Both the position numbers and the translations under genes were made by a program. Of a stretch of 64,000 nt of DNA, positions 1-64,000 are shown one piece after another (positions within the stretch are counted from its first letter, which is position 1; each line of letters starts with the position of its first letter). The notes beneath the pieces were generated by a model that ran no database searches, was not told the origin of the DNA, and saw only the letters and a list, made by a program, of their open reading frames with translations. The stretch is from Brachybacterium vulturis (lineage in GTDB: Bacteria; Actinomycetota; Actinomycetes; Actinomycetales; Dermabacteraceae): contig NZ_CP023563.1 in the NCBI RefSeq assembly GCF_002407185.1, positions 2,418,001 through 2,482,000 of the forward strand, in the 5' to 3' direction.

Positions 1-93
1 GACAGCGGCTCCGCCCACCGCATGATGGACGAGCTCTACGATGCCGGCGCCCGCGCCATCCTGGTCACCGCGATCCAGGCCTGCCGCATCTGA
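1..93 (+). CDS. hisG: ATP phosphoribosyltransferase, C-terminal end (partial)
   Basis: Frame 1 is open from the first base to a TGA at 91-93 and gives 30 residues ending ELYDAGARAILVTAIQACRI. This matches the conserved C-terminal tail of HisG of the long, ACT-like type, the first enzyme of histidine synthesis. Only the tail lies in the window, so the catalytic domain cannot be checked. The next gene starts 1 nt after the stop, so the two are probably co-transcribed. The assignment rests on a short stretch with a characteristic tail. Confidence 0.72.
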   Translation, partial: DSGSAHRMMDELYDAGARAILVTAIQACRI

Positions 94-94
94 G

Positions 95-565
95 ATGTCG
101 ATGCGCACCCCCGGAGCGGACGCCGTCGGCGGGGAGCAGCGGGCCACGATCGTGCTGCGCCCCCGCGCGGTGCGGGTAGCCGCCTACTTCAGCGCGGTCG
201 TGGTGATGGCGGGCATGATCGGCGGAGCGGTGATGATCACCAGCTTCCAGTGGGGAGGCCGGCTCGGTCTGCTCGCGGTCGGCGTGCTGGTGTTCCTCTT
301 CTGCCACCTCGAGGCCTCGGTGAAGATCACCGCCCGCCCCGACGAGCTCGAGGTGCGCAACCTGATGCGCACGCGCACGCTGGAATGGCCGGAGGTGCTG
401 GGGATCAGCTTCCCGATGGGGGATCCGTGGGCCCATCTCGACCTGGCCGACGGCCACACCCATCCGCTGCAGGCGCTCCAGCGCTATGACGGGAAGCGGG
501 CCATCGCGGCCGCCCATCAGCTGCAGGCGCTGATCCGTGAGCGCGGGGAGGCCCCGCCCTCCTGA
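95..565 (+). CDS. PH-domain (bPH6-like) membrane protein
   Basis: A 156-residue protein starting MSMRTPGADAVGG. I chose the ATG at 95 because it directly follows the hisG stop; an upstream in-frame ATG at 41 would lie inside hisG. Two hydrophobic segments (about residues 30-50 and 54-72) form a membrane hairpin. They are followed by a small beta-rich domain with the pattern VKITARPDELEVRN and RTLEWPEVLGISFP, typical of short bacterial PH-like proteins found downstream of hisG in Micrococcales. The biochemical role is unknown; family known, function not assigned. Confidence 0.7.
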   Translation: MSMRTPGADAVGGEQRATIVLRPRAVRVAAYFSAVVVMAGMIGGAVMITSFQWGGRLGLLAVGVLVFLFCHLEASVKITARPDELEVRNLMRTRTLEWPEVLGISFPMGDPWAHLDLADGHTHPLQALQRYDGKRAIAAAHQLQALIRERGEAPPS

Positions 566-577
566 GCCGTCCCTGCC

Positions 578-1693
578 TCATTCACCGGGGGCGAGCTTCG
601 CGGCGCAGCGCCCGGCCAGCGCCGCATACAGGAAGGGGGAGGGGTCCTCGGCGAGGGTCCTGCCCATCGTGGTCATCCGCACCGGCATCTCCTCGAGCGC
701 ATCACGCAGACCCTTCGCATCCACCTCGGTGAGCTGATGGAGGACGCCGCGCTTCTTCGCCGGCTTGAGGATCGTGGATTTCACCTGTTTACGCACCGAC
801 TCATGAAAACCGTTGTAACGGGAGTCGTGGCGCGGGACCACCGGCAGCTGCACCGGGGTGAGCAGAGCCCGTCCGTAGACGGTCGAGGAGTGATGGGACA
901 GCCCGCGATGCCGCTCCCGCTCATCGGCCTCGGAGACCCGCAGGGTGGCCACGCCCCGGCCACCGAGCACCGCGGCGGCGTGGAGGGCCTCCGCCGCCTG
1001 CACCCCGGAGAAGCCCCAGCCGGTCCCGGTGCCCAGGTTCCCGGGTCCCTGGATGACGATCGCGACATCGGCGCCCACCACGTGCTTGGCCCCCAGCAGG
1101 GCGGAGTGCACGGTGACCGCTTCGAGGTCGCCGCCGAAGGACTGCCCCGCACTGATCACCGCCGAGAGCAGGTCCGCCTCGCGCAGCCGGGCCGCGCTGC
1201 GGGAGTAGGCCGCGGGGAGCGCCGCGGCGTCGGTGTGCACAGAGGCGATGCGCAGGGAGCGGCGCTGGGCGCGGATCCCGGCGATCAGCGCGGGGAGCGA
1301 GGAGTGCAGATCCGCGACGATCACCGGCATGCCCTCGAGGCGCTTGGCGGAGCGGAGGGTCTCGTAGTGCTCGCTGGCGGGGTCGTCGATCGCCTCGACC
1401 ATGGTCTGCATCGGGGTGTAGCGGGCCTTGACCATGTGCCCGTCGATCGCCTCCGCCTCCGGCAGCACCTCCGGGCGCGCCACCACCATGGCGTCGCCGC
1501 CCGTGCCCAGCTCGCGGCGCACGGCATTGGTGTTCAGCAGCACCGTCTCGCCCGGCTCCGGGCACCCGGTCAGCTCCCGGTAGGCGATCGCGGTGAGGAT
1601 CTCCGCGCCGCCCTCGAGCTCGATCTCGAGCCGATCCACCCCGGGCCAGGACCCCAGAGCGGCCTTCACGGTTCCCCGTTCCCATCGCAGCAT
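578..1693 (-). CDS. DUF3866 family protein
   Basis: A 371-residue protein with the N-terminal pattern of the actinobacterial DUF3866 family (VKAALGSWPGVDRLEIEL, LNTNAVRRELGTGG). It has a glycine-rich Rossmann-like centre (VIQGPGNLGTGTGWGFSG) and a conserved RHDSRYNGF segment. It faces away from pafBC across 66 bp. There is no ribosome binding site; TAGGCT lies 6 nt before the ATG, so the message may be leaderless. The family has no established function. The ends convergent with the PH-domain gene are only 12 nt apart. Confidence 0.72.
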   Translation of the reverse strand: MLRWERGTVKAALGSWPGVDRLEIELEGGAEILTAIAYRELTGCPEPGETVLLNTNAVRRELGTGGDAMVVARPEVLPEAEAIDGHMVKARYTPMQTMVEAIDDPASEHYETLRSAKRLEGMPVIVADLHSSLPALIAGIRAQRRSLRIASVHTDAAALPAAYSRSAARLREADLLSAVISAGQSFGGDLEAVTVHSALLGAKHVVGADVAIVIQGPGNLGTGTGWGFSGVQAAEALHAAAVLGGRGVATLRVSEADERERHRGLSHHSSTVYGRALLTPVQLPVVPRHDSRYNGFHESVRKQVKSTILKPAKKRGVLHQLTEVDAKGLRDALEEMPVRMTTMGRTLAEDPSPFLYAALAGRCAAKLAPGE

Positions 1694-1699
1694 GGCCCC

Positions 1700-1705
1700 A
1701 GCCTA
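1700..1705 (-). promoter_or_regulatory. Putative -10 box, leaderless start of the DUF3866 gene
   Basis: On the minus strand TAGGCT ends exactly 6 nt before the ATG at 1693, which would place the transcription start on the A of the start codon. No Shine-Dalgarno sequence is present. The -35 is not clear. Confidence 0.5.
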
Positions 1706-1747
1706 GGCCGCGACGGCATATCGTCCCGCCCCGCGCTCCCGGGGAGA

Positions 1748-1753
1748 TACGCT
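1748..1753 (+). promoter_or_regulatory. Putative -10 box, leaderless start of pafBC
   Basis: TACGCT is followed by 6 nt and the GTG at 1760. It matches the TAnnnT pattern of actinobacterial -10 elements at leaderless spacing, and it decides the start within a much longer open frame. Confidence 0.5.
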
Positions 1754-1759
1754 GACGCC

Positions 1760-3775
1760 GTGGCTTCGAAGAGTGTGGAGAGACTGCTCAACGTCATCAT
1801 GACGATCGGTTCGCGCCGTCGGATCGACCGCGCGAAGCTGTTCCGGGTGATCCCCGACTATGCCCAGGCGGTCTCCGACCAGGCCGCGGAGCGGATGTTC
1901 GAGCGTGACAAGGCCGCGATCATCGAGCTCGGCCTGCCGCTGGTGACCGAGCGCGACCTGCTGGACGAGAACACGGTCCACTACCGCATCGACGCGGCCC
2001 GCTCGGGCGCGGTGCTCGATCTCACCACCGAGGAGTACACGGTGCTGCTCGCGGCGAGCCGCGCCTGGGACACCGCCGCCGCCGGGGGAGCGGCGCGCCG
2101 CGTGCGCGCGAAGCTCCTCAGCCTCGGCCACGATGCGGACCCCGATCTGCTGCGCCGCACACCCCGCGGGGCCGTCGAGTCCCTGCCCGTGCTCACTCCG
2201 CTGCTCCAGGCCGTGGTCTCCGGGCACGGCATCCGGTTCATGTACCGCGGCACCCACGGCGTTCCGGCGGAGCGTCGGATCGAGCCGTGGGTGGTCGGCG
2301 TCCACGACGGCCACTGGTACCTCCACGGCTGGGACCGGGACCGCGAGGCGCCCCGCGTGTTCCGGGCCTCCCGGATCGAATCGTTCCCCACCGAGGCGGG
2401 CGTCGCCGTCAGGCTGCGTCCCGAGCAGATCGAGCTCGCCGAGGTGCTCGAGAGGATGCTCGACAGCGATGACCGGGACTCGGCGCTGCTCCGCGCCGCA
2501 CCCTTCAAGGCGCTGTCCCTGCGGGACCGCGCCGGCGCGACCCTGGAGGCGGAGACCTTCCGCCTGCCGGAGCTGCCGCGGCCGGCGGTGCGCCGCCTGC
2601 TGCTGTCCGACGTCCGCTGGCTCGAACTGCTCGCGCCGATCGGCTGGCGCGAGGAGCTCGCCGCGGTGCTCACGGTGATCGCCGAGGCGCACGAGGGGGC
2701 GGCGGACCTCACGGCCCTCGACCGTGCGGCCGCCCGGCTCCCGGCCCGGATCCGGGTCTCGCCGCAGAGCGGAGACCATCTCTCCCGGCTGATCTCCGTC
2801 GCCTCGTACGTCATGTCCCGCGACGAGGTCCAGCTGGCGGAGCTCTCCGAGGCGCTGGGCATCACCGAGAAGCAGCTGATCACCGATCTGCAGGTGCTCT
2901 TCGTCTGCGGCGACATGGGCACCGGCTGGGAGGACCTCATCGAGGCCGAATGGGAGCACGGCACGGTGCGGGTGCGCAACGCCGAGCCGCTGCGCCGCGC
3001 CCTGAGCCTCAGCGCGGTGGAGAGCACGGCGCTGCTCGCCGGGCTCGCGGCGCTCGAGCCCGCCGCCGGGCAGACCGCGCAGGTGGTGGAGTCCGCCCGC
3101 GCCAAGCTGCTGGCCGTGGTGGAGGGCACGGCGGAGCCGTCGGAGGGGCCGCAGGTCCCCACCCGCAGCGAGATCGCCGCAGCGACCTCGGCCGACGAGC
3201 GGGCCGCCCGCACCGCGGACCGGGCCGAGCAGGTGCTCACGGCGGTGCACGCTGCCCTGCGCGCCGAACCCGGCTCCGAGGACGCCCGGCTGACGATCCG
3301 CTACTCCTCCACGGACCGCGCCGGCACCAGCGTGCGGCGGATCAGGCCGCTGCGCATCGAGACCGTGGGAGCACGCTCCTACCTGCTCGCGCACTGCGAG
3401 CTGGCGCAGGGGGAGCGCCGATTCCGCCTGGACCGCATCGTGGAGCTGCTGCCCGCCGGGACCGAGATGACTCGTCCGGCACCGGGAGAGGGTCCGGTGC
3501 TGGCCGGTCGCGTCGAGGGAGAGGTGTGGCTGCGGCTGGCCCCGGCCGCGCACTGGATCGCCGAATCCTTCGACGCCGTCGAGCTGCGGGATGCCGCGGA
3601 CGGGGCCGAGGGCGGGAGCGGGGCGACCTACGCGCGCCTGGTCGAGCCGGTGCTGGCTCCCCTGGTGGATGCGGTGCTGGAATCCGCCGGCGCCGCCGAG
3701 GTGCTCGCGCCGGACCCGCTGAGAGACACGATCGTGACCGTGGCACGCGGCGGCGCTGTACGTCACACCCGGTAA
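1760..3775 (+). CDS. pafBC: Fused PafB-PafC transcriptional regulator (tandem WYL protein)
   Basis: 671 residues from the GTG at 1760. Two similar halves are visible. Residues 1-75 form a winged-helix region (VERLLNVIMTIGSRRRIDR) followed by a WYL core near 151-215 (RRIEPWVVGVHDGHWYLHGWDR). A second helix-turn-helix near 335-420 (VMSRDEVQLAELSEALGI) is followed by a second WYL-like core near 505-570. In mycobacteria PafB and PafC are separate proteins that activate LexA-independent DNA-damage genes; natural fusions are known in Arthrobacter and Kocuria relatives. No proteasome or Pup genes lie in this window. The frame extends upstream but only as antisense of the DUF3866 gene. This regulator may act alongside the LexA-controlled cassette at 38.4 kb. 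Confidence 0.9.
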   Translation: MASKSVERLLNVIMTIGSRRRIDRAKLFRVIPDYAQAVSDQAAERMFERDKAAIIELGLPLVTERDLLDENTVHYRIDAARSGAVLDLTTEEYTVLLAASRAWDTAAAGGAARRVRAKLLSLGHDADPDLLRRTPRGAVESLPVLTPLLQAVVSGHGIRFMYRGTHGVPAERRIEPWVVGVHDGHWYLHGWDRDREAPRVFRASRIESFPTEAGVAVRLRPEQIELAEVLERMLDSDDRDSALLRAAPFKALSLRDRAGATLEAETFRLPELPRPAVRRLLLSDVRWLELLAPIGWREELAAVLTVIAEAHEGAADLTALDRAAARLPARIRVSPQSGDHLSRLISVASYVMSRDEVQLAELSEALGITEKQLITDLQVLFVCGDMGTGWEDLIEAEWEHGTVRVRNAEPLRRALSLSAVESTALLAGLAALEPAAGQTAQVVESARAKLLAVVEGTAEPSEGPQVPTRSEIAAATSADERAARTADRAEQVLTAVHAALRAEPGSEDARLTIRYSSTDRAGTSVRRIRPLRIETVGARSYLLAHCELAQGERRFRLDRIVELLPAGTEMTRPAPGEGPVLAGRVEGEVWLRLAPAAHWIAESFDAVELRDAADGAEGGSGATYARLVEPVLAPLVDAVLESAGAAEVLAPDPLRDTIVTVARGGAVRHTR

Positions 3776-3792
3776 CTGCCGTTACTCTGGGA

Positions 3793-3815
3793 CGGCCCGC
3801 CGCGCGGTGGGCCGG
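3793..3815 (+). terminator. Hairpin after pafBC, candidate terminator
   Basis: CGGCCCGCC and GGTGGGCCG pair across a 4-nt loop with one mismatch, 18 nt after the pafBC stop and before tatA. There is no T tract, so termination is plausible but weakly supported. Confidence 0.4.
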
Positions 3816-3907
3816 ATCGTCACCGGGGCGGTTCGTTCGGCGCCCCGTCCGCTGTGGGATGATAGGGGTGCCCGCGCTGTGTCATGGCGCTTTTGAAAGG
3901 TACTTCC

Positions 3908-4279
3908 ATGAACTTCTTCCGCAACCCCTGGGCAATCGTCCTGCTGATCGTGCTGGTGATCCTCCTGTTCGGAGCCAACAAGCTCCCGGGTCTCGCCCGC
4001 AACATGGGCAAGTCGATGCGCATCTTCAAGAGCGAGGTCGAGGAGCTCCGCGGTGACGACAAGCCCGCCGAGGCCGATGAGGACGAGGAGCTCGACCGCC
4101 CGTCCCGCTCCTCGCGCTCACGTGACGACCGCCGCGAGGGCGATGCCCGCGATACCCGCGACGATCGCGACGATCGCCGCGCGCGCGATGACCGCGAGTA
4201 CGACCCCCGCGATGACCGCGATCACGACCGCGAGCCGATCCGGTCCCGCGATGACGACGACTCCTACCGTCGCGACTGA
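3908..4279 (+). CDS. tatA: Sec-independent translocase subunit TatA with charged tail
   Basis: 123 residues. A single membrane helix (NPWAIVLLIVLVILLFGANK) is followed by the TatA hinge and amphipathic helix (KLPGLARNMGKSMRIFKSEV). The tail, about residues 50-123, is extremely rich in Asp and Arg, with DDR/RDDR repeats. Together with TatC it exports folded twin-arginine substrates; the GH25 protein at 50890 has such a signal. I chose the ATG at 3908 for its GAAAGG ribosome binding site 7 nt upstream and its fit to the TatA N-terminus. The tail is much more charged than usual. Confidence 0.92.
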   Translation: MNFFRNPWAIVLLIVLVILLFGANKLPGLARNMGKSMRIFKSEVEELRGDDKPAEADEDEELDRPSRSSRSRDDRREGDARDTRDDRDDRRARDDREYDPRDDRDHDREPIRSRDDDDSYRRD

Positions 4280-4379
4280 GACGGCGTCGCGACCGAGCAT
4301 CTGGGCGCGCACCGCGCCCTCGACGACGGACCCGGTCCAGTGATCGATCGGGCCCGGAGCGCTGGGAGGAAGCAGATCC

Positions 4380-5291
4380 GTGGCGAGTGATACGCAGGGA
4401 CGCGGGCCGGCCGAGGCGAAGCCCGTGACGAGGCCGGGCCGGGATCCCGAGGGACGCATGTCCCTCGGCGAGCACCTGGTCGAGCTGCGCAACCGGCTGA
4501 TGATCAGCGCGATCACCGTGCTGCTGCTCTCGATCGGTGGCTGGTTCCTGTTCCCCTGGGTGTTCGAGGCCGTCAAGGCGCCGATCGAGGCCGCCGGAGA
4601 GGACTCCGACCTCCAGGCGCTGATCAACTTCCAGGGCGTCGGCCAGGGTCTGAACGTCAAGCTGCAGATGGCCGCCTACATCGGCCTGATCCTGTCCTCG
4701 CCGATGATCATCGCGCAGATCTGGCTGTTCGTGATGCCGGGTCTGCACAAGAACGAGCGCAAGTACGCGATCGGCTTCTTCGGCACCGCGATCCCGCTGT
4801 TCTTCCTCGGCTGCCTCGCCGGCTACTGGGCCGTGAACCAGCTGGTGCCGGTGCTGATGAGCTTCACCCCCACCGAGGGCTCGACCTCCCAGATCATCCC
4901 CTACGACCAGTACCTGGCACTGCTGATCAAGACGATGCTCGCCTTCGGCGTCGCCTTCGTGATCCCGGTGGTGATGGTGCTGCTGAACTTCATGGGCCTG
5001 GTCAGCGGCAAGGCGATGCTCAAGGCATGGCGCTGGATCATCTTCCTCAGCTTCGCCTTCACCGCGGTCATGGTCCCGACCCCCGAGCCGGTGACCCTGA
5101 TCGCGATGTCCGCCGCGATCGCCAGCCTCTTCTTCGGCGCGATCGTCATCGCACTGCTCCACGACCGCCGCGTGGGTCGCCGTTCCGGCGACGCCGACCT
5201 CGCGGACGATGAAGCGAGCAGCATCGATGACGAGGTGGAGAAGGTCGAGGGGCCGTCGCGTCTGGACGACACTGACGAGGACCGGCGGTGA
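4380..5291 (+). CDS. tatC: Sec-independent translocase subunit TatC
   Basis: 303 residues from GTG. The N-terminal family signature MSLGEHLVELRNRL lies near residue 23, followed by six hydrophobic segments. Conserved features include FQGVGQGLNVKLQMAAYIG and PTPEPVTLIAMSAAI. The C-terminal tail is acidic (DLADDEASSIDDEVEKVEG). TatC is the membrane receptor for twin-arginine signal peptides. It lies 100 nt after tatA, and its stop overlaps the next start (GTGA), so tatC, the lipid kinase and the helicase are probably one operon. No separate TatB gene is visible nearby. Confidence 0.95.
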   Translation: MASDTQGRGPAEAKPVTRPGRDPEGRMSLGEHLVELRNRLMISAITVLLLSIGGWFLFPWVFEAVKAPIEAAGEDSDLQALINFQGVGQGLNVKLQMAAYIGLILSSPMIIAQIWLFVMPGLHKNERKYAIGFFGTAIPLFFLGCLAGYWAVNQLVPVLMSFTPTEGSTSQIIPYDQYLALLIKTMLAFGVAFVIPVVMVLLNFMGLVSGKAMLKAWRWIIFLSFAFTAVMVPTPEPVTLIAMSAAIASLFFGAIVIALLHDRRVGRRSGDADLADDEASSIDDEVEKVEGPSRLDDTDEDRR

Positions 5292-6247
5292 GCAGGCTCC
5301 GGGTGGGCCTGCTCGCGAACCCGACGGCGGCACAGGGGACCGCTCACCGCATCGGCCGGCAGGTGGATCACCTCCTGCGCCTGGCCGGGATCTCCGTGGT
5401 CGACCTCTCGGGCCCGTCGGCCGCCGTGGCCCGGGCGCGCGCGGAGGACATCCGCGACTCGCTGACCGCCCTGGTGGTCGTGGGCGGGGACGGCACCGTC
5501 TCGCTCGGTGCCGAGATCGTCGCCGGCAGCCCGGTGCGCCTCGGCGTGGTCCCGGTCGGCAGCGGCAACGACTTCGCCCGCTCGCTCGGGCTGGCCGTCA
5601 ACGACCCGGAGAGCTCCACGCGGGCACTGCTGCACGCGCTGTCCCGGCCGGTGGTGAGCGTCGATGCGATCGAGATCACCGCCGCCGGGCACTCCGGGCC
5701 GGGACATCGCTCCCTCGCCCTCGGCAACCTGAACCTCGGCTTCGACGCCCTGGTCAACGCGCGTGCGAACCGGGCCCGGTCCGGGCACACCGTCCGGTAC
5801 ACCACCGCCGTGCTGCGCGAGCTGCGCGCGTTCACGCCCCTGCCGTTCTGGATGGAGATCGACGGCGGCGACCGGATCGAGCTGGACGCGACGGTGCTGA
5901 CCCTGTGCAATACGGGAATGTTCGGCCGCGGGATGCGGATGGTGCCGGACGCCCGCATCGACGACGGGGTGCTCGAGCTCGCCACCGTCTCCGGCATCGG
6001 CCGTCGGCAGCTGCTGCGTCTGTTCCCCCGGGTCTTCGCCGGCACCCACACCTCGCTGTCCGCCGTCGACATCCGCCCCGTCGAGCAGCTCACCATCGGC
6101 CTCCGCCACGGGCGGATGCTGCGCGCCTACGCTGACGGGGAGCCGCGCGAGCTGCTGCCGCTGACCGCCCGCGTGCTGCCCGGCGCCGTCCGTCTGCTCG
6201 CGGAGCCGTCAGGGTCGATGACCGCCGATCCCAAGGACTCGCAGTGA
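5288..6247 (+). CDS. Diacylglycerol/lipid kinase family protein (DagK-like)
   Basis: 319 residues. The DAGKc domain shows the nucleotide-binding motif VVVGGDGTVSLG near residues 61-72 and PVGSGNDFARSLG near 92-104. A C-terminal beta-sandwich includes TVLTLCNTGMFGRGMRMVPDA. Family members phosphorylate lipids such as diacylglycerol or are involved in phosphatidylinositol-type lipid synthesis; the substrate cannot be told from sequence. The gene overlaps tatC and the helicase gene by 4 nt at each end (GTGA), indicating translational coupling. Confidence 0.88.
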   Translation: MSRLRVGLLANPTAAQGTAHRIGRQVDHLLRLAGISVVDLSGPSAAVARARAEDIRDSLTALVVVGGDGTVSLGAEIVAGSPVRLGVVPVGSGNDFARSLGLAVNDPESSTRALLHALSRPVVSVDAIEITAAGHSGPGHRSLALGNLNLGFDALVNARANRARSGHTVRYTTAVLRELRAFTPLPFWMEIDGGDRIELDATVLTLCNTGMFGRGMRMVPDARIDDGVLELATVSGIGRRQLLRLFPRVFAGTHTSLSAVDIRPVEQLTIGLRHGRMLRAYADGEPRELLPLTARVLPGAVRLLAEPSGSMTADPKDSQ

Positions 6248-9198
6248 CCTCACCCGCGGAACGCTACGCGCGATGGAAGACGGAGGCGGAGCAGGAACGC
6301 GCCGCTGTCGAGCTCACGGCCTTCACCGCCCGCTATCCCTTCACCCTGGACGATTTCCAGCTCGCGGCCGGCCGCGCCCTCGAGGGGGGCAGCTCCGTGC
6401 TGGTCGCCGCACCCACCGGAGCCGGCAAGACCGTGGTGGGCGAGTTCGCCGTGCACCTGGCCCTGGCCCGCGGGCACAAGGTCTTCTACACCGCCCCGAT
6501 CAAGGCCCTGTCGAACCAGAAGTTCGGCGAGCTGGTCGACTGGCTGGGTGCGGACCGGGTGGGACTGCTCACCGGGGACACCTCGATCCGTCCCGAGGCC
6601 GAGGTGGTGGTGATGACCACCGAGGTGCTGCGCAACATGCTGTACGCCGATTCGGACCTGCTGGTCGGGCTGGGCTTCGTGGTGATGGACGAGGTGCACT
6701 ACCTCGCCGATCGGATGCGCGGCCCGGTGTGGGAGGAGGTCATCATCCACCTGCACGGCTCGGTGCGGCTGGTCTCGCTGTCCGCGACCGTGTCCAACGC
6801 CGAGGAGTTCGGCGCCTGGCTGCAGGAGGTCCGCGGCAGCACCGAGATCATCGTCTCCGAGACCCGGCCGGTGCCGCTGTGGCAGCACGTCGTGGTCGGC
6901 GACGAGCTGCTGGACCTGTTCGTCGACGCCGACGGGGAGGCGGTGGTCTCCCAGGGCCCCGGGGCGCGCGGGGACCGCCGGGTCAATCCTGAGATCGAGC
7001 GCGTCACCTCCTTCTCCCTCCCGGTCGATGAGCGCACCGGTGGTGCCCGGGGCAGGGGATACCGGGGGCGCAAGGGCACCGGCGGCAGGCACCGCCCCCG
7101 CGGCTCCGGCCAGCACCGTCCGCCGCACCTGCGCAAGGGCCGCGGCCCGTACGAGGGCGGCGGCGACAGCGGCAGGGGCGAGCGGAGCGGGGGAGGTGGC
7201 CCGGGAGCCGGACCGCACCGCCACGGGGACCGATCCGGCGGTGCCCTGCGCCCGCCGCGGCGGCCGGACGTCGTGGAGCTGCTGGACGATGCCGCGCTGC
7301 TGCCCGCCATCATGTTCATCTTCTCCCGCGCCGGCTGCGACGGCGCGGTGCAGCAGTGCGCGCGGGCCCGGCTGCGCCTGACCGACGACCGCGAGCGCCG
7401 GGAGATCCGCGCGGTGCTGGACGAGCAGCTCGGAGGCATCGGCATCGAGGACGAGGAGGTGCTCTCGCTGGACACCTTCCGGCGGGCCGCGCTGGACGGC
7501 TTCGCCGCCCATCACGCCGGGATGCTCCCGCTGCTGAAGAGCGTCGTCGAGGCGCTGTTCGCCCGAGGCCTGATCAAGGTGGTCTTCGCCACCGAGACGC
7601 TGGCGCTGGGGATCAACATGCCCGCCCGCTCCGTGGTGCTCGAGAAGCTGGTGAAGTTCAACGGCGTCGATCACGCGGACCTCACACCGGGGGAGTTCAC
7701 GCAGCTCACCGGCCGGGCGGGCCGCCGCGGCATCGACACCGAGGGTCACGCCGTGGTGCTCGCCGGTCCGCGCTTCGATGCCCCGGCCGTCGCCTCCCTC
7801 GCCTCCAAGCGCACCTACCCGCTGCGCTCCGCCTTCCGGCCCACCCCGAACATGGCCGTGAACCTGCTGGACCGCTTCGACCTCTCCCGCGCCCGGGAGA
7901 CCCTCGAGACCAGCTTCGCCCAGTTCCAGGCCGACCGTTCCGTGGTGGGCCTGGCCCGTCGCGCCCGCGAGCTGGAGGACACCGCCGACGACTACCGTGC
8001 CGCGGTCACCTGCGACCGCGGGGACCTGCTGGAGTACGCACGGCTCCAGGAGGCGCTCACCGACCGGGAGAAGGCCCTCTCCCGGGCCCGGGCCGAGCGG
8101 GACCGGGACCGCACCCGCAGCGTGCTCGGCGACCTCCGCCGCGGCGAGGTGATCGCCCTGCCCGGCGGGAAGCGCCGCGGCTATGCGGTGGTGCTGGAGG
8201 TCGACCGTGCGGTGCTCGGCGGCCCGCAGGTGGACCTGCTGGACACCGAGGGACGCCGGCGCAGCCTCCGCCCCGGGGACGTGCCCTCCCCACCCGCCGT
8301 CATCGACACGCTGCGGCTCCCGCGCCAGGACTCGCTCGGCAGCGGCAGGGTGCGCAAGGACACCGCCGCCGCCCTGCGTCAGCGCCTGGCGGGGCAGGAC
8401 GACGATGCTCGTGCCGAGGTGCGTCGCCGCGCCGGTCGCAGCCCGTCGACCGCCGCCACCGACGAGCAGCTGCTCGCCCTGCGCGAGCAGCTCGCCGCGC
8501 ATCCCTGCGCCGCCTGCCCCGATCTCGAGTCCCATCTGCGCTGGGTGGGCCGGTGGCGGAAGTCCCGCGGGGAGCTCGAGGGCGTCCAGCGGCGCATCCG
8601 CGGCCGCACCAGCTCCCTGGCCCGGCAGTTCGACCGCCTCACCGATCTGCTGAGCGAGCTCGGCTATCTCGCGCCCGCGGGCCCCGAGGGCGAGGAGCTG
8701 CACCCCACCGCCAGCGGGCTGCGGCTGCGGCGGCTGTTCAGCGACCGCGACCTGCTCATCGCGCAATGCCTCGAGCACGGCGCCTGGACGGGTCTGGATC
8801 CCGCCGGGCTGGCGGCCGTGGTCTCCGCCGCGGTCCATGAGACCCGCCGCGACGACCGTGCTCCCGAGCTGATCCCCGATCCCGCTGTCGACGCCGCGCT
8901 CGCGGCCTCGATGCGTCTGGCCGCCGCGCTGCAGTCCGCCGAGGCCCGCCACGGCATCACCCCGACCACCGCTCCGGATCCGGCGATCGCCGCGATCGTC
9001 CACCGCTGGGCGCGGGGCGCGCACCTGGCCGCGGCGCTCGAGGGCAACGACCTGCCGCCCGGGGACTTCGTGCGCCACTGCCGACAGGTCATCGACCTGC
9101 TCGATCAGCTCACCGCCGACGAGGAGCTCGGCCCGGTGGCCCGGCAGTCCATCCGTGCCGTGCGCCGGGGCCTGGTGGCACAGGAGATCGACCGCTGA
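6244..9198 (+). CDS. helY: DEAD/DEAH-box RNA helicase, HelY/Mtr4-like (DSHCT)
   Basis: 984 residues. Walker A APTGAGKT is near residue 56, the DEVH box (VVMDEVHYLADRM) near 148, SATVSN in motif III, and motif VI QLTGRAGRRG near 488. Helicase cores of the Ski2/Mtr4 type are followed by a long C-terminal DSHCT-like region (QCLEHGAWTGLDPAGLAAVVSA). The protein unwinds RNA and probably works in RNA turnover. Between the two RecA lobes, about residues 260-345, lies a low-complexity insert rich in Gly, Arg and His (GARGRGYRGRKGTGGRHRPR) that could bind RNA. The actinobacterial family is widespread and of uncertain exact role. Confidence 0.9.
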   Translation: MTSPAERYARWKTEAEQERAAVELTAFTARYPFTLDDFQLAAGRALEGGSSVLVAAPTGAGKTVVGEFAVHLALARGHKVFYTAPIKALSNQKFGELVDWLGADRVGLLTGDTSIRPEAEVVVMTTEVLRNMLYADSDLLVGLGFVVMDEVHYLADRMRGPVWEEVIIHLHGSVRLVSLSATVSNAEEFGAWLQEVRGSTEIIVSETRPVPLWQHVVVGDELLDLFVDADGEAVVSQGPGARGDRRVNPEIERVTSFSLPVDERTGGARGRGYRGRKGTGGRHRPRGSGQHRPPHLRKGRGPYEGGGDSGRGERSGGGGPGAGPHRHGDRSGGALRPPRRPDVVELLDDAALLPAIMFIFSRAGCDGAVQQCARARLRLTDDRERREIRAVLDEQLGGIGIEDEEVLSLDTFRRAALDGFAAHHAGMLPLLKSVVEALFARGLIKVVFATETLALGINMPARSVVLEKLVKFNGVDHADLTPGEFTQLTGRAGRRGIDTEGHAVVLAGPRFDAPAVASLASKRTYPLRSAFRPTPNMAVNLLDRFDLSRARETLETSFAQFQADRSVVGLARRARELEDTADDYRAAVTCDRGDLLEYARLQEALTDREKALSRARAERDRDRTRSVLGDLRRGEVIALPGGKRRGYAVVLEVDRAVLGGPQVDLLDTEGRRRSLRPGDVPSPPAVIDTLRLPRQDSLGSGRVRKDTAAALRQRLAGQDDDARAEVRRRAGRSPSTAATDEQLLALREQLAAHPCAACPDLESHLRWVGRWRKSRGELEGVQRRIRGRTSSLARQFDRLTDLLSELGYLAPAGPEGEELHPTASGLRLRRLFSDRDLLIAQCLEHGAWTGLDPAGLAAVVSAAVHETRRDDRAPELIPDPAVDAALAASMRLAAALQSAEARHGITPTTAPDPAIAAIVHRWARGAHLAAALEGNDLPPGDFVRHCRQVIDLLDQLTADEELGPVARQSIRAVRRGLVAQEIDR

Positions 9199-9233
9199 GC
9201 TTTCTCCCAGGAGAACGCGAGAGGCTGGGGACC

Positions 9234-10052
9234 GTGAGCCAGAAAGACACCTTCGCGAACGCCGCCGCAGACACCGCCGACCCGCACGACGCCGCGGGCC
9301 GGATCGCGCCCCCGACGCTCTACACGGGCATCGTGCTGTACAGCGCCAAGGACCCCGAGGCCTCCGCCATGCTGGTCGCCGACGGGCTGATCGCCTGGAC
9401 CGGCCCGGAGGACACCGGCCGCATGCTCCACGGAGACGTCCAGCGCATCGATGCCACCGGCTGCCTGGTCACGCCCGGTTTCGTCGACGCCGCCGCCACC
9501 GCGGACGGCGAGGACCCGGACCCGGCCACCGCCACGGACGCCGCCGCCCGGGGCATCGTGCTGCGCCTGCCCGGCCCCACCGGGGAGCGGGAGGGCGTGC
9601 GGATCATCGCCCCGGTCACCGAGAGCGCGGACTACCTGGACCTGGTCACCGAGGGGACCCCGCTCGCCTTCGGCTCCGCGGGGGTGCCCGAGTCCGCCGA
9701 TCCCTGGGACTGGGTGCGCGGTGCCGCTCGCACCAGCCCGGCCGAGCAGCGGATCAGCGACCGCGCCGCCTTCCTCGCCGCCACCCGCGGCGGTCAGCGG
9801 GTCGCCGGGAACCGTCACCCCGGCAGCCTGCAGACGGGCCTGCCCGCCACCTTCGTGCTCTGGGAGCCCTGGGACCTCACCGTGCAGTCCCGCGCCGAGC
9901 GCGTGGACAGCTGGTCCACCGATCCGCGCTCGCGCACGCCGCTGCTGCCGGATCTCGACCAGGGCACCCCGCGCGCGCTGCGCACCGTGGTGGAGGGCAG
10001 GATCCTCCATGACCGCCTCGCGGACGCTCCCCGCGGGCGGGCCGAGGCGTGA
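9234..10052 (+). CDS. Degenerate amidohydrolase-like protein
   Basis: 272 residues from the GTG at 9234. The N-terminus looks like the beta-sandwich start of amidohydrolases (VLYSAKDPEASAMLVADGLIAWTG, then GCLVTPGFVDA). The expected metal-binding HxH after PGFVDA is replaced by AAATAD. The C-terminus again fits amidohydrolases (GLPATFVLWEPWDLTVQ, and VVEGRILHDRL as the return to the small domain). The metal-binding barrel core appears to be missing, as active members are about 400-550 residues. It is therefore probably non-catalytic or decayed. The stop overlaps the lnt start (GTGA), so it is in the lnt-ppm1 operon. Confidence 0.6.
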   Translation: MSQKDTFANAAADTADPHDAAGRIAPPTLYTGIVLYSAKDPEASAMLVADGLIAWTGPEDTGRMLHGDVQRIDATGCLVTPGFVDAAATADGEDPDPATATDAAARGIVLRLPGPTGEREGVRIIAPVTESADYLDLVTEGTPLAFGSAGVPESADPWDWVRGAARTSPAEQRISDRAAFLAATRGGQRVAGNRHPGSLQTGLPATFVLWEPWDLTVQSRAERVDSWSTDPRSRTPLLPDLDQGTPRALRTVVEGRILHDRLADAPRGRAEA

Positions 10053-11698
10053 CGGCGACCGCTGCGGCGGCGGGGACCCGTCGGCGCTCGGCGAGGGCCC
10101 GCGACGAGTTCGACCCCACCCCGTGGCCGGTCGCGCTGCTGTGCGGGGCGGGGGGCGGAGCCTGCGCCCTGCTGGCCTTCCCGCCCTATGACCTCTGGAT
10201 GCTGCTGCCGGTTGCGATCGCCCTGCTCGGCGCCGGTCTCCTGGTGCGCTCCCTCTGGCTCGCCGCCCTGGTCTCGCTGCTGTGGGGGCTGGCGCTGTTC
10301 GTCCCCCTCACCGCGTGGGCCAGCACCTATGCCGGGGCCACGCCCTGGATCGCGCTCGGCGTGTTCGAGGCGCTGTACATCGTGGTCTTCGGTCTGCTGG
10401 CCCGCACCGTGATGGTGCGCCGGGGATTGTGCCTGACCAGCGCGATCGTCGTCTCCGCGCTGTGGGTGGCGCTCGAGGCCCTGCGCAGCAGCGCCCCCTG
10501 GGGAGGCCTGCCGTGGGGCGCGAGCGCCTTCGCCCTCGCGGACTCCCCGCTGCTGCATCTCGCCCCCTGGATCGGCATCGCCGGGCTCGGGTTCGTCGTC
10601 GCCCTGCTGGGCCAGCTGCTCCTGTTCGGTGCCCTCGCCGTGCTGGGACGCCGCCGCCGCGGCTTCACCGGCTTCTCGGGCGTGTGGCCGTTCGCGATCG
10701 CGGTCGCCGCGGTGCTGGCCACCGTCGTGGTACCGCATCCGGTGAACCGGGCTCCGGTGAACCGGCCCACGATGACGGTGGCCGCGATCCAGGGCTCGAT
10801 GAGCGCCATCGACCCGGTCTCGTACACCATGCCCGAGGACGTCTTCGCCAACCATCTCGCCGTCACCCGCGACGTGCTCGAGCGGACCGACCAGAACGGC
10901 ATCCAGCTGGACCTGATCGTCTGGCCCGAGGACTCCACGGGCTGGGACCCGCGGCAGGACCCGCAGCTGGCGCGGCAGCTGACGGGGGTCGCGGCGGAAG
11001 CCGACGCCCCGCTCCTCGTCGGCACCCAGGTGCGGGTGGGGGAGGAGGAGCGCCTGAACCAATCGGTGCTGCTGACCCCCGAGCACACCTCCCCGTACGC
11101 GTACTCCAAGCGCCATCCGGTGCCCTTCGGCGAGTACATCCCGATGCGGGGACTGTTCAGCCGGCTCTCCGACAAGGTCGATCTGGTCTCCCTCGACATG
11201 ATTCCGGGCGAGGAGGTCGGGGTGATGGATCTCGACGCCCTGGGACAGGGGCAGGACCGGGTCGGGATCCTCATCTGCTTCGAGATCGCCTACGACTCCC
11301 TGGTCCACGACGTGGTCGAGGGCGGCGCCGAAGTGATCGTGGTCCAGTCCAACAATGCCCTGTTCGGCGACTCCCACGAAGCCATCCAGCAGCTCGCCCA
11401 GGCCAAGGTGATGGCCGTGATGTCCGGTCGCAGCGTGGTGCACATCTCCACCGTCGGGCATTCGGCGATCTACGGCCCCACCGGCCGACGGATCGATTTC
11501 ATCGATCACTGGGAGCAGGGGGCGCTGCTGGCCGATGTCCCGCTGCGCACCGGCATCACCCCTGCGGTCGCCGCCGGGCCCTGGATCGCCATCGGGCTCA
11601 GCGCCGTCGGCGCTGTGGGCCTGCTCGCCGCACTGGGCGGCGAGCGTCGGGCCCTCGCCCGCACCACCACCCGCCGCCGCCGCCGCCGAGGAGACTGA
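10049..11698 (+). CDS. lnt: Apolipoprotein N-acyltransferase
   Basis: 549 residues. About eight hydrophobic segments in the first 240 residues are followed by a nitrilase-like domain. The catalytic triad is visible: Glu in VWPEDSTGWDP (about residue 292), Lys in YSKRHPVPFGEYIP (about 353) and Cys in ILICFEIAYDS (about 410). Lnt adds the third acyl chain to lipoprotein N-termini in the membrane. In actinobacteria lnt is often adjacent or fused to ppm1, as here (ppm1 starts 1 nt after the lnt stop). Confidence 0.93.
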   Translation: MTATAAAAGTRRRSARARDEFDPTPWPVALLCGAGGGACALLAFPPYDLWMLLPVAIALLGAGLLVRSLWLAALVSLLWGLALFVPLTAWASTYAGATPWIALGVFEALYIVVFGLLARTVMVRRGLCLTSAIVVSALWVALEALRSSAPWGGLPWGASAFALADSPLLHLAPWIGIAGLGFVVALLGQLLLFGALAVLGRRRRGFTGFSGVWPFAIAVAAVLATVVVPHPVNRAPVNRPTMTVAAIQGSMSAIDPVSYTMPEDVFANHLAVTRDVLERTDQNGIQLDLIVWPEDSTGWDPRQDPQLARQLTGVAAEADAPLLVGTQVRVGEEERLNQSVLLTPEHTSPYAYSKRHPVPFGEYIPMRGLFSRLSDKVDLVSLDMIPGEEVGVMDLDALGQGQDRVGILICFEIAYDSLVHDVVEGGAEVIVVQSNNALFGDSHEAIQQLAQAKVMAVMSGRSVVHISTVGHSAIYGPTGRRIDFIDHWEQGALLADVPLRTGITPAVAAGPWIAIGLSAVGAVGLLAALGGERRALARTTTRRRRRRGD

Positions 11699-11699
11699 C

Positions 11700-12455
11700 G
11701 TGCATCCGTCCAACGCCCCCCTGCCGCCCACTCTCGTGGTGATCCCCACCTACGACGAGCGGGAGGCGCTGCCCGGCACGCTCGCGCGCCTGCGCGCGGC
11801 GGTGCCGACGGCCGACGTCCTGGTGGTCGACGACTCCTCGCCGGACGGGACCGGTGACTGGGCGGACTCCGTCGCGGCGAAGGACCCGGCCGTGCACGTG
11901 CTCCACCGGGCCGGGAAGCAGGGTCTGGGACCGGCCTACCTCGCGGGCTTCGCCTGGGGCCTCGAGCGCGGCTACCGGCAGCTGGCGGAGATGGACGCCG
12001 ATGCCTCCCACCGCCCGGAGCAGCTGCCCCGTCTGCTCGAGGCGGTGCGGCGCGGCGCCGACCTGGCGATCGGCTCGCGCTGGGTGGCGCGCGGAGCGGT
12101 GCACGACTGGCCGCTGCACCGCCTGCTGCTCTCCCGCGGCGCGAACCTGTACGTCCGCGCGCTGCTCGGCCTCGGCGTCTGTGATGCGACCGCCGGGTAC
12201 CGGGTCTTCCGTGCCGAGCTGCTCGCGCAGCTGATCGCCACGGACATCGCCTCCCAGGGCTACTGCTTCCAGATCGACATGACCCGCCGGGCCCGGGATC
12301 TGGGCGCCGCGATCGCCGAGGTCCCGATCGATTTCGACGAACGCACTGCGGGCGCGAGCAAGATGTCCGGACGCATCGTGCGGGAGGCGCTGGTGAAGGT
12401 GACGTCCTGGGGACTGACACGTCGCACCCAGGGCCTTCGCAAGGCCCTGCGCTAG
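11700..12455 (+). CDS. ppm1: Polyprenol monophosphomannose synthase (GT2)
   Basis: 251 residues. A GT2 fold shows LVVIPTYDEREALPGTL, VVDDSSPDGTGDW and the donor motif EMDADASHRPEQLP. Ppm1 transfers mannose from GDP-mannose to polyprenyl phosphate, giving the donor for lipoarabinomannan-type glycans and O-mannosylation. I chose the GTG at 11700, which has GAGGAG overlapping the lnt stop; an upstream in-frame start would lie inside lnt. No C-terminal membrane domain is present, consistent with a stand-alone catalytic domain next to a membrane partner. Confidence 0.9.
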   Translation: MHPSNAPLPPTLVVIPTYDEREALPGTLARLRAAVPTADVLVVDDSSPDGTGDWADSVAAKDPAVHVLHRAGKQGLGPAYLAGFAWGLERGYRQLAEMDADASHRPEQLPRLLEAVRRGADLAIGSRWVARGAVHDWPLHRLLLSRGANLYVRALLGLGVCDATAGYRVFRAELLAQLIATDIASQGYCFQIDMTRRARDLGAAIAEVPIDFDERTAGASKMSGRIVREALVKVTSWGLTRRTQGLRKALR

Positions 12456-12491
12456 CCTGGACCCATCCGACGCCCCAGGAAGGGAGCATTC

Positions 12492-13064
12492 GTGACCGCA
12501 CAGCAGCCCTCCAGCCAGGGCGCTTCGTCGCGCCCCACCACCCCGGCGGGGACTCCCGCCTCACGCCGCGGCTCGCGATGGGGCTCGCTGGGGCCCGTCC
12601 TGGTCGTCGTGCTGGGCCTGGTCGAGCTCACGATCCTGGTGCTCATCGGGATCAGCACCAGCCTGTGGTGGGCGGTGCTGGCCATCGCCGTCGGGTGGGT
12701 GATCGGGATCGCTCTGCTGGTCGCCGCCGGTCAGCAGTCGTTCGTGCGCCTGCGCTCCCTGCTGCGGGCGGTGAGCGGCCGCGGCGACGTCCAGGACCAC
12801 CTCTCGCGGCCCGCGTTCACCCTGGTGGCCGCGCTGTTCTTCTTCTTCCCCGGCATCCTCACCGATCTCATCGGGGTCGTGCTGCTGCTGACCCCCGTCC
12901 AGCGGCGCTCCGTGAAGGCGATGGGCCTGGGCAGCGGCGCCGCGGGGGCACGGACCGTGCTCTACCGCCGCTCCGGCACCGGCGTGATCGACGGTGAGAT
13001 CATCCTCGACAACGAGCCGCGAGGCCGGGGCGAGGACTCCCCGCCCACCCTGATCCAGGACTGA
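12492..13064 (+). CDS. fxsA: FxsA family membrane protein
   Basis: 190 residues from GTG with AGGAAGGGAG upstream. The Pro/Ser-rich N-terminus is cytoplasmic. Membrane helices follow (VVVLGLVELTILVLIGISTS and TLVAALFFFFPGILTDLIGVVLLL), with the FxsA signature FPGILTDLIG and LLTPVQRR. FxsA was named for suppressing phage F exclusion in E. coli; its function is unknown in actinobacteria. A -10-like TAGCCT (12453-12458) overlaps the ppm1 stop, so the gene may have its own promoter. Confidence 0.87.
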   Translation: MTAQQPSSQGASSRPTTPAGTPASRRGSRWGSLGPVLVVVLGLVELTILVLIGISTSLWWAVLAIAVGWVIGIALLVAAGQQSFVRLRSLLRAVSGRGDVQDHLSRPAFTLVAALFFFFPGILTDLIGVVLLLTPVQRRSVKAMGLGSGAAGARTVLYRRSGTGVIDGEIILDNEPRGRGEDSPPTLIQD

Positions 13065-13085
13065 TCACCGGGCGCGTCCCACAGC

Positions 13086-13131
13086 ACGAGCGCCCCCGCT
13101 CCGCCGAGAGGCGGCAGCGGGGGCGCTGTTC
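13086..13131. terminator. Bidirectional terminator between fxsA and rbpA
   Basis: GCGCCCCCGCT and AGCGGGGGCGC pair, extended by CCGCC/GGCGG with small bulges around a GAGA loop. The structure lies between two convergent genes and could end both transcripts. Confidence 0.65.
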
Positions 13132-13142
13132 GGAGGAGCTGG

Positions 13143-13493
13143 TCAGAGGTTGCGGCGCTGATGGAGCTTGCCGGCGCGCAGCAGCTCGAGGCGCTGGTCC
13201 AGGAGCACCTGGAGGTCCTCCTCGCTGCGACGCTCGAGCAGCATGTCCCAGTGGGTGCGCACGGGCTTGCCGACCTTCGCCTCCGGCCGCTCGTGGTCAC
13301 GCAGCAGCGCGGAGGCGTTGCAGCGGCACACCCAGGTGGCGGGGACGTCGGCCTCGACCGAGAAGGGGAGGACGATGGTGTGGCCGTTGGGGCAGTCGTA
13401 GACGGCCTCCTGGCGCGGTGCGGCGAGGACGCCCTCGTCGGTCTCCATGGAGAGGGAGCCCAGTCGGGTGCCTCGCAGGCTGCGGCTGTTCAT
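13143..13493 (-). CDS. rbpA: RNA polymerase-binding protein RbpA
   Basis: 116 residues. The N-terminus RSLRGTRLGSLSMETDEGV matches the RbpA core-binding tail. A zinc-type domain follows (YDCPNGHTIVLPF and WVCRCNA), then the sigma-interacting helix region (VRTHWDMLLERRSEEDL). RbpA stabilises open complexes of the principal sigma factor. I chose the ATG at 13493 because it gives the family N-terminus and has AGGAAG upstream; a longer frame to 13631 is only leader. A SigR/SigH-like promoter lies about 107 nt upstream. Confidence 0.95.
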   Translation of the reverse strand: MNSRSLRGTRLGSLSMETDEGVLAAPRQEAVYDCPNGHTIVLPFSVEADVPATWVCRCNASALLRDHERPEAKVGKPVRTHWDMLLERRSEEDLQVLLDQRLELLRAGKLHQRRNL

Positions 13494-13599
13494 ACGGTTC
13501 TCGCTTCCTGCCGGGGGTGGTGTCGGACGGCGGGCCGTCCGGTGGGATCTGTGGCGGGTGAGGTCTGTGGGTGGCGCGTCGGCGATACCCGGTGCTGTC

Positions 13600-13626
13600 A
13601 ACGCCGGCGGGACCGATTCTGTTCCC
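13600..13626 (-). promoter_or_regulatory. SigR/SigH-type promoter upstream of rbpA
   Basis: Minus strand reads GGGAAC (13621-13626), an 18-nt spacer, then GTT (13600-13602). This is the consensus of thiol-stress ECF sigma factors (SigR of Streptomyces, SigH of mycobacteria). rbpA is a known SigR target in Streptomyces. The leader would be about 100 nt. The match is seen directly; the sigma factor is inferred. Confidence 0.75.
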
Positions 13627-13661
13627 GGCACCGGTGACCGGTCCCGGCAGAGCGCTGGTTC

Positions 13662-14474
13662 TCAGGCGCCGTCGAGCAGCTGTGAGAGCAGATCGACACG
13701 ATTGGTGATGATACCATCCACGCCCTTGACCAGCAGCTCCTGCATGGTCCGCGGGTCATCGACGGTCCACACATGCACCTCGCAGCCCGCCCGGTGAGCG
13801 GCGGCGATGTTGGCCATGGTGACGATCTGCACACCGCGGTGGGCCTCGGGGACCTGGAGCGCGCCGTAGGGGGCGAGGAGCCGGGAGATCACGGCCTGCG
13901 GGGCCTCGACCGCACGGGCCGCGAGGAAGCTGCCGATCGCTCCGCGCGAGGGACTGCGCATCGCGGTGACGCCGGTGGCGGCGTGGAGTGTCGCGAGGGT
14001 CTTGCGGACCACATCCCCGTCGAAGCCGGCCACGCACACCCGGTCGGCGCTGCGGGTGCGGCTGATCGCCGCGACCGCGGGGCCGATGGCCGAGGCGGCC
14101 TTGATGTCGATGTTGACCGGCACGTCGCCGAAGGTGCCCAGGACGTCCTCGAGCATGGCCAGCGGCTCGTCGCCGGCCAGCCGCACGGAGCCCGCCTCGT
14201 GAGCGCTGAGCTCAGCGATCCGGCGAGGATCCCCGGCGATGCGTCGGAGGTCCTCGTCATGGACCGCGAGGGCGAGCCCGTCACGCGTGGCGCGGGTGTC
14301 GGTCTCGAGCATGTCGGCGCCGGCCCGCAGCGCGTCCTCGAAGGCGCGCAGGGTGTTCTCGGCCCCGTCGGTCGCGAGCCCGCGATGGGCGATGCGACGC
14401 GGGCGGGGGCCGGGGAGGAACCGGGAGCGGGACGCCCGTCCTCGCTCAGGGCCGCTGCTCGTCGATGAGTGCAT
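13662..14474 (-). CDS. Glycerophosphodiester phosphodiesterase
   Basis: 270 residues. The GDPD signature is RRIAHRGLATDGAENT near residue 27 with the second histidine in LAVHDEDLRR. Metal ligand positions appear in LETDTR and NIDIKA. The C-terminus has VHVWTVDDPRTMQELL and GVDGIITNRVD, typical of the family. It hydrolyses glycerophosphodiesters to glycerol-3-phosphate and an alcohol. There is no signal peptide, so it is probably cytoplasmic. The start overlaps the end of the SURF1-like gene by 29 nt, so the two are one transcription unit. Confidence 0.92.
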   Translation of the reverse strand: MHSSTSSGPERGRASRSRFLPGPRPRRIAHRGLATDGAENTLRAFEDALRAGADMLETDTRATRDGLALAVHDEDLRRIAGDPRRIAELSAHEAGSVRLAGDEPLAMLEDVLGTFGDVPVNIDIKAASAIGPAVAAISRTRSADRVCVAGFDGDVVRKTLATLHAATGVTAMRSPSRGAIGSFLAARAVEAPQAVISRLLAPYGALQVPEAHRGVQIVTMANIAAAHRAGCEVHVWTVDDPRTMQELLVKGVDGIITNRVDLLSQLLDGA

Positions 14475-15402
14475 CTTCTTCCTCCTCGTCCTGGCCCCGG
14501 CGCCGGGTGCGGACGGCGCGTCGGGGACGATGATCTGCGGTGCGACGGGCGGGCCGCGCCGCGGGCGGGGGGCCGTCCTCGCCGGGGGCCGTGCCGGGGC
14601 CGCCGCGCGGCGAGGTGTCCGCTTCTGCGGCCTGCTGCTCCTCGGCCGCGAGGTCCTGGAACTGGCGGCGGGTGCGGTAGATCAGCGCGGCGGGGAAGAA
14701 GAGCGCGAAGACCCACCACTGGAACGCATAGGACAGGTGCGGGCCGAGCGAGGTGTCGGGATAGGGCAGCGCGGTGGGCCGCACCCCGGGCGGTTCCTCT
14801 GCGGCCAGCTCCCCGTAGGCGCCGGTGACCAGCTCCTGGGTCGATATGCCCATCAGCTCGGCGGATTGGCGGGGGTTGACCGAATGGGTCTGCCCCGGCG
14901 GTGGTTCGCGGTCCAGCACCGGCTCGGCGGGGCGCAGCCGGACGGTGACGGTCATCTCGCCCTCGGGCACCGGGGCCGGATCGGCCGGCTGGGAGGTGCC
15001 GCTGACCGAGGGCACCCAGCCGCGCACCACCAGCACGGTGGCGCCGTCCTGGGCACGGAAGGGCACCAGCTGCCAGAAGCCCACCCGGCCCGAGAGCTGC
15101 CGGTTGCGCACGTAGAGCACGCAGTCATCGCTCGTGCAGTAGCTGCCGTGCAGCTCGACCGGGGTCCATTCGTCGCTCACGGGCAGCGGAGTCTCGATGT
15201 CCGGCAGCACCTCGTCGAGGGCCACGGGGGCGGCGTCGTAGTGGGACTCGATCACCGCGGCCTGCTCCGCACGGTCCTCATAGCGGCCGAACTGCCACAG
15301 GCCCAGCAGCACGCAGGCCGCTGCGAGCACCAGCACGGCGACCAGACCCAGCAGGGTCTCGCGGCTCAGCAGGATCTCGCGACGGGAGGAGGTCGTCCTC
15401 AT
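14446..15402 (-). CDS. SURF1-like membrane protein
   Basis: 318 residues. An N-terminal helix (LLGLVAVLVLAAACVLLGLW) is followed by the SURF1 hallmark LGLWQFGRYEDRAEQ. The periplasmic domain has VRNRQLSGRVGFWQLVPF and VLVVRGWVPS. A second helix (YAFQWWVFALFFPAALIY) is near the C-terminus. SURF1 proteins assist cytochrome aa3 oxidase assembly. The tail is unusually long, Pro/Arg-rich then acidic. The ATG at 15402 overlaps the upstream stop (ATGA), which decides the start. Confidence 0.88.
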   Translation of the reverse strand: MRTTSSRREILLSRETLLGLVAVLVLAAACVLLGLWQFGRYEDRAEQAAVIESHYDAAPVALDEVLPDIETPLPVSDEWTPVELHGSYCTSDDCVLYVRNRQLSGRVGFWQLVPFRAQDGATVLVVRGWVPSVSGTSQPADPAPVPEGEMTVTVRLRPAEPVLDREPPPGQTHSVNPRQSAELMGISTQELVTGAYGELAAEEPPGVRPTALPYPDTSLGPHLSYAFQWWVFALFFPAALIYRTRRQFQDLAAEEQQAAEADTSPRGGPGTAPGEDGPPPAARPARRTADHRPRRAVRTRRRGQDEEEEDALIDEQRP

Positions 15403-15911
15403 CCGTGGACCGGTGAGCCGGCCCCGGCTCCGGCTGCGGCGGCGTCCAGGTGCCCGGCGGCACCGTCGAGCACCCCGGCGAGGTCCTCGATCCCGAAGTC
15501 CACGATCATGACGAACATGAGCGCGGTGGCGGCGGCGAGCACGAAGCCCAGCGCCGTGACCGCGATGGTCACGCCGAGGCGCAGGCGGGGGCGGTCCGTG
15601 CGGGGCGCTGCGGGCGGGAAGCCGTAGTCCTCGCTCTCGAGGTGGTTGTCCGCCCACATGCCGGGGTTGAGGACGGCCACGGGGTAGCGGTCGACCCGAC
15701 GGCGCGGCCGGGCCCCGCTGGCCGGGACGTCCTCAGAGGCCTGCAGCGGTGCCGACCCGCGCCCCTCGGGCGTGGCCGACGACCAGAGCCTCCACCCGGC
15801 CGGGACCGGCCCCCAGGAGCGCCCGGGGCTGAAGCCGGCCGGCGGGATCCAGCCGTCGTGCGGCGGCTCCGGCCAGTTCGGCGGCGGGTTGAAGCTCCGG
15901 CCCTGGGTCAC
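15399..15911 (-). CDS. Small membrane protein with N-terminal FNPPPNWP module
   Basis: 170 residues. The N-terminus [20 protein letters not shown], then GRSWGPVPAGWRLW, repeats the module at the start of the next gene upstream. A single hydrophobic segment (VTIAVTALGFVLAAATALMF) lies near residues 113-135, followed by an Ala/Gly-rich tail. I chose the GTG at 15911 because it overlaps the preceding stop (GTGA). The function is unknown. The aromatic/proline module occurs in many actinobacterial membrane proteins. Confidence 0.65.
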   Translation of the reverse strand: MTQGRSFNPPPNWPEPPHDGWIPPAGFSPGRSWGPVPAGWRLWSSATPEGRGSAPLQASEDVPASGARPRRRVDRYPVAVLNPGMWADNHLESEDYGFPPAAPRTDRPRLRLGVTIAVTALGFVLAAATALMFVMIVDFGIEDLAGVLDGAAGHLDAAAAGAGAGSPVHG

Positions 15912-17590
15912 GCAGGAACGTCCCACCGGTACTGGTCGACGTAGGCGTCGAACTGGAGGGTGAGGCCCTCGGCGCGCTTGACATCGAAGATGATCCGGAA
16001 CGTGTACTCCTCACCCGCGCTGAACTCCAGGGGACCACCGGTGCCGGCGCCCTTCAGGGAGTAGCTCTCGGAGGAGCGCGAGACCGCACCACCGTAGGGC
16101 GTGATGACGTCGAACTGCGCGGGATTGAAGCTCATCATGCCCTCCTCGACGGTCATCTTGGCGGTGAGCACGAGGTATTCCTCGCCGTTCGTGGGCTCCT
16201 CGACGGTGCCGTACGTCGTCTCGAGCTCCGTCGCAGGCACATAGGTCATGTGCACGGCCAGGGTGCCGCTGCCGTCCGAGCCCACGACCTCCGTGGCCTC
16301 GGCCGAGGGATCGATGGTGGGCAGATCCGTGGGGATCGGCTCCTCCTCGGTGGTCTCCTCCTCGGTGGGCTGTTCCTCGGTGGGCTCCTCCTCCGCGGAG
16401 GTGGCGGCCTCGGTGGTCTCATCACCGGTGGTCTGTTCCTGGCTGGTGGTGGTCTGGCCACCGCCACCGGCTTCCCTGTCGCCGTCGCGAGTGAACAGCC
16501 AGATGCCACCGGCGATCAGCAGGATCAGCACGAGCAGCAGGATGAGCAGGCAGCCGAGCCACCAGAAACGCCGGAGGAAGCCCTTCTGGGGCGGTTCGCC
16601 GGCGCCGGTCGAGGCCGTCCAGTGGGAGCCGGAGTCGACGCCGGGGGAGGCCTGCCCGTATCCCGCGGCCGGGTAGTCCGCAGCGGAGCCCTGGCCCGTG
16701 TAGCCCGAGGGCGACGCCTGGCCATAGCCGGGGGCGGGAGAGGCCTGGCCGTAGCCGGGGGCGGGAGAGGCCTGGCCGTAGCCGGGGGCCGGGGAGGCCT
16801 GGCCGTAGCCGGGAGCGGGAGAGGCCTGGCCGTAGCCCGGCGCGGCGGCTGCCTGGCCGGTGGGCTGCTGAGCGGAGTCCCCGGCACTATGAGCTGCGGC
16901 GGCACCTGCGGCCATGCCACCGGCCGCGGCGGCACCGGAGTCCTCGCCGTGCTGTCCGTCCTGCGCTGCGGGAGCGTCGTGCGCGGCACCGGCAGCAGGT
17001 GCTGCGGACTCGTAGGGGGCCTGCTGTGCGAGGTCGGCCTCCAGATCGGGGCCCTGGTACTCGGCCGTCTGCGGGGCGCCGTCGCCGGCCTGGCCCTCCT
17101 GCGGGCCGGTCCCGGCAGCGTGCTGGCCCGAGCCTGCGACATGGGTGGCGTCGTCGTCAGCGGCACCGTCACCAGCCGCGACGCCCTCCGTCGCGGCCGC
17201 CCGGTGGCCGGGGGAGTCCTGAGCAGACGGTGCGTCCGCCCGCTGCGCCGCCGCTCCATAGGGATCCGTCGTCCCGTACTGACCGGCCGGTGCCTGCGAT
17301 GCTGCCGGTTCCGTGGGCTCGGCGGCCTCGTCGCGCGGGCCGGTGGAGACCACCCGGGTGGCATCCTCCTCGGCGGCGGCCGCAGCCTGTGCCTCGGACT
17401 GGGCCGGCACGTCGGACTGAGCCGGCACGTCGGACCGGGCCGGAGCAGCGGGCGGCTGCTCCTCGGCCACCCAGAAGTTCCACCCCTCCGGTGCCGGTCC
17501 CCAGGACGGATCGGGCTGCCATCCGGGAGGCGGGCTCCAGCCCGCATCCTCGATCGGCCAGTTCGGCGGAGGGTTGAAGCGGTAAGCCAT
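15908..17590 (-). CDS. Repeat-rich membrane protein with C-terminal DUF4352-like domain
   Basis: 560 residues. Order: [21 protein letters not shown] module (residues 4-38); a long Ala/Gln/Asp/Pro-rich linker; five GYGQASPAP repeats near residues 250-293; one membrane helix ([20 protein letters not shown]); an acidic Thr/Glu stretch; then a beta domain like DUF4352 ([32 protein letters not shown]). The topology puts the beta domain outside the cell. The ATG at 17590 has GGAAGGTG upstream. A TACGAT box on the minus strand (17662-17667) could be its -10. The function is unknown. Confidence 0.7.
16711..16845. repeat. 27-bp tandem coding repeat, five copies
   Basis: Near-identical 27-bp units, such as those around CTGGCCGTAGCCGGG on the plus strand, encode GYGQASPAP. 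The repeats stay in frame, so copy number could vary without breaking the gene. Confidence 0.8.
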
Positions 17591-17666
17591 CGGGTAGCAC
17601 CTTCCGGGGCGATGTGGGATGGACGGGCTCCCCCTCGGATCCCGACACTCTCTCGCCACGTATCGT

Positions 17667-17705
17667 AGAGCACAGGGCTGCGTCGAGGCGTCAGCCCTGT
17701 GCTCT
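17667..17705. other. Perfect 14-bp inverted repeat between divergent genes
   Basis: AGAGCACAGGGCTG at 17667-17680 and CAGCCCTGTGCTCT at 17692-17705 are exact reverse complements separated by 11 nt. The flanking genes both point away, so this is not a terminator of either. It could be a regulator site, a leader hairpin or the end of a small RNA. Confidence 0.7.
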
Positions 17706-17739
17706 GACATCGTCCCTCGAGACCGATCAAGGCCTCACG

Positions 17740-17764
17740 GATCACTCACCCCGATCACTCACCC
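17740..17764 (+). repeat. 12-bp direct repeat upstream of fabG
   Basis: GATCACTCACCC occurs at 17740-17751 and again at 17753-17764, a period of 13 bp, ending just before the AGGAGT ribosome binding site. It may be a binding site or chance. Confidence 0.6.
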
Positions 17765-17774
17765 AGGAGTTCGC

Positions 17775-18500
17775 ATGACCGACGCCATCACCGAGCCGCG
17801 CAGTGTCCTGATCACCGGAGGGAATCGGGGCATCGGCCGCTCGATCGCCGAGGAGTTCCTCCGCTGCGGGCACAAGGTGGCCGTCACCAGCAGGTCCGGC
17901 GTGGGCGGCCCGGAGGGTGCGCTCACCGTGGCCGCGGACGTCACCGACGGCGACAGCCTCGATGCCGCGATCAGGACCGTCGAGCAGGCGCACGGACCGA
18001 TCGAGGTGCTGGTCGCCAATGCCGGGATCACCGACGACCAGCTGCTGCTGAGGATGAGCGACGACTCCTTCGAGAAGGTGCTGGACACCAATCTCACCGG
18101 TGCCTTCCGCACCGTGAAGCGGGTCATCAAGTCGATGATGCGCGCGAAGAAGGGCCGCATCGTGCTCATCAGCTCCGTGGTGGGGCTGTACGGCTCTCCC
18201 GGCCAGGTCAACTACGCCGCCTCCAAGTCCGGTCTGATCGGCATCGCCCGCGCGCTCACCCGCGAGCTCGGCTCCCGCGGCATCACGGCGAACGTGGTCG
18301 CCCCCGGCTACATCGACACCGAGATGACCCAGGCCCTGCCGGAGGAGCTCCAGGACACCTATCGCAAGGCCATCCCGGCCGGTCGCTTCGCCGACCCCGT
18401 CGAGGTCGCCAAGGCGGTCACCTTCCTCGCGAGCGATGATGCCGCCTACATCTCCGGTGCGGTGATCCCCGTCGACGGCGGTCTCGGCATGGGACACTGA
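17775..18500 (+). CDS. fabG: 3-oxoacyl-ACP reductase
   Basis: 241 residues. SDR features: TGGNRGIGRSIAEEF near residue 15, NAGIT, catalytic Ser in ISSVVGLYGSPGQ, and YAASKSGL with catalytic Tyr and Lys. The C-terminus VIPVDGGLGMGH is typical of FabG. It reduces beta-ketoacyl-ACP with NADPH in fatty acid elongation. In many actinobacteria fabG is followed by enoyl reductase inhA; here a SixA-type phosphatase follows instead. The ATG at 17775 has AGGAGT at the right distance. Confidence 0.92.
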   Translation: MTDAITEPRSVLITGGNRGIGRSIAEEFLRCGHKVAVTSRSGVGGPEGALTVAADVTDGDSLDAAIRTVEQAHGPIEVLVANAGITDDQLLLRMSDDSFEKVLDTNLTGAFRTVKRVIKSMMRAKKGRIVLISSVVGLYGSPGQVNYAASKSGLIGIARALTRELGSRGITANVVAPGYIDTEMTQALPEELQDTYRKAIPAGRFADPVEVAKAVTFLASDDAAYISGAVIPVDGGLGMGH

Positions 18501-18545
18501 CCCAGTCCTCGCACCACTTCCGACGTAAGGCGTGAACCCAACCCG

Positions 18546-19073
18546 ATGTCATCTTCCGACCCTGACAGTCGTCTGCTGCTCCTGATGCGTCACGGCAAGG
18601 CGGAGAGCGGTTCCGGCCGGCCGGACCACGAACGCGCGCTGGCCGATCGGGGACTGACCCAGGCACAGCTGGTGGGGGAGTACCTCGACGCGCAGAACGT
18701 GCAGCTCTCCCGGGTGCTGGTCTCCGACGCCGTGCGGACCATCCAGACCTGGGAGGCCACGGCTGCGGCGATGCCGGGGTTCGACGGCGAGGTCTCCTTC
18801 CATGAGGAGATCTACTCCGGTGGGGCAGCCGATGTGCTGGCCCTGGTGCACGGCGTGGAAGCCGATCACCCGGTGGTGATGGTGGTCGGCCACGAGCCGA
18901 CGATCTCCACCCTCACCTCGCTGCTGGCCGCGGACGACTCCGAGGCGGGTGCGGTCGCCCAGGCCCGGATCGGGATGCCCACCGGTGCGATGGCGGTGCT
19001 CTCGGGGTCTCTGGAGGGCTGGAGGAGCCTCGAGGAGGCCTCGCTGACGCTGCACACCATCGTCCGCCCCTGA
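18546..19073 (+). CDS. SixA-type histidine phosphatase
   Basis: 175 residues. The catalytic RHG motif appears as LLLMRHGKAE near residue 14, the second arginine in SDAVRTIQTW, and the second histidine in VMVVGHEPTIS. The length and sequence fit SixA-like phosphohistidine phosphatases rather than phosphoglycerate mutases. The substrate is unknown. It lies 45 nt downstream of fabG on the same strand with no obvious ribosome binding site. Confidence 0.87.
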   Translation: MSSSDPDSRLLLLMRHGKAESGSGRPDHERALADRGLTQAQLVGEYLDAQNVQLSRVLVSDAVRTIQTWEATAAAMPGFDGEVSFHEEIYSGGAADVLALVHGVEADHPVVMVVGHEPTISTLTSLLAADDSEAGAVAQARIGMPTGAMAVLSGSLEGWRSLEEASLTLHTIVRP

Positions 19074-19095
19074 ACGGACGCCCGCGTCAGCGGGC

Positions 19096-19764
19096 TCAGC
19101 GGTGCGCTGCTGCCGCCTCGAGACGCGGCCAGGCCTCCAGCAGCGAGGGCCCGTCGATGACCACGTCGGCGACCTCCCGCAGCGCCGGCTTGGCCCGGAA
19201 GGCGATCCCGGTCCCGGCGGCGGCGAGCATCTCGCGATCATTGGCCCCATCGCCCATGGCGACGATCCGTGCGGCGGGGACGCCGTGACGCCGTGCGAGC
19301 TCCTCGAGGGTGCGCCGCTTCGCGGCGCCGTCGATGATCGGACCCGTCACCCTCCCGGTGAAGCGGCCCTGGACGATCTCGAAGCGGTTGGCGCGCACGT
19401 GGTCGATCCCCACCTGGGCGGCGAGCTCGTCGATCACCTCGTGGAACCCCCCGGAGACCAGCGCGGTCACCCAGCCGGCTTCCTTCGCACGACGCACCAG
19501 CTCCAGGGCTCCCGGCGTCGGCACCAGCACGGCCCGCACCTCGGCGAGCACGGACTCCTCCAAGCCCGCCAGCAGCGCCACCCGGGCGCGCAGCGACTGG
19601 GCGAAGTCCAGCTCGCCGCGCATGGCGGCGGTGGTGATCTCCTCGACCTGGTCGCGCACCCCGGCATGCTCGGCGACCAGCTCGATCACCTCCTGGGTGA
19701 GGAAGGTCGAGTCGACGTCGGAGACCAGCAGCCCGGTCGCCGGGACCGGCCGCTGCACCGTCAC
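19096..19764 (-). CDS. serB: Phosphoserine phosphatase, short form
   Basis: 222 residues. HAD motif I is [14 protein letters not shown] with the DVDST signature; motif II ALVSGGF, motif III Lys in [12 protein letters not shown], and motif [14 protein letters not shown]. It hydrolyses phosphoserine to serine. The N-terminal ACT domains found in many actinobacterial SerB proteins are absent. The GTG at 19764 overlaps the glgC stop (GTGA), which fixes the start. Coupling of serine synthesis to glycogen synthesis here is positional only. Confidence 0.9.
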
Positions 19765-21002
19765 GGCGTGATGACCGTGCCCTTGCCGAGCACCGTGATG
19801 CCGGACTCGGTGACCACCCAGCCGCGGGCGCGATCCTTCTCCGCGTCCAGTCCGATCTGGGTGCGCGGCGGCACCACCACGGACTTGTCGATGATCGCCC
19901 GATGGATCTGGCAGTGGCGGCCCACGGTCACGTCGTCCATCAGCACCGAATCGGAGACGTTCGACCAGGAGTTGATGCGGACGCCCGGGGAGAGCACGGA
20001 GTTCGAGACCTGGGCACCGGAGATGACCACGCCGGGGGAGATGACGGAGTCGACCGCGGAGCCGACACGCCCGGGCCCCGCATGCACGAATTTCGCCGGG
20101 GGCGCGTTGCGATGCCCGGTGAAGGTGGGCCACTCGTCGTTGTAGAGGTTGAAGACGGGATGGATCGAGATCAGATCCATGTGCGCCTCGTAGAACGCGT
20201 CCAGGGTGCCGACGTCCCGCCAGTAGTCCCGATCGCGATCGGTGGAGCCGGGCACGTCGTTGTGGATGAAGTCGTAGACCGCGGCATCCTGCTGCGCGAC
20301 GAAGGAGGGGACGATGTCCCCGCCCATGTCGTGCTTGGAGGAGTCGTCCCCCGCATCCCGGGTGACGGCCTCGACCAGGGCATCGGCGGTGAAGATGTAG
20401 TTGCCCATCGAGGCGAGGATCGAGCTCGGGTCGTCGGCCAGTCCGGCGGTCTCCGTCGGCTTCTCCACGAAGGCCTTGATCGTGGTGGGGTCCGACGGAT
20501 CGGTCTCGATCACGCCGAACTGGTCGGACATCTCGATCGGCTGCCGGATCGCGGCGACGGTGCAGGACTTCCCCGACTCGATATGGGCCTCCAGCATCTG
20601 CGAGAAGTCCATGCGGTAGATGTTGTCGGCGCCGACCACCATGACGTATTCGGGATTCTCGTCGTAGATCAGGTTCAGCGACTGGGCGATAGCGTCGGCG
20701 CTGCCGCGGAACCAGTGCTTGCCCATGCGCTGCTGCGCCGGGACGGGCGCGACGTAGTTGCCCAGCAGCGAGCTCATGCGCCAGGTCTGGGCGATGTGCT
20801 TGTCCAGCGAGTGCGACTTGTACTGGGTGAGGACGACGATTCGGAGATAGCCGGAGTTGGCGAGATTCGACAGGGCGAAGTCGATGAGGCGGTAGATGCC
20901 GCCGAACGGCACTGCGGGCTTGGCCCGATCGAGGGTCAGCGGAATCAGACGCTTCCCCTCACCGCCGGCGAGGACGATGGCGAGAACCTTTTTGGACCAC
21001 AT
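19761..21002 (-). CDS. glgC: Glucose-1-phosphate adenylyltransferase
   Basis: 413 residues from the ATG at 21002 ([19 protein letters not shown]). It has the nucleotidyltransferase signature [47 protein letters not shown] and a C-terminal left-handed beta-helix ([19 protein letters not shown]). It makes ADP-glucose for glycogen or trehalose synthesis. It is divergent from glgA, a layout shared with mycobacteria. An alternative GTG start at 21029 is less likely because a TATCCT box sits 6 nt before the ATG. Confidence 0.95.
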
Positions 21003-21008
21003 GGTGCG

Positions 21009-21014
21009 AGGATA
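21009..21014 (-). promoter_or_regulatory. Putative -10 box, leaderless start of glgC
   Basis: Minus strand TATCCT lies 6 nt before the ATG at 21002. A -35-like GTGACG lies 16 nt further upstream. No ribosome binding site is visible. Confidence 0.5.
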
Positions 21015-21115
21015 GTCCAGACGTGGCACTCGTCACGCGCCGTTCGCCCATTCGGACGGCAGAAGGATCCGAGACGCCGCTGGAACAGCTGCCGCAGAAG
21101 GAGGAGGAGCCGGAT

Positions 21116-22309
21116 ATGCGTGTCGATCTGCTCACCAAGGAGTATCCGCCCGAGGTCTACGGCGGCGCCGGAGTCCATGTCGCCGAGCTGACGAAGGTGC
21201 TGCGCGGGCACATCGACGTGCGGGTGCGCGCCTTCGGCGCCGACCGCGAGGAGGAGGGCACCTTCTCGTACTCCACGCCCGCCGAGCTCGAGGGCTCCAA
21301 CGCGGCGCTGTCCACCCTCGGCACAGATCTGCTGATCGCCGCGGACTGCGCCGGCGCCGACCTGCTCCACTCCCACACCTGGTACGCGAACTTCGCCGGC
21401 CACCTGGGGTCCCTGCTGCACGGCATCCCGCACGTCCTGTCCGCCCATTCCCTCGAGCCGCTGCGACCGTGGAAGGCCGAGCAGCTCGGCGGCGGCTACG
21501 CGGTGAGCTCCTTCGCCGAGCGCACCGCGTACGAAGGCGCCGCGGGTGTCATCGCGGTCTCCGCCGGGATGCGCGAGGACATCCTGCGGGCCTACCCCGC
21601 TGTGAATCCGGACAAGGTCCACGTGGTCCACAACGGCATCGACATCGAGCAGTGGTCCCCGAACCCGGAGACCTCGGCGCTGACCTCCCGGGGCATCGAC
21701 CCCGAGGCGCCCACGATCGTGTTCGTCGGCCGCATCACCCGCCAGAAGGGGCTGCCGTACTTCCTGCGAGCGGTGCGCGAGCTGCCTGAGGAGTACCAGG
21801 TGGTGCTGTGCGCCGGGGCTCCGGACACCCCGGAGATCGCGCAGGAGGTGAACACGCTGGTCGAGGAGCTGTCGACGACCCGCGGGAATGTGCACCTGAT
21901 CACCGAGATGCTGCCCCGGCACGAGCTCACCCAGATCCTCACCCAGGCCACCGCCTTCGCGTGCCCGAGCATCTACGAGCCGCTGGGGATCGTGAACCTC
22001 GAGGCCATGGCCTGCGGCACCCCCGTGGTCGCCTCCGCCACCGGCGGCATCCCCGAGGTCGTCGCCGACGGGGAGACCGGCTACCTGGTCCCGCTCGAGC
22101 AGCTCACCGACGGCACCGGCACCCCGGTGGACCCCGAGAAGTTCATCGCGGACACCCGGGATGCGCTGGTGAAGATGGTCTCCGACCCGGCACGGGCGCA
22201 GCAGATGGGCGAGGCGTCCCGTCGCCGCGCGGCCGAGCACTTCTCCTGGACCTCGATCGCCGAGCGCACCCTGGAGGTCTACCGCACGGTGATGGCCCAG
22301 CAGTCCTGA
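21116..22309 (+). CDS. glgA: Glycogen synthase / maltose-1-phosphate synthase, GT4 type
   Basis: 397 residues. MRVDLLTKEYPPEVYGGAGVH is the GT4-type N-terminus; ADP-sugar binding shows as FVGRITRQKGLPYFLRAV, and the C-terminal donor motif as CPSIYEPLGIVNLEAMACGT. Corynebacterial GlgA and mycobacterial GlgM (Rv1212c) belong to this family and are encoded next to glgC as here. The acceptor (glucan or glucose-1-phosphate) cannot be told from the sequence. AAGGAGGAGGAG upstream decides the ATG at 21116; a longer frame from 21023 is not needed. Confidence 0.92.
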   Translation: MRVDLLTKEYPPEVYGGAGVHVAELTKVLRGHIDVRVRAFGADREEEGTFSYSTPAELEGSNAALSTLGTDLLIAADCAGADLLHSHTWYANFAGHLGSLLHGIPHVLSAHSLEPLRPWKAEQLGGGYAVSSFAERTAYEGAAGVIAVSAGMREDILRAYPAVNPDKVHVVHNGIDIEQWSPNPETSALTSRGIDPEAPTIVFVGRITRQKGLPYFLRAVRELPEEYQVVLCAGAPDTPEIAQEVNTLVEELSTTRGNVHLITEMLPRHELTQILTQATAFACPSIYEPLGIVNLEAMACGTPVVASATGGIPEVVADGETGYLVPLEQLTDGTGTPVDPEKFIADTRDALVKMVSDPARAQQMGEASRRRAAEHFSWTSIAERTLEVYRTVMAQQS

Positions 22310-22340
22310 GCCCTGCGGGAGCGGCGGAGTACGTCCGTCC

Positions 22341-23126
22341 TCAGCCGGTCTCCGCCGCGACGATCCGCTCGACCGTCTCGACGAGGGCGCTGCGGGCCGC
22401 CTCGTGCAGCTCGTCCAGCAGTCCGCGACGCGTGAGAGCCTCGGCCAGAGCTGCGGTGTGGCCGTGGCCCTCCTCGATCTCCGCCCGGGTGAGCAGCAGG
22501 GTCCGTGAGGCGAGCACCAGCAGGTGCGAGGCGGACGGCTCGAGGTGTCGCGGGAGCGCGGTCGAGATCCAGGTGGCCGGGATGCGCGCCGGCTCGACGG
22601 GCTCCTCGGGCACCAGATCGAGATCCACGCTCCCTCCGGCGGTGCGTCGCAGCGCGTGCAGCAGCTCCTCCCGGGCGCTGCCGGAGCTCGCCGTCGGCGG
22701 CACCTGCGCCCCGACCGGCGCGGGAACCTTCCGCCAGGTGATGGCGCTGAGCGGCCGCTCCTCGTGCGGGACCGGGGTGATCACGGGGATCAGGGTGTGG
22801 TCGGCGATCCCGGCGGCGGTCACCACGATCGCCTGCTCCGCCTCCAGCGCAGGACCGATCGCCGCGGGCGGGCCCACCAGCCCGGCCAGCCGCCCGGGGA
22901 CGGGCAGCACCAGGCGCAGCTGCGCGAGCGGCAGCTGTCGCAGCGAGGTCATCCACTCGAACAGGTCCTCGCCCTGCCCGCTGGGGCCGGAGCGTCCCAC
23001 CCCGTAGCTCATCTGGGCGGCGTCATCGGGGCCGAGGTCGCCGCGCAGGTAGGCGGCGCTCCACAGCATCAGCACCGCCGCGCGGGGGAGCGCGACGAGG
23101 TCGCGGCCGGCAGCCGCCTCGCTCAC
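22341..23126 (-). CDS. Conserved hypothetical protein downstream of RNB ribonuclease
   Basis: 261 residues from a GTG that overlaps the RNB gene stop (GTGA). No motif I recognise. It is mostly helical, with no membrane segment or signal peptide. Recognisable stretches are VALPRAAVLMLWSAAYLRGD, SLRQLPLAQLRLVLPVPGR and a C-terminal helix LVETVERIVAAETG. Translational coupling to the ribonuclease suggests a shared process. The 3' end is convergent with glgA, 31 nt away. Confidence 0.6.
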   Translation of the reverse strand: MSEAAAGRDLVALPRAAVLMLWSAAYLRGDLGPDDAAQMSYGVGRSGPSGQGEDLFEWMTSLRQLPLAQLRLVLPVPGRLAGLVGPPAAIGPALEAEQAIVVTAAGIADHTLIPVITPVPHEERPLSAITWRKVPAPVGAQVPPTASSGSAREELLHALRRTAGGSVDLDLVPEEPVEPARIPATWISTALPRHLEPSASHLLVLASRTLLLTRAEIEEGHGHTAALAEALTRRGLLDELHEAARSALVETVERIVAAETG

Positions 23127-24637
23127 GCCGCGCCCCCGTTCACCGGCGCCTCCCCGTCGGCCGCGACGAACTCCGCCCGCCGGGCCGCCCGGTCCACGGA
23201 CTCCAGCCGCACCCTGACCACCTCGCCGACCACCGCATCCATCGGCACCCACGCGGTGACCGGCGGATCGCTCAGCTGCACCTCGACGCGGGTGGGGGCG
23301 CCGTCCCCGTTCCCGGAACCGGTCGCCTCGCGCCGCTCGATGACCGAGGCCTCGAAGATCTCGCCCTCCCAGGTCCCGAGCGCCATGGACTCGACCAGTT
23401 CGAGCGCCGCACGCTCGAGGTTCCCGGCCCGCGCACCGGTGGCCTGCATCGCCTCCGGGATCGCCGCGAGGGAGGCCAGCAGCTCCGGGGCGGGCCCGAC
23501 CCCGCTGACGTGCGCGTGACAGATGAGCAGCACGAAGCGGTCCACCAGGCGACGCAGCGGCGCGGTGGTGTGGGCGTAGGGTGCGGCGATCGCGGACTGC
23601 TCCGGATCCTCGGGCACCTCGTCCGCTGTGGTGAACGCGGCGTACGAGGCACCTCGGAACAGCGAGGTGGCCTGGTTCAGCAGGGCCAGGTGCACCGGGT
23701 CGCGCCAGTCCAGCGAGCGCAGGAAGGCGCCGTAGGTCTGCTCGAGGGGCCAGGGATTGCCGAGCGCCGCGGCCTGACGGCGGAAGCGGTCCACCGCCGT
23801 CTGCTCCGCGGGAGGCATGGTGCGCAGGATCCCGGCGCCGTGCTCGAGCATCAGCTGCGCCGCGGCCATCCCGGTCATCAGGGAGATCTGGGCGTTGGCG
23901 TCCTCGATCGGGTTGGGCCGACGCCACTGCAGGTGCACCTGCCCGTTGTCGGCGACCACCTCCTGCTCGGGCACGTTCAGGCTCGCCCCGCCGCGCCGTG
24001 CCTCGAGCGCGGTGCGCAGCGCCCCGATCTCCTGCAGCAGGAGCATCATCGGATGGCCCTCGCCCCGGTCGAGCTCCGCCTGCACCCGGTCGTAGGCGAG
24101 CTTCTCGACCGAGCGCACCTGGGCCCGCTCCAGGTCGATGCCGACCACGTCACCGGCTGCGTCGAGGTCGAGCACCCACACGAAGGCAGGGGTGGGCTGG
24201 TCCGGCAGCAGCGAGGCGACCCCTTCGGAGAGCACCTCGGGATGCAGCGGGATACGGCGGTCCGGCAGGTAGAGCGTCTCGCCGCGACGGCGCGCCTCCT
24301 GGTCGATCGGTCCGTCGAGGTCGACGAACCACGGCACGTCCGCGATCGCGTACAGCACCCGGTACCCGCCGTCGGTGCGCTCGAGGTGCATCGCCTGGTC
24401 GAGGTCCGTGGAGGTCTCCGGATCCAGGGTCACGAAGGGGACCTCGGTGCGGTCGGTGCGGTCCTGGACGGACGTCGCACGGGCGGCCGCGCTCTCCGCG
24501 GCGGCGAGCACCTCCGGCGGGAACTGAAGCGGCGCGCCTCCGTCATGATCCTCGAGCAGGGCGTCGATGCCGGCGCGGAGCTCGTCGGCGGCGACCGAGC
24601 CTCGTGGCGCGTGCAGGGAGACGGGACGACGCAGCAC
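23123..24637 (-). CDS. RNB-domain ribonuclease (RNase II/R family)
   Basis: 504 residues from the GTG at 24637 with AGGAGG 5 nt upstream. The catalytic acidic cluster reads LDPETSTDLDQAMHLER. The RNB core continues with YAIADVPWFVDLDGPID, LPDRRIPLHPEVLSEG and AHTTAPLRRLVDRFV. It hydrolyses single-stranded RNA 3' to 5'. It lacks the long cold-shock/S1 extensions of RNase R. Compared with E. coli RNase II the last Asp of the cluster (D210) is Gln; I have seen DLDQ in other actinobacterial members, so this may be a family trait. Confidence 0.88.
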   Translation of the reverse strand: MLRRPVSLHAPRGSVAADELRAGIDALLEDHDGGAPLQFPPEVLAAAESAAARATSVQDRTDRTEVPFVTLDPETSTDLDQAMHLERTDGGYRVLYAIADVPWFVDLDGPIDQEARRRGETLYLPDRRIPLHPEVLSEGVASLLPDQPTPAFVWVLDLDAAGDVVGIDLERAQVRSVEKLAYDRVQAELDRGEGHPMMLLLQEIGALRTALEARRGGASLNVPEQEVVADNGQVHLQWRRPNPIEDANAQISLMTGMAAAQLMLEHGAGILRTMPPAEQTAVDRFRRQAAALGNPWPLEQTYGAFLRSLDWRDPVHLALLNQATSLFRGASYAAFTTADEVPEDPEQSAIAAPYAHTTAPLRRLVDRFVLLICHAHVSGVGPAPELLASLAAIPEAMQATGARAGNLERAALELVESMALGTWEGEIFEASVIERREATGSGNGDGAPTRVEVQLSDPPVTAWVPMDAVVGEVVRVRLESVDRAARRAEFVAADGEAPVNGGAA

Positions 24638-24725
24638 GGGAACCTCCTGAGCGCGGTGCTTCGGGCCCGGTCAGTCTATGGGTGGCGCCATGCTGAAGTG
24701 GGCCGGATCGCGGCCGGGGAACCGA

Positions 24726-24731
24726 TAGGCT
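24726..24731 (+). promoter_or_regulatory. Putative -10 box, leaderless start of ABC ATPase gene
   Basis: TAGGCT is followed by 7 nt and the ATG at 24739, with no ribosome binding site between. Confidence 0.5.
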
Positions 24732-24738
24732 CACAGCC

Positions 24739-25533
24739 ATGTCCGTCGCAGCAGCAGCCCTGAACGATGTCACCGTCCGCCGCAGCGGAGCCGCGATCCT
24801 CGACGCGGTGTCCCTCGAGGTGGGAGAGGGGGAGCGCTGGGCGGTCCTCGGCCCCAACGGTGCCGGGAAGTCCACCCTGGTGCGCCTGCTCTCCGCCCGC
24901 ATGCACCCCACCAGCGGCACGGTGCACATCCTCGGCGAGCAGCTCGGCAAGGTCGACATCTTCGAGCTGCGCCCGCTGATCGGCCTGGCCAGCCAGGAGC
25001 TCGCCGATACCGTCCCGGCCCAGGAGACCGCGGAGAACGTCGTGGTCACCGCCGGGTACGGCGTCATCGGGCGCTGGCGCGAGGAGTACGACCAGCTGGA
25101 CCTGGACCGTGCCCGCACCCTGCTGGCCGCCTTCGGGGTCGGTGATCTCGCAGACCGCATGTTCGGCACCCTGTCCACCGGCGAGCGCAAGCGCGTGCTC
25201 GCCGCCCGCGCCCTGATGACCGATCCCGAGCTGCTGCTGCTGGACGAGCCCGCCGCCGGCCTGGACCTGGGCGGCCGCGAGTCGCTGGTGCGCACCCTGG
25301 GCCGGCTCGCGAAGGACCCCGCGACCCCGGTCACCGTGCTGGTGACCCACCACGTCGAGGAGATCCCGCCCGGCTACACCCATGTCGCGCTGCTGCGCGA
25401 GGGCGCCGTGGTCGCCGCCGGCCCGATCGGCGAGACCCTCACCTCCCAGAACCTCACCCGCACCTTCGGACTGCCGCTGGTGGTCGAGCAGCGCGGGGAG
25501 CGCTTCACCGCCCGCTCGCTCTCGCTGAACTGA
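24739..25533 (+). CDS. ABC transporter ATP-binding protein
   Basis: 264 residues. Walker A is LGPNGAGKSTLVRLLSAR near residue 38, the signature motif LSTGERKRVLAARAL near 148, Walker B ELLLLDEPAAGLDLGG, and the H-loop VTHHVEEIP. No permease gene is adjacent; the next gene, 7 nt downstream, is a SpoU-type methyltransferase. The family resembles YlmA/ModF-like stand-alone ATPases. The substrate is unknown. Confidence 0.9.
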   Translation: MSVAAAALNDVTVRRSGAAILDAVSLEVGEGERWAVLGPNGAGKSTLVRLLSARMHPTSGTVHILGEQLGKVDIFELRPLIGLASQELADTVPAQETAENVVVTAGYGVIGRWREEYDQLDLDRARTLLAAFGVGDLADRMFGTLSTGERKRVLAARALMTDPELLLLDEPAAGLDLGGRESLVRTLGRLAKDPATPVTVLVTHHVEEIPPGYTHVALLREGAVVAAGPIGETLTSQNLTRTFGLPLVVEQRGERFTARSLSLN

Positions 25534-25540
25534 CGCTCTG

Positions 25541-26380
25541 GTGGACAGCCCGCAGCTGCGGCAGATCACCGAGGTCACCGACCTCTCGGACCCGGCGCTT
25601 GACGACTACCTGCGCATGACCGATGTGCGGCTGCGCTCCCGTGTGGAGGTGGAGCGCGGGCTGTTCATGGCCGAGAGCTTCGAGGTGATCTCCCGCGCGA
25701 TGGACGCCGGCATGGCGCCGCGGTCCTTCCTCATGAGCGAGAAGTGGCTGGCGAAGTTCGCGCCGCTGTACGAGCAGTTCCCCGAGGTGCCGGTGTTCGT
25801 CGGCGCGGAGCCGCTGCTCGAGCAGCTCACCGGCTTCCACCTGCATCGCGGCGCGCTCGCGGCGATGCAGCGGCCGCAGCTCCCCTCGGTGCCCGAGGTG
25901 CTGCGCGGGGCCCGCACCGTCGCGGTGATCGAGGACATCGTGGACCACACCAACGTCGGCGCCATGTTCCGCTCGGCCGCGGCCCTCGGTGTCGACGCGG
26001 TGCTGGTGACCCCGCAGTGCGCGGACCCGCTGTACCGGCGCTCCATCCGGGTCTCCATGGGCACGGTGTTCCAGGTGCCGTGGACGCGGCTGGAGGCCTG
26101 GCCGTCGGCCGGCGTGGACCTGCTGCACGAGGCCGGTTTCGATGTGCTCGCCATGGCGCTGAGCGAGGGTGCGGTCGCACTGGACGCACTCGATCTCCGC
26201 CCCGAGAGGAAGGTCGCCTTCGTGCTCGGCGCCGAAGGTCACGGGTTGAAGCCCGCCACCCTCGGCGCGGTCGACCAGCACGTGGTGATCCCGATGGCCG
26301 GGGGAGTGGACTCCCTGAACGTCGCCGCGGCGAGCGCCGTGGTGTTCTGGCAGCGACGGGCGGCGCTCAGCGCAGCCTGA
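25541..26380 (+). CDS. SpoU/TrmH-type RNA 2'-O-methyltransferase
   Basis: 279 residues from the GTG at 25541. The SPOUT knot motifs are visible: motif 1 DHTNVGAMFRSAAALG, motif 2 AFVLGAEGHGLKPATL, and motif 3 VIPMAGGVDSLNVAAASAV. The N-terminal substrate-binding domain occupies about residues 1-110 (RGLFMAESFEVISRAMDAG). It methylates a ribose in rRNA or tRNA; the target nucleotide is not clear from sequence. Confidence 0.9.
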   Translation: MDSPQLRQITEVTDLSDPALDDYLRMTDVRLRSRVEVERGLFMAESFEVISRAMDAGMAPRSFLMSEKWLAKFAPLYEQFPEVPVFVGAEPLLEQLTGFHLHRGALAAMQRPQLPSVPEVLRGARTVAVIEDIVDHTNVGAMFRSAAALGVDAVLVTPQCADPLYRRSIRVSMGTVFQVPWTRLEAWPSAGVDLLHEAGFDVLAMALSEGAVALDALDLRPERKVAFVLGAEGHGLKPATLGAVDQHVVIPMAGGVDSLNVAAASAVVFWQRRAALSAA

Positions 26381-26429
26381 GCCATCGGGGCCGGTCCCGG
26401 GGGCCGGTCCCGCGGGGCGGACGTCGCCG

Positions 26430-27656
26430 TCACAGCCCGGCGAGCACGACGCCGCTGCGAGGGGCGGCCGGGAAGCGATCCAGGGGGATGGAGAGGTCCT
26501 GCGGGGGGATCTCGAGCTCGTCGCGGCACAGCAGCCGCACGGCCTGCTTCAGCAGGGCGACCGTGCTCCACTCGCCGGGGCACCGGTGATCGTCCTCATG
26601 GCGTCCGGCGCCCTGAGCGATATGCGTGAAGGGATCCTCCTGCCACGACCAGCCCCGGAAGCGCTCGGGCCGGAAGCTGTCGGGGTCCGGGAACGATCGG
26701 GGGTCGTGACAGGTGCCGTACAGATCCAGGACCACCCAGTCGCCGACGCCGAGCTCATGGCCCTGGAACCGGAACGGGGCACGCACCCGTCCCGGCACCA
26801 CGGGGAAGAACGGGAAGAAGCGTCGCACCTCCTGGACGAACGGCTCGAGATCGCTCTCCTCTCCGGCGGCGAAGGCGTCCCGCCACTGCGGATGCCTCAC
26901 CAGCGCGACAGCGGCGAACTCGATGAAGCGGGAGACGGCCAGCAGCGGCCGCAGGAGGTTCAGGAGCTCCACCGCCGCGATGCGCGGAGGGAGCAGGGCC
27001 CCGTCCTCGGCGTGGGTCGCCAGGACGGCCAGCGCCGTATGCGGCGGTGGGGCCAGGTCCCCCGCACGCACCTGCTCGACGAGCCCGGCGGCCCAGGTCT
27101 CGGTGCCACGACGTCGCCATCGCGCATACCAGTTCGCCGGCCCGGGCCGGGCCACCTGGTCGACCATCAGGCTCAGCTCGGTCGTCAGGCGGGGGACGTC
27201 CAGGGAGTCCAGCGCGATGCCGCACCAGCGCAGCGCCGCCCGGGTGAGGACGACCCGGCTGAGGTGATCGAGCCGCACCCGGCCGGTGCCGTGCAGCCTG
27301 GTCAGCGCTCGGTCCCACTCGAGCTCGTACAGCGCGCTCAGACGATCCATCGCCTCGGCGCCCATCAGGGACAGGAAGAGCCGCTTGCGGCGGTGATGCG
27401 CCGCGCCATCGAGGCTCTGGACGGAGCCCTCGTCCTGCAGCAGGTGCTGGACCATGGTCGGCATCGCTCCCCGGCGGGTGAGGTGCGTGCCGTCGTAGAA
27501 CATCTGCGCCGCCTCGGCACCGCGCAGGAGCGTGACCGGTCGCAGCAGCAGCCGGGTGGTCAGCAGATCCGTGCCGGCGGCATCGCACCGCGACGCGATG
27601 AACGGATACCCCTCGCGAAGGAACGCGAGCGTGCTGTCGAACGGGACCGTGCGCAC
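26430..27656 (-). CDS. CYP152-type cytochrome P450 fatty acid peroxygenase
   Basis: 408 residues from the GTG at 27656, which has GGGAGG 6 nt upstream. It aligns along its length with P450-BSbeta: LREGYPFIASR, AQMFYDGTHLTRRGAMP, and heme motif HIAQGAGRHEDDHRCPGEW with Cys359 as ligand. R236-P237 in LLNLLRPLLAVS corresponds to the active-site Arg-Pro pair that binds the fatty acid carboxylate. The position of OleT His85 is Gln80 here (SVQSLDG), as in the hydroxylase P450-BSbeta. Predicted reaction: H2O2-driven alpha/beta hydroxylation of fatty acids, needing no redox partner. Divergent from the TPP enzyme. Confidence 0.88.
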   Translation of the reverse strand: MRTVPFDSTLAFLREGYPFIASRCDAAGTDLLTTRLLLRPVTLLRGAEAAQMFYDGTHLTRRGAMPTMVQHLLQDEGSVQSLDGAAHHRRKRLFLSLMGAEAMDRLSALYELEWDRALTRLHGTGRVRLDHLSRVVLTRAALRWCGIALDSLDVPRLTTELSLMVDQVARPGPANWYARWRRRGTETWAAGLVEQVRAGDLAPPPHTALAVLATHAEDGALLPPRIAAVELLNLLRPLLAVSRFIEFAAVALVRHPQWRDAFAAGEESDLEPFVQEVRRFFPFFPVVPGRVRAPFRFQGHELGVGDWVVLDLYGTCHDPRSFPDPDSFRPERFRGWSWQEDPFTHIAQGAGRHEDDHRCPGEWSTVALLKQAVRLLCRDELEIPPQDLSIPLDRFPAAPRSGVVLAGL

Positions 27657-27946
27657 CGTGGCCTCCCAGCTGTCGTGATCGGGCTCGTCCCTCGCCGACG
27701 CGCGCGGACCCGGCGGCTCACCCCGCCGGGCTCGCGATGCGATCGGAGCAGGCGCGGCCCTCGTCGTCCAGACGGTAGGCCGCGCAGGTGCCGGAGGCAA
27801 CGCACGGACCGCTCGGACGGCCGCTGCACCCCGGATCCGCCGAGGGGTGGCTACGCTGAGCCTGCGCGGCCCCCGGACCTCGCAGAGCAGACGGACCGGG
27901 AATCGAGCCGTCCCGCCGCCCCACCGACGAGAGGGAGAACTCCATC
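27657..27946. other. Divergent intergenic region of P450 and TPP enzyme genes
   Basis: 290 nt. On the plus strand TACGCT (27852-27857) could be the -10 of the TPP enzyme gene, leaving a leader of about 84 nt. On the minus strand an open frame (27718-27945, 75 codons) contains a Cys-rich piece GPCVASGTCAAYRLDDEGRA that resembles the first cysteine pair of 3Fe-4S ferredoxins. It has no convincing start or ribosome binding site, so it is not called as a gene. Confidence 0.5.
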
Positions 27947-29800
27947 GTGACCGCATCCGTCAGTGACTTCGTGATCGAGCGACTCCGGGAGTGGGGGATC
28001 CGTCGTGTGTTCGGGTACCCGGGTGACGGGATCGGTGCCTTCGACGGCGCACTCGGTGCGGCGGAACGCGCGGACCGGGGCCTGCAGTACGTGCGGCCGA
28101 CCCATGAGGAGGCGTGCTCCCTCATGGCCACGGCGCACGCCAAGTTCACCGGCGAGGTCGGGGTGTGCATCGCCACCTCGAGCCCCGGCGGGTTCCACAT
28201 GCTCAACGGGCTCTACGACGCGAAGATGGACAATCAGCCGGTGGTCGCGATCGTCGGGCAGCAGCCGACGACGTCCCTCGGCACCTTCGTGCAGCAGGAG
28301 AGCAATCTCGAACGGACCTTCGCCGATGTCGCGGTCTATGTGCAGACCGTCGTCACGCCCGCCCAGGCGCAGGCGGTCCTCGACACCGCGTTCCGGACCG
28401 CCCGGCTCCGCCTGGGCCCCGCCGTGGTGATCCTCCCCCACGACGTCCAGGCCATGGACATGCCCGAGATGCAGGTCCCCTCCGCCTCCATCGCGCGGTC
28501 CAGCGCCGTCGCCGCATCGACGTCGATCACGCCCCCCGCCGCGGACATCGCCCGGGCCGCCGAGATCATCAACTCCGGCAGCAGGGTCTCCTTCCTGGTC
28601 GGCCACGGGGCCGGCGGAGCGACCGACGAGATCCTCGAGGCGGCCTCCCTCTGCGGCGCCGGCATCGTCACGGCGCTGCGCGGCAAGCACGTCATCCCCT
28701 CGGAGGTGCCCCACCACACCCAGCAGCTCGGGCTGCTCGGCAGCCTGCCGAGCACGGAGCAGATGAGCGACTGCGACACCCTCGTGATGCTCGGGACCAA
28801 CTACCCCTACAGCGAGTTCCTGCCTCCCAGCGGCCAGGCCAGAGCGCTGCAGATCGATCTCAAGCCGGAGCACATGGGCCTGCGCTATCCGACGGAGCTG
28901 AATCTCTGGGGCGACGTCAGAGCGACGCTGGCAGCGCTCATACCCCACCTGACCAGGACCGAGGACCTGTCGTGGCAGAAGCAGGTCGCGGAGAGCATGG
29001 AGTCGTGGGAGCAGGAGATGGAGGCCCAGGCCATGCTCACCGTCGAGGACGGGGTGAATCCGCGGCGGGTGTTCCACGAGCTGAACAAGCGCCTGCCCCC
29101 TCGAGCGATCGTGACCGCCGACGCCGGGACCACGGCGGACTGGTACGGGCATCACATCCGACTGCGCGAGGGCATGACCGGCGACCTCTCCGGCCGCCTG
29201 GCCACGATGCTCGGCGCCATGCCGTACGCGACGGCCGCCAAGTTCGCCTTCCCCGAGCGCACGGTGGTGTGCACGATCGGGGACGGCGCCTTCCAGATGC
29301 TGGGGATGAACGAGCTCATCACGGTCAAGAGGCACCTCGAGAGCTGGGTCGAGAACCCCCAGTTCATCGTCGTCGTCCTGCACAACGACGACCTCACCCA
29401 GGTGTCGTGGGAGATGCGGACCCAGGATGCCGATCCGCTGTGGCCCACGGCGCAGGACGTCGAGTCCGTGGACTACGCCGGATGGGCGGAGCTGCTGGGG
29501 TTCACCGGCCTCCGCGTCACCGAGGACAGCGAGGTCGAGGAAGCGATGGAGACTGCCTTCGCCCACCGCGGCGTCACCCTGATCGACGCCCGCACCAGCA
29601 GGAGTGTTCCGCCCCTGCCCCCGCGGATCTCCCGCGAGTTCGCGAAGAACACCGGCATCGCGCTGCTCCAGGAGGACCCGGCGCGATCGGAGGTCGTCCG
29701 GGACTCCGCCAAGGCGCTGCTGGCGGAGGGCGTCGAGCGCGCCAGGAAGACGATGCACATCGATCACGAGCGCGATCTCGAAGAAGACCAGGAGCACTGA
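27947..29800 (+). CDS. TPP-dependent pyruvate oxidase-like enzyme (YdaP/PoxB family)
   Basis: 617 residues from GTG. Three-domain TPP enzyme: the Pyr domain has VFGYPGDGIGAFDGAL and the catalytic Glu in VRPTHEEACSLMATAHA (about residue 54); the middle domain covers about 190-345; the PP domain has the TPP/Mg motif TIGDGAFQMLGMNEL near 444 and VVLHNDDLTQVSWEM. Closest in pattern to pyruvate oxidases such as B. subtilis YdaP rather than acetolactate synthase. An O2-using member would make acetyl phosphate and H2O2; a quinone-using one would make acetate. The stop overlaps the next start (TGATG). Confidence 0.82.
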   Translation: MTASVSDFVIERLREWGIRRVFGYPGDGIGAFDGALGAAERADRGLQYVRPTHEEACSLMATAHAKFTGEVGVCIATSSPGGFHMLNGLYDAKMDNQPVVAIVGQQPTTSLGTFVQQESNLERTFADVAVYVQTVVTPAQAQAVLDTAFRTARLRLGPAVVILPHDVQAMDMPEMQVPSASIARSSAVAASTSITPPAADIARAAEIINSGSRVSFLVGHGAGGATDEILEAASLCGAGIVTALRGKHVIPSEVPHHTQQLGLLGSLPSTEQMSDCDTLVMLGTNYPYSEFLPPSGQARALQIDLKPEHMGLRYPTELNLWGDVRATLAALIPHLTRTEDLSWQKQVAESMESWEQEMEAQAMLTVEDGVNPRRVFHELNKRLPPRAIVTADAGTTADWYGHHIRLREGMTGDLSGRLATMLGAMPYATAAKFAFPERTVVCTIGDGAFQMLGMNELITVKRHLESWVENPQFIVVVLHNDDLTQVSWEMRTQDADPLWPTAQDVESVDYAGWAELLGFTGLRVTEDSEVEEAMETAFAHRGVTLIDARTSRSVPPLPPRISREFAKNTGIALLQEDPARSEVVRDSAKALLAEGVERARKTMHIDHERDLEEDQEH

Positions 29801-31413
29801 TGTCCCCCCGCACCCTCCGTTCCGCCACCGCACTGACGGGAGCTGCTCTGGGAGCGGCCGCTGTCGCGGGTCTCGGTGTCCGGGACCTCTTCCAGCGCAA
29901 GCATTCGATCCTGCGGATCTATCCGGTCGTCGGTCGCACCCGCTGGCTGTTCGAGTCGATCCGTCCCGAGATCCAGCAGTACTTCATCGAGCGGGACAAC
30001 GACGGCCGGCCGTTCGACCGGGACACCCGCACGATGATCTATCAGCGGGCGAAGGGCCTCGGTGACGCGGATGCCTATGGCACCGAGAACGACATCACGA
30101 GCGCCGGCTACGATCACATCCTCCACGCCGCGAGCCCTCTCGAGCCGATGGCCACGCCCCCTCGGGTGCGTCTGGGCGGCCCCGACTGCACCCAGCCGTA
30201 CGACACCGCGATGCTGAACATCTCCTCGATGAGCTTCGGATCCCTCTCGGCGAACGCCGTGCGGGCCATGAACTACGGCGCGAAGCATGGAGGGTTCGCC
30301 CAGGAGACGGGGGAGGGCGGCCTCTCCAAGTACCACCTGGAATACGGGGCCGACATCATCTGGGAGATCGGTTCCGGATACTTCGGCTGCCGGACCCGTG
30401 ACGGCGAGTTCGATGCGCAGGAGTTCTCCGAGAAGGCGACCCGGCCCGAGGTGAAGGGGATCCTGATCAAGCTCAGCCAGGGCGCCAAGCCCGGGGTCGG
30501 GGGAGTGCTCCCGGCGGAGAAGATCACCCCGGAGATCGCGGAGGCGCGGGATGTGCCGCAGGGCCAGGACTGCGTGAGCCCAGCGGCCCACCCCGCCTTC
30601 GCCACGCCCGTGGAGATGATGCATTTCGTGGCCCGGCTGCGGGACCTCTCCGGGGGCAAGCCGATCGGCGTCAAGCTCTGCGTCGGGGGCCGTTCGGAGG
30701 TCCTCGCCATGTGCAAGGGGATGCTGGAGACCGGCATCTCCCCGGACTGGCTCTCCGTCGACGGCGCCGAGGGCGGGACGGGGGCGGCGCCCCTGGAGTT
30801 CGAGGACCATGTCGGGACGCCGCTGTCCGATGGCCTGGTGATCGTCCACAACGCGCTGGTGGGCACGGGACTTCGCGAGAAGGTCGCCATCGGATGCTCC
30901 GGGAAGATCGCGGGCGGCAACGACATCATCCGCAAGATCGCTCTCGGCGCGGACTTCTGCAACGCCGCCCGGCCGATGATGATGGCGACCGGGTGCATCC
31001 AGGCCCAGCGATGCCACACCAACACCTGCCCCAGCGGGGTGGCCACGCAGGATCCTAGGCGTGGTCGAGCGGTGGTCGTCGCGGACAAGGGGCCGCGGGT
31101 GATGCGCTATCAGCAGGCGACGGTCCGCTCAGCCATGGAGCTGCTCGCCTCGATGGGGCTGCACTCGTTCGACGACCTGGGCCCGCGGCACGTGCTGCGA
31201 CGGATCGATCCGGCTCGGGTCATGACTTACGAGGACCTGTACACCTGGTTGGACGAGGGCGAGCTCCTCACCGGGACCGACCACCCCGACTGGGCCCGGG
31301 ACTGGGACGAGGCGGACGCCCACCGGTTCCAGGGCGCGCGTCCTGCGCAGCAGCTGCATCGCAGGCACCGTCAGGTGAGCGAGGATCCGGCCGGTTCGGC
31401 CGACGGTGCATAG
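29800..31413 (+). CDS. Glutamate synthase-like FMN/Fe-S protein (GltB2 domain)
   Basis: 537 residues. A hydrophobic N-terminus (SATALTGAALGAAAVAGLG) could anchor it to the membrane. The body is the FMN-binding synthase barrel of GltB: NISSMSFGSLSANAVRAMNY, GEGGLSKYHLEYGADIIWEI, IKLSQGAKPGVGGVLPAEKI and DGAEGGTGAAPLEF. The Cys cluster near residue 399 (CIQAQRCHTNTCPSGVATQ) is the 3Fe-4S site. The glutamine amidotransferase and C-terminal beta-helix domains of full GltB are absent, so true glutamate synthase activity is unlikely without partners. An NAD(P)/FAD reductase is encoded next, a possible electron donor. Confidence 0.85.
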   Translation: MSPRTLRSATALTGAALGAAAVAGLGVRDLFQRKHSILRIYPVVGRTRWLFESIRPEIQQYFIERDNDGRPFDRDTRTMIYQRAKGLGDADAYGTENDITSAGYDHILHAASPLEPMATPPRVRLGGPDCTQPYDTAMLNISSMSFGSLSANAVRAMNYGAKHGGFAQETGEGGLSKYHLEYGADIIWEIGSGYFGCRTRDGEFDAQEFSEKATRPEVKGILIKLSQGAKPGVGGVLPAEKITPEIAEARDVPQGQDCVSPAAHPAFATPVEMMHFVARLRDLSGGKPIGVKLCVGGRSEVLAMCKGMLETGISPDWLSVDGAEGGTGAAPLEFEDHVGTPLSDGLVIVHNALVGTGLREKVAIGCSGKIAGGNDIIRKIALGADFCNAARPMMMATGCIQAQRCHTNTCPSGVATQDPRRGRAVVVADKGPRVMRYQQATVRSAMELLASMGLHSFDDLGPRHVLRRIDPARVMTYEDLYTWLDEGELLTGTDHPDWARDWDEADAHRFQGARPAQQLHRRHRQVSEDPAGSADGA

Positions 31414-31546
31414 CGGGCCGGATGACCGGGTGTGCGCGCGTCGAGGGCGAGACCGAACGGTCGACATCCCGCCCGGAGCTCGACGTTCCGGGCGCGAGCG
31501 TGTCTACTCGGAGACGGACGACGACTCGACGAAGGAGATCCCCGTG

Positions 31547-32731
31547 ATGACCTCGTACGACTACCTGATCGTCGGTGGCGGCCAGGTCGCCGACGACGCG
31601 GCTCGTGCTCTTCGTGAGCACGATGCGAACGGCACCATCGGCATCGTGAGCACCGATGAGGACGCGCCCTACACCCGTCCCGCGCTGTCCAAGAAGCTGT
31701 GGACCGATCCCGATTTCAGCGAGGACTCCGTCCCGCTGGGCACCGCCGCGCAGACCGGTGCCGAACTGCGGGTGCGCACCCGCGTCACCGCGATCGACCG
31801 GGAGGCCAAGGAGGTCGAGCTGGAGAGCGGGGAGCGTCTCGGCTACGGGCGGCTGCTGCTGGCCACGGGCTCCGAGCCCCGCCGGCTGGAGGGGCCGGAG
31901 GACGAGCGCATCATCCACTTCCGCAGCTTCGCCGACTACCGCACGCTGCGCCATCTGATGACCGAGGGCGCCCGTGCCGTCGTCGTCGGCGGGGGGTACA
32001 TCGGTGCGGAGATCGCCGCGGCCCTCTCGGTCAACGGCGCCCATGTCACGCTGGTGTTCCCCGAGGACGTGCTCGGTGCCTCGCGGTTCCCGCCCAGCAT
32101 CGCAGAACGCCACCAGAAGCTCTTCACCGATCACGGGGTCGAGCTGCGCCCCGGGCGACGGGCCGAGCGCCTCACGATCCTCGACGATGCGGATGTCGGT
32201 GTCACCCTCGATGACGGGACCGCTCTCGGCGGGGACATCGTCGTGGTCGGCCTCGGTGCCGACCCCCGTCTCCAGCTGGCCCGCGACGCGGGCCTGGACG
32301 TCGCCGACGGCGTCGTGGTCGACGAGACCCTGAGGACGTCCGATCCCTCGATCTGGGCGGCCGGCGACATCATCGAGTACCCGGACGTCGTCCTCGGCCG
32401 TACTCGCATCGAGCACGTCGACCATGCACGGGAATCCGGAGCGGCCGCCGGACGGTCGATGGCCGGGGCCGAGGCCCCCTACGACCACACGCCCTACTTC
32501 TACTCCATGGTCTACGGGGTGCGCTGGGAAGCAGTGGGTACCCTCGACCCGACCCTGGAGACGCTCGAGGTCCCTCTCGACACCGAGCGCAGCGTCGTCT
32601 ACTACCTCGACGACCAGGGGCGGCCGGTCGGTGTGCTGCTGTGGCAGATCGAGGGTGCACGGGACGCCGCTCGAACGGTGATCGCCGAGGCGATCACCGA
32701 CCGGGAACTTCTTCGAGGGAGCATAGGCTGA
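31547..32731 (+). CDS. FAD-dependent NAD(P) oxidoreductase (AIF/ferredoxin reductase-like)
   Basis: 394 residues. FAD-binding motif YLIVGGGQVADDAARAL at the N-terminus, NAD(P) motif VVVGGGYIGAEIAAALS near residue 147, and the FAD ribityl motif IWAAGDIIEYPD. It has the overall shape of ferredoxin or rubredoxin reductases and apoptosis-inducing-factor relatives. There is no redox-active CxxC. The ATG at 31547 has GAAGGAG upstream; a GTG one codon earlier is possible. Position after the GltB2-like gene suggests it may pass electrons to it. SDR gene follows after 2 nt. Confidence 0.85.
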   Translation: MTSYDYLIVGGGQVADDAARALREHDANGTIGIVSTDEDAPYTRPALSKKLWTDPDFSEDSVPLGTAAQTGAELRVRTRVTAIDREAKEVELESGERLGYGRLLLATGSEPRRLEGPEDERIIHFRSFADYRTLRHLMTEGARAVVVGGGYIGAEIAAALSVNGAHVTLVFPEDVLGASRFPPSIAERHQKLFTDHGVELRPGRRAERLTILDDADVGVTLDDGTALGGDIVVVGLGADPRLQLARDAGLDVADGVVVDETLRTSDPSIWAAGDIIEYPDVVLGRTRIEHVDHARESGAAAGRSMAGAEAPYDHTPYFYSMVYGVRWEAVGTLDPTLETLEVPLDTERSVVYYLDDQGRPVGVLLWQIEGARDAARTVIAEAITDRELLRGSIG

Positions 32732-32733
32732 CC

Positions 32734-33534
32734 ATGGATCTGAGAATCAGAGGGAAGAAGGCACTGATCACCGGAGCCGACTCCGGCATCGGATGGCACA
32801 GTGCACAGGAGCTCCTGCACGAAGGGGTCACGGTCTTCGTGACCGATCGCGAGGCATCGTCGCTCGCCCGATCCGCGGCAGCGCTCGAGGCTCCGGAGGG
32901 CCAGCTGTTCCACCATGCCGCGGACATCACCCGCCGTGAGGAGATCACCGAGCTCGGCGAGGCGGTGCAGGAGGAGATCGGCGACATCGACATCCTCATC
33001 CATGCCGCGGGGATCACCGGGGCCCAGGGGCTCTTCCACGAGATCGATGATGAAGGATGGGTCGACACGCTCAGCACGGACCTGCTCGGCGCCGTACGGA
33101 TCACGCGGGAGTTCCTTCCGGCATTGCGACGAGGGCAGTGGGGTCGGCTGATCTTCCTGGCCTCGGAGGACGCGGTGCAGCCCTATGACGACGAGCTGCC
33201 CTACTGCGCCTCGAAGGCCGGGGTGCTCGCACTGGCCAAGGGGCTCTCGCGCACGTACGCCCGTGAAGGGCTCCTGGTCAATGCGGTCTCTCCGGCATTC
33301 ATCCACACGCCGATGACCGACGCGATGATGGACAAGCGCTCAGCTCAGCTCGGGGTCGACAGGGAGCAGGCCATACGCTCCTTCCTCGATGAAGAACGTC
33401 CCCACCTGGCCCTCAAGCGTCGGGGCGAGCCCGAGGAGGTGGCTGCGGTCATCGCCTTCCTGTGCTCCGACCGCGCCTCCTTCATCACCGGCTCGAACTA
33501 CCGCGTGGATGGGGGCTCTGTCGCGACGGTCTGA
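32734..33534 (+). CDS. Short-chain dehydrogenase/reductase
   Basis: 266 residues. The cofactor motif TGADSGIGWHSAQEL is near residue 13, HAAGIT in the NAG position, catalytic Ser in LASEDAVQPYDDEL, and YCASKAGVLALAKG with Tyr and Lys. The C-terminal SNYRVDGGSVATV is typical of classical SDRs. The substrate is unknown. It follows the FAD oxidoreductase gene by 2 nt, so it is the last gene of the TPP/GltB2/reductase run. Confidence 0.87.
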   Translation: MDLRIRGKKALITGADSGIGWHSAQELLHEGVTVFVTDREASSLARSAAALEAPEGQLFHHAADITRREEITELGEAVQEEIGDIDILIHAAGITGAQGLFHEIDDEGWVDTLSTDLLGAVRITREFLPALRRGQWGRLIFLASEDAVQPYDDELPYCASKAGVLALAKGLSRTYAREGLLVNAVSPAFIHTPMTDAMMDKRSAQLGVDREQAIRSFLDEERPHLALKRRGEPEEVAAVIAFLCSDRASFITGSNYRVDGGSVATV

Positions 33535-33537
33535 GGA

Positions 33538-33563
33538 GCTCCTGCACTGCAGGAAGCAGGAGC
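33538..33563. terminator. Hairpin between convergent SDR and polyol dehydrogenase genes
   Basis: GCTCCTGC and GCAGGAGC form a perfect 8-bp stem with a 10-nt loop directly after the SDR stop. No T tract follows. It could serve both convergent genes. Confidence 0.5.
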
Positions 33564-33572
33564 AGACGACGC

Positions 33573-34604
33573 CTACAGCGTGATCTGGATCTTCACATCG
33601 GTGGGGCGGCCCTCGAGGAAGCGCTCGAAGGCGCCGACGGAGTCGTCGAAGGAGAAGGTCTCCGAGACGAAGCGGGAGAGGTCCACGGCGTCGCTCGCGG
33701 CGAGGTCGATCGCCTTCTGGTACACGTTCGCGTACCGGAACACCGTCTCCAGCGAGATGCCGCGGCTCTGGGCGGTGGCGATGTCGAAGGGCACCGGATC
33801 CACCGGCATGCCCACCAGCACGATGCGGCCACCCGGGGCGGGCAGCTCCCACAGCTTCGCGTAGGCGGCGACGGCGCCGGTGGCCTCGAACACCACCTGC
33901 GGTCCCCAGCCGCCGGTCTCCGCGCGCACCCGCTCGCCCAGGTCCTCCTGGGTGGCGTCCACGGTGACGATGCCCTCGAGCCCGTCGAGCAGGGCCAGCT
34001 TCTGCGGCAGCACGTCGGAGATGAAGACGGTGCTGGCGCCGCCCGCACGCGCGGCGAGCGCGGTCATGATCCCGATCGTGCCGGCCCCGACGACGGCCAC
34101 GACATCGCCGGGCGTGATCCCGGCCTTCGTCGCCGCGAACATGCCGACGGAGAACGGCTCGATCAGCGCCCCCTCGGCGAAGCTGAGGCTGTCGGGGAGC
34201 AGATACGTGAAGGCGGCGGGATGGATGACCTCGTCGACGAGGCAGCCGTGCACCGGCGGGGTGGCCCAGAACCGCACGCCGGGATCCACGTTGTAGTTGC
34301 CCTCGCGCACCGCACGGGAGCGGGGATCGGGGACACCGGGCTCCATCGCGACACGATCGCCGACGGCCAGGTGACTCACGCCCTCACCGACCTCTGCGAC
34401 GGTGCCGGCACCCTCGTGCCCGAGGATCATCGGCGCTCTCACCACGAACGGGCCGATCCTGCCATCTGTCCAGTAGTGCACGTCCGAGGCGCAGATGCCG
34501 ACGGTGTGCATCGCGATCCGCACCTCACCGGGGCCGGGAGCGCCGGCGGGCTCGACCTCCTCGATCGACATCCGGTTCTTCTCGTGCAGCATCAGCGCGC
34601 GCAT
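33573..34604 (-). CDS. Zinc-type polyol (sorbitol/xylitol) dehydrogenase-like enzyme
   Basis: 343 residues. Catalytic zinc ligands appear as GICASDVHYW (Cys) and LGHEGAGTV (His-Glu). The Rossmann motif VVGAGTIGIMTALAA lies near residue 170. Sorbitol-dehydrogenase features include NYNVDPGVRFWATPPVHGCL. The lobe that normally carries four Cys for the structural zinc (between EPGVP and NYN) has none here (DPRSRAVREG), so the protein probably holds only the catalytic zinc. It oxidises a polyol with NAD, substrate unknown. The ATG at 34604 has GGAGGAG upstream. Confidence 0.87.
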   Translation of the reverse strand: MRALMLHEKNRMSIEEVEPAGAPGPGEVRIAMHTVGICASDVHYWTDGRIGPFVVRAPMILGHEGAGTVAEVGEGVSHLAVGDRVAMEPGVPDPRSRAVREGNYNVDPGVRFWATPPVHGCLVDEVIHPAAFTYLLPDSLSFAEGALIEPFSVGMFAATKAGITPGDVVAVVGAGTIGIMTALAARAGGASTVFISDVLPQKLALLDGLEGIVTVDATQEDLGERVRAETGGWGPQVVFEATGAVAAYAKLWELPAPGGRIVLVGMPVDPVPFDIATAQSRGISLETVFRYANVYQKAIDLAASDAVDLSRFVSETFSFDDSVGAFERFLEGRPTDVKIQITL

Positions 34605-34690
34605 GCAGGACTCCTCCGCTCGGCCGTGACAGGCCGTCCAAGGCCCTGCAATGCACTCTGCCATACCGCCCAGCGGTGGTCCGGGCCGGT

Positions 34691-35947
34691 TCACCGGACG
34701 GTCCGCGCTCCACCGCTCACTGCGCGGATCAGCAGCGCCAGCAGCACCGTCGCCGCCGCCAGCCCCCACCATCCCCACCCGCCGCCGAGCGCGATCGCCG
34801 CACCGAGGACGGCCGGCGCGGCAGAGGACATCAGCCCGTTGCTGATCCCGTAGAACGCCCCGTACTGGCCCTGCTGCCGCGCCGGCGCCAGACGGAACAG
34901 CAGCTCCATCGTCCCGGCGCTGTACAGCACCTCCCCGGCGGTGTGGGCGAGCAGGAAGCCGCCCAGCGCGAGCACCAGGACCACCGGCGAGGCCGACCAG
35001 CCGGAGAGGAAGAAGAGATAGGAGACCGCGAGGCAGACGGCGCCGATCACCAGGCGCCGACCCGCGGCGCGGATGCTGGTGATCCCGGCACTGGCCAGCA
35101 CCTGGAAGGTGGCGGCGAACAGGGCGTTGAGCGCGACCAGGAGGCCGACGACCCAGGTCAGCTCCGGATGATGGAGCACCGTCCACAGGGGGAGCGCGAA
35201 GGACAGCACGTGCAGGTGGATGCCGATCGCGCCGTTGGCGAGCGAGAACACGGCGAACCGCGGATCGGGGAGCACCGGGCGCGGACGCCCGGCACCGCCC
35301 TCCGGCGCCGCCGGCACCGTGATGCGCAGCAGCAGCCCGGCAGCGATCACGAAGGTGACCGCATCGCCGAGGATCGCGATCCGGAACGCCGTCGCGCTGC
35401 CGCTGCCCAGCACCAGCCCGGCCAGCAGCGCACCGGCGGAGATGCCGAGGGTGAGCAGGGACCTCAGCGAGGCGCGGGCGAGTGCCGGATCCTCTCGCGC
35501 CACGCGCCGGATCAGGGTGGTGTTCGAGGACATGCACAGCCCCTGCCCGAGGCTGATCAGACACAGCACGAGGACGAATCCCACCTGCTCCCGGACCGCC
35601 AGCAGCAGGGCGGTGGCGACGGCGGAGAGGATGAGCCCGGCCAGGAGCACGGGCTTCGGGCTCGAGGCATCGGAGAACCTGCCGCTGAGCAGATCGCCGC
35701 CGATCGCGAGCACGGTGGCGACGACGAGCACCGCGGAGACGAAGCCGACGGAGAATCCGAGGTGCTGGGTGAAGAACAGCACGCTGATCGTGGCGAAGAG
35801 CCCGTTGCCGAGCGCGTTGACGGTGGTGAGCAGCGCGAGCAGGCGCATCGCGGGGGTTGCGGACAGCGTCGCCGCGGCGGTGACGTAGGGAGCGGCGAAC
35901 AACTCCCCGAGCGTGGAGCGGCGGCGGGTGCGTGCATTCTTCGGCAT
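34691..35947 (-). CDS. MFS transporter
   Basis: 418 residues with about twelve hydrophobic segments, an Arg/Lys-rich N-terminus (MPKNARTRRRS), and the MFS loop GGDLLSGRFSDASSPKPV between TM2 and TM3. The substrate is unknown; the general type resembles efflux permeases. It lies 86 nt upstream of the polyol dehydrogenase on the same strand, so a link to polyol uptake is possible but not shown. The ATG at 35947 is chosen because TATTGT sits 6 nt upstream. Confidence 0.85.
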   Translation of the reverse strand: MPKNARTRRRSTLGELFAAPYVTAAATLSATPAMRLLALLTTVNALGNGLFATISVLFFTQHLGFSVGFVSAVLVVATVLAIGGDLLSGRFSDASSPKPVLLAGLILSAVATALLLAVREQVGFVLVLCLISLGQGLCMSSNTTLIRRVAREDPALARASLRSLLTLGISAGALLAGLVLGSGSATAFRIAILGDAVTFVIAAGLLLRITVPAAPEGGAGRPRPVLPDPRFAVFSLANGAIGIHLHVLSFALPLWTVLHHPELTWVVGLLVALNALFAATFQVLASAGITSIRAAGRRLVIGAVCLAVSYLFFLSGWSASPVVLVLALGGFLLAHTAGEVLYSAGTMELLFRLAPARQQGQYGAFYGISNGLMSSAAPAVLGAAIALGGGWGWWGLAAATVLLALLIRAVSGGARTVR

Positions 35948-35953
35948 GGTTCG

Positions 35954-35959
35954 ACAATA
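35954..35959 (-). promoter_or_regulatory. Putative -10 box, leaderless start of MFS gene
   Basis: Minus strand TATTGT lies 6 nt before the ATG at 35947, again without a ribosome binding site. Confidence 0.5.
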
Positions 35960-36276
35960 GCGCTCTGTGTGCGGTGATCCCATTTCCAGCATTGTTCAGT
36001 GGGCGGCCTTGAGCTGTGTTATCGTCCGTGCGTCCCGGGCGACCGAAAAGGCGTGTTAGGCATTGTTCTCTTTCCCTCGCACGGTCCTCAGGGATGGGTT
36101 TCTCTGCAGCCGTCGGAATCACTCCTGGCCCGCCTGCAGAGCCCAGCTATCCGCGGCACCCGGGGCCGACCGCTCCTCCACAGTGGGCGCCCGTCCACCG
36201 TGAGCAGGCCGACCGTTCCTCCACCGAGACCACTTATGCACAATTCTGCGGCGCGCCGTTCCTCCACACCACCTGC

Positions 36277-36294
36277 TTATCCACATTGTCCACA
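36277..36294 (+). other. Tandem DnaA-box-like sites
   Basis: TTATCCACA is immediately followed by TTGTCCACA (one mismatch), in the same orientation. A third variant, TTATGCACA, lies 35 nt upstream. Confidence 0.6.
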
Positions 36295-36426
36295 GTTTCT
36301 CCGCGGGGTCTTGCGCCGGCGCGACGCCTCGGTAGAGTTGCGGGAAGGCAATTCTTTCAGCTCTCGCAGATCTGCACATTGTTTTCGCGAGAATTCGTCG
36401 ACCATGTCCGGGAGGAGGTGTGCACA

Positions 36427-37899
36427 ATGGGTGATCTTCGCGCTGGCACGAACGTGCCGTTCGATGAGGACGCGGCCGGTGAGGTCTCCTCCGGGTCGGA
36501 ACTCTCGGTCGGCTCATTCTCAGAACCCACTCCCGCCGCACCTGTCCTCCCGCCGCATCTGCGATCCATCCATGCCGCCTCGATCCAGGAGAGCCGGCAC
36601 CTCGCCGCGCGCTTCACCGCGCTCGCCCCGTCGTTCCATGACCCGGAGAGCGAGGAATGCGACGCGGACGCCGCCGAGGCGGAGCTCCTCTCGGCGGCAC
36701 TCGCCCTGCGCTGCACCCGCACCGTCGCGGACCGCATCCTCCGCGACGCCCACATCGCGGTCACCCAGCTGCCCCTCACCCTGCCCCGGCTGGAGTGCGG
36801 GGAGTTCCCCGCCGCCTGGTTCGACCGGATCCTGCGCCGCACCCGGCATCTCACCCCGCACCAGATGACTGTCGTGGACGCCGCCGTCTCGCTGTGGCCC
36901 GCCACGGTGACCACGGAGCAGTTCCACCACCGGCTCTCGCGCCTGCTCGGTCGCGTGGAGTCCCAGCAGGAGACCCCCGCCCACCTCACTCCTGAGGGCC
37001 GGCGCCGGGTGGAGCTGCTGCCCACCCGGGATGACGGGATCGGCTGCCTGCGGGTGGTCGGCCCGGCCCCGGAGATCCTCGCCCTCGCCCAGCGGCTGGA
37101 CTCCGCCGCCCGCGCGATCCAGGCCGCCCAGCGCCGCGCCTTCGAGGCAGGGGAGGCGCCCCCGCTGGATCCGCGGGGCACCGTCGCCGAGACGGCGACC
37201 CCCGCCTCCCTCGCCCTCCTCCAGTACGACCTGCTGGGCGGTGCGGCCTTCGACACCGACGGGGTCCAGGTGCCACAGCCTCGCTTCCGCCTCAACGTCA
37301 CCGTGCCCGTCCTGACGCTGCTCGGCGGCTCCCAGGAGCCCGGCCTGCTGGAGGGCACGACCCCGATCCCCGCCGCGATGGCACGCGAGCTGGCCGGGCA
37401 GAGCGAGACCTGGCACCGCGTGCTCACCGATCCGTGCAGCGGCACCTTCCTGCCGCTGCCCGCGACGCGCTACACCCCGACCCGCGCCATGCTCGAGCAC
37501 CTGCGCCTGCGCAACACCACCTGCGCGGTCCCCGGATGCACCCGCCCCACCTCCTGGGCCTCCGAGGCGGACCACATCGAGGAGTACGACCACGGGGATC
37601 CGGAGCACGGAGGTCTCACCGAGATCGAGAACCTGCACCTGCTGTGCTGGCAGCACCACCGGGCGAAGACCGCCGGCCTGCTCGACCCGACCCGCCTGCC
37701 GAGCACTCCCGGCCTTCCGGGACGGACCGCCTGGTCGATCCAGGATCGGGTGACCGTGATCGTCCGCGACAACGAGGACCTCGCCACCCCGCACATGACC
37801 GAGGCGCTCATGGACTCCTGGGCCCGCTACCAGGCACGGCGCGAGTCACGACGGCGGGCCCTCGAGCGGCGGAAGAACCCGCCGCCACCGCCGTACTGA
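36427..37899 (+). CDS. DUF222 and HNH endonuclease domain protein
   Basis: 490 residues. The N-terminal DUF222 helical region covers about 35-320 (HTRHLTPHQMTVVDAAVSLW-like segments). The C-terminal HNH domain reads NTTCAVPGCTRPTSWASEAD, HIEEYDHGD, then NLHLLCWQHHRAKT, with Cys pair and histidines in place. This family (REP13E12-like in mycobacteria) is multi-copy in many actinobacteria and is probably mobile or selfish; its role is not proven. The ATG at 36427 has GGGAGGAGG upstream, which rules out the longer frame. Confidence 0.87.
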   Translation: MGDLRAGTNVPFDEDAAGEVSSGSELSVGSFSEPTPAAPVLPPHLRSIHAASIQESRHLAARFTALAPSFHDPESEECDADAAEAELLSAALALRCTRTVADRILRDAHIAVTQLPLTLPRLECGEFPAAWFDRILRRTRHLTPHQMTVVDAAVSLWPATVTTEQFHHRLSRLLGRVESQQETPAHLTPEGRRRVELLPTRDDGIGCLRVVGPAPEILALAQRLDSAARAIQAAQRRAFEAGEAPPLDPRGTVAETATPASLALLQYDLLGGAAFDTDGVQVPQPRFRLNVTVPVLTLLGGSQEPGLLEGTTPIPAAMARELAGQSETWHRVLTDPCSGTFLPLPATRYTPTRAMLEHLRLRNTTCAVPGCTRPTSWASEADHIEEYDHGDPEHGGLTEIENLHLLCWQHHRAKTAGLLDPTRLPSTPGLPGRTAWSIQDRVTVIVRDNEDLATPHMTEALMDSWARYQARRESRRRALERRKNPPPPPY

Positions 37900-37952
37900 G
37901 GCCGCGAGGGGACGCGGCGTAACCTGGCACGCCCGACCCGCCAGGAGGCACA

Positions 37953-38255
37953 GTGCGACTCTTCGATCCCAGAGCCCGTCAGGTCACCGCGCAGCAGGCT
38001 CGTCGCTACGCGATGTTCGAGATCCTGCACACGATCGCCGACGTCCTCGCCGCGCTCCTGTTCGTCGTCGGGAGCATCCTGTTCTTCTTCGAGCAGACGC
38101 AGTTCGCAGGAACGGTCTGCTTCCTGGTCGGGTCGCTCTTCTTCGCCGCGAAGCCCAGCATCCGGATCATCCGAGAGCTCTGGCTGGCCCGATCGCACAA
38201 GGTGGACCGGCTGGCGGGAAGGGCCCCGGAGGGCCCGCCGATGACCGACGGCTGA
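37953..38255 (+). CDS. YrhK-like small membrane protein
   Basis: 100 residues from the GTG at 37953, with AGGAGG upstream and a -10-like TAACCT (37920-37925). It has two or three hydrophobic helices (VLAALLFVVGSILFFFEQ and GTVCFLVGSLFFAAKPSI). The pattern RYAMFEILHTIADVLAALLF and FVVGSILFF fits the YrhK domain. The function is unknown. Confidence 0.7.
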   Translation: MRLFDPRARQVTAQQARRYAMFEILHTIADVLAALLFVVGSILFFFEQTQFAGTVCFLVGSLFFAAKPSIRIIRELWLARSHKVDRLAGRAPEGPPMTDG

Positions 38256-38387
38256 CCGGTCAGCGCTGCCCCGCTCCTGCCCCCTCCCTCGTGACCGTCG
38301 CCTGTCACACCCCTCCCGCAGGCTTCGTATGCATGTTCGAAGTCATGACCCGGACTCCTTGAGGGGTGCGCCGCAGAGGCGTACAGT

Positions 38388-38403
38388 TCGAACCCCTGTT
38401 CGA
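38388..38403 (+). promoter_or_regulatory. LexA (SOS) box upstream of imuA
   Basis: TCGAACCCCTGTTCGA matches the actinobacterial SOS box TCGAAC-N4-GTTCGA with both half-sites perfect. It lies about 47 nt before the imuA start and shows that the translation start must be downstream of it. Confidence 0.9.
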
Positions 38404-38449
38404 ACATCTGTGCGAAGAGGAACGGCGAGGAGCGGGAGGAGGACGCGTG

Positions 38450-39256
38450 ATGAGCACAGCCGTGCAGGCGACGGAGGAGCGCGAGCAGCGCCTGTCCCGG
38501 GCCCGGGCCGCCCTGGGCGCGGCCGAGCGCTCCGCCGCACGCTGGGGCGGCCGGATCGACCGCACCGCCCTGCGGTCGTCGCCGCAATCCGCCGACGATG
38601 CCGCCGACGACGGGCTCGGCGCCCGCCTGCCGGTGCCGGGACCGCTGGCGACGCTGTTCCCGCGCGGCAGCCTGCGGGCCGGCAGCTCGGTGGCGCTCGA
38701 GGGTGCGGCGAGCACCTCCCTGCTGCTCTCCCTCGCGGTCGCCGCGGCGGGGGAGGACTCCTGGTGCGCGATCGCCGGGATGCCCGATCTGGGGCTGCGC
38801 GCCGCCCTGGACGCCGGGTTGGACCCCTGCCGGCTCGCCCTCGCCCCGGCCGGCGGGGACCAGCGCCCGCAGGTGCTCTCCGCCCTGGCCGACGGGGTGG
38901 GAGTGCTCGTGCTCGGCCCCGAGCTGGACCTCGCCCCCGCGCTCTGGCGCAGCCTGCTGGGTCGGGCCCGCACCGCCGACACCCTCGTCCTCGCCGCCGT
39001 CCCGCCCGGCCGTGCCGATCTCACGCTGCGGGCCACCACCTCGGGGTGGACCGGTCTCGGGCAGGGCTCGGGACGGCTGCGCCGGCGCCGCCTCGAGATC
39101 ACCGCCGAGGGGCGGGGGATCGCCGGGCACCGCACGGCCCGGGTGCTGCTGCCGCAGGTGGACGGCATGATCGCGGAGGCGCCCCAGAGCGCTGCGGAGG
39201 ATCGCGCCGCTGCGACCCCGATGCGGCTGCTGCCGCCGGTGCGGAGGGCGGGCTGA
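38450..39256 (+). CDS. imuA: ImuA-like SOS mutagenesis protein
   Basis: 268 residues. RecA-fold-like features: PVPGPLATLFPRGSLRAGSS, VALEGAASTSLLLSLAVAAA in place of Walker A, and CAIAGMPDLGLRAALDAGL. It belongs to the ImuA/ImuA' group, accessory to ImuB and DnaE2 in DNA-damage-induced mutagenesis. The ATG at 38450 has GGGAGGAGG upstream and lies after the LexA box; a longer frame from 38366 would contain the operator. The stop overlaps the imuB start (TGATG). Confidence 0.85.
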   Translation: MSTAVQATEEREQRLSRARAALGAAERSAARWGGRIDRTALRSSPQSADDAADDGLGARLPVPGPLATLFPRGSLRAGSSVALEGAASTSLLLSLAVAAAGEDSWCAIAGMPDLGLRAALDAGLDPCRLALAPAGGDQRPQVLSALADGVGVLVLGPELDLAPALWRSLLGRARTADTLVLAAVPPGRADLTLRATTSGWTGLGQGSGRLRRRRLEITAEGRGIAGHRTARVLLPQVDGMIAEAPQSAAEDRAAATPMRLLPPVRRAG

Positions 39257-40980
39257 TGAGCACGACCGTCGCACCCACCGCGACCCCCGCTGCGACCGCT
39301 GCCGCGACCCGCACCGTCGCCGTGACCGTCCCGGACTGGCCGCTGCTCGCGGCGCTGGACCGCCACCAGCGCCGCGAGGAGGACGCCCCCGCCCTCGACC
39401 TCGCCGTGGAGCCCGTGGTCCTGCTCGACCAGCACCGCGTCACCCATGCCGGGGCCGCGGCCCGGGAGGCCGGGGTGGCACCGGGGATGAAGCGCCGCGC
39501 CGCCCGGGCGGCCTGCCCCGAGGCGCTGGTGCTGGAGGCGGACCGGGAACACGAATCCTCCCTGTTCGAACTGGTCGCCGCCGCGGTGGACACGATCGCC
39601 GCCGGGGTGGACGTGCTGCGCCCCGGGGTGCTGCTGATGTCGGCCCGCGGCCCCGCGCGCCATCAGGGCGGCGAGGGGGCCCTGGCCGAGCGGATCCTCG
39701 ACGCGGTCGCCGAGCTCACCGGCTGGGACTGCGCCGTCGGGATCGCCGACGGCCCCTTCGCCGCGCTGCTGGCCTCCCCGCCGGGTCGGATCGTGCGCGA
39801 GGGGCGCAGCGCCGAGTACCTCGCCCCGCACCCGATCATCACCCTGCGCAGCGCTCCCGTCGGTCCGGGCTGGGGTCATCGCGGCCAGCCCTCGGCCACC
39901 CGCCCGGAACGACGGCTGGACCTCGCCGAGACCGTCGACCTGCTGCAGCGGCTCGGCATCACCACGCTCGGCGACCTCGCTGCGCTCCCCTCGGCCGCGG
40001 TCGCCGACCGCTTCGGGCCCGACGTCGCGACCCTGCACCTGCTGGCCCGCGGCCAGGAACCCGCTCCGCCCGCCGCGCACCATCCCACCCAGCCGCTCCT
40101 CGCCGAGACCACACTGGAGACCCCGCTGGTGCGCACCGACCAGGCGGCCTTCATCGCCCGCCCGCTCGCCGAGCAGCTGCACACCATGCTGGTGGAGCGG
40201 GGGCTGGTGTGCACCCGGCTGCGGATCGTGGCCCGCACCGAGGGCGGCGAGGAGATGGAGCGCACCTGGCGGCATGACGGGGCGCTCACCGTCGCCGACA
40301 TCGTGGACCGCCTCCGCTGGCAGTGCGACGGCTGGATCACCCGCGCCCGCCTGGGCGGTCCCGCGACCGGCGCGATCACCCGGATCGGCCTGCACCCGCT
40401 GCAGCTGGCCCCGGCGGGGGAGAACGCCCCCGCCCTGTGGGGCAGCGCCGGGGAGGCGGCCCAGCGCGCCTCCCGTGCCCTGGCCCGGGCCCAGGGGCTG
40501 GCGGGGGAGGACGCGGTGCAGGTCCCCGCCCTGACCGGCGGCCGGCTGCTCGCCGAGGAGGTGACGCTCGTGCCCTGGCGCAGCGAGAAGCCCGCCCGGC
40601 GCGAGGGCCCCTGGCCGGGCTCCCTGCCGCGTCCGGTGCCCGCCACCGTGTTCCGGCAGCCACCGCCGGTGCGGCTCGAGGACGCCGCGGGCCGGCCCGT
40701 CGTGGTCACCGCCCGCGGGCTGCTGAGCGCTCCACCGGCCCGGCTGCTCATCGCCGCACCGGGCCTGCCCGCCCTGCAGCGAGCGGGGCTGCGCGCCGGC
40801 TCCGGCTGCCCGGTGCTCGGCCACGGTGCCCCCGTCGTGATCGACGAGCGCTGGTGGGCGCCAGGCGGCCACCGCGCCGCCCGCCTGCAGCTGGTGGTGC
40901 GCGGCGCGGACGCCGAGGAGACCGCGGTGCTGGCGCTGTCGCGGACGGGGGAGTGGATGGTGGAGGGGCTCTATGACTGA
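39256..40980 (+). CDS. imuB: ImuB, catalytically inactive Y-family polymerase homologue
   Basis: 574 residues. It has the Y-family layout but not the catalytic acids: the usual D-x-D-x-F near the N-terminus is TVPDWPLLAALDRH, and the SxDE motif is replaced by SARGPARHQGGE. The little-finger region and a long C-terminal extension follow (WWAPGGHRAARLQLVVRGAD). ImuB is the adaptor that links DnaE2 to the beta clamp. No obvious QLPLW-type clamp motif was noted in a quick read. It is coupled to imuA and precedes dnaE2 by 24 nt. Confidence 0.88.
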   Translation: MSTTVAPTATPAATAAATRTVAVTVPDWPLLAALDRHQRREEDAPALDLAVEPVVLLDQHRVTHAGAAAREAGVAPGMKRRAARAACPEALVLEADREHESSLFELVAAAVDTIAAGVDVLRPGVLLMSARGPARHQGGEGALAERILDAVAELTGWDCAVGIADGPFAALLASPPGRIVREGRSAEYLAPHPIITLRSAPVGPGWGHRGQPSATRPERRLDLAETVDLLQRLGITTLGDLAALPSAAVADRFGPDVATLHLLARGQEPAPPAAHHPTQPLLAETTLETPLVRTDQAAFIARPLAEQLHTMLVERGLVCTRLRIVARTEGGEEMERTWRHDGALTVADIVDRLRWQCDGWITRARLGGPATGAITRIGLHPLQLAPAGENAPALWGSAGEAAQRASRALARAQGLAGEDAVQVPALTGGRLLAEEVTLVPWRSEKPARREGPWPGSLPRPVPATVFRQPPPVRLEDAAGRPVVVTARGLLSAPPARLLIAAPGLPALQRAGLRAGSGCPVLGHGAPVVIDERWWAPGGHRAARLQLVVRGADAEETAVLALSRTGEWMVEGLYD

Positions 40981-41004
40981 GGGTCGATCGAAGGAGGGGG
41001 ACTG

Positions 41005-44000
41005 ATGGCCCGCTGGTTCCTGGGCCCACCCGCCTGGAAGGACCTCGAGGCGATCCTCTCGGACCGTCCCGCCGAGGTGGTCTCCCCGCCGGTCATCGTC
41101 GAGCACACCGGTCAGGCCACCGATGACACCTACCGGCCCGCCCGCACCATCGACTATGCGGAGCTGCACGCCCACTCCCATTTCAGCTTCCTCGACGGCG
41201 CCTCGAGCCCCGAGGACATGGTCACCCAGGCCGCCCGGCTGGGGCTGGGGGCGATCACCCTGGTCGACCACGACGGACTGCCCGGGGCGGTGCGCTTCGC
41301 CAAGGCCGCCGGGGAGGCGGGGATCGCCACCGTGTTCGGGGCGGAGCTCACCCTGGGCCTCGAGCCCGGGGCGGAGGCCGCGAGCGCCACCCCGATCGTC
41401 TCCGCGCCCCGTACCGGCATCCCGGACCCGGCGGGGGAGCACCTGCTGGTGCTGGTGCGGGACACGGCCGGCTACCGGCAGCTCTCGGCCGCGATCGCCC
41501 GTGCCCACCTCGACAGCGGGCAGAAGGCCGCCCCGCGCTACCGGCTGGCGGAGCTGTCGCGCCTGGCCCGGGAGGGGCATTGGCTGATCCTCACCGGCTG
41601 CCGGAAGGGAGCGGTGACCCGGGCCGCGGCCGGGCACCTGGAGAGCGGGGACCTGGAGGCGGCGGCCCGCGCGGCGGCAGGCGCCATCACCCGCCTGGTG
41701 GAGCTGTTCGGCACCGGGAACGTCGCCGTGGAGCTGGTCGCCGGCGGCGGGGGAGAGGCGGACGAGCTGCACGACGCCCTCGCCCAGGGTGCGCGCCTGG
41801 TGCGGGAGGACCACGGCCTCGATACGATCTCGCTGCCGCTGGTGGCCACCACCAACGCCCACTACGCCCACCCCTCCGACAAGCGCCTGGCGGACACCCA
41901 CGCCGCCCTGCGGGCCGGGGTGCCGCTGGCCCGGGCCGACCCCCACCTCTCCTCCCGCCCCGCCCACCTGCGCAGCGGCGAGGAGATGGCCCAGCTGCTG
42001 CCCCGCTACCCGGGCGCCATCGCGCAGGCGGCGCGGCTGGGCCGGGACTGCGCGCTGGACCTGCGGCTGCTGGCCCCGGACCTGCCGCCCTTCCCGGTGC
42101 CCTCCGGGCACGACGAGGCCGGCTGGCTGGTGGAGCTGGTGGAGATCGAGGGCCGCGAGCGCTACGGCCCCCGGCCGACGGCGGAGCGTCCCGAGCAGAT
42201 CCCCGGCGCCTGGGCGCAGATCGACCACGAGCTGCAGGTCATCATCGATCTGCACTTCCCCGGCTACTTCCTCATCGTCCACGAGATCGTCGACTTCTGC
42301 GCCGGGGAGGGGATCCTCGCCCAGGGGCGCGGCTCGGCCGCGAACAGCGCCGTCTGCTACGCACTGGGGATCACCGCGGTCGAACCCGTCGGCCACCACC
42401 TGCTGTTCGAACGCTTCCTGGCCCCGGAGCGGGACGGACCGCCGGACATCGACATCGACATCGCCTCCGACCGCCGCGAGGAGGTGATCCAGCACGTCTA
42501 CGACCGCTACGGCCGGGAGAACGCCGCCCAGGTCGCCAACGTCATCACCTACCGGGCGAAGCTCGCGGTGCGCGACGCGGCGCGGGCGCTGGGCTACGAC
42601 CCCGGCGCGCAGGACGCCTTCGCCAAGCGGATCGAGCGCTCCTTCTCCTCGCTCGCCGACGCCGACGTGCCGGGCGACGTCGTGGCCCTCGCCCATCAGC
42701 TGCGGGATGCACCGCGCCACCTCGGCATCCACTCCGGCGGGATGGTGCTCGCGGACCGCCCGGTGATCGAGGTGTGCCCGGTGCAGTGGGCCGCGATGGA
42801 GAACCGCTCCGTGCTGCAGTGGGACAAGGACGACTGCGCCGATGCGGGCCTGGTGAAGTTCGATCTGCTGGGGCTGGGGATGCTCACGGCGCTGGACCAT
42901 GCACTGACGATCATCGCCGAGCATCACGGACAGCACTTCGAGCTGCGCACCCTGCCCCAGGAGGACCCCGCGGTCTACGACATGCTGTGCGCGGGGGACA
43001 GCGTGGGGGTGTTCCAGGTGGAGTCCCGCGCGCAGATCTCCACCCTGCCCCGGCTGCGGCCGCGGGTGTTCTACGACCTGGTGGTGGAGGTGGCGCTGAT
43101 CCGTCCCGGCCCCATCCAGGGCGGCTCCGTGCACCCCTACATCCGGCGCCGGAACAAGGAGGAGGCGGTCACCTTCCTCCACCCGCGGCTGGAGAAGTCG
43201 CTGGGCCGCACGCTCGGGATCCCGCTGTTCCAGGAGCAGCTGATGCAGATGGTGGTCGACGTCGCCGATTTCACCCCCGCCCAGGCCGATCAGCTGCGGC
43301 GGGCGATGGGCTCCAAGCGCTCCACCCAGAAGATGCTCGAGCTCTCCGACGCCCTGTTCGCGGGGATGGCCAGGCACGGCATCGTGGGGGAGGACGCCGA
43401 GGCGGTCCACCGCAAGCTGCTCGCCTTCGCCAACTACGGCTTCCCCGAGTCCCACGCCTACTCCTTCGCGTACCTGGTCTACGCGAGCTCGTACCTGAAG
43501 TGCCACTACCCGGCCGCGTTCACCGCGGCGCTGCTGCGCTCCCAGCCGATGGGCTTCTACTCCCCGCAGTCGCTGGTCTCCGATGCCCGCCGTCATGGCG
43601 TGCTCACCCGCGGCCCGGACGTGCTCAGGAGCCGGGCCCGCACGGACCTGGAGACCGACGAGGACCATCACGGATACCAGGTGGATCCGCCGCGGGAGCA
43701 GGTCCAGGGAGAGGCTGCGGCGCGCGGCCCGGCGATCCGGCTGGGCCTGGACCAGGTGCGGGGGATCAGCACCAAGACCGCCGAGGAGATCGTGGAGGAG
43801 CGGCAGCGCGGCGGGGCGTTCGCCTCCGTCCCGGACCTCGCCCGCCGGGTGCGGCTGACCGCGCGCCAGCTCGAGGCGCTGGCCACCGCCGGGGCGCTGG
43901 ACGCGCTGGCGAGCACGCGCCGGCAGGCGCTGTGGGCCGCGGGCGCCGCCGCCCAGGAGTCCCCGGGCACCCTGGCGCACCTCGCGGTCGGCGCGCAGGC

Positions 44001-44430
44001 GCCGATGCTGCCGGGGATGAGCGAGGCGGAGCTCGCCACCGCCGACGCCTGGGCCACCGGCATCACCCTGGACGAGCACCCGATGGCGCTGGTGCGGGCG
44101 CAGCTGGCGGCCGACGGGGTGCTCTCGATCGCCGGCACCCGGGAGGTGGAGGACTCCACCCGGATCCGGGTGGCCGGGGTGATCACCCACCGCCAGCGCC
44201 CGGCCACCGCCGGGAACGTCACCTTCCTCAGCCTCGAGGACGAGACCGGGATCCTCAACGTCGTCTGCTCCCAGGGTTTCTGGGTGCGGCACCGGGCCCT
44301 GCTGCGCACCGCCCGGGCGATCGTGCTGCGCGGCATCGTGGAGAACCGCAGCGGAGCGGTGAACCTGGTCGCCGACGAGGTGGCGCCCCTGGACCTGGCC
44401 GCGGCGGGCCGGTCCAGGGACTTCCAGTGA
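41005..44430 (+). CDS. dnaE2: Error-prone DNA polymerase III alpha subunit DnaE2
   Basis: 1141 residues. The PHP domain starts YAELHAHSHFSFLDGASSPE near residue 50. The polymerase active-site region is PDIDIDIASDRREEVI near 480-494. Other DnaE-type blocks are LVKFDLLGLGMLTALDH and RRAMGSKRSTQKM. An OB-fold closes the protein (RIRVAGVITHRQRPATAGN). It is about the usual DnaE2 length. It performs damage-induced mutagenic synthesis with ImuA/ImuB. AAGGAGGGGG upstream supports the ATG. It ends 9 nt before the convergent YhgE/Pip stop. Confidence 0.95.
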   Translation: MARWFLGPPAWKDLEAILSDRPAEVVSPPVIVEHTGQATDDTYRPARTIDYAELHAHSHFSFLDGASSPEDMVTQAARLGLGAITLVDHDGLPGAVRFAKAAGEAGIATVFGAELTLGLEPGAEAASATPIVSAPRTGIPDPAGEHLLVLVRDTAGYRQLSAAIARAHLDSGQKAAPRYRLAELSRLAREGHWLILTGCRKGAVTRAAAGHLESGDLEAAARAAAGAITRLVELFGTGNVAVELVAGGGGEADELHDALAQGARLVREDHGLDTISLPLVATTNAHYAHPSDKRLADTHAALRAGVPLARADPHLSSRPAHLRSGEEMAQLLPRYPGAIAQAARLGRDCALDLRLLAPDLPPFPVPSGHDEAGWLVELVEIEGRERYGPRPTAERPEQIPGAWAQIDHELQVIIDLHFPGYFLIVHEIVDFCAGEGILAQGRGSAANSAVCYALGITAVEPVGHHLLFERFLAPERDGPPDIDIDIASDRREEVIQHVYDRYGRENAAQVANVITYRAKLAVRDAARALGYDPGAQDAFAKRIERSFSSLADADVPGDVVALAHQLRDAPRHLGIHSGGMVLADRPVIEVCPVQWAAMENRSVLQWDKDDCADAGLVKFDLLGLGMLTALDHALTIIAEHHGQHFELRTLPQEDPAVYDMLCAGDSVGVFQVESRAQISTLPRLRPRVFYDLVVEVALIRPGPIQGGSVHPYIRRRNKEEAVTFLHPRLEKSLGRTLGIPLFQEQLMQMVVDVADFTPAQADQLRRAMGSKRSTQKMLELSDALFAGMARHGIVGEDAEAVHRKLLAFANYGFPESHAYSFAYLVYASSYLKCHYPAAFTAALLRSQPMGFYSPQSLVSDARRHGVLTRGPDVLRSRARTDLETDEDHHGYQVDPPREQVQGEAAARGPAIRLGLDQVRGISTKTAEEIVEERQRGGAFASVPDLARRVRLTARQLEALATAGALDALASTRRQALWAAGAAAQESPGTLAHLAVGAQAPMLPGMSEAELATADAWATGITLDEHPMALVRAQLAADGVLSIAGTREVEDSTRIRVAGVITHRQRPATAGNVTFLSLEDETGILNVVCSQGFWVRHRALLRTARAIVLRGIVENRSGAVNLVADEVAPLDLAAAGRSRDFQ

Positions 44431-44439
44431 ACAGGCGGT

Positions 44440-47151
44440 TCAGGCCAGCGCCGGCACCGGCCGGGCGCCCACGTGCGCGGAGCGATCGGCCAGCCGCGCC
44501 CGGCGCGAGGCCACCAGCGTCGCCGCCAGCGAGACCGCTGTCCAGGCGAGGATCGCCAGCAGGGTGCTGGTGGTGCTCACCAGCGTCCCGCCGAGCGCGG
44601 CATGCACCAGGCCCTGGGTCACGATCGACAGCGGCATCAGGGAGCTGAGCGACTGCAGCAGCTCCGGCGCGGTCTCCACCGGCAGGATCCCCACCAGCGT
44701 CACCACCTGCAGCACCATCAGCACGATCGAGGAGATCCGGCCGATGCGTGCGCCGAGCACCGTCAGCAGGCCCTGGTGCAGGGCCGCGAACATCACCGCA
44801 CCGGCCAGGGTCACCACGCCCACGGTGAGCGGGGAGACCGGCGCGATGCCGATGGCGGTCAGCACCGCCAGCACCGCGACGGACTGCACCACGGCGATCA
44901 CCAGCGCGGGGGCCAGCGAGCGCAGCACCACCTGCCACATCGGCAGCGCCCGGTCCAGCAGCCGGCGGCGCAGGGCCGGCAGCAGCAGGAAGGTGCCGAA
45001 GGCGCCCAGCCACAGCGCGAGCCCGGTGACGAAGGGGAAGGTGGCGGTGTCCGCACCCTCGGCCTCGTTCCACTGTTCCGCCTCGGTGCCGACGGGCGCG
45101 GCGGCCATCTCGCCCATCCGGGCGCGCTCCGTCTCGGAGTAGGTCGGCACGGAGTCCGCACCCTCGCGCAGCCCCTCGGCCAGGTCATCGCTGCCCTCGG
45201 CGAGCTGGTCGGTGCCCTCGGCGAGGTCATCGGTGCCGTCGGCCAGGTCTCCGGTGCCCTCGGCCAGCTCCTCGGTCCCGTCGGCCAGCTGATCCGCGCC
45301 GGTGCCGAGAGCGTCCGCCCCCTCGGCCAGCTCACCGGTGCCCTCGGCGAGGCCTCCTGCCCCGTCGGCACTGGCGCGGGCTCCCTCAGCCAGCTGGTCG
45401 GCGCCCACGGCGAGCTGATCCACGCCCTCGGCGTACTGCACCAGGCCCTCCTGCAGACCTGTCACCCCGTTCACCAGCTGCCCGGCACCGTCAGCGCTGC
45501 TGCGGGCACCGGTGGCGAGCTGCTGGGCGGAGGCGGTGAGGCCGGGATTCTCGCCGGTGCCGTCTCCGGTGAAGGCGGTCTCGATGCCTTCGGCGTAGGT
45601 GACCAGACCCTGGGTGCCCTGGACCAGGCCGGGCTGCTGGTCGGTGCCGTTGAGCCCGTCGGCGAGCTGCTGGACGCCGGCCGCGGCATCGGTCGCGCCC
45701 TGTCCCACGCCCTGCGCGGTGGCGGTCAGCCCGGGGTTCTGGGCGGTGCCGTCGCCGCTGACGACCGTGTCCAGGCCGGAGGCGGCCTCGTCCACACCGG
45801 CGACGTACTGGACCATCCCGCCGGCCTGGCCGCACAGCAGCTGTGCCTGGTCGTCCTCGGGGTATCGCTCGGCGAGCGCGCAGGCGGACTGCTCCATGCT
45901 CCCGGACAGCGCGGTCATGCCGGGCTCCTCCGCGGTGCCTGCACCGTCGACGAGCTCGTCCATCCCGGTGGCGATGTCCCCGGCGGACGTGCTGTAGGCG
46001 ACCACGCCCTCGGCGGCCTGGGCGAGGCCGGGCTGGTCGGGGGTGCCGGCCAGTCCGTCGGCGGCCTGCTGCGCGCCCTGGCCGAGCTCGGCGGCGCCGC
46101 CTGCGACCCGCTGTGCGGTGGGGACCAGGCCGGGGTTCTCGGCGGTGCCGTCACCGGAGACGGCGGCGTCGGTCCGGGCGATCCCGCCCGCGAACTGCTC
46201 GAGGCCGGTGGCGAGCTGATCAGCGCCGGCGACCAGGCCCGGATTCTGGGCGGTGCCGTCACCCTCGACACCCGCGGCCAGCTGCCGGGCGCCGTCGAGC
46301 AGACCCGGCTGCCCGTCGGTGCCGTGCATGCCGTCCTGGAGACCGTGGGCGCCGCGCGCGAGGTCCTCCGCGCCGGTGGCCAGGTCGTCGAGGCCGTCGG
46401 CGAGCGTGCGGGATCCGTCGGCCAGCTGCCAGCTGCCGTCGGCGAAGGTCCACACCCCGTCGGAGAACGTCCGCGCTCCGTCGGCCGCGTCGTCGGTGCC
46501 CTCGGCGAGGGTGCGGGTGCCGTCGGCCAGCTCCTGGGCGCCGTCGTCGAGCTCCGAGCTGCCGTCGGCGAGCTCCCGGGCGCCGTCCGCGGAGTCGGAG
46601 AGACCCTCCTGGATGTCGTTGAAGCCGAGGTAGAGGCCGTTGAGGTACTGCTCGGCCATCTGCCCGCCCATGGTGGAGGCGGAGGCCTCGGCGACCGCGG
46701 TGCCCACCAGGGTGTTGATCTGGCCGCTGGCGTCGTTGGTGGTGACCTCGAGGATCGCCTGGGATGCCTCCGGGGTGCCAATGGTGGCCAGGTGCTTCGA
46801 GAAGTCCTCCGGGATCACCACGAGGGCGGAGTAGTCGCCGTCCGCCAGGCCCTGCTCGGCGTCCTCCAGGTTGGTCAGCTGCCAGTCGAAGCCGGTGGTC
46901 TCCGGGATCTCCTGCCCCTCGACGGTGCCGGGCTGGGTGAGCGCGCCGGCCAGCAGCCGGCCGAAGGGCACGGACTGGACCTCGCCGTCGGCGTTCTCGA
47001 TCTCGGCACCCGTATCCAGGTTCACCACGGCTGCGGGCACGGTGTCCAGGCGGTCCACCCGGCCGCTGAGGGCCCACATGCCGAGCCCGACCACCAGCAG
47101 CGGCAGCACCAGGACGACGAGGAGGGTGCGGGGATGCGACAGGCGGTTCAT
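44440..47151 (-). CDS. YhgE/Pip-domain ABC-2-like membrane protein
   Basis: 903 residues. N-terminal helix (RTLLVVLVLPLLVVGLGMWA), then VPAAVVNLDTGAEI and DYSALVVIPEDFSKHLATIG, the YhgE/Pip signatures. From about residue 175 to 660 runs a long extracellular region with many repeats of ELADGxxxLAEG type, interspersed with DGTAQNPGL segments. Five to six membrane helices form the C-terminus (ALFVTGLALWLGAFGTFLLL-like). Relatives are EsaA of type VII secretion and phage infection protein Pip. The substrate is unknown. The ATG overlaps the MMPL stop (ATGA), so the two proteins are coupled. Confidence 0.87.
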   Translation of the reverse strand: MNRLSHPRTLLVVLVLPLLVVGLGMWALSGRVDRLDTVPAAVVNLDTGAEIENADGEVQSVPFGRLLAGALTQPGTVEGQEIPETTGFDWQLTNLEDAEQGLADGDYSALVVIPEDFSKHLATIGTPEASQAILEVTTNDASGQINTLVGTAVAEASASTMGGQMAEQYLNGLYLGFNDIQEGLSDSADGARELADGSSELDDGAQELADGTRTLAEGTDDAADGARTFSDGVWTFADGSWQLADGSRTLADGLDDLATGAEDLARGAHGLQDGMHGTDGQPGLLDGARQLAAGVEGDGTAQNPGLVAGADQLATGLEQFAGGIARTDAAVSGDGTAENPGLVPTAQRVAGGAAELGQGAQQAADGLAGTPDQPGLAQAAEGVVAYSTSAGDIATGMDELVDGAGTAEEPGMTALSGSMEQSACALAERYPEDDQAQLLCGQAGGMVQYVAGVDEAASGLDTVVSGDGTAQNPGLTATAQGVGQGATDAAAGVQQLADGLNGTDQQPGLVQGTQGLVTYAEGIETAFTGDGTGENPGLTASAQQLATGARSSADGAGQLVNGVTGLQEGLVQYAEGVDQLAVGADQLAEGARASADGAGGLAEGTGELAEGADALGTGADQLADGTEELAEGTGDLADGTDDLAEGTDQLAEGSDDLAEGLREGADSVPTYSETERARMGEMAAAPVGTEAEQWNEAEGADTATFPFVTGLALWLGAFGTFLLLPALRRRLLDRALPMWQVVLRSLAPALVIAVVQSVAVLAVLTAIGIAPVSPLTVGVVTLAGAVMFAALHQGLLTVLGARIGRISSIVLMVLQVVTLVGILPVETAPELLQSLSSLMPLSIVTQGLVHAALGGTLVSTTSTLLAILAWTAVSLAATLVASRRARLADRSAHVGARPVPALA

Positions 47152-49910
47152 GCGTGGGCTCCTTCGAGGGTCGAGGCGGTGGAGCGCTGGACGGACAGGG
47201 CGAGCAGACGGTCGGGAGCGCGCAGCGCGCCGTGCAGGCGGCGCTCGGCGTCGATGGGATGGTCCTTGCGGGAGCCGACGATCACCGTGGCCCCGGCCTC
47301 CAGCAGCGCATCGAGGCGCGCGATGAGCATGTCGTCGCTGGCGGCGGCATGCGCGAGGTCGCCGATCTGCTCGATGACGACGACGGTGCGGTCCAGGCCG
47401 TGCTCGCTGAGCCCGGCCAGGCGCTCGGAGACCTGCTCGCCGGCACCGATCCAGTGGGTGCGGCCCTGGATCGCGGCGACGTCGTCGGGGGCGAGGCGGT
47501 CGTGGACGGCGAGGATCCCGGAGCGGGGGCGGTGACGTCCCGCGGCGAGCGCGAGGAAGGTCCCGCGCGCGGCGTCGTCCGGTGCGCGCACCACCAGCAG
47601 GGTGCCGGGGGCGATGGCACCGGTCAGCGGACCCAGGGTGCCGGGCGCGCCCAGCAGCGGGGCGACGGTGTCCTCGAGGCGCAGCGCATGCTGTCCGTGC
47701 TCCTGGGTCCAGCGGCGGTGCTCGAGCACCGCGGCCAGGCCCTCGCCCTCGACGTCGACCGTGGGCAGCGCGCGGGACAGCCATCCCGGCAGCCACCAGG
47801 CGTGCCGGTCCAGCAGCGCGAGCACGGCGGGCACGAAGGTCATCCGCACCACGAAGGCATCGACCAGCACGCCCACGGCGAGGGCGACGGCGATCGGCTG
47901 CAGCATGAACCAGCCGGAGGTGACGAAGCCGGCGAAGACCGAGACCATGATCAGGGCGGCGGCGGTGACCACCGGGGCGTTCGCGGTGAAGCCCCGCTCG
48001 ATCGCGCCGCGGGCATCGCCGGTGTGCACGAACTCCTCGCGCATCCTCGAGACCAGGAACACCTCGTAGTCCATCGCCAGGCCGAACAGCACCCCCATCA
48101 CCATGATCGGCATGAAGGAGACGACCGGGCCGTTGACGTGGACGAACAGCGGGCCGTTGAACCAGCCGTACTCGAACACCATCGCGGTCACCCCGAAGGC
48201 CGCCGCGACCGAGAACAGGTAGCCGACGGAGGCCTTGAGCGGCACCCAGATCGAGCGGAACACCAGGGCGAGCAGGATCAGGGAGAGACCGACGACGAAC
48301 AGTGCGAAGGGCAGCAGCGCGGAGGAGAGCTTGTCGGTGACGTCGATGCCGACGGCGGTGGCACCGGTGACGGTGACATCGGAGATCGACAGCTCCTGCT
48401 CCCAGCCGTCGGCGCGGTCCCGCAGCTCGGCGACCAGATCCTTGGTGGACTGGTCGGTGGGGCCGCCCTCGGGGATCACCACCACCACGGCCATGTCCGC
48501 CCCCTGGTTCGGGGTCGCCAGCTGGATCTCCTTGACGTTCTCGAGGGCGGCGACGTCGCTCTCGAGCTCGTCGACCACGCCGAGCGGATCGGTGGTGTTG
48601 ATGATGTCGGCCGTCACCAGCAGCGGACCGTTGTAGCCGGGACCGAACTCCTCGGCGACCAGATCGTAGGTGTCGCGGGCGGCGGTGCCGCGCGGTTCGG
48701 TGCCCAGATCCGGCAGGGCGAGCTCGAGGTCCTTGATCGGCAGGGCGAGAGCGCCGACGCCGACGATCACCACCAGGATCGTCAGTGCGGGCACCTTCGT
48801 CACCAGGCGCACCCAGCTGCGGCGGAGGCTGCGGCGGGGCGCCGCCTGCGGGTCGGGCGCGGGCAGGGCGCCGCCGTTCTCCTGCATCCGGCGGCGGATG
48901 CGGCGCGGGCGCAGCCGCTCCCCGAAGATCCCCAGCAGCGCCGGGAGCATGGTCAGCGCGACCACCACGGACAGCGCGACGGTCGCGGCCGCGGCCACAC
49001 CCATCACGGTGAGGAAGGGGATACCGGTGATGAACAGGCCCACCAGGGCGACGATCACGGTCATGCCGGCGAAGATCACGGCGCTGCCGGAGGTGGCCAG
49101 GGCCTTGCCGATCGAGTCGCGGACGTCATCGCCCTGGCTGAGCTGGTCGCGGTGGCGGGAGAGGATGAACAGGGCGTAGTCGATGCCGACGGCGAGGCCG
49201 AGCATCGCGCCGAGCGCGGTGGTCACCGAGGGGATGTCGACCCCTGCGGAGAGGGCGACCAGGGCGAGCATCGAGACGCCGACGCCGACGATCGCGGTGA
49301 TGATCGGGATCACCGCGGGGACCAGGGAGCGGAACACGATCGCGAGGATGAGCAGGGCCACGATCACGCCCGCGATCTCGCCGATGCCGAACGGGATCTC
49401 CGAGCTGTGCAGCACCTGACCGCCGAGGTTCGCGTCCAGCGCCGCGGTGTCGGCCTCCTCGACCAGCCGGCTGATCTCCTCGACAGATGCTTCGGGATAC
49501 ACCCCGGTCGGGAAGTCCATCTGGAACTGGGCGATCAGCGCGGTGCCGTCCTCGCTGAGGGTGCCGGGGGAGAGGTCGTCGAAGGGGGAGGGGGCGACCG
49601 AGACGTGCTCGACCTCTCCGATGTCGCTCATCAGCGCATCGATCTGGTCCTGGTGCTCGTCCACCGGGGAGCCGTCCTCGGTGACGAACACCACCTGCCC
49701 GGCGGTGCCGCCCATCTCCGGGAAGCGGTTGGCCAGGGCGTCGATGCCGCGCTGCCCCTCGGTGCCGGGAATCTCGATGTCGGAGGTGAAGGTGCCGCCG
49801 AGACCCGCGGCGAGACCGCCGACGATCACCAGCAGCAGGACCCAGCCGCCGACGATCTTCCAGCGCAGGGAGGCCATCAGCAGACCGAGGCGGTACAGGG
49901 ACGAGGACAC
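47148..49910 (-). CDS. MMPL/RND-family transporter with C-terminal degenerate ABC-ATPase-like domain
   Basis: 920 residues from the GTG at 49910 with GGAGG 4 nt upstream. Two MMPL halves each contain a large extracytoplasmic loop and helix bundle; the signature GIDYALFILSRHRDQ and its second-half equivalent AMDYEVFLVSRMREE are clear. From about residue 708 the protein continues into a soluble region, GAIAPGTLLVVRAPDDAARG to RTVVVIEQIGDLAH, shaped like an ABC nucleotide-binding domain but with no Walker A lysine. It probably exports lipids or drugs. The gene precedes the YhgE/Pip gene and is divergent from the TetR regulator. Confidence 0.87.
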   Translation of the reverse strand: MSSSLYRLGLLMASLRWKIVGGWVLLLVIVGGLAAGLGGTFTSDIEIPGTEGQRGIDALANRFPEMGGTAGQVVFVTEDGSPVDEHQDQIDALMSDIGEVEHVSVAPSPFDDLSPGTLSEDGTALIAQFQMDFPTGVYPEASVEEISRLVEEADTAALDANLGGQVLHSSEIPFGIGEIAGVIVALLILAIVFRSLVPAVIPIITAIVGVGVSMLALVALSAGVDIPSVTTALGAMLGLAVGIDYALFILSRHRDQLSQGDDVRDSIGKALATSGSAVIFAGMTVIVALVGLFITGIPFLTVMGVAAAATVALSVVVALTMLPALLGIFGERLRPRRIRRRMQENGGALPAPDPQAAPRRSLRRSWVRLVTKVPALTILVVIVGVGALALPIKDLELALPDLGTEPRGTAARDTYDLVAEEFGPGYNGPLLVTADIINTTDPLGVVDELESDVAALENVKEIQLATPNQGADMAVVVVIPEGGPTDQSTKDLVAELRDRADGWEQELSISDVTVTGATAVGIDVTDKLSSALLPFALFVVGLSLILLALVFRSIWVPLKASVGYLFSVAAAFGVTAMVFEYGWFNGPLFVHVNGPVVSFMPIMVMGVLFGLAMDYEVFLVSRMREEFVHTGDARGAIERGFTANAPVVTAAALIMVSVFAGFVTSGWFMLQPIAVALAVGVLVDAFVVRMTFVPAVLALLDRHAWWLPGWLSRALPTVDVEGEGLAAVLEHRRWTQEHGQHALRLEDTVAPLLGAPGTLGPLTGAIAPGTLLVVRAPDDAARGTFLALAAGRHRPRSGILAVHDRLAPDDVAAIQGRTHWIGAGEQVSERLAGLSEHGLDRTVVVIEQIGDLAHAAASDDMLIARLDALLEAGATVIVGSRKDHPIDAERRLHGALRAPDRLLALSVQRSTASTLEGAHA

Positions 49911-49974
49911 GGGACCTCCAGGTCGCAGACGAGCAGGGGAGACGTCGACCGCCTGTTCGAGACGCCCACGCATT

Positions 49975-49992
49975 CGATACAGAACTGTATCG
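49975..49992. promoter_or_regulatory. TetR-type operator palindrome
   Basis: CGATACAGAACTGTATCG has two perfect 8-bp arms around a 2-nt centre, and a partial third copy CGATACTGT follows at 49996-50004. It lies between the divergent MMPL and TetR genes, so it is likely bound by the adjacent regulator. Confidence 0.75.
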
Positions 49993-50068
49993 GTGCGATA
50001 CTGTCGGAACAACACCCCGGCACGAACGGATGGCGGGGGAGTGAGCGTCGACACATCCACGAGGAGCC

Positions 50069-50734
50069 ATGAGCGAACTGTTCGAGCCGCTGCCGGAGTC
50101 CGCGGGCACCCGGCGCCGGGAGAACACCCGCACCAAGCTCGTCCGAGCCTCGCTCGAGGTCTTCGTCGAGAAGGGGATCGACGGCGCGACGGTGGATGAC
50201 CTGGTCACCGCCGCCGGCTTCACCCGCGGTGCCTTCTATTCGAACTTCTCCACCAAGGAGGAGGTCTTCACCGCCCTGTTCGACGAGGTCACCGCCGAGC
50301 TCATCGCGATCGCGAACAGCTCGGTCGTCTCCGCGGTGACCGAGGCCGAGGAGCGCGGCAGCACCCGGGTCACGGACCTCGATGACGCGGGCGTCATGCT
50401 CGCGGTGTTCGAGGGGATCCGCCCCTTCGGCCGCCAGTGGTACCTGCTGTACTCGGATGCAATCGCGCGCTCCCTGCGCGACGAGCAGATGCGCGCCGCG
50501 CTCGCGGTGCAGCGGGAGCGGCTCCGGGATCAGATCGGCGCGCTGCTCTCGAGTCGGCTCGAGGCCTCCGGTGCGCGGGCCCTGCTGGCACCGGAGGATC
50601 TGGCGCAGCTGCTGATGGGCATCTTCATCGACCTGATGCTGCGTGAGCAGATGGAGGACCGCGACGTCACGGAGCTCGCCGCGACCACGATCCTGGGCAC
50701 TCTGCACGCCTTCATCGCGCCGCGCCCGCGCTGA
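50069..50734 (+). CDS. TetR/AcrR family transcriptional regulator
   Basis: 221 residues. The helix-turn-helix lies at about residues 18-65: TKLVRASLEVFVEKGIDGAT, VDDLVTAAGFTRGAFYSNF, then STKEEVF. The C-terminal ligand domain is helical. GAGGAG precedes the ATG. It is divergent from the MMPL/YhgE operon with a strong palindrome between, so it probably represses both itself and the exporters. The ligand is unknown. Confidence 0.92.
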   Translation: MSELFEPLPESAGTRRRENTRTKLVRASLEVFVEKGIDGATVDDLVTAAGFTRGAFYSNFSTKEEVFTALFDEVTAELIAIANSSVVSAVTEAEERGSTRVTDLDDAGVMLAVFEGIRPFGRQWYLLYSDAIARSLRDEQMRAALAVQRERLRDQIGALLSSRLEASGARALLAPEDLAQLLMGIFIDLMLREQMEDRDVTELAATTILGTLHAFIAPRPR

Positions 50735-50889
50735 TCGCGCCACTCACCTCCCGATCCGTCCGTTTCGCCGCGACACGCCGGGATCGGGTGGATCGCAGCC
50801 TCCTCGGGGAGGGGAGCACGTAGCGTCTGCACGGTGTGACGACCGTCGCACGATCCGTTCCTGCTTCCCTGCTTCCCCCAGGAGACGCC

Positions 50890-51690
50890 ATGTCGTCATA
50901 CCGACCCCGCCATCTCACCCCTCCTCCTGCCGCACCCGAGCTGGTCGGCCCCTCCCGTCGTTCCCTGCTGCGAGGCGGCGCGCTCGGCGCGGCCGCTCTC
51001 GGCACGGGCACCGCGACCCTCGTCGCCCCGGCCGCTCAGGCCGCCGGCATCTTTGGGCAGGACGTCTCCGGCTGGCAGGGGGAGGTCGACTGGGCCGCTC
51101 AGGCCGCCCTCGGCTCCCGCTTCGCCTACGTCAAGGCCACCGAGGGCCGTTCGTACCGCAGTCCTGCCTTCGACCATCAGTACCTCGGGGCCGGGAACGC
51201 GGGGCTCGTGCGCGGCGGCTACCACTTCGCCCGCCCCGACTCCGGTGGACCCGAGGAGCAGGTGGACTTCTTCCTCAACAACGGCGGCGGCTGGTCCGAG
51301 GACGGCGTCACGCTGCCGGGCATGCTCGACCTCGAGGGCTACTCCGGGCTCCCGCGCGACTACGGGCTCTCCCGCCAGGAGATGCGCGAGTGGATCATGG
51401 GCTTCTCCGATCGCTACCGCGAGCAGACCGGGCGCCGACCCGCCCTCTACACGAACCTGCACTGGTGGAACGATGTGGTGGGGGACTGGACCCCGGTGAA
51501 CTCCCCGCTGTTCCTCGCCGCCTACCGTGAGGACCGCCCCACGACCCTGCCGGGGCGCTGGTGGGGCTGGGAGATGTGGCAGTACTCGACCTCCGGCCCG
51601 TTCGCCGGCGACTCCAACCTCTGGTTCGGCGGCGAGGAGCAGTTCGCGCGCTTCGTCGGCGAATACGACTACGGCGCCGCAGGAATCTGA
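50890..51690 (+). CDS. GH25 lysozyme (muramidase) with twin-arginine signal
   Basis: 266 residues. The N-terminus has SRRSLLRGGALGAAALG and a signal cleavage region LVAPAAQAAG, a twin-arginine signal. The GH25 domain follows: IFGQDVSGWQGEVDW (Asp near 58), YVKATEG, GGYHFARP, and the catalytic DLE motif in GMLDLEGYS near residue 148. It hydrolyses peptidoglycan after export. A TAGCGT box at 50821-50826 may be its -10. CAGGAGA upstream supports the ATG at 50890. Confidence 0.92.
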   Translation: MSSYRPRHLTPPPAAPELVGPSRRSLLRGGALGAAALGTGTATLVAPAAQAAGIFGQDVSGWQGEVDWAAQAALGSRFAYVKATEGRSYRSPAFDHQYLGAGNAGLVRGGYHFARPDSGGPEEQVDFFLNNGGGWSEDGVTLPGMLDLEGYSGLPRDYGLSRQEMREWIMGFSDRYREQTGRRPALYTNLHWWNDVVGDWTPVNSPLFLAAYREDRPTTLPGRWWGWEMWQYSTSGPFAGDSNLWFGGEEQFARFVGEYDYGAAGI

Positions 51691-51755
51691 GCTCTCGCAG
51701 CGTGTCGTGCACGCGAGCGGGCCGTGACCCCATGGTCGCGGCCCGCCGTGCTGTG

Positions 51756-51761
51756 TACCCT
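51756..51761 (+). promoter_or_regulatory. Putative -10 box, leaderless start of transporter gene
   Basis: TACCCT is followed by 6 nt and the GTG at 51768. This supports that GTG over the ATG at 51732. Confidence 0.42.
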
Positions 51762-51767
51762 TCCCCG

Positions 51768-52535
51768 GTGATCACAGAACAGAACACTCCACCCGCCCGC
51801 CAGCACTCTGGACGCCCGGCCGGCGCCGTCTACGCCGACCGGGGCAGCTCTCACTTCGACATCCTCCTCGCCGCCATGGTCACCGTGGTCGTGCTCTCGG
51901 GGATCGGCGCCGCCAAGGGCGTCAGCTTCGGGACCATCCCGGGCACCGGCTTCGACATCCTCACCGACGGCGGCTTCTTCCTCTTCCCCCTCGCGTACGT
52001 GCTGGGCGACATCATCACCGAGCTCTACGGGGCTCGCAGCGCCCGCCGCGCGATCCTCACCTCCTTCGCCGTGAGCATCCTGGCCTCGGTCAGCTACCAG
52101 GTGATCATCGCCCTGCCCCCGTTCCCGGGCGAGTACGGCCAGGCCAAGCAGGAGGCCCTCGAGCTCGCGCTGGGGCCGGTCTGGATCATCGTCCTCGCCG
52201 GACTCGCGGGCTTCCTGGCCGGCCAGAGCCTGAACTCCTTCGTGGTGACCCGCATGAAGCGCCGGATGGGGGAGCGGGGCCTGATCGCGCGGCTGTTCAC
52301 CTCCTCCGGACTCGGCGAGCTGGTGGACACCATCATCTTCTGCTCGATCGCCTCGGTCGCGATCGGCATCACCACCCTCGAGCAGTGGGCCGAATACACG
52401 ATCCTCGGCTTCGTCTACAAGGTGATCGTCCAGTACGCGATGATCCCGGTGACCTCCGCCGTGATCCGCTGGCTGAAGCGCACCGACCCCACCTACCAGG
52501 AGCGGCTCGCGGCAGCCCGGCAGTCCGCCGCCTGA
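51768..52535 (+). CDS. Queuosine precursor transporter (YhhQ/VUT family)
   Basis: 255 residues with six hydrophobic helices. Family features: LPLAYVLGDIITELYGARSA-like segment (FLFPLAYVLGDIITELYG), SLNSFVVTRMKRRMGER and a helix GLGELVDTIIFCSIASVA. The family imports queuosine precursors such as preQ0 or preQ1; some members are annotated only as VUT proteins. No que genes are adjacent. The start at GTG 51768 is preferred; ATG 51732 would add 12 residues. Confidence 0.82.
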   Translation: MITEQNTPPARQHSGRPAGAVYADRGSSHFDILLAAMVTVVVLSGIGAAKGVSFGTIPGTGFDILTDGGFFLFPLAYVLGDIITELYGARSARRAILTSFAVSILASVSYQVIIALPPFPGEYGQAKQEALELALGPVWIIVLAGLAGFLAGQSLNSFVVTRMKRRMGERGLIARLFTSSGLGELVDTIIFCSIASVAIGITTLEQWAEYTILGFVYKVIVQYAMIPVTSAVIRWLKRTDPTYQERLAAARQSAA

Positions 52536-52641
52536 CCCGGCGTGCACCCGCCTCCGACGCCTGCATAGGATGTGCCGATCGAGCCGGGCGGGATCCCTGT
52601 GATCCCCCGGCTCGACGTCTGCCCGCCTCGAAAGGACCCCC

Positions 52642-54033
52642 GTGGCCTCCGCCGCCGACGACACCCCGCGCGAGGACTCTCGCCAGGAGCCGACCGCCTC
52701 CACCGGCTCCCTCCCCACCATCACCGGCGCGATCCCCACCATCACCGGCGCGATCCCCGTGCTCGAGGACCCGGCGGATCACGAGTTCGCCCACCTGCCC
52801 GAGGAGCAGGAGCTCAGCCGCACCCGCGGCAAGGTGACCGCGATGGTGATCCTCGTGCTCACCACCCTCAGCGCGATCGGCCCGCTGGCCACCGACATGT
52901 ACATCCCGGCCTTCCCCGAGGTCGCGGGCGAGCTGTCGACCAGCGCCTCGCGGATGCAGCTGACCATCACCGCGTTCTTCCTCGGCACCGCGAGCGGTCA
53001 GGTGGTCGCCGGCCCGCTCTCGGACCGGATGGGGCGCCGCGCACCGCTGCTGATCGGTATCGTCCTGTGCCTGCTGGCCTCGATCGGCTGCGCCCTCGCG
53101 CCGAGCGTGGAGATCCTGCTGGTGCTGCGCGTGCTGCAGGGGATCGGCGGCGGCTTCGGGATGGTGCTGGGCCGAGCGGTGCTGATCGACATGACCGACG
53201 GCCCGGAGCTGTTCCGGATCATGAACATCATGCAGGGCGTGGGCGGCGTCGCCCCGATCGTCGCCCCGCTGCTGGGCGGCATCATCCTGGTGTTCGGCCA
53301 GTGGCGCGAGATCTTCCTGGTGATCGCCGCGATGTCGCTGATCTCGCTGCTCGGGGTGCTCCTGCTGATCCCGGAGTCGCTGCCGGTCTCCCGTCGGCAC
53401 TCCGGCGGCTTCCGCACCTTCCTGCGGAACGTGCGCTCGCTGCTGCGCCGACGCATCTTCGTCGCGTACATGCTGGTCAATGCCTTCTCGGCGTTCGCGC
53501 TGATGGCGTACGTCTCGGCCTCCTCCTTCGTGGTCCAGGAGATGCTCGGCTTCACCTCGACGGAGTATTCGGTGAGCTTCGCGATCAACTCGCTGGGGAT
53601 GATGACGATGTCGCTGCTCTCGGCGCGGCTGACCCGCACCATCCATCCGCGCAAGCTCATCCGGGTGGGGCTGATCGTGGTGTCGCTGGCGAGCTTCGCG
53701 CTGCTGATCGGGAGCCTGTTCCTGGACACCCCGGCGTGGATCGTGCTGCCGGCGTTCTTCTTCACCGTCGCACCCCAGGGCATGATCTTCGGCAACGGCG
53801 GGGCGCTCGCCTCGAGCCAGGCGAGGGAGTTCGCGGGCACCGGCTCAGCGATGCTGGGGCTGGGCTTCTCGTTCTCGGCCTCGCTCGCCGCGCCGCTGGT
53901 GGGCATCGCTGGCACCCACTCCTCGCTGCCGATGGCGATCGCGATGGTCGTGGGCTGCCTGATCTCGGCGACCTTCTTCGTGCTGGCCGGCCGGGGGAGC
54001 AGCACCGCGAACCCGCATGCCGGAGCAGCATGA
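52642..54033 (+). CDS. Bcr/CflA-type MFS multidrug exporter
   Basis: 463 residues from GTG with AAAGGA upstream; a TAGGAT box at 52566-52571 may be the -10. Twelve hydrophobic segments follow a 65-residue polar N-terminus that contains TITGAIPTITGAIP, a small tandem repeat. Bcr/CflA features: LATDMYIPAFPEVAGEL and GPLSDRMGRRAPLLIG. It likely exports drugs or metabolites by proton antiport. The stop overlaps the start of the immunity-like gene (ATGA). Confidence 0.88.
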   Translation: MASAADDTPREDSRQEPTASTGSLPTITGAIPTITGAIPVLEDPADHEFAHLPEEQELSRTRGKVTAMVILVLTTLSAIGPLATDMYIPAFPEVAGELSTSASRMQLTITAFFLGTASGQVVAGPLSDRMGRRAPLLIGIVLCLLASIGCALAPSVEILLVLRVLQGIGGGFGMVLGRAVLIDMTDGPELFRIMNIMQGVGGVAPIVAPLLGGIILVFGQWREIFLVIAAMSLISLLGVLLLIPESLPVSRRHSGGFRTFLRNVRSLLRRRIFVAYMLVNAFSAFALMAYVSASSFVVQEMLGFTSTEYSVSFAINSLGMMTMSLLSARLTRTIHPRKLIRVGLIVVSLASFALLIGSLFLDTPAWIVLPAFFFTVAPQGMIFGNGGALASSQAREFAGTGSAMLGLGFSFSASLAAPLVGIAGTHSSLPMAIAMVVGCLISATFFVLAGRGSSTANPHAGAA

Positions 54034-54533
54034 TCCTGCCCGAGGTGCGCGATCCGCGGATGGTGACGATCCGCCGCGGCGGGAGCCTGCGCGACGAGCA
54101 TCATCAGCTGCTGGCACTCTGGGCGGCCGACTGCGCCGAGCACGTGCTGGAGCTGTTCGAGACCGAGCGGTGCGACGATGCACGGCCGCAGCAGGCGATC
54201 TCCGCGGCGCGTGCCTGGGCCGCCGGCGAGATGCCGATGATGCGGGCCCGGGCGCTCGGAGGGCACGCGATGGGTGCCGCCCGGCCTCTGCGCGGGGCGG
54301 CCCGGTTCGCCGCCTGTTCGGCGGGCCAGGCGGCCTGCGTGGGCCATGTCGCCGAACACGATCTGGGGGCGGCCGCGTACGCGCTGAAGGCCGTGCGCAG
54401 TGCTCACGGTGATCCCGCGCTGAGGACGGAGCGGGAGTGGCAGCGCGGGCAGCTGCCGGAGCAGATCCGTGACCTGGTGCTCGAGGACCAGGTCAGTCGC
54501 GACACGATCTGCTGGAACGTGTTCTCGCTGTGA
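54030..54533 (+). CDS. Imm5-like putative immunity protein
   Basis: 167 residues, helical and rich in Ala. Pattern fits the Imm5-like family: AISAARAWAAGEMPMMRARA, GQAACVGHVAEHDLGAAAYA and REWQRGQLPEQIRDLVLEDQ. Such proteins are annotated as immunity proteins of polymorphic toxin systems, but no toxin gene is next to it. It is translationally coupled to the MFS exporter, which suggests a resistance or protection unit. The function is inferred from family annotation only. Confidence 0.65.
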   Translation: MILPEVRDPRMVTIRRGGSLRDEHHQLLALWAADCAEHVLELFETERCDDARPQQAISAARAWAAGEMPMMRARALGGHAMGAARPLRGAARFAACSAGQAACVGHVAEHDLGAAAYALKAVRSAHGDPALRTEREWQRGQLPEQIRDLVLEDQVSRDTICWNVFSL

Positions 54534-54634
54534 CGTGGTGATCGTCGGGGCCGCTTCAGCCCTCGTCCCCGGCGAGCACTGCGAGGTCCCGCTCGGCGTG
54601 GCGCTGGTGCTCGACGAGCAGCAGACACAGCGCT

Positions 54635-54669
54635 TTGACCTGCAGTGATGCAGTGAATGTGCAGGTCAA
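54635..54669. repeat. 10-bp inverted repeat, TTGACCTGCA arms
   Basis: TTGACCTGCA (54635-54644) and TGCAGGTCAA (54660-54669) are exact reverse complements with a 15-nt centre. CTGCAGTG-like direct copies occur in and after it. Confidence 0.65.
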
Positions 54670-54978
54670 CGGCCTGCAGTGGAGAGGTGTGGCGAGGGAG
54701 TCGGCCTACGGGGTGCTGGGTCGCGGTTCATACAATGCTTTTTCACCGTCATGGAAATATTAGCGACACGACGCAGTGTCGAGATCGATGCCGAGATTGG
54801 CCGCTGGGTGCCGCCAGAGCGCATGAGCGGCTCTCGGTGCGGGGCTCGGCGCCACATGCAGGGCCTACCGGCAATGTCGTCCAGCAGTGCTGACATGGAG
54901 TCGGTGTCGATGCGGAGGTGGACACGGGAGGGCTTGAGCGCGGAATGCCGCCCGCCCGACCCTCTCGATAGACCGCCG

Positions 54979-54994
54979 ATAATGTACGTTATGT
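54979..54994. promoter_or_regulatory. Operator-like palindrome with adjacent promoter elements
   Basis: ATAATGTACGTTATGT contains the near-palindrome ATAA-TGTACG-TTAT. On the minus strand TTGACT (54997-55002) precedes it. The arrangement resembles a TetR-type operator overlapping a promoter, but no gene follows on that strand. Confidence 0.45.
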
Positions 54995-55005
54995 AAAGTC
55001 AAGGT

Positions 55006-55033
55006 GAGGGGGCGCCTGGAATGGGCTCCCCTC
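55006..55033 (-). terminator. Candidate terminator after the GNAT gene
   Basis: GAGGGG and CCCCTC arms with an inner GCC/GGC part pair around TGGAAT; on the minus strand the hairpin is followed by a T-containing stretch. Confidence 0.4.
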
Positions 55034-55062
55034 GTGCGGGCACTGCCCCTGCCCGATCCACC

Positions 55063-55662
55063 TCACACGGACTCCACCGTCGTGATCATGACGCAGTTCT
55101 TCAGACCCTTGGGGCGGTCGTAGGTGAAGCCGAGCCGCTCGTACAACCGGCGGGTGCCGTTGTAGAGGAAGGACGAGGACATCTTCTTCGTCTGATGCGT
55201 CAGGTCGTGCGGATAGCTCTCGACCGTCCCGCCGCCGGCTGCCGCGATGTGCTCCAGCGCGCCGGTGATCGCCAGCTCGGTGACTCCCTGGCGCCGGTGG
55301 CGCTTGTCGACGAAGACACAGGTGATCCGATAGTCCGGCGCCGTCGTGCTGGTGGCGTCGTACTGCTTGCGGTGATGGATGGTCGGCAGCTCCTCCGGGG
55401 TGCCGTACTCGGCCCAGGCGATGGCCTCCTCGCCGTCCATGACCAGCGCCGCGTGCGCCGTGCCCTGCTCGACGTGGGCCTTCTTCAGGAGGCGGTTGCC
55501 CTCGAAGCTCTGGCCCTGCTCTTCGCAGTCGGGATGGAAGTACAGGCACCAGCAGCCGCCGAAGATGCCGTTGTGCCGCTGCACCAGGGCCTCGAAGGCG
55601 GGCCAGGTGTCGCTATCGAGCGCCTCGATGCGAAATGACGGCGGCGCGGGCGTGTCAGTCAT
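55063..55662 (-). CDS. GNAT family acetyltransferase
   Basis: 199 residues from the ATG at 55662. The acetyl-CoA motif is ITCVFVDKRHRRQGVTELAI near residue 122, and the C-terminal LYNGTRRLYERLGFTYDRP fits GNAT proteins. The substrate is unknown; CWCLYFHPD near residue 36 occurs in a common actinobacterial GNAT subgroup. The start overlaps the end of the PCD/VOC gene by 8 nt, so the two are coupled. Confidence 0.85.
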   Translation of the reverse strand: MTDTPAPPSFRIEALDSDTWPAFEALVQRHNGIFGGCWCLYFHPDCEEQGQSFEGNRLLKKAHVEQGTAHAALVMDGEEAIAWAEYGTPEELPTIHHRKQYDATSTTAPDYRITCVFVDKRHRRQGVTELAITGALEHIAAAGGGTVESYPHDLTHQTKKMSSSFLYNGTRRLYERLGFTYDRPKGLKNCVMITTVESV

Positions 55663-56356
55663 CGGTGCTCGCCATCGGTGCCGGGGCGCAGACGACTCCC
55701 CTGTTGCCATCCTGGTCGGCGAGCACCACGAGCGACGGTGCCTGGCTGTCATCGACGACGGTCCCGCCGGCGGCCACCGCGGCGGCGATCCGCTCGGTCG
55801 CCACCTCCGGGGTCACGTACACCTCGAGATGGAACCGCTGGCCGTCGGCCTGCGGGACGTCGCCGAACCAGAGATTCGGGACCCGTCCCGTCGCGTCCCG
55901 CACCTCGTCGCTCGGCGTGCCACGTCCCTGGGCGTCAGGATCCCCCGTCAGCAGCGCCGCCCACACCGGTGCGATGGTCGCGGACTGCGAGTTGTCCAGG
56001 CCCAGCTCGACGTGGCTGACCGCGGCGACGTCGGCAGACAGTTCGTGACGGGCGGCGATCTCGGTGATCCTGGCCGCCAGGTCCAGATCCTTCTGCGTGA
56101 CCCACTGGGCGACGTGTTCGGTCTCCCCGTCCCGAAAGATCGCGTCGTCGCTGACCAGTTTCAGGTCCACGTGCCGCGCATCCATCGACACGATCGGCTG
56201 GTGACCGAGTTCGGCTCCCGCCTCGCCGATGTCGACGAGGAAGCGCCCACCTGCGGCGAAGTCATCGATCTGGTAGCGGGCGTGCAGGCCCTGGGCGAGC
56301 TGGCACCATTGCGTCAGCCGGGCTGCGGCGATCTGAGTTCCTCCGAGCATCTCCAT
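55655..56356 (-). CDS. Fused pterin carbinolamine dehydratase-like and VOC domain protein
   Basis: 233 residues. Residues about 10-100 resemble 4a-hydroxytetrahydrobiopterin dehydratase (GLHARYQIDDFAAGGRFLVD, AELGHQPIVSMDARHVDLKL, QKDLDLAARITEIAA). The usual HHP is HQP and the TH pair is not kept, so activity is uncertain. Residues about 113-225 form a glyoxalase-like VOC module (HVELGLDNSQ, HLEVYVTPEVATERIAAAVA, LVVLADQDGNRGVV). This two-domain form occurs in actinobacteria. TAGGGT lies 7 nt before the ATG. Confidence 0.75.
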   Translation of the reverse strand: MEMLGGTQIAAARLTQWCQLAQGLHARYQIDDFAAGGRFLVDIGEAGAELGHQPIVSMDARHVDLKLVSDDAIFRDGETEHVAQWVTQKDLDLAARITEIAARHELSADVAAVSHVELGLDNSQSATIAPVWAALLTGDPDAQGRGTPSDEVRDATGRVPNLWFGDVPQADGQRFHLEVYVTPEVATERIAAAVAAGGTVVDDSQAPSLVVLADQDGNRGVVCAPAPMASTDD

Positions 56357-56363
56357 GACCTCG

Positions 56364-56369
56364 ACCCTA
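56364..56369 (-). promoter_or_regulatory. Putative -10 box, leaderless start of PCD/VOC gene
   Basis: Minus strand TAGGGT is followed by 7 nt and the ATG at 56356. Confidence 0.48.
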
Positions 56370-56471
56370 GGGGTGAGGAGACGGCGGCACCAGATCTCCG
56401 GACCCGTGGGATCCTCCCCTGCCGCGGGCTTCTCCGCGTGACGTCGCCGCTCCGCCTCACGCCGGCGGAGC

Positions 56472-57041
56472 TCAGAATGCGGCGACGACGCCCTCGCCGT
56501 CGGACCAGGTGGCCCGCAGCCGGACGGTGCCGTCGAGATCGCCGAGGGTGCGCGCGATGGTGAACGGCGCGCCGTCCAGCAGCTCGTCCCCGGTGGGCAG
56601 CGTCTCGCCCTCGTCGACCTCGAGGCTCAGGGTGACCGTCTGGTCCCGGGTCTCGATCGGTTCGCCCTCATCGGTGACGATCCGCAGCTCGGCTTGATCC
56701 TGCTCTCCGCAGATCGCCCGGCGGAAGCAGTCCAGCACCAGCTCGTCGCCGAGACCGTCGTAGACGTAGCGCTCCCCCAGCACCGAGTGCTGCATCGTGG
56801 TCAGCAGGTGCTCCTCGGCGCCCGCGACCGGTGCGGGGCGGTAGGCGAGCGGCAGGTGGTAGGTGGTCTCCCCCACCCGCACCAGGTGGCACTCCACCCC
56901 GACCTCGCCGTCGGGATCGTCGAAGCGGTACGCGCCGAGCAGCTCGATCTCGCCGCTCTCGCCCCAGGAGCGGCCGGACAGGAAGTCGCGCAGGATCTCG
57001 GGCTTGGACGGCCGGAGCTCGGCCTGGTAGATGATCGCCAT
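56472..57041 (-). CDS. Maltokinase N-terminal cap-like domain protein
   Basis: 189 residues starting MAIIYQAELRPSKPEILRDF. The pattern PEILRDFLSGRSW, IELLGAYRFDDPDGEVGVEC, HLPLAYRPAPVAGAEEHLL and DGLGDELVLDCFRRAI is typical of small actinobacterial proteins equivalent to the cap of maltokinase Mak. The kinase domain is absent. It may relate to the GlgE/trehalose route in family context, but no treS, glgE or mak gene lies here. TACCGT is 6 nt before the ATG. Confidence 0.75.
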   Translation of the reverse strand: MAIIYQAELRPSKPEILRDFLSGRSWGESGEIELLGAYRFDDPDGEVGVECHLVRVGETTYHLPLAYRPAPVAGAEEHLLTTMQHSVLGERYVYDGLGDELVLDCFRRAICGEQDQAELRIVTDEGEPIETRDQTVTLSLEVDEGETLPTGDELLDGAPFTIARTLGDLDGTVRLRATWSDGEGVVAAF

Positions 57042-57047
57042 GCCCCC

Positions 57048-57053
57048 ACGGTA
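57048..57053 (-). promoter_or_regulatory. Putative -10 box, leaderless start of Mak-cap-like gene
   Basis: Minus strand TACCGT lies 6 nt before the ATG at 57041 with no ribosome binding site. Confidence 0.48.
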
Positions 57054-57084
57054 GTCCCCGGCTCCCGGCTCCCGGCTCCGGGCC

Positions 57085-57714
57085 TCAGCCGTCCAGCAGG
57101 TCGAGAACCTCACGGAGCGCACCGACCCGGGCGGCCCCGCCGGCCTCGAGCGGGACCCCCGGCGTCTCCAGCAGCACGCCGCGCACGTCGGCCGCCGCAG
57201 CGGCAGCGACGTCAGCGGGGCGGTCGCCGACGGCGAGACAGCCCTCGGGTGGCAGCTCGTGGCGCTCCAACAGGGCGAGCACCATGGCCGGGTCCGGCTT
57301 GCGGGGGTACCCGTCGGGCGCGCAGACCAGGTCATCGATCGGGAGGTCCAGCGCCGCGATCAGCGCCTGGGCGCTCTCGCGGTCACGGTGGGTGGACACC
57401 AGGTTCATCCCGCCGCGCTCCCGCACCGCGGCCAGCAGTGCGCGGGCACCCTCCGTCACCGGCGGTGGATGCTCCTGCCAGTGCTGCTTCGTGGCCTCGT
57501 AGGCGGTGCGCAGGCGGTGCTCGGAGACGTGGTGCCGCCCGGCCAGCGTGCTGATCGCGTGGGAGCTGGAGACGCGGGTCAGCCGCGCCACCTCGCCCAG
57601 CAGCTCGCTGCCGGGACGGGGGTCGATGGCGGAGGCCAGGGCCCGGTCCACATCCGGATAGGTGTCCGCCAAGGTGCCGCCGAGGTCCCAGATCAGTGCC
57701 TGCATGCCCGCCAT
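57085..57714 (-). CDS. HAD family hydrolase
   Basis: 209 residues. Motif I reads LIWDLGGTLADT, keeping the nucleophile Asp but with Gly at the usual second Asp. A helical cap follows, motif II is LVSTHRD, motif III Lys in YPRKPDPAMV, and motif IV AVGDRPADVAAA. It resembles phosphoglycolate phosphatase-like enzymes. The DLGGT form occurs in some HAD groups. The start may be the ATG at 57714 or at 57705, three codons later. Confidence 0.83.
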   Translation of the reverse strand: MAGMQALIWDLGGTLADTYPDVDRALASAIDPRPGSELLGEVARLTRVSSSHAISTLAGRHHVSEHRLRTAYEATKQHWQEHPPPVTEGARALLAAVRERGGMNLVSTHRDRESAQALIAALDLPIDDLVCAPDGYPRKPDPAMVLALLERHELPPEGCLAVGDRPADVAAAAAADVRGVLLETPGVPLEAGGAARVGALREVLDLLDG

Positions 57715-57771
57715 TCTGACAGCTGGGTCGTGGATTGGTCACAGCTGTCGAGGCCGGTGTTGACTGGGCCC

Positions 57772-58575
57772 GTGCCCCCGATCGATCAGCTCCTGGAGCT
57801 CTCCGTGCTGACCATCCTGCTCCTGATCGGGGCCGCCTTCCTCGCCGGCTGGGTGGATGCGGTGGTGGGCGGCGGGGGCCTGATCCAGCTGCCAGCCCTG
57901 CTGACCGCCCTGCCGGAGGATGCCTCCACCGGTGCGGTGCTGGGCACGAACAAGCTCGCCGCCGCCGCGGGGACAGCGGTGTCCTCCTGGACGTACGTCC
58001 GCCGGATCGTGCCGGTCGCCGCCACGGTGGTGCCGCTGTTGGTCTGCGCGCTGCTCGGCAGCGCGGTCGGGGCGGGACTGGCGGGCTTCATCCCCAAGCC
58101 GTGGCTCTCCCCCATCGTGCTGCTCGCCCTGCTGGCCGTCGGCGCGTACACGCTGCTGCGCCCCTCGATGGGACTGGAGCACGCGCCCCGCCACAGCGGC
58201 CGTGCGCATCTGCTGCGCTCCGGCGGGATCGGCGGCGTCATCGGCGTGTACGACGGCATCCTCGGCCCCGGCACCGGCAGCTTCTTCATCATCGCGATGG
58301 TCGCCCTGCTGGGGTACGGCTTCCTCGAGGCGAGCGTGCATGCGAAGCTCGCGAACCTCACCACCAACGTCGGTGCGCTGCTGGTCTTCGGGACGCAGGG
58401 CGAGGTGTGGTGGATCCTGGGAGCGGTGATGGCCCTCGCGAACGTGCTCGGCGGCTATCTGGGGGCGCGCCTCGCACTGAGACTCGGCTCGGGATTCGTC
58501 CGCGGGGTGTTCCTGGTGGTGACCGGGGTGCTCGCGCTGCGCCTGACGATCGACACGGTGACGCTGCTCACCTGA
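57772..58575 (+). CDS. TauE/SafE family permease
   Basis: 267 residues from GTG with about eight hydrophobic segments. Family motifs are GWVDAVVGGGGLIQLPALL in the first half and VIGVYDGILGPGTGSFFI in the second, with LGTNKLAAAAGT and KLANLTTNVGALLVF. These proteins export sulfite, sulfoacetate or similar anions; the substrate is not known here. An upstream in-frame GTG at 57757 is possible. Confidence 0.88.
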   Translation: MPPIDQLLELSVLTILLLIGAAFLAGWVDAVVGGGGLIQLPALLTALPEDASTGAVLGTNKLAAAAGTAVSSWTYVRRIVPVAATVVPLLVCALLGSAVGAGLAGFIPKPWLSPIVLLALLAVGAYTLLRPSMGLEHAPRHSGRAHLLRSGGIGGVIGVYDGILGPGTGSFFIIAMVALLGYGFLEASVHAKLANLTTNVGALLVFGTQGEVWWILGAVMALANVLGGYLGARLALRLGSGFVRGVFLVVTGVLALRLTIDTVTLLT

Positions 58576-58670
58576 TACGGCGCCAGGACGGGAATAGGGC
58601 TCCCTGCGGCCTCGTTGCACTGGGAGTCACCGTTCGCCGCGCACTGCGGCCCGTCGCCCTGGAGGTCATG

Positions 58671-59663
58671 ATGGATCCGACGACCCTGTTCAGCTACGAG
58701 CGCCACGTCGACTCGCGCTCCCTGCACGGGCGGACCCTGCTCGTCACCCTCGGCGCGTACAGCGACGCGGGCGATGCCCAGCAGCTGATCGACGACCAGC
58801 TGCTGAACTCGCTGTCCAGCCGTGTCATCGGCCGTCTGGACATGGACCAGGTCTACGACTACGCCGGGCGTCGCCCGGAGGTGACCCTCCAGCTGGACCA
58901 TTTCGCCGACTATGAGAAGCCGGAGATCCTGCTGCACGAGGTCTCCGCGGCCGACGGTGAGACGTTCTTCCTGCTCACCGGGCCGGAGCCGTCGTTCCAG
59001 TGGGAGCGGGTGGCCAGCGCTCTGCAGATCGTGGTCGAACAGCTCGGCATCGAGCGGACCCTGCTGCTGCAGGGATTCCCGGCACCGGTCCCCCACACGC
59101 GCGAGCTGCCGGTGACGCGGTTCGCCGGGGATCCCGACTCGATCAGCGTGCGCCGCACGATGCCGGGCTCGTTCCGGCTGCGCGCCCCGTTCACCGCGCT
59201 GCTGACGATGCGGCTGGCCGAGAGGGGTCACGAGGTGGTGGGGCTGACGGTGCACGTCCCCCAGTACCTGCACGAGATGACCTATCCCGACGCCGCGCTC
59301 GCGCTGCTCGGCGCGATCACCGAGGAGCATGGACCGCAGCTGCCGATCGAGTCGCTGGAGTCCCAGGCCGGACCGGTGCGCGAGGCGGTCGCCGCCCAGA
59401 TCGATGCGCAGCCGGCGCTGCAGGAGATGGTCAGCGGCCTCGAGGCCCGCTTCGACCGGATGATCACCTCGGGCGCGGGCGCGGAGGTCCCCACCGCCGA
59501 GGCGATCGGGGCCGAGGTCGAGCAGTACCTCGCGAGCTTCGAGCAGGAGGACCGGGACAAGGGCACCGGCGGCCCGGACGCCGAGCCTCCTGAGCCCGGC
59601 GCTCCGGACGGCGACTGCGACGACGGTCCGGGCCCCGACGGTCGCGCCCCGACCAGCGACTGA
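58671..59663 (+). CDS. PAC2 family protein (proteasome assembly chaperone-like)
   Basis: 330 residues. PAC2 features: LLVTLGAYSDAGDAQQLIDD, FFLLTGPEPSFQWERVASAL, LLLQGFPAPVPHTR and VPQYLHEMTYPDAALALLGA. The C-terminus is long and acidic. Actinobacterial PAC2 proteins are common, but their link to the proteasome is not established. I chose the second of two adjacent ATGs (58671) because GGAGG lies 5 nt before it. Confidence 0.85.
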   Translation: MDPTTLFSYERHVDSRSLHGRTLLVTLGAYSDAGDAQQLIDDQLLNSLSSRVIGRLDMDQVYDYAGRRPEVTLQLDHFADYEKPEILLHEVSAADGETFFLLTGPEPSFQWERVASALQIVVEQLGIERTLLLQGFPAPVPHTRELPVTRFAGDPDSISVRRTMPGSFRLRAPFTALLTMRLAERGHEVVGLTVHVPQYLHEMTYPDAALALLGAITEEHGPQLPIESLESQAGPVREAVAAQIDAQPALQEMVSGLEARFDRMITSGAGAEVPTAEAIGAEVEQYLASFEQEDRDKGTGGPDAEPPEPGAPDGDCDDGPGPDGRAPTSD

Positions 59664-59679
59664 CATCCGGGGCACGTCC

Positions 59680-60495
59680 TCAGCGCAGTGCGATCCGCTC
59701 GCGGTGCACCTCGGGCGGCAGAGCCGGATCCACCACGGCGGTGACCTGGATGCCGGTGAGGGTGACGTTGCCGGCAAGGGTGGTCATGAAGGCGGTGTCG
59801 GCCGCGTCCTGACCGGTCGCGATCCGCATCATCGAGGCGCGCGGCGCCAGATGGGTCGCATCGACCGCCAGCCACTCCCCCTCGATCAGCGCCTCGACCA
59901 CCAGGTGGAAGTCCATCGGGCTCAGGCCCGGGGCGTACACCGAGGAGCAGCGCGCCGGGAATCCCCCGGCGCGCAGGAGCGTCGCGGTGAGATGGGCGTA
60001 GTCCCGGCACACCCCCTGGCGCGAGACATAGGTGGACCGCGCGGAATCGGTGATCGAGCTCGATCCCGGCACGTAGTCCAGATGATCGTGCACCCAGTCG
60101 ACCACGGCATCGAGCGCGTCGGTCCCCTCGCGCCCGGAGATCACCTCGGCGGCGATCTTCTCGAACTCGTCGACCTCGCAGTAGCGCGAGGGGCGCAGAT
60201 GCAGCACCCCATCCGCCTCCTGGACCGTGGGCACCGCCGCGGGGCCCGCGCCGCGGGCCTCGTAGGTGATCTCGACGGTCCCCTCGGGCAGGCCCTGCAC
60301 CAGGTGCAGACGACTGCCGAAGCGGTCCCGGGCCTCCGAGACCGGATGCTCGACCCCGTCCGCCCTCACTGACAACGATTCCTCGATCAGCGGTGCCGAG
60401 GAGGCCGCCACCAGCAGGGCGACGTCGGTCCCGGCGGCCACTTCGGCCCTCATCCACGCGTGCGCATGTCGTTCCACCCCTCCAGTGTCCCGCAT
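59680..60495 (-). CDS. Transglutaminase-like (cysteine protease fold) protein
   Basis: 271 residues. The transglutaminase core has catalytic Cys in VSRQGVCRDYAHLTATLLRA (about residue 158), His in SPMDFHLVVEALIEGEW and Asp in AVDATHLAPR. The N-terminal part is a beta domain found in this bacterial group (PSRYCEVDEFEKIAAEV). No signal peptide is seen. The start is uncertain: ATG at 60495, with a GTG at 60477 as alternative. Confidence 0.85.
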   Translation of the reverse strand: MRDTGGVERHAHAWMRAEVAAGTDVALLVAASSAPLIEESLSVRADGVEHPVSEARDRFGSRLHLVQGLPEGTVEITYEARGAGPAAVPTVQEADGVLHLRPSRYCEVDEFEKIAAEVISGREGTDALDAVVDWVHDHLDYVPGSSSITDSARSTYVSRQGVCRDYAHLTATLLRAGGFPARCSSVYAPGLSPMDFHLVVEALIEGEWLAVDATHLAPRASMMRIATGQDAADTAFMTTLAGNVTLTGIQVTAVVDPALPPEVHRERIALR

Positions 60496-60629
60496 CAACC
60501 CCACCGCCGCCGGGTGACGGAGAGATTGCCGCGAGGTGAGGGCGGACATAGGGTGATGACCCAGACGTCACCGACGACCGGACGGCCCGCCCGACGTCAC
60601 CGCCGTCAGCAACCAGAACTGAGAAGTCG

Positions 60630-61265
60630 ATGCACACCGATGCCCTCCAGCATGACGAGCGCGAGGCCTTCGCCCGGACGTTCCTCATCCTCGGCCCCGC
60701 GGCGCCGACCATCCTGCCGGGCTGGGACGCGGCGGAGCTGCTCGAGCATCTGCTGGGGCGTGAACGCGCCCCGCACCTGGTGGTCGGGGCGAGACTGCCC
60801 GGCCCGCTCGGACGGCGCGCCGCGGCCGCCCGCGCCGCCGAGCGGCAGCAGCCCTGGGAACGCCGGGTGGGAGCCTTCCGCGACGGTCCGGGACGCCTCT
60901 CCCCCGTCGGCCGGATCGACGCGCTGAGCGGCCAGGGCGAGCTGCTGATCCATCACGAGGACCTCCGCCGTGCGCAGCCCGGCTGGACGCCGCGCCGGCT
61001 CCCCGCCGAGACGGCGGCGGATGCCTGGCGGGCCGTCGGCCTGATGGCGCCGCTGGCGATGTCGGTCCGCGCAGAGGTCACACTGGTCTCGCCGCTGGGC
61101 GGCCGGCGGCTGCGCTCCCGCCGTGCGGTGGGGAGCCTGCGCGTCCACGGGGACCCGCTCGAGCTGCTGCTGTGGGTGAGCGGCCGCGATGAGGTCGCCG
61201 GGGTCAGGATCCACGGTGACCAGGCCGCGCTGCAGGCGCTGCAGGAGGGCCGACGAGGACTGTGA
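60630..61265 (+). CDS. TIGR03085 family metal-binding protein
   Basis: 211 residues. The DinB/mycothiol-dependent-isomerase-like helical fold starts with DEREAFARTFLILGPAAPT and WDAAELLEHLLGRE. GELLIHHEDLRRAQPGW contains the His pair and is characteristic of the TIGR03085 family of actinobacteria. The function is unknown. GAGAAG lies just before the ATG at 60630. Confidence 0.82.
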   Translation: MHTDALQHDEREAFARTFLILGPAAPTILPGWDAAELLEHLLGRERAPHLVVGARLPGPLGRRAAAARAAERQQPWERRVGAFRDGPGRLSPVGRIDALSGQGELLIHHEDLRRAQPGWTPRRLPAETAADAWRAVGLMAPLAMSVRAEVTLVSPLGGRRLRSRRAVGSLRVHGDPLELLLWVSGRDEVAGVRIHGDQAALQALQEGRRGL

Positions 61266-61297
61266 CGCGGCAGGGCCGGCCCGGCGATCGGTGACGC

Positions 61298-62317
61298 TCA
61301 GCCGCGCTCGAGCAGGAACAGCCGCGGATGATGCCCCTTCTGGAAGAAGCGGTGCTCGCGGACCGGTCGCCAACCGGCCGGAGCGGTCTCCAGGACCCGC
61401 TGCATGCGGGTGATCTCGTGGGTGAGCACGCCGAGTCGAGCCACCGGTGCGGCCAGCTCGGTGGCCCGGGCGAGCAGCTCGGCCAGCAGCTCCTCGTTGG
61501 TCTCGTGCTCGCCGTGCAGGGTGCCCCAGGGCGGATTCGTCACCAACCGGCTGAAGCCGGGCTCGAGCACCGCCGTGCGCACGTCCCCCTGGATCCAGTC
61601 GATACGACCCTTGCGACGTGCCGCCCGCTGATGGGCCCGGGCGGCGTCGATCGCGGCCGGGTCCAGGTCCACCCCCACCGCACGGGCCGGGGCCGCGACG
61701 TGCAGCTGCTCCACCAGGAAGGTGCCGGAGCCGCAGGTCATGTCCAGCAGCGAATCCTCCGCACCCACGTCCAGGAGATCCAGCACGGTGGCGGCGATGG
61801 TCGCGTTGACCGCTCCGGGGTAGTTCACGGTGCGCCAGGCGCGGGTCGCCAGCGGCCGCGGAGTGGTGCGCAGCAGCACCTGCCAGGTCACGGGGGTCGC
61901 CCCCTTGCGCACCCGCACCACCAGGTCACCCTCCCCGTCCACCGGCAGCTCCGCCAGCTCGGCCAGCGAGCTCGCGAGCCGGCGCATGTCCGGGGTGCCG
62001 GCGCCGGCGGCCTCGAGCCGCAGAGCATGGAACGTCTGGCGGGGACGCTGGCGACGGATCTCCTCGAGCAGCTCCGCGAGGCGCTGCTGGACAGAGGTCT
62101 CGAGCAGCTCCCGGGGCCGCCGGGCACGAACGGTGAGGCTCGTCGAGGCCGCGACCACGCGGCGCAGCGAGCGCACCGCGTCGAGGTCCTCGGTGCGCAG
62201 GGCCAGCTCAGTGGGCCCGATCTGACGGACCGCACCGAGCTCCCGCGCCTCCTGCAGCGCGCTCGCCCCGCAGCCGTCGAGCACCTCGAGCACCAGATCG
62301 TGCGTGATCTGCGACAT
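61298..62317 (-). CDS. THUMP-type RNA guanine methyltransferase
   Basis: 339 residues. The N-terminus (1-150) looks like a ferredoxin-like/THUMP RNA-binding region. The Rossmann methyltransferase follows: LLDMTCGSGTFLVEQLHVAA (SAM motif I, about residue 190), VGVDLDPAAIDAARAHQ, and catalytic motif IV LVTNPPWGTLHGE. NPPW methyltransferases modify the exocyclic amine of guanine or adenine, as in RlmL and Trm14. The exact substrate is not clear. GGGGAGAG supports the ATG at 62317. Confidence 0.85.
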   Translation of the reverse strand: MSQITHDLVLEVLDGCGASALQEARELGAVRQIGPTELALRTEDLDAVRSLRRVVAASTSLTVRARRPRELLETSVQQRLAELLEEIRRQRPRQTFHALRLEAAGAGTPDMRRLASSLAELAELPVDGEGDLVVRVRKGATPVTWQVLLRTTPRPLATRAWRTVNYPGAVNATIAATVLDLLDVGAEDSLLDMTCGSGTFLVEQLHVAAPARAVGVDLDPAAIDAARAHQRAARRKGRIDWIQGDVRTAVLEPGFSRLVTNPPWGTLHGEHETNEELLAELLARATELAAPVARLGVLTHEITRMQRVLETAPAGWRPVREHRFFQKGHHPRLFLLERG

Positions 62318-62399
62318 CCGCTCTCCCCTGTCAGCCTGATTCCGGACGATTCACGCAGGCTACCGCCCGTCGCAGTGCCGGTGTGCAGTCTCGAGTCGG

Positions 62400-62405
62400 T
62401 AGACT
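62400..62405 (+). promoter_or_regulatory. Putative -10 box, leaderless start of parA-like gene
   Basis: TAGACT is followed by 7 nt and the GTG at 62413, with no ribosome binding site between. Confidence 0.5.
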
Positions 62406-62412
62406 GGCGGAC

Positions 62413-63204
62413 GTGTTCATCGTGAGTGTGTGTTCCCTCAAGGGCGGCGTCGGCAAGACGTCCGTGACCCTCGGCCTGGCGTCCGCGGCCCTCCACCAGG
62501 GGGTGAACACGCTCGTGATCGATTTCGATCCCCAGGGCGACTCCACCCTCGGACTGCTCGGCGAACCGGCCAGCAGCCTGGACATCGCGGAGGTGATCAG
62601 CTCCCCCCGCACCGAGACGATCGACCGGGCCATCATCCCGACCCCGTGGGCCGCCGATGCCGCCTCGCACCTGGACATCATCCCGGGATCGAGCCGCTCC
62701 GCGATCATGGACTCCCCCACCCAGAGTCCGAAGGATGTGCGGCGCCTCCACCAGTCGCTGGAGAAGCGCACCCACCAGTACGACCTGGTGCTCATCGACT
62801 GCCCGCCCTCGCTCAACGGCCTCACCCAGATGGCACTCGCCGCCTCGGACCGTGCACTGGTCGTCGCCGAGCCGGGATTCTTCGCCGTCACAGCGGCGGA
62901 TCGTGCGCTGAAGCTCGCCGCCGAGATGCATGAGGACGGCATCGCACCGCGCCTGCAGCCCCTGGGCCTGGCGGTGAACCGCTACCGACCGCGATCGGTC
63001 GAGCACCAGTACCGCCTGGCGGAGCTGCGAGAGCTGTTCGGTGACGCGGTGCTCGAGCCCATCATCGAGGAGCGGGTGGGACTGCAGCAGGCGCAGGGCG
63101 GCGCCGTGCCGCTGCACAAGTACGAGGGAGCCTCCGGCAAGCGGCTCACCGAGGACTTCGATGCCCTGCTGCGCACCGTCATGGACTCCCGCCAGAACTC
63201 CTGA
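62413..63204 (+). CDS. ParA family ATPase
   Basis: 263 residues from GTG. The deviant Walker A is SLKGGVGKTSVTLGLAS near residue 9, Walker A' IDFDPQGDSTLGLLG and Walker B YDLVLIDCPPSLNG. It is an orphan ParA: no parB is next to it. In actinobacteria such a ParA often sits beside the FtsR/GarA region, as here. Its role may be positioning of a cellular cargo rather than chromosome segregation. Confidence 0.88.
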   Translation: MFIVSVCSLKGGVGKTSVTLGLASAALHQGVNTLVIDFDPQGDSTLGLLGEPASSLDIAEVISSPRTETIDRAIIPTPWAADAASHLDIIPGSSRSAIMDSPTQSPKDVRRLHQSLEKRTHQYDLVLIDCPPSLNGLTQMALAASDRALVVAEPGFFAVTAADRALKLAAEMHEDGIAPRLQPLGLAVNRYRPRSVEHQYRLAELRELFGDAVLEPIIEERVGLQQAQGGAVPLHKYEGASGKRLTEDFDALLRTVMDSRQNS

Positions 63205-63217
63205 GCCGGCCCCGCAT

Positions 63218-63258
63218 GACAGAACGGCGAGCCCCTTCCCGGGGCTCGCCGTTCTGTC
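63218..63258. terminator. Bidirectional terminator between parA-like gene and ftsR
   Basis: GACAGAACGGCGAGCCCC (63218-63235) and its exact reverse complement (63241-63258) enclose a 5-nt loop, an 18-bp perfect stem between convergent genes. Confidence 0.85.
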
Positions 63259-63277
63259 GTGCGGTGGTGGGCGGCGC

Positions 63278-63862
63278 TCAGCCCGCCTGGCGGGAGCGAC
63301 GGCGGGCCGCCAGCTCGTCCTGCAGGGCGAGGGCGGCGTCATCGGCCGGATTGACGCCCGGCAGGCTCAGCAGGTCGTTCTCGACCTCGCGCCAGACCCG
63401 TCCCACAGCGATGCCGAACACGCCCTGGCCCCCCTGGACCAGGTCGAAGACGTCCTCGGCGGAGGTGCACTCGTACACCGAGGCGCCGTCGCTCATCAGG
63501 GTGATGCCGGCGAGGTCGTCGATGCCGCGCTCGCGCAGGGCGCTGACGGCCACACGGATCTGCTGGAGGGAGACCCCGGTGTCGAGCAGGCGCTTGACGA
63601 CCTTCAGCACCAGGATGTCGCGGAAGCCGTAGAGGCGCTGGCTGCCGGAGCCGTGGGCGGCCCGGACCCCGGGCTCGACCAGGCCGGTGCGGGCCCAGTA
63701 GTCCAGCTGGCGGTAGGTGATCCCGGCGGCCTTGCAGGCGGCCGGTCCTCGGTAGCCGAGCTCCCCGGGGGTGTCCACCACGTCGTCGAAGAGCACGCCC
63801 TGGGCGGGCTCGGCGGGGACAGTGGTCTGTTCAGTGCGATCATCGCCTGGCGTGGCGTTCAC
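63278..63862 (-). CDS. ftsR: MerR family regulator FtsR
   Basis: 194 residues from the GTG at 63862 with GGAGG upstream. The MerR helix-turn-helix appears as ACKAAGITYRQLDYWARTGL near residues 42-61. RLYGFRDILVLKVVKRLLD follows, then the dimer helix. The sequence GVFGIAVGRVWREVENDLLS near the end is characteristic of FtsR, which activates ftsZ in Corynebacterium and usually sits next to garA. The upstream neighbour is outside the window. A longer frame to 63967 is not supported. Confidence 0.88.
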   Translation of the reverse strand: MNATPGDDRTEQTTVPAEPAQGVLFDDVVDTPGELGYRGPAACKAAGITYRQLDYWARTGLVEPGVRAAHGSGSQRLYGFRDILVLKVVKRLLDTGVSLQQIRVAVSALRERGIDDLAGITLMSDGASVYECTSAEDVFDLVQGGQGVFGIAVGRVWREVENDLLSLPGVNPADDAALALQDELAARRRSRQAG

Positions 63863-64000
63863 GGCTACCTCCGGGTTCCGGCTCTCCGAGGGGGAAGGAT
63901 GAGAGCACCTGCCCAGGGTAGCGCGAAGACGCCGTCGGCCGACAGCAACGCGCCGCCCGAAGGTCACGGACGGGTGACGGCCCGGTGGGCCTCAGCCCTC
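63863..64000. other. Region upstream of ftsR to window end
   Basis: No gene is resolved. A TGA on the minus strand at 63992-63994 could be the stop of an upstream gene such as garA, and the small GGCCC/GGGCC hairpin before it a terminator, but neither can be confirmed within the window. Confidence 0.3.

Follow-up and report, generated by a model that had tools for sequence, protein, structure and literature searches.

The region analysed in this study, referred to as the window, is a stretch of 64,000 nucleotides from the genome of Brachybacterium vulturis, in which the gene for the RNA polymerase-binding protein RbpA is preceded, on the same strand, by a gene for a glycerophosphodiester phosphodiesterase (GDPD). 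Together with one further gene of the window that is taken up below, the features considered are as follows.

13143..13493, minus strand: rbpA, RNA polymerase-binding protein, 116 aa (PF13397, 137.1 bits; gathering score 25)
13504..13509, minus strand: ribosome-binding site AGGAAG of rbpA, within a conserved CAGGAAGCGAGAACCG block
13524..13541, minus strand: hairpin CGGACGG-N4-CCGTCCG in the rbpA 5' UTR, between the predicted SigR promoter and the ribosome-binding site
13590..13594, minus strand: predicted SigR-dependent transcription start, from promoter geometry (about 7-10 nt past the -10 element)
13600..13602, minus strand: GTT, -10 element of the SigR-type promoter, separated from the -35 element by 18 nt; its G and final T are the same in 35/35 genus members
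13621..13626, minus strand: GGGAAC, -35 element of the SigR-type promoter; GGAA invariant in 35/35 genus members
13662..14474, minus strand: GDPD gene, upstream of rbpA (PF03009, 120.3 bits)
13708..13716, minus strand: candidate extended -10 element TGGTATCAT within the GDPD gene, close to its 3' end, spanning the codons GAT GGT ATC AT
58668-59663, plus strand: PAC2-family gene (PF09754, 155 bits)

RbpA is encoded by 35 of the 36 genomes of the genus, and the genus set used here consists of the 35 members with readable rbpA upstream DNA, G005 having been left out as it gave no rbpA match. A divergent second RbpA paralogue lies at 2540970-2541275 (plus strand) of the genome contig (PF13397, 60.4 bits); it is present in only some species of the genus, and no SigR motif was found in its own locus or in six loci of relatives. 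About half of the genus shows the leader hairpin, and some of the base changes in it are compensatory. In 18 leaders, which were chosen by eye from the 35 genus members for showing the hairpin, the pairing is well kept (93.7% of cells pair) but the covariation is weak, with two pairs changed on both sides and 7 of 500 shuffles reaching the score, and a riboregulatory role of the hairpin is at most a possibility.

The SigR-type motif upstream of rbpA

The initial annotation had described GGGAAC, 18 nt and GTT on the minus strand in front of rbpA, and a pattern search of the window DNA confirmed an exact match, GGGAACAGAATCGGTCCCGCCGGCGTT, at 13600-13626, which corresponds to positions -133 to -107 relative to the rbpA ATG. 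Within the window the pattern GGGAAY-N18-GTT is matched twice, while shuffles give an expectation of 0.14; the second exact match, GGGAAT-N18-GTT at 58590-58616 (plus strand), is located 51 nt ahead of the PAC2-family gene. Over the whole 3.80-Mb single-contig genome, no clear enrichment of the bare GGGAAY/GTT pattern was seen. The spacings N17, N18 and N19 gave 21, 17 and 12 matches, respectively, the spacings 10-15 a background of 76 matches (12.7 per spacing) and the spacings 16-30 a total of 203 (13.5 per spacing). Genome-wide counting was therefore dropped as a proof, and a single match without conservation proves nothing. A gene start just downstream was found for 9 of the 17 N18 matches and for 5 of 42 wrong-spacing matches (Fisher p 0.0017), where the control comprises 40 stretches with spacings 10-15 that hold 42 of the 76 genome matches, the N18 match ahead of the PAC2-family gene was scored as a non-start because the start of that gene escaped the crude gene caller, and three of the 17 N18 matches are copies of one repeated element.

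It is positional conservation, together with position, that decides the matter, and on these grounds the rbpA motif is more than a chance match. The boxes and the N18 spacing expected of a thiol-stress sigma promoter, the class to which the site had been assigned in the initial annotation, are kept in all 35 Brachybacterium rbpA upstream regions, of which 28 carry a perfect motif and 7 match 8 of the 9 box positions. When the spacing is set to another value between 8 and 30, at most 1 of the 35 matches the same boxes. When the 35 regions are aligned, the information peaks on the boxes and the spacer is mostly variable; the -10 element reads as a nearly invariant C-GTT-G, with C before GTT in 34 of the 35. 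Of 22 genomes from other families of the order, 17 have GGAAY-N18-GTT no more than 200 nt from rbpA, and 2 more have an N19 version. Among the other named loci the count is 70 of 76, these being the best 80 of 586 loci less Brachybacterium, rich in a few genera and possibly overlapping with the 22 order genomes. Outside the genus, each of the remaining spacings between 8 and 30 gives 0-3 matches. The compared species are related, and these conservation counts are not independent of each other. Many Streptosporangiales loci (L073-L112) have GGTATC or GGTACC in the rbpA spacer just before GTT, which is perhaps an overlapping second element.

The SigR/SigH homologue that the initial annotation had presupposed is encoded in the genome. 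A profile search identified SigR at 2046707-2047258 (plus strand) of the genome contig (TIGR02947, 293.9 bits, cut-off 251.55) and, adjacent to it, RsrA at 2047420-2047620 (plus strand; TIGR03988, 66.4 bits, cut-off 62.5), the translation of which contains HTDDCPEC. The sigR gene itself is preceded by GGGAAC-N18-GTT at 2046436, 55 nt ahead of its open reading frame, and among 12 other Brachybacterium sigR loci the strict motif is found in 10 and a relaxed motif in an 11th, while no motif was seen upstream of sigR in G034. For the thioredoxin gene trxA (2795636-2796052 of the genome contig), the motif is present in 30 of 30 Brachybacterium loci (L343-L372; 27 strict), in each case at position -36 or -35 relative to the ATG. 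This places the transcription start at or beside the start codon, and the trxA transcript is therefore likely to be leaderless. Further exact N18 matches precede dnaK and genes for an aldo-keto reductase, an FMN reductase and a ClgR-like regulator, the last with a score below the cut-off of its model. The genome scan proposed in the initial annotation thus gives exact N18 motifs ahead of sigR, thioredoxin, dnaK, the ClgR-like regulator and rbpA.

The thioredoxin reductase gene trxB is a classic SigR target. As a positive control it failed in Brachybacterium, where none of 21 loci carries the motif; among other genomes of the order 6 of 9 have one (L234-L263 for the two groups together). The Brachybacterium regulon is therefore not simply the Streptomyces one. 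The carD gene of this genome has an exact N18 motif 257 nt upstream, but with this genome counted, only 4 of 28 relatives share it (G008 and G018, in which the start was not found, were left out). It was set aside as a SigR target and is probably a chance match; carD thus serves as a negative control, illustrating that a lone match can arise by chance. A GGGAAT-N17-GTT sequence was also observed at 2758785-2758810 (minus strand) of the genome contig, about 115 nt ahead of a principal-type sigma factor gene.

Two other explanations for the motif in front of rbpA have to be weighed. That GC-rich DNA produced it by chance could be argued from the genome-wide figures, 17 matches over a background of about 13 per spacing; this is contradicted by the conservation throughout the 35 genus members and in other families at a single spacing, and we regard the probability of such a coincidence as close to nil. 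It could also be proposed that the promoter is real and chiefly serves another ECF sigma factor, for instance one of the SigE type. GGAAC-N18-GTT is common to several ECF groups, and the genome contains four TIGR02947 matches, one above the cut-off and three weaker, the latter belonging to ECF factors that may share the specificity of SigR. In mycobacteria, moreover, a passage in PMC6344877 places rbpA under sigma-E. Against this, sigR and trxA are preceded by the same motif with the same spacing, which is the signature of an autoregulated SigR regulon, and Streptomyces rbpA is transcribed directly by SigR in vitro according to PMC9205884, in keeping with the statement of the initial annotation that rbpA is a SigR target in that genus. 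We consider a main role of another ECF factor improbable. Judged from the motif and its conservation, the site at 13600-13626 is very probably a genuine SigR promoter and rbpA a core SigR target in this Brachybacterium.

A candidate promoter within the GDPD gene

Near its end, the GDPD gene encodes an Asp-Gly pair as GAT GGT, both of them minority codons in this gene (GAT 22%, GGT 13%), and it is through this codon choice that TGGTATCAT arises at 13708-13716. The sequence GATGGTAT is kept in 32 of 37 GDPD genes, a set made up of the 35 genus members together with L033 and L036, without L035 and L041, which belong to the same species as G012 and G007. G010 also keeps the extended -10 element, farther out than the 300 nt scanned. 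Among 100 conserved GDPD columns, those with the most A/T-ending codons are the Asp and Gly of GATGGTAT and an Asn four codons further on, and when the columns were shuffled the observed clustering of A/T-ending codons was reached in 91 of 20000 trials. The bases of the extended -10 consensus (TG-N-TATNNT) are fixed and the free wobble position varies, giving TGGTATCAT, TGGTATTAT and TGGTATCGT. The sequence TGNTATNNT is common by itself, with 2 occurrences in the window and 1.36 expected, so that conservation alone speaks for the element in the GDPD gene, where selection on the motif bases was found. In five species (G016, G025, G029, G035 and G031), which have GACGGC instead, the element is lost, and this speaks against a promoter; four of these species form one clade in the GDPD tree. 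Two GDPD paralogues of the same genome were tried as a codon control, and the motif pattern matched neither of them.

In the Dermabacteraceae genome TAE3-ERU5 (L036), rbpA overlaps the end of the GDPD gene and no SigR motif is left, even though the genome encodes SigR; TGGTATCGT is retained upstream of rbpA. In other families with a GDPD gene near rbpA, the motif was found in 6 loci; 5 of these encode the matching Asp by GAC, and GATGGTAT occurs in none of those GDPD genes. Among the loci looked at, the GDPD-embedded second promoter would be restricted to the Dermabacteraceae.

The initial annotation did not mention a second, constitutive promoter for rbpA, which we think is likely to exist; the extended -10 element TGGTATCAT in the GDPD gene is, on balance, a plausible candidate for this basal promoter. 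A rather doubtful alternative, which nevertheless carries some weight, is that the GATGGTATCATCACCAATCG block is no promoter at all and owes its conservation to the binding of a regulator, to an element of the mRNA or to codon use particular to the lineage. A scan of 13050-14500 for sigma-70 -10/-35 elements and terminators returned nothing, which leaves the GDPD -10 element with no recognisable -35, and this favours the alternative, as do the enrichment of the AAT just downstream and some inverted symmetry seen by eye (GGT-N6-ACC). The ACC is, however, broken in some species, and the near-invariant wobble bases are precisely the T of the TG and the first T of TATNNT, whereas the free position differs in its wobble base between species. 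A promoter is also favoured by the carD gene of the same genus, which has an extended -10 element, TGNTANNNT, at -34 or -33 in 28 of 28 Brachybacterium loci (set L273-L302).

Proposed dual control of rbpA and comparison with known systems

According to the mechanism that we propose, rbpA would be served by a constitutive promoter within the GDPD gene and by an inducible SigR promoter between the two genes. Basal RbpA would most likely come from the extended -10 promoter in the GDPD 3' end. Upon thiol oxidation, the zinc anti-sigma factor RsrA would be inactivated and SigR freed, which would then transcribe rbpA and thioredoxin along with the sigR operon; the housekeeping RNA polymerase would be supported by the additional RbpA. 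Disulfide stress as the inducer, and with it the induction of rbpA in this organism, is assumed here by analogy, and the use of both sites in transcription and the role of the second promoter are likewise inferred. The SigR holoenzyme is not known to be a client of RbpA. More tentatively, both rbpA promoters might bypass RbpA: according to PMC7403470, mycobacterial RNA polymerase cannot do without RbpA at -10/-35 promoters but does not need it at those of the extended -10 type, from which it would follow that neither rbpA promoter needs RbpA. A cell short of RbpA could then still make it, which would solve a start-up problem and create a homeostat. CarD, the partner factor of RbpA, would likewise be made from an extended -10 promoter.

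In Streptomyces, rbpA is already known to be controlled by SigR, and the work of Kim et al. from 2012 on SigR orthologues in actinomycetes may well include rbpA as a conserved target. In PMC5742136, RbpA is named among the SigR-activated products and the upkeep of HrdB under thiol stress is stated to need Streptomyces SigR. The Brachybacterium system resembles the SigR-RsrA regulon of Streptomyces coelicolor in the gene, the box type, the spacing, the SigR-RsrA pair, the autoregulatory motif of sigR and thioredoxin; it differs in that trxB lacks the motif and in that the neighbour of rbpA is a GDPD gene with a likely embedded second promoter. The SigH and SigE factors of mycobacteria and corynebacteria use GGAAC/GTT-type promoters, and their stress control is similar in relying on a related ECF sigma factor and a zinc anti-sigma factor, whereas mycobacterial rbpA has been reported under sigma-E (PMC6344877). 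The TG-N-TATNNT in the GDPD gene resembles primary-sigma extended -10 promoters, such as the one before carD of the genus, and departs from the usual ones in that the candidate sits inside a coding sequence. A literature search by title returned nothing on SigR of Brachybacterium, nor on rbpA together with GDPD or Brachybacterium. What is added here is the breadth of conservation of the rbpA motif and the candidate promoter hidden in the GDPD gene.

These findings extend the SigR-rbpA link of Streptomyces to Brachybacterium and, by conservation, to most of the actinomycete families looked at. Given this breadth, the group as a whole seems to have, at the core of its stress response, a link between SigR and the supply of RbpA. 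The extended -10 element in the GDPD gene, if real, would be a simple way for an RNA polymerase factor to escape self-dependence in its own synthesis.

Follow-up and report, generated by a model that had tools for sequence, protein, structure and literature searches.

What is the role of a cluster of DnaA-box-like nine-mers in front of a DUF222-HNH nuclease gene of Brachybacterium vulturis? DUF222/13E12-HNH proteins are encoded by abundant repeated genes, and we know of no function for them. The cluster lies in a 64,000-nucleotide stretch of the chromosome (the window, at 2.42-2.48 Mb). The original prediction offered three explanations: a DnaA-titration site, a DnaA-regulated promoter of the nuclease gene, or part of a mobile DUF222 element that exploits replication. 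The results presented here indicate that the cluster is probably a site of competence control rather than a DnaA-titration site.

The nine-mers and the two-part element at the locus

The three nine-mers were confirmed in the window: TTATGCACA at 36234-36242, the perfect box TTATCCACA 35 nt further on at 36277-36285, and TTGTCCACA, which directly abuts it, at 36286-36294. They lie in an AT-richer island, as had been claimed (63% GC against 72% for the window), and no origin genes are near, since dnaA and dnaN are located at ~629-631 kb. The proposed excess of such boxes over chance is modest locally, with five matches to TTATCCACA at one mismatch or fewer in the window against 1.5 in shuffles. 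Over the whole genome (3.8 Mb), TTATCCACA occurs 18 times and its reversed control three times, and DUF222-HNH genes account for 14 of the 18 occurrences (binomial ~1e-35). Three of the remaining four are near dnaA/oriC (629636 and 631523 at dnaA/dnaN, and a dense group of boxes at 640.7 kb), and the last is near a rhomboid gene. In this dense group (C1:640516-640773, L254), which is close to trxB and 9-10 kb away from dnaA, 260 bp contain about eight DnaA-box-like sites; oriC may be located there, because the dnaA-dnaN region itself contains few boxes.

Each box of the original prediction belongs to a two-part unit that had been overlooked, of which it forms the second half. This element consists of TTCCTCC(A/C)CA (half-site 1), a spacer of 7 or 8 nt, mostly 8 nt, and YYRTCC(A/C)CA (half-site 2), which together form a 27-bp direct repeat. 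In the window the element is repeated in tandem, with three copies that begin at 36173, 36216 and 36259, a period of exactly 43 bp and an 8-nt spacer in each copy; an extra half-site 2 is added to them. The features of the locus are as follows.

36173-36199, + strand: degenerate copy 1, CTCCTCCACA-N8-CCGTCCACC, sharing its 43-bp period with the two other copies
36216-36242, + strand: degenerate copy 2, TTCCTCCACC-N8-TTATGCACA, second half not conserved in orthologs
36259-36268, + strand: half-site 1 of copy 3, TTCCTCCACA, the motif enriched in DUF222 upstream regions
36277-36285, + strand: half-site 2 of copy 3, TTATCCACA, its end 47 nt from the -10
36286-36294, + strand: extra abutting half-site 2, TTGTCCACA, its end 38 nt from the -10 and also in phase
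36311-36316, + strand: putative -35, TTGCGC, within the conserved stretch GGTCTTGCGCC, invariant in 4 orthologs
36333-36338, + strand: putative -10, TAGAGT (TAGAGT, TAAAGT or TAAAAT in orthologs)
36427-37899, + strand: DUF222-HNH gene, 490 aa, with a conserved ribosome-binding site, GGGAGGAGGTGTG, upstream

The product of this gene belongs to the DUF222-HNH family, as it matches PF02720 (9.6e-11) and PF01844 (2.3e-05) above the Pfam cut-off. Its AlphaFold model is weak (pLDDT 73, pTM 0.36); a Foldseek search with this model returned nothing at E < 0.001, and PADLOC gave no match for the protein. The gene adjoins imuA'-imuB-dnaE2, and between adh and imuA', beside this mutasome, the presence of a DUF222 gene is polymorphic among Brachybacterium species (L320, L321 and L323 versus L322). 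Overlapping SOS boxes, TTCGAACCCCTGTTCGAACATCTGTGCGAA, are located upstream of imuA'-imuB-dnaE2 at 38387-38416 of the window. Elsewhere in this genome, two near-identical DUF222 copies (L005 at 2384.8 kb and L008 at 1112.1 kb) are preceded by extra copies of the element that are divergent.

Conservation, orientation and promoter geometry

We compared 1 kb of upstream DNA from each of 110 DUF222 genes, 10 from this genome and 100 from relatives. TTRTCCACA was found within 700 bp in 47 of the 110 upstream regions, 54 times in the forward and twice in the reverse orientation. Word counts revealed TTCCTCC(A/C)CA as the second enriched motif; it is one-stranded and occurs in 29 of the 110 regions versus none in shuffles. 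The joint pattern TTCCTCCMCA-N10/11-TNCACA gave 396 matches in 38 Brachybacterium genomes (sum of the tabulated counts) and none for its reversed control, and a stricter pattern was present in 11 of 13 genomes of the genus versus 1 of ~185 other genomes of the order.

The alignment of upstream regions that had been suggested as a check thus found the boxes conserved in relatives. At the window locus, orthologous promoters retain TTCCTCC..TTATCCACATTRTCCACA, and in three other species the half-sites, the -35 region, the -10 and the ribosome site are all kept; these promoters do not preserve the nine-mer TTATGCACA at 36234. At the imuA' locus, the element is absent from three genomes that lack the DUF222 gene and present in one that has it. 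DUF222 genes of other families are mostly without the element, and in its place there is often an SOS box. It was not seen in 27 DUF222 loci from other families of the phylum, which yielded one isolated TTATCCACA. In a few DUF222 genes of other families, a lone TTRTCCACA stands ~38-40 nt before a -10. Four DUF222 promoters of another family (f5; L071, L073, L074 and L233) have a TTRTCCACAGATYCGTTGCGG-like start, a PafBC-type core, TGTCGGTG, and a leaderless ATG, and are without half-site 1.

The position of the element relative to the promoter is tightly restricted. Across 77 sequence clusters, half-site 2 lies 27-29, 37-40 or 47-50 nt from the -10, with almost nothing between these distances (Rayleigh nR2 30; 0 of 20000 uniform draws), while the mean identity of the spacers is just 28%. 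In many of the genes other than DUF222 that carry the element, the -10 is at 38-40 nt and the ATG at 50-52 nt after the element, and their transcripts are therefore predicted to be leaderless. Together, helical phasing and a single orientation are the hallmark of a factor in contact with RNA polymerase. The element accordingly looks like an activator site, being strand-specific (54:2) and placed in helical steps of 28, 38 and 48 nt from the -10. The footprint kept in orthologs and the single orientation also bear out the earlier view that the boxes are part of the promoter region of the nuclease gene. It is unlikely that the element works as an RNA-level motif, because it lies upstream of the putative -35. 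Autoregulation by DUF222 proteins is also unlikely, since the element serves paralogs that are only 23-50% identical as well as unrelated genes, and DUF222 genes of other families mostly do without it.

Genes preceded by the element

Sites not associated with DUF222 genes were read with no selection by gene. The 135 distinct sites comprise 69 at DUF222 genes and 66 at others; 21 of the 135 are unclassified, and several of these are DUF222 promoters overlooked by the profile. The -10 offset of the non-DUF222 sites is 38-40 nt. Competence operons account for 12 of the 66 (~5e-23 under a simple binomial that assumes 3300 genes and four operons of this kind, a value that is only indicative since the sampling of sites is uneven across genomes). 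In the genomes of relatives, the element precedes comEA (TIGR00426 above the cut-off; L309, L310, L318 and L328), and comEC (PF03772) follows the element-bearing comEA at L369 and L372. In B. vulturis itself it stands at 3219163 before yraN-comM-dprA, behind which a tyrosine recombinase gene (xer) is located. It also precedes ssb in four genomes, recA in one genome of one species only, and the gene of a DnaQ-like exonuclease (NF005927). One promoter element is thus shared by comEA/comEC in relatives and by dprA, ssb or recA. In well-studied bacteria comEA-comEC, dprA, comM and ssb form the core of natural transformation, and it is for this reason that we read these targets as a competence regulon.

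The remaining element-bearing genes encode SAF-domain proteins, M23 peptidases, DUF2199, DUF4192 and MTES_1575-like proteins, and two families without a Pfam match. About half of the non-DUF222 targets (DUF2199, MTES_1575-like, DUF4192, M23 and the unnamed families) have no clear link to transformation. One family, whose proteins start with M(D/N)xxWGC(D/E)TE, combines the element with a leaderless ATG at seven loci (L288, L297, L300, L342, L349, L353 and L366). It has no Pfam match; judged by eye, its sequences seem to resemble WXG100-type secreted proteins.

On the strength of these sequence comparisons, it is likely that the cluster is an upstream site of a competence regulon that includes DUF222-HNH genes and is served by a dedicated activator other than DnaA. 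With its three tandem copies and extra half-site, the cluster would serve the DUF222-HNH promoter as its upstream activation site. A transcription factor would bind the element in one orientation, on the face of the helix turned to RNA polymerase, and raise transcription from a -10 some 28, 38 or 48 nt away. The regulon in Brachybacterium would include comEA-comEC, yraN-comM-dprA and ssb, as well as recA in one species, and DUF222-HNH genes would form its largest group. We infer from this arrangement that the factor is an activator and a dedicated competence regulator distinct from DnaA, and that in competent cells the DUF222-HNH nucleases work on DNA. To the broader proposal, that an undescribed activator dedicated to this task in Actinomycetota controls transformation in Brachybacterium and that DUF222-HNH proteins are competence-induced processors of incoming DNA or of the DNA of neighbours, we would give an even chance.

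Candidate regulators and comparison with known systems

The binding protein might also be DnaA, which would then activate both DUF222-HNH and competence genes and couple them to replication; we consider this doubtful. Half-site 2 matches the DnaA box consensus, the oriC region of B. vulturis uses TTRTCCACA too, and the variation within half-site 2 (T/C, T/C, A/G, T, C>G, CACA) is compatible with a DnaA box of relaxed consensus. In actinomycetes the box reads TT(G/C)TCCACA, and DnaA of Caulobacter binds weakly to TCCCCA (PMC4285127), so that half-site 2 could be regarded as a strong box and half-site 1 as a weak one akin to the Caulobacter TCCCCA W-box. However, DnaA boxes do not explain the whole conserved element: half-site 1, TTCCTCC(A/C)CA, is a non-box form that keeps TTCC in place of the TTR of DnaA boxes, and no exchange between the two halves is seen although their spacing is fixed at mostly 8 nt. 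The competence promoters contain poor DnaA boxes (TTGTCCCCA, CCGTCCCCA and TTCTCCACA), and an ortholog in a related genome (G002) has lost the box while retaining half-site 1 and the core TCCACA. Moreover, DnaA is universal, whereas the bipartite element is specific to the genus. Of the DnaA-regulated nuclease promoter that was originally proposed, the promoter element stands, being conserved upstream of the gene; DnaA as its binder is possible and not favored. A titration site of the datA/DARS type, with no role in the promoter, is highly improbable. The 14 gene-linked perfect boxes across the genome would bind some DnaA, but the orientation and helical phase of the element are locked to the -10 and its presence follows that of the gene at the imuA' locus, where the three genomes without the gene also lack the boxes. 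Its position is thus not independent of the promoter. The idea of a mobile DUF222 element exploiting replication finds no support either, as the promoter element also occurs before single-copy comEA, yraN-comM-dprA and ssb.

It is rather improbable that the element assists promoters of the LexA or PafBC type as an accessory site and that DUF222-HNH, recA, ssb and dnaQ are its targets as damage genes. The window gene lies beside imuA'-imuB-dnaE2, an SOS-like box is present in 36 of the 110 DUF222 upstream regions, and the RecA-NDp/PafBC-type promoter motif TTGTCRGTG-N8-TAnnnT, which has been described (PMC5656591), is present in 24. The LexA regulon of Mycobacterium tuberculosis has been reported to include 13E12 HNH genes (PMC4181829). 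However, neither comEA-comEC nor yraN-comM-dprA belongs to the damage genes, and the window promoter contains neither a LexA SOS box (TCGAAC-N4-GTTCGA) nor the PafBC motif. Both motifs also occur in families without the element, and they are therefore separate modules.

The control of competence by a dedicated activator is the reading that we prefer, and it bears on the way in which Actinomycetota turn on competence. In Micrococcus luteus, an actinobacterial model, the upstream signals and the regulatory cascade of competence were reported in 2026 to be unidentified (PMC12849477), which makes the proposal directly testable. Our literature search found no paper that joins DUF222 with a DnaA box, and the matches listed contained no documentation of transformability or competence in Brachybacterium. 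A single defined promoter element that joins competence and DUF222-HNH genes may serve as bait for the regulator. It also supplies a catalog of candidate transformation genes and suggests, in concrete terms, what the DUF222-HNH nucleases may do.

The element shares features with three known systems. As in DnaA-regulated promoters and actinomycete DnaA boxes, its second half matches TT(G/C)TCCACA; unlike them, it has a conserved first half that is not a DnaA box, a spacer of mostly 8 nt, one orientation and a distribution limited to the genus, and its boxes are poor at competence genes. The DUF222-HNH genes belong to the same protein family as the mycobacterial REP13E12/DUF222-HNH genes under LexA, and some Brachybacterium copies have SOS boxes, but the bipartite arrangement sets them apart from the DUF222 loci sampled in other families, where one isolated TTATCCACA occurred. 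Competence boxes of other bacteria include the ComX/sigma-X cin-box, the ComK box and the CRP-S site. Like these, the Brachybacterium element is a short signal common to promoters of the comEA/comEC, dprA, ssb and recA type and absent from most others; unlike these, it is a direct repeat in two parts, helically phased and located before the -35, and it is found in Actinomycetota.
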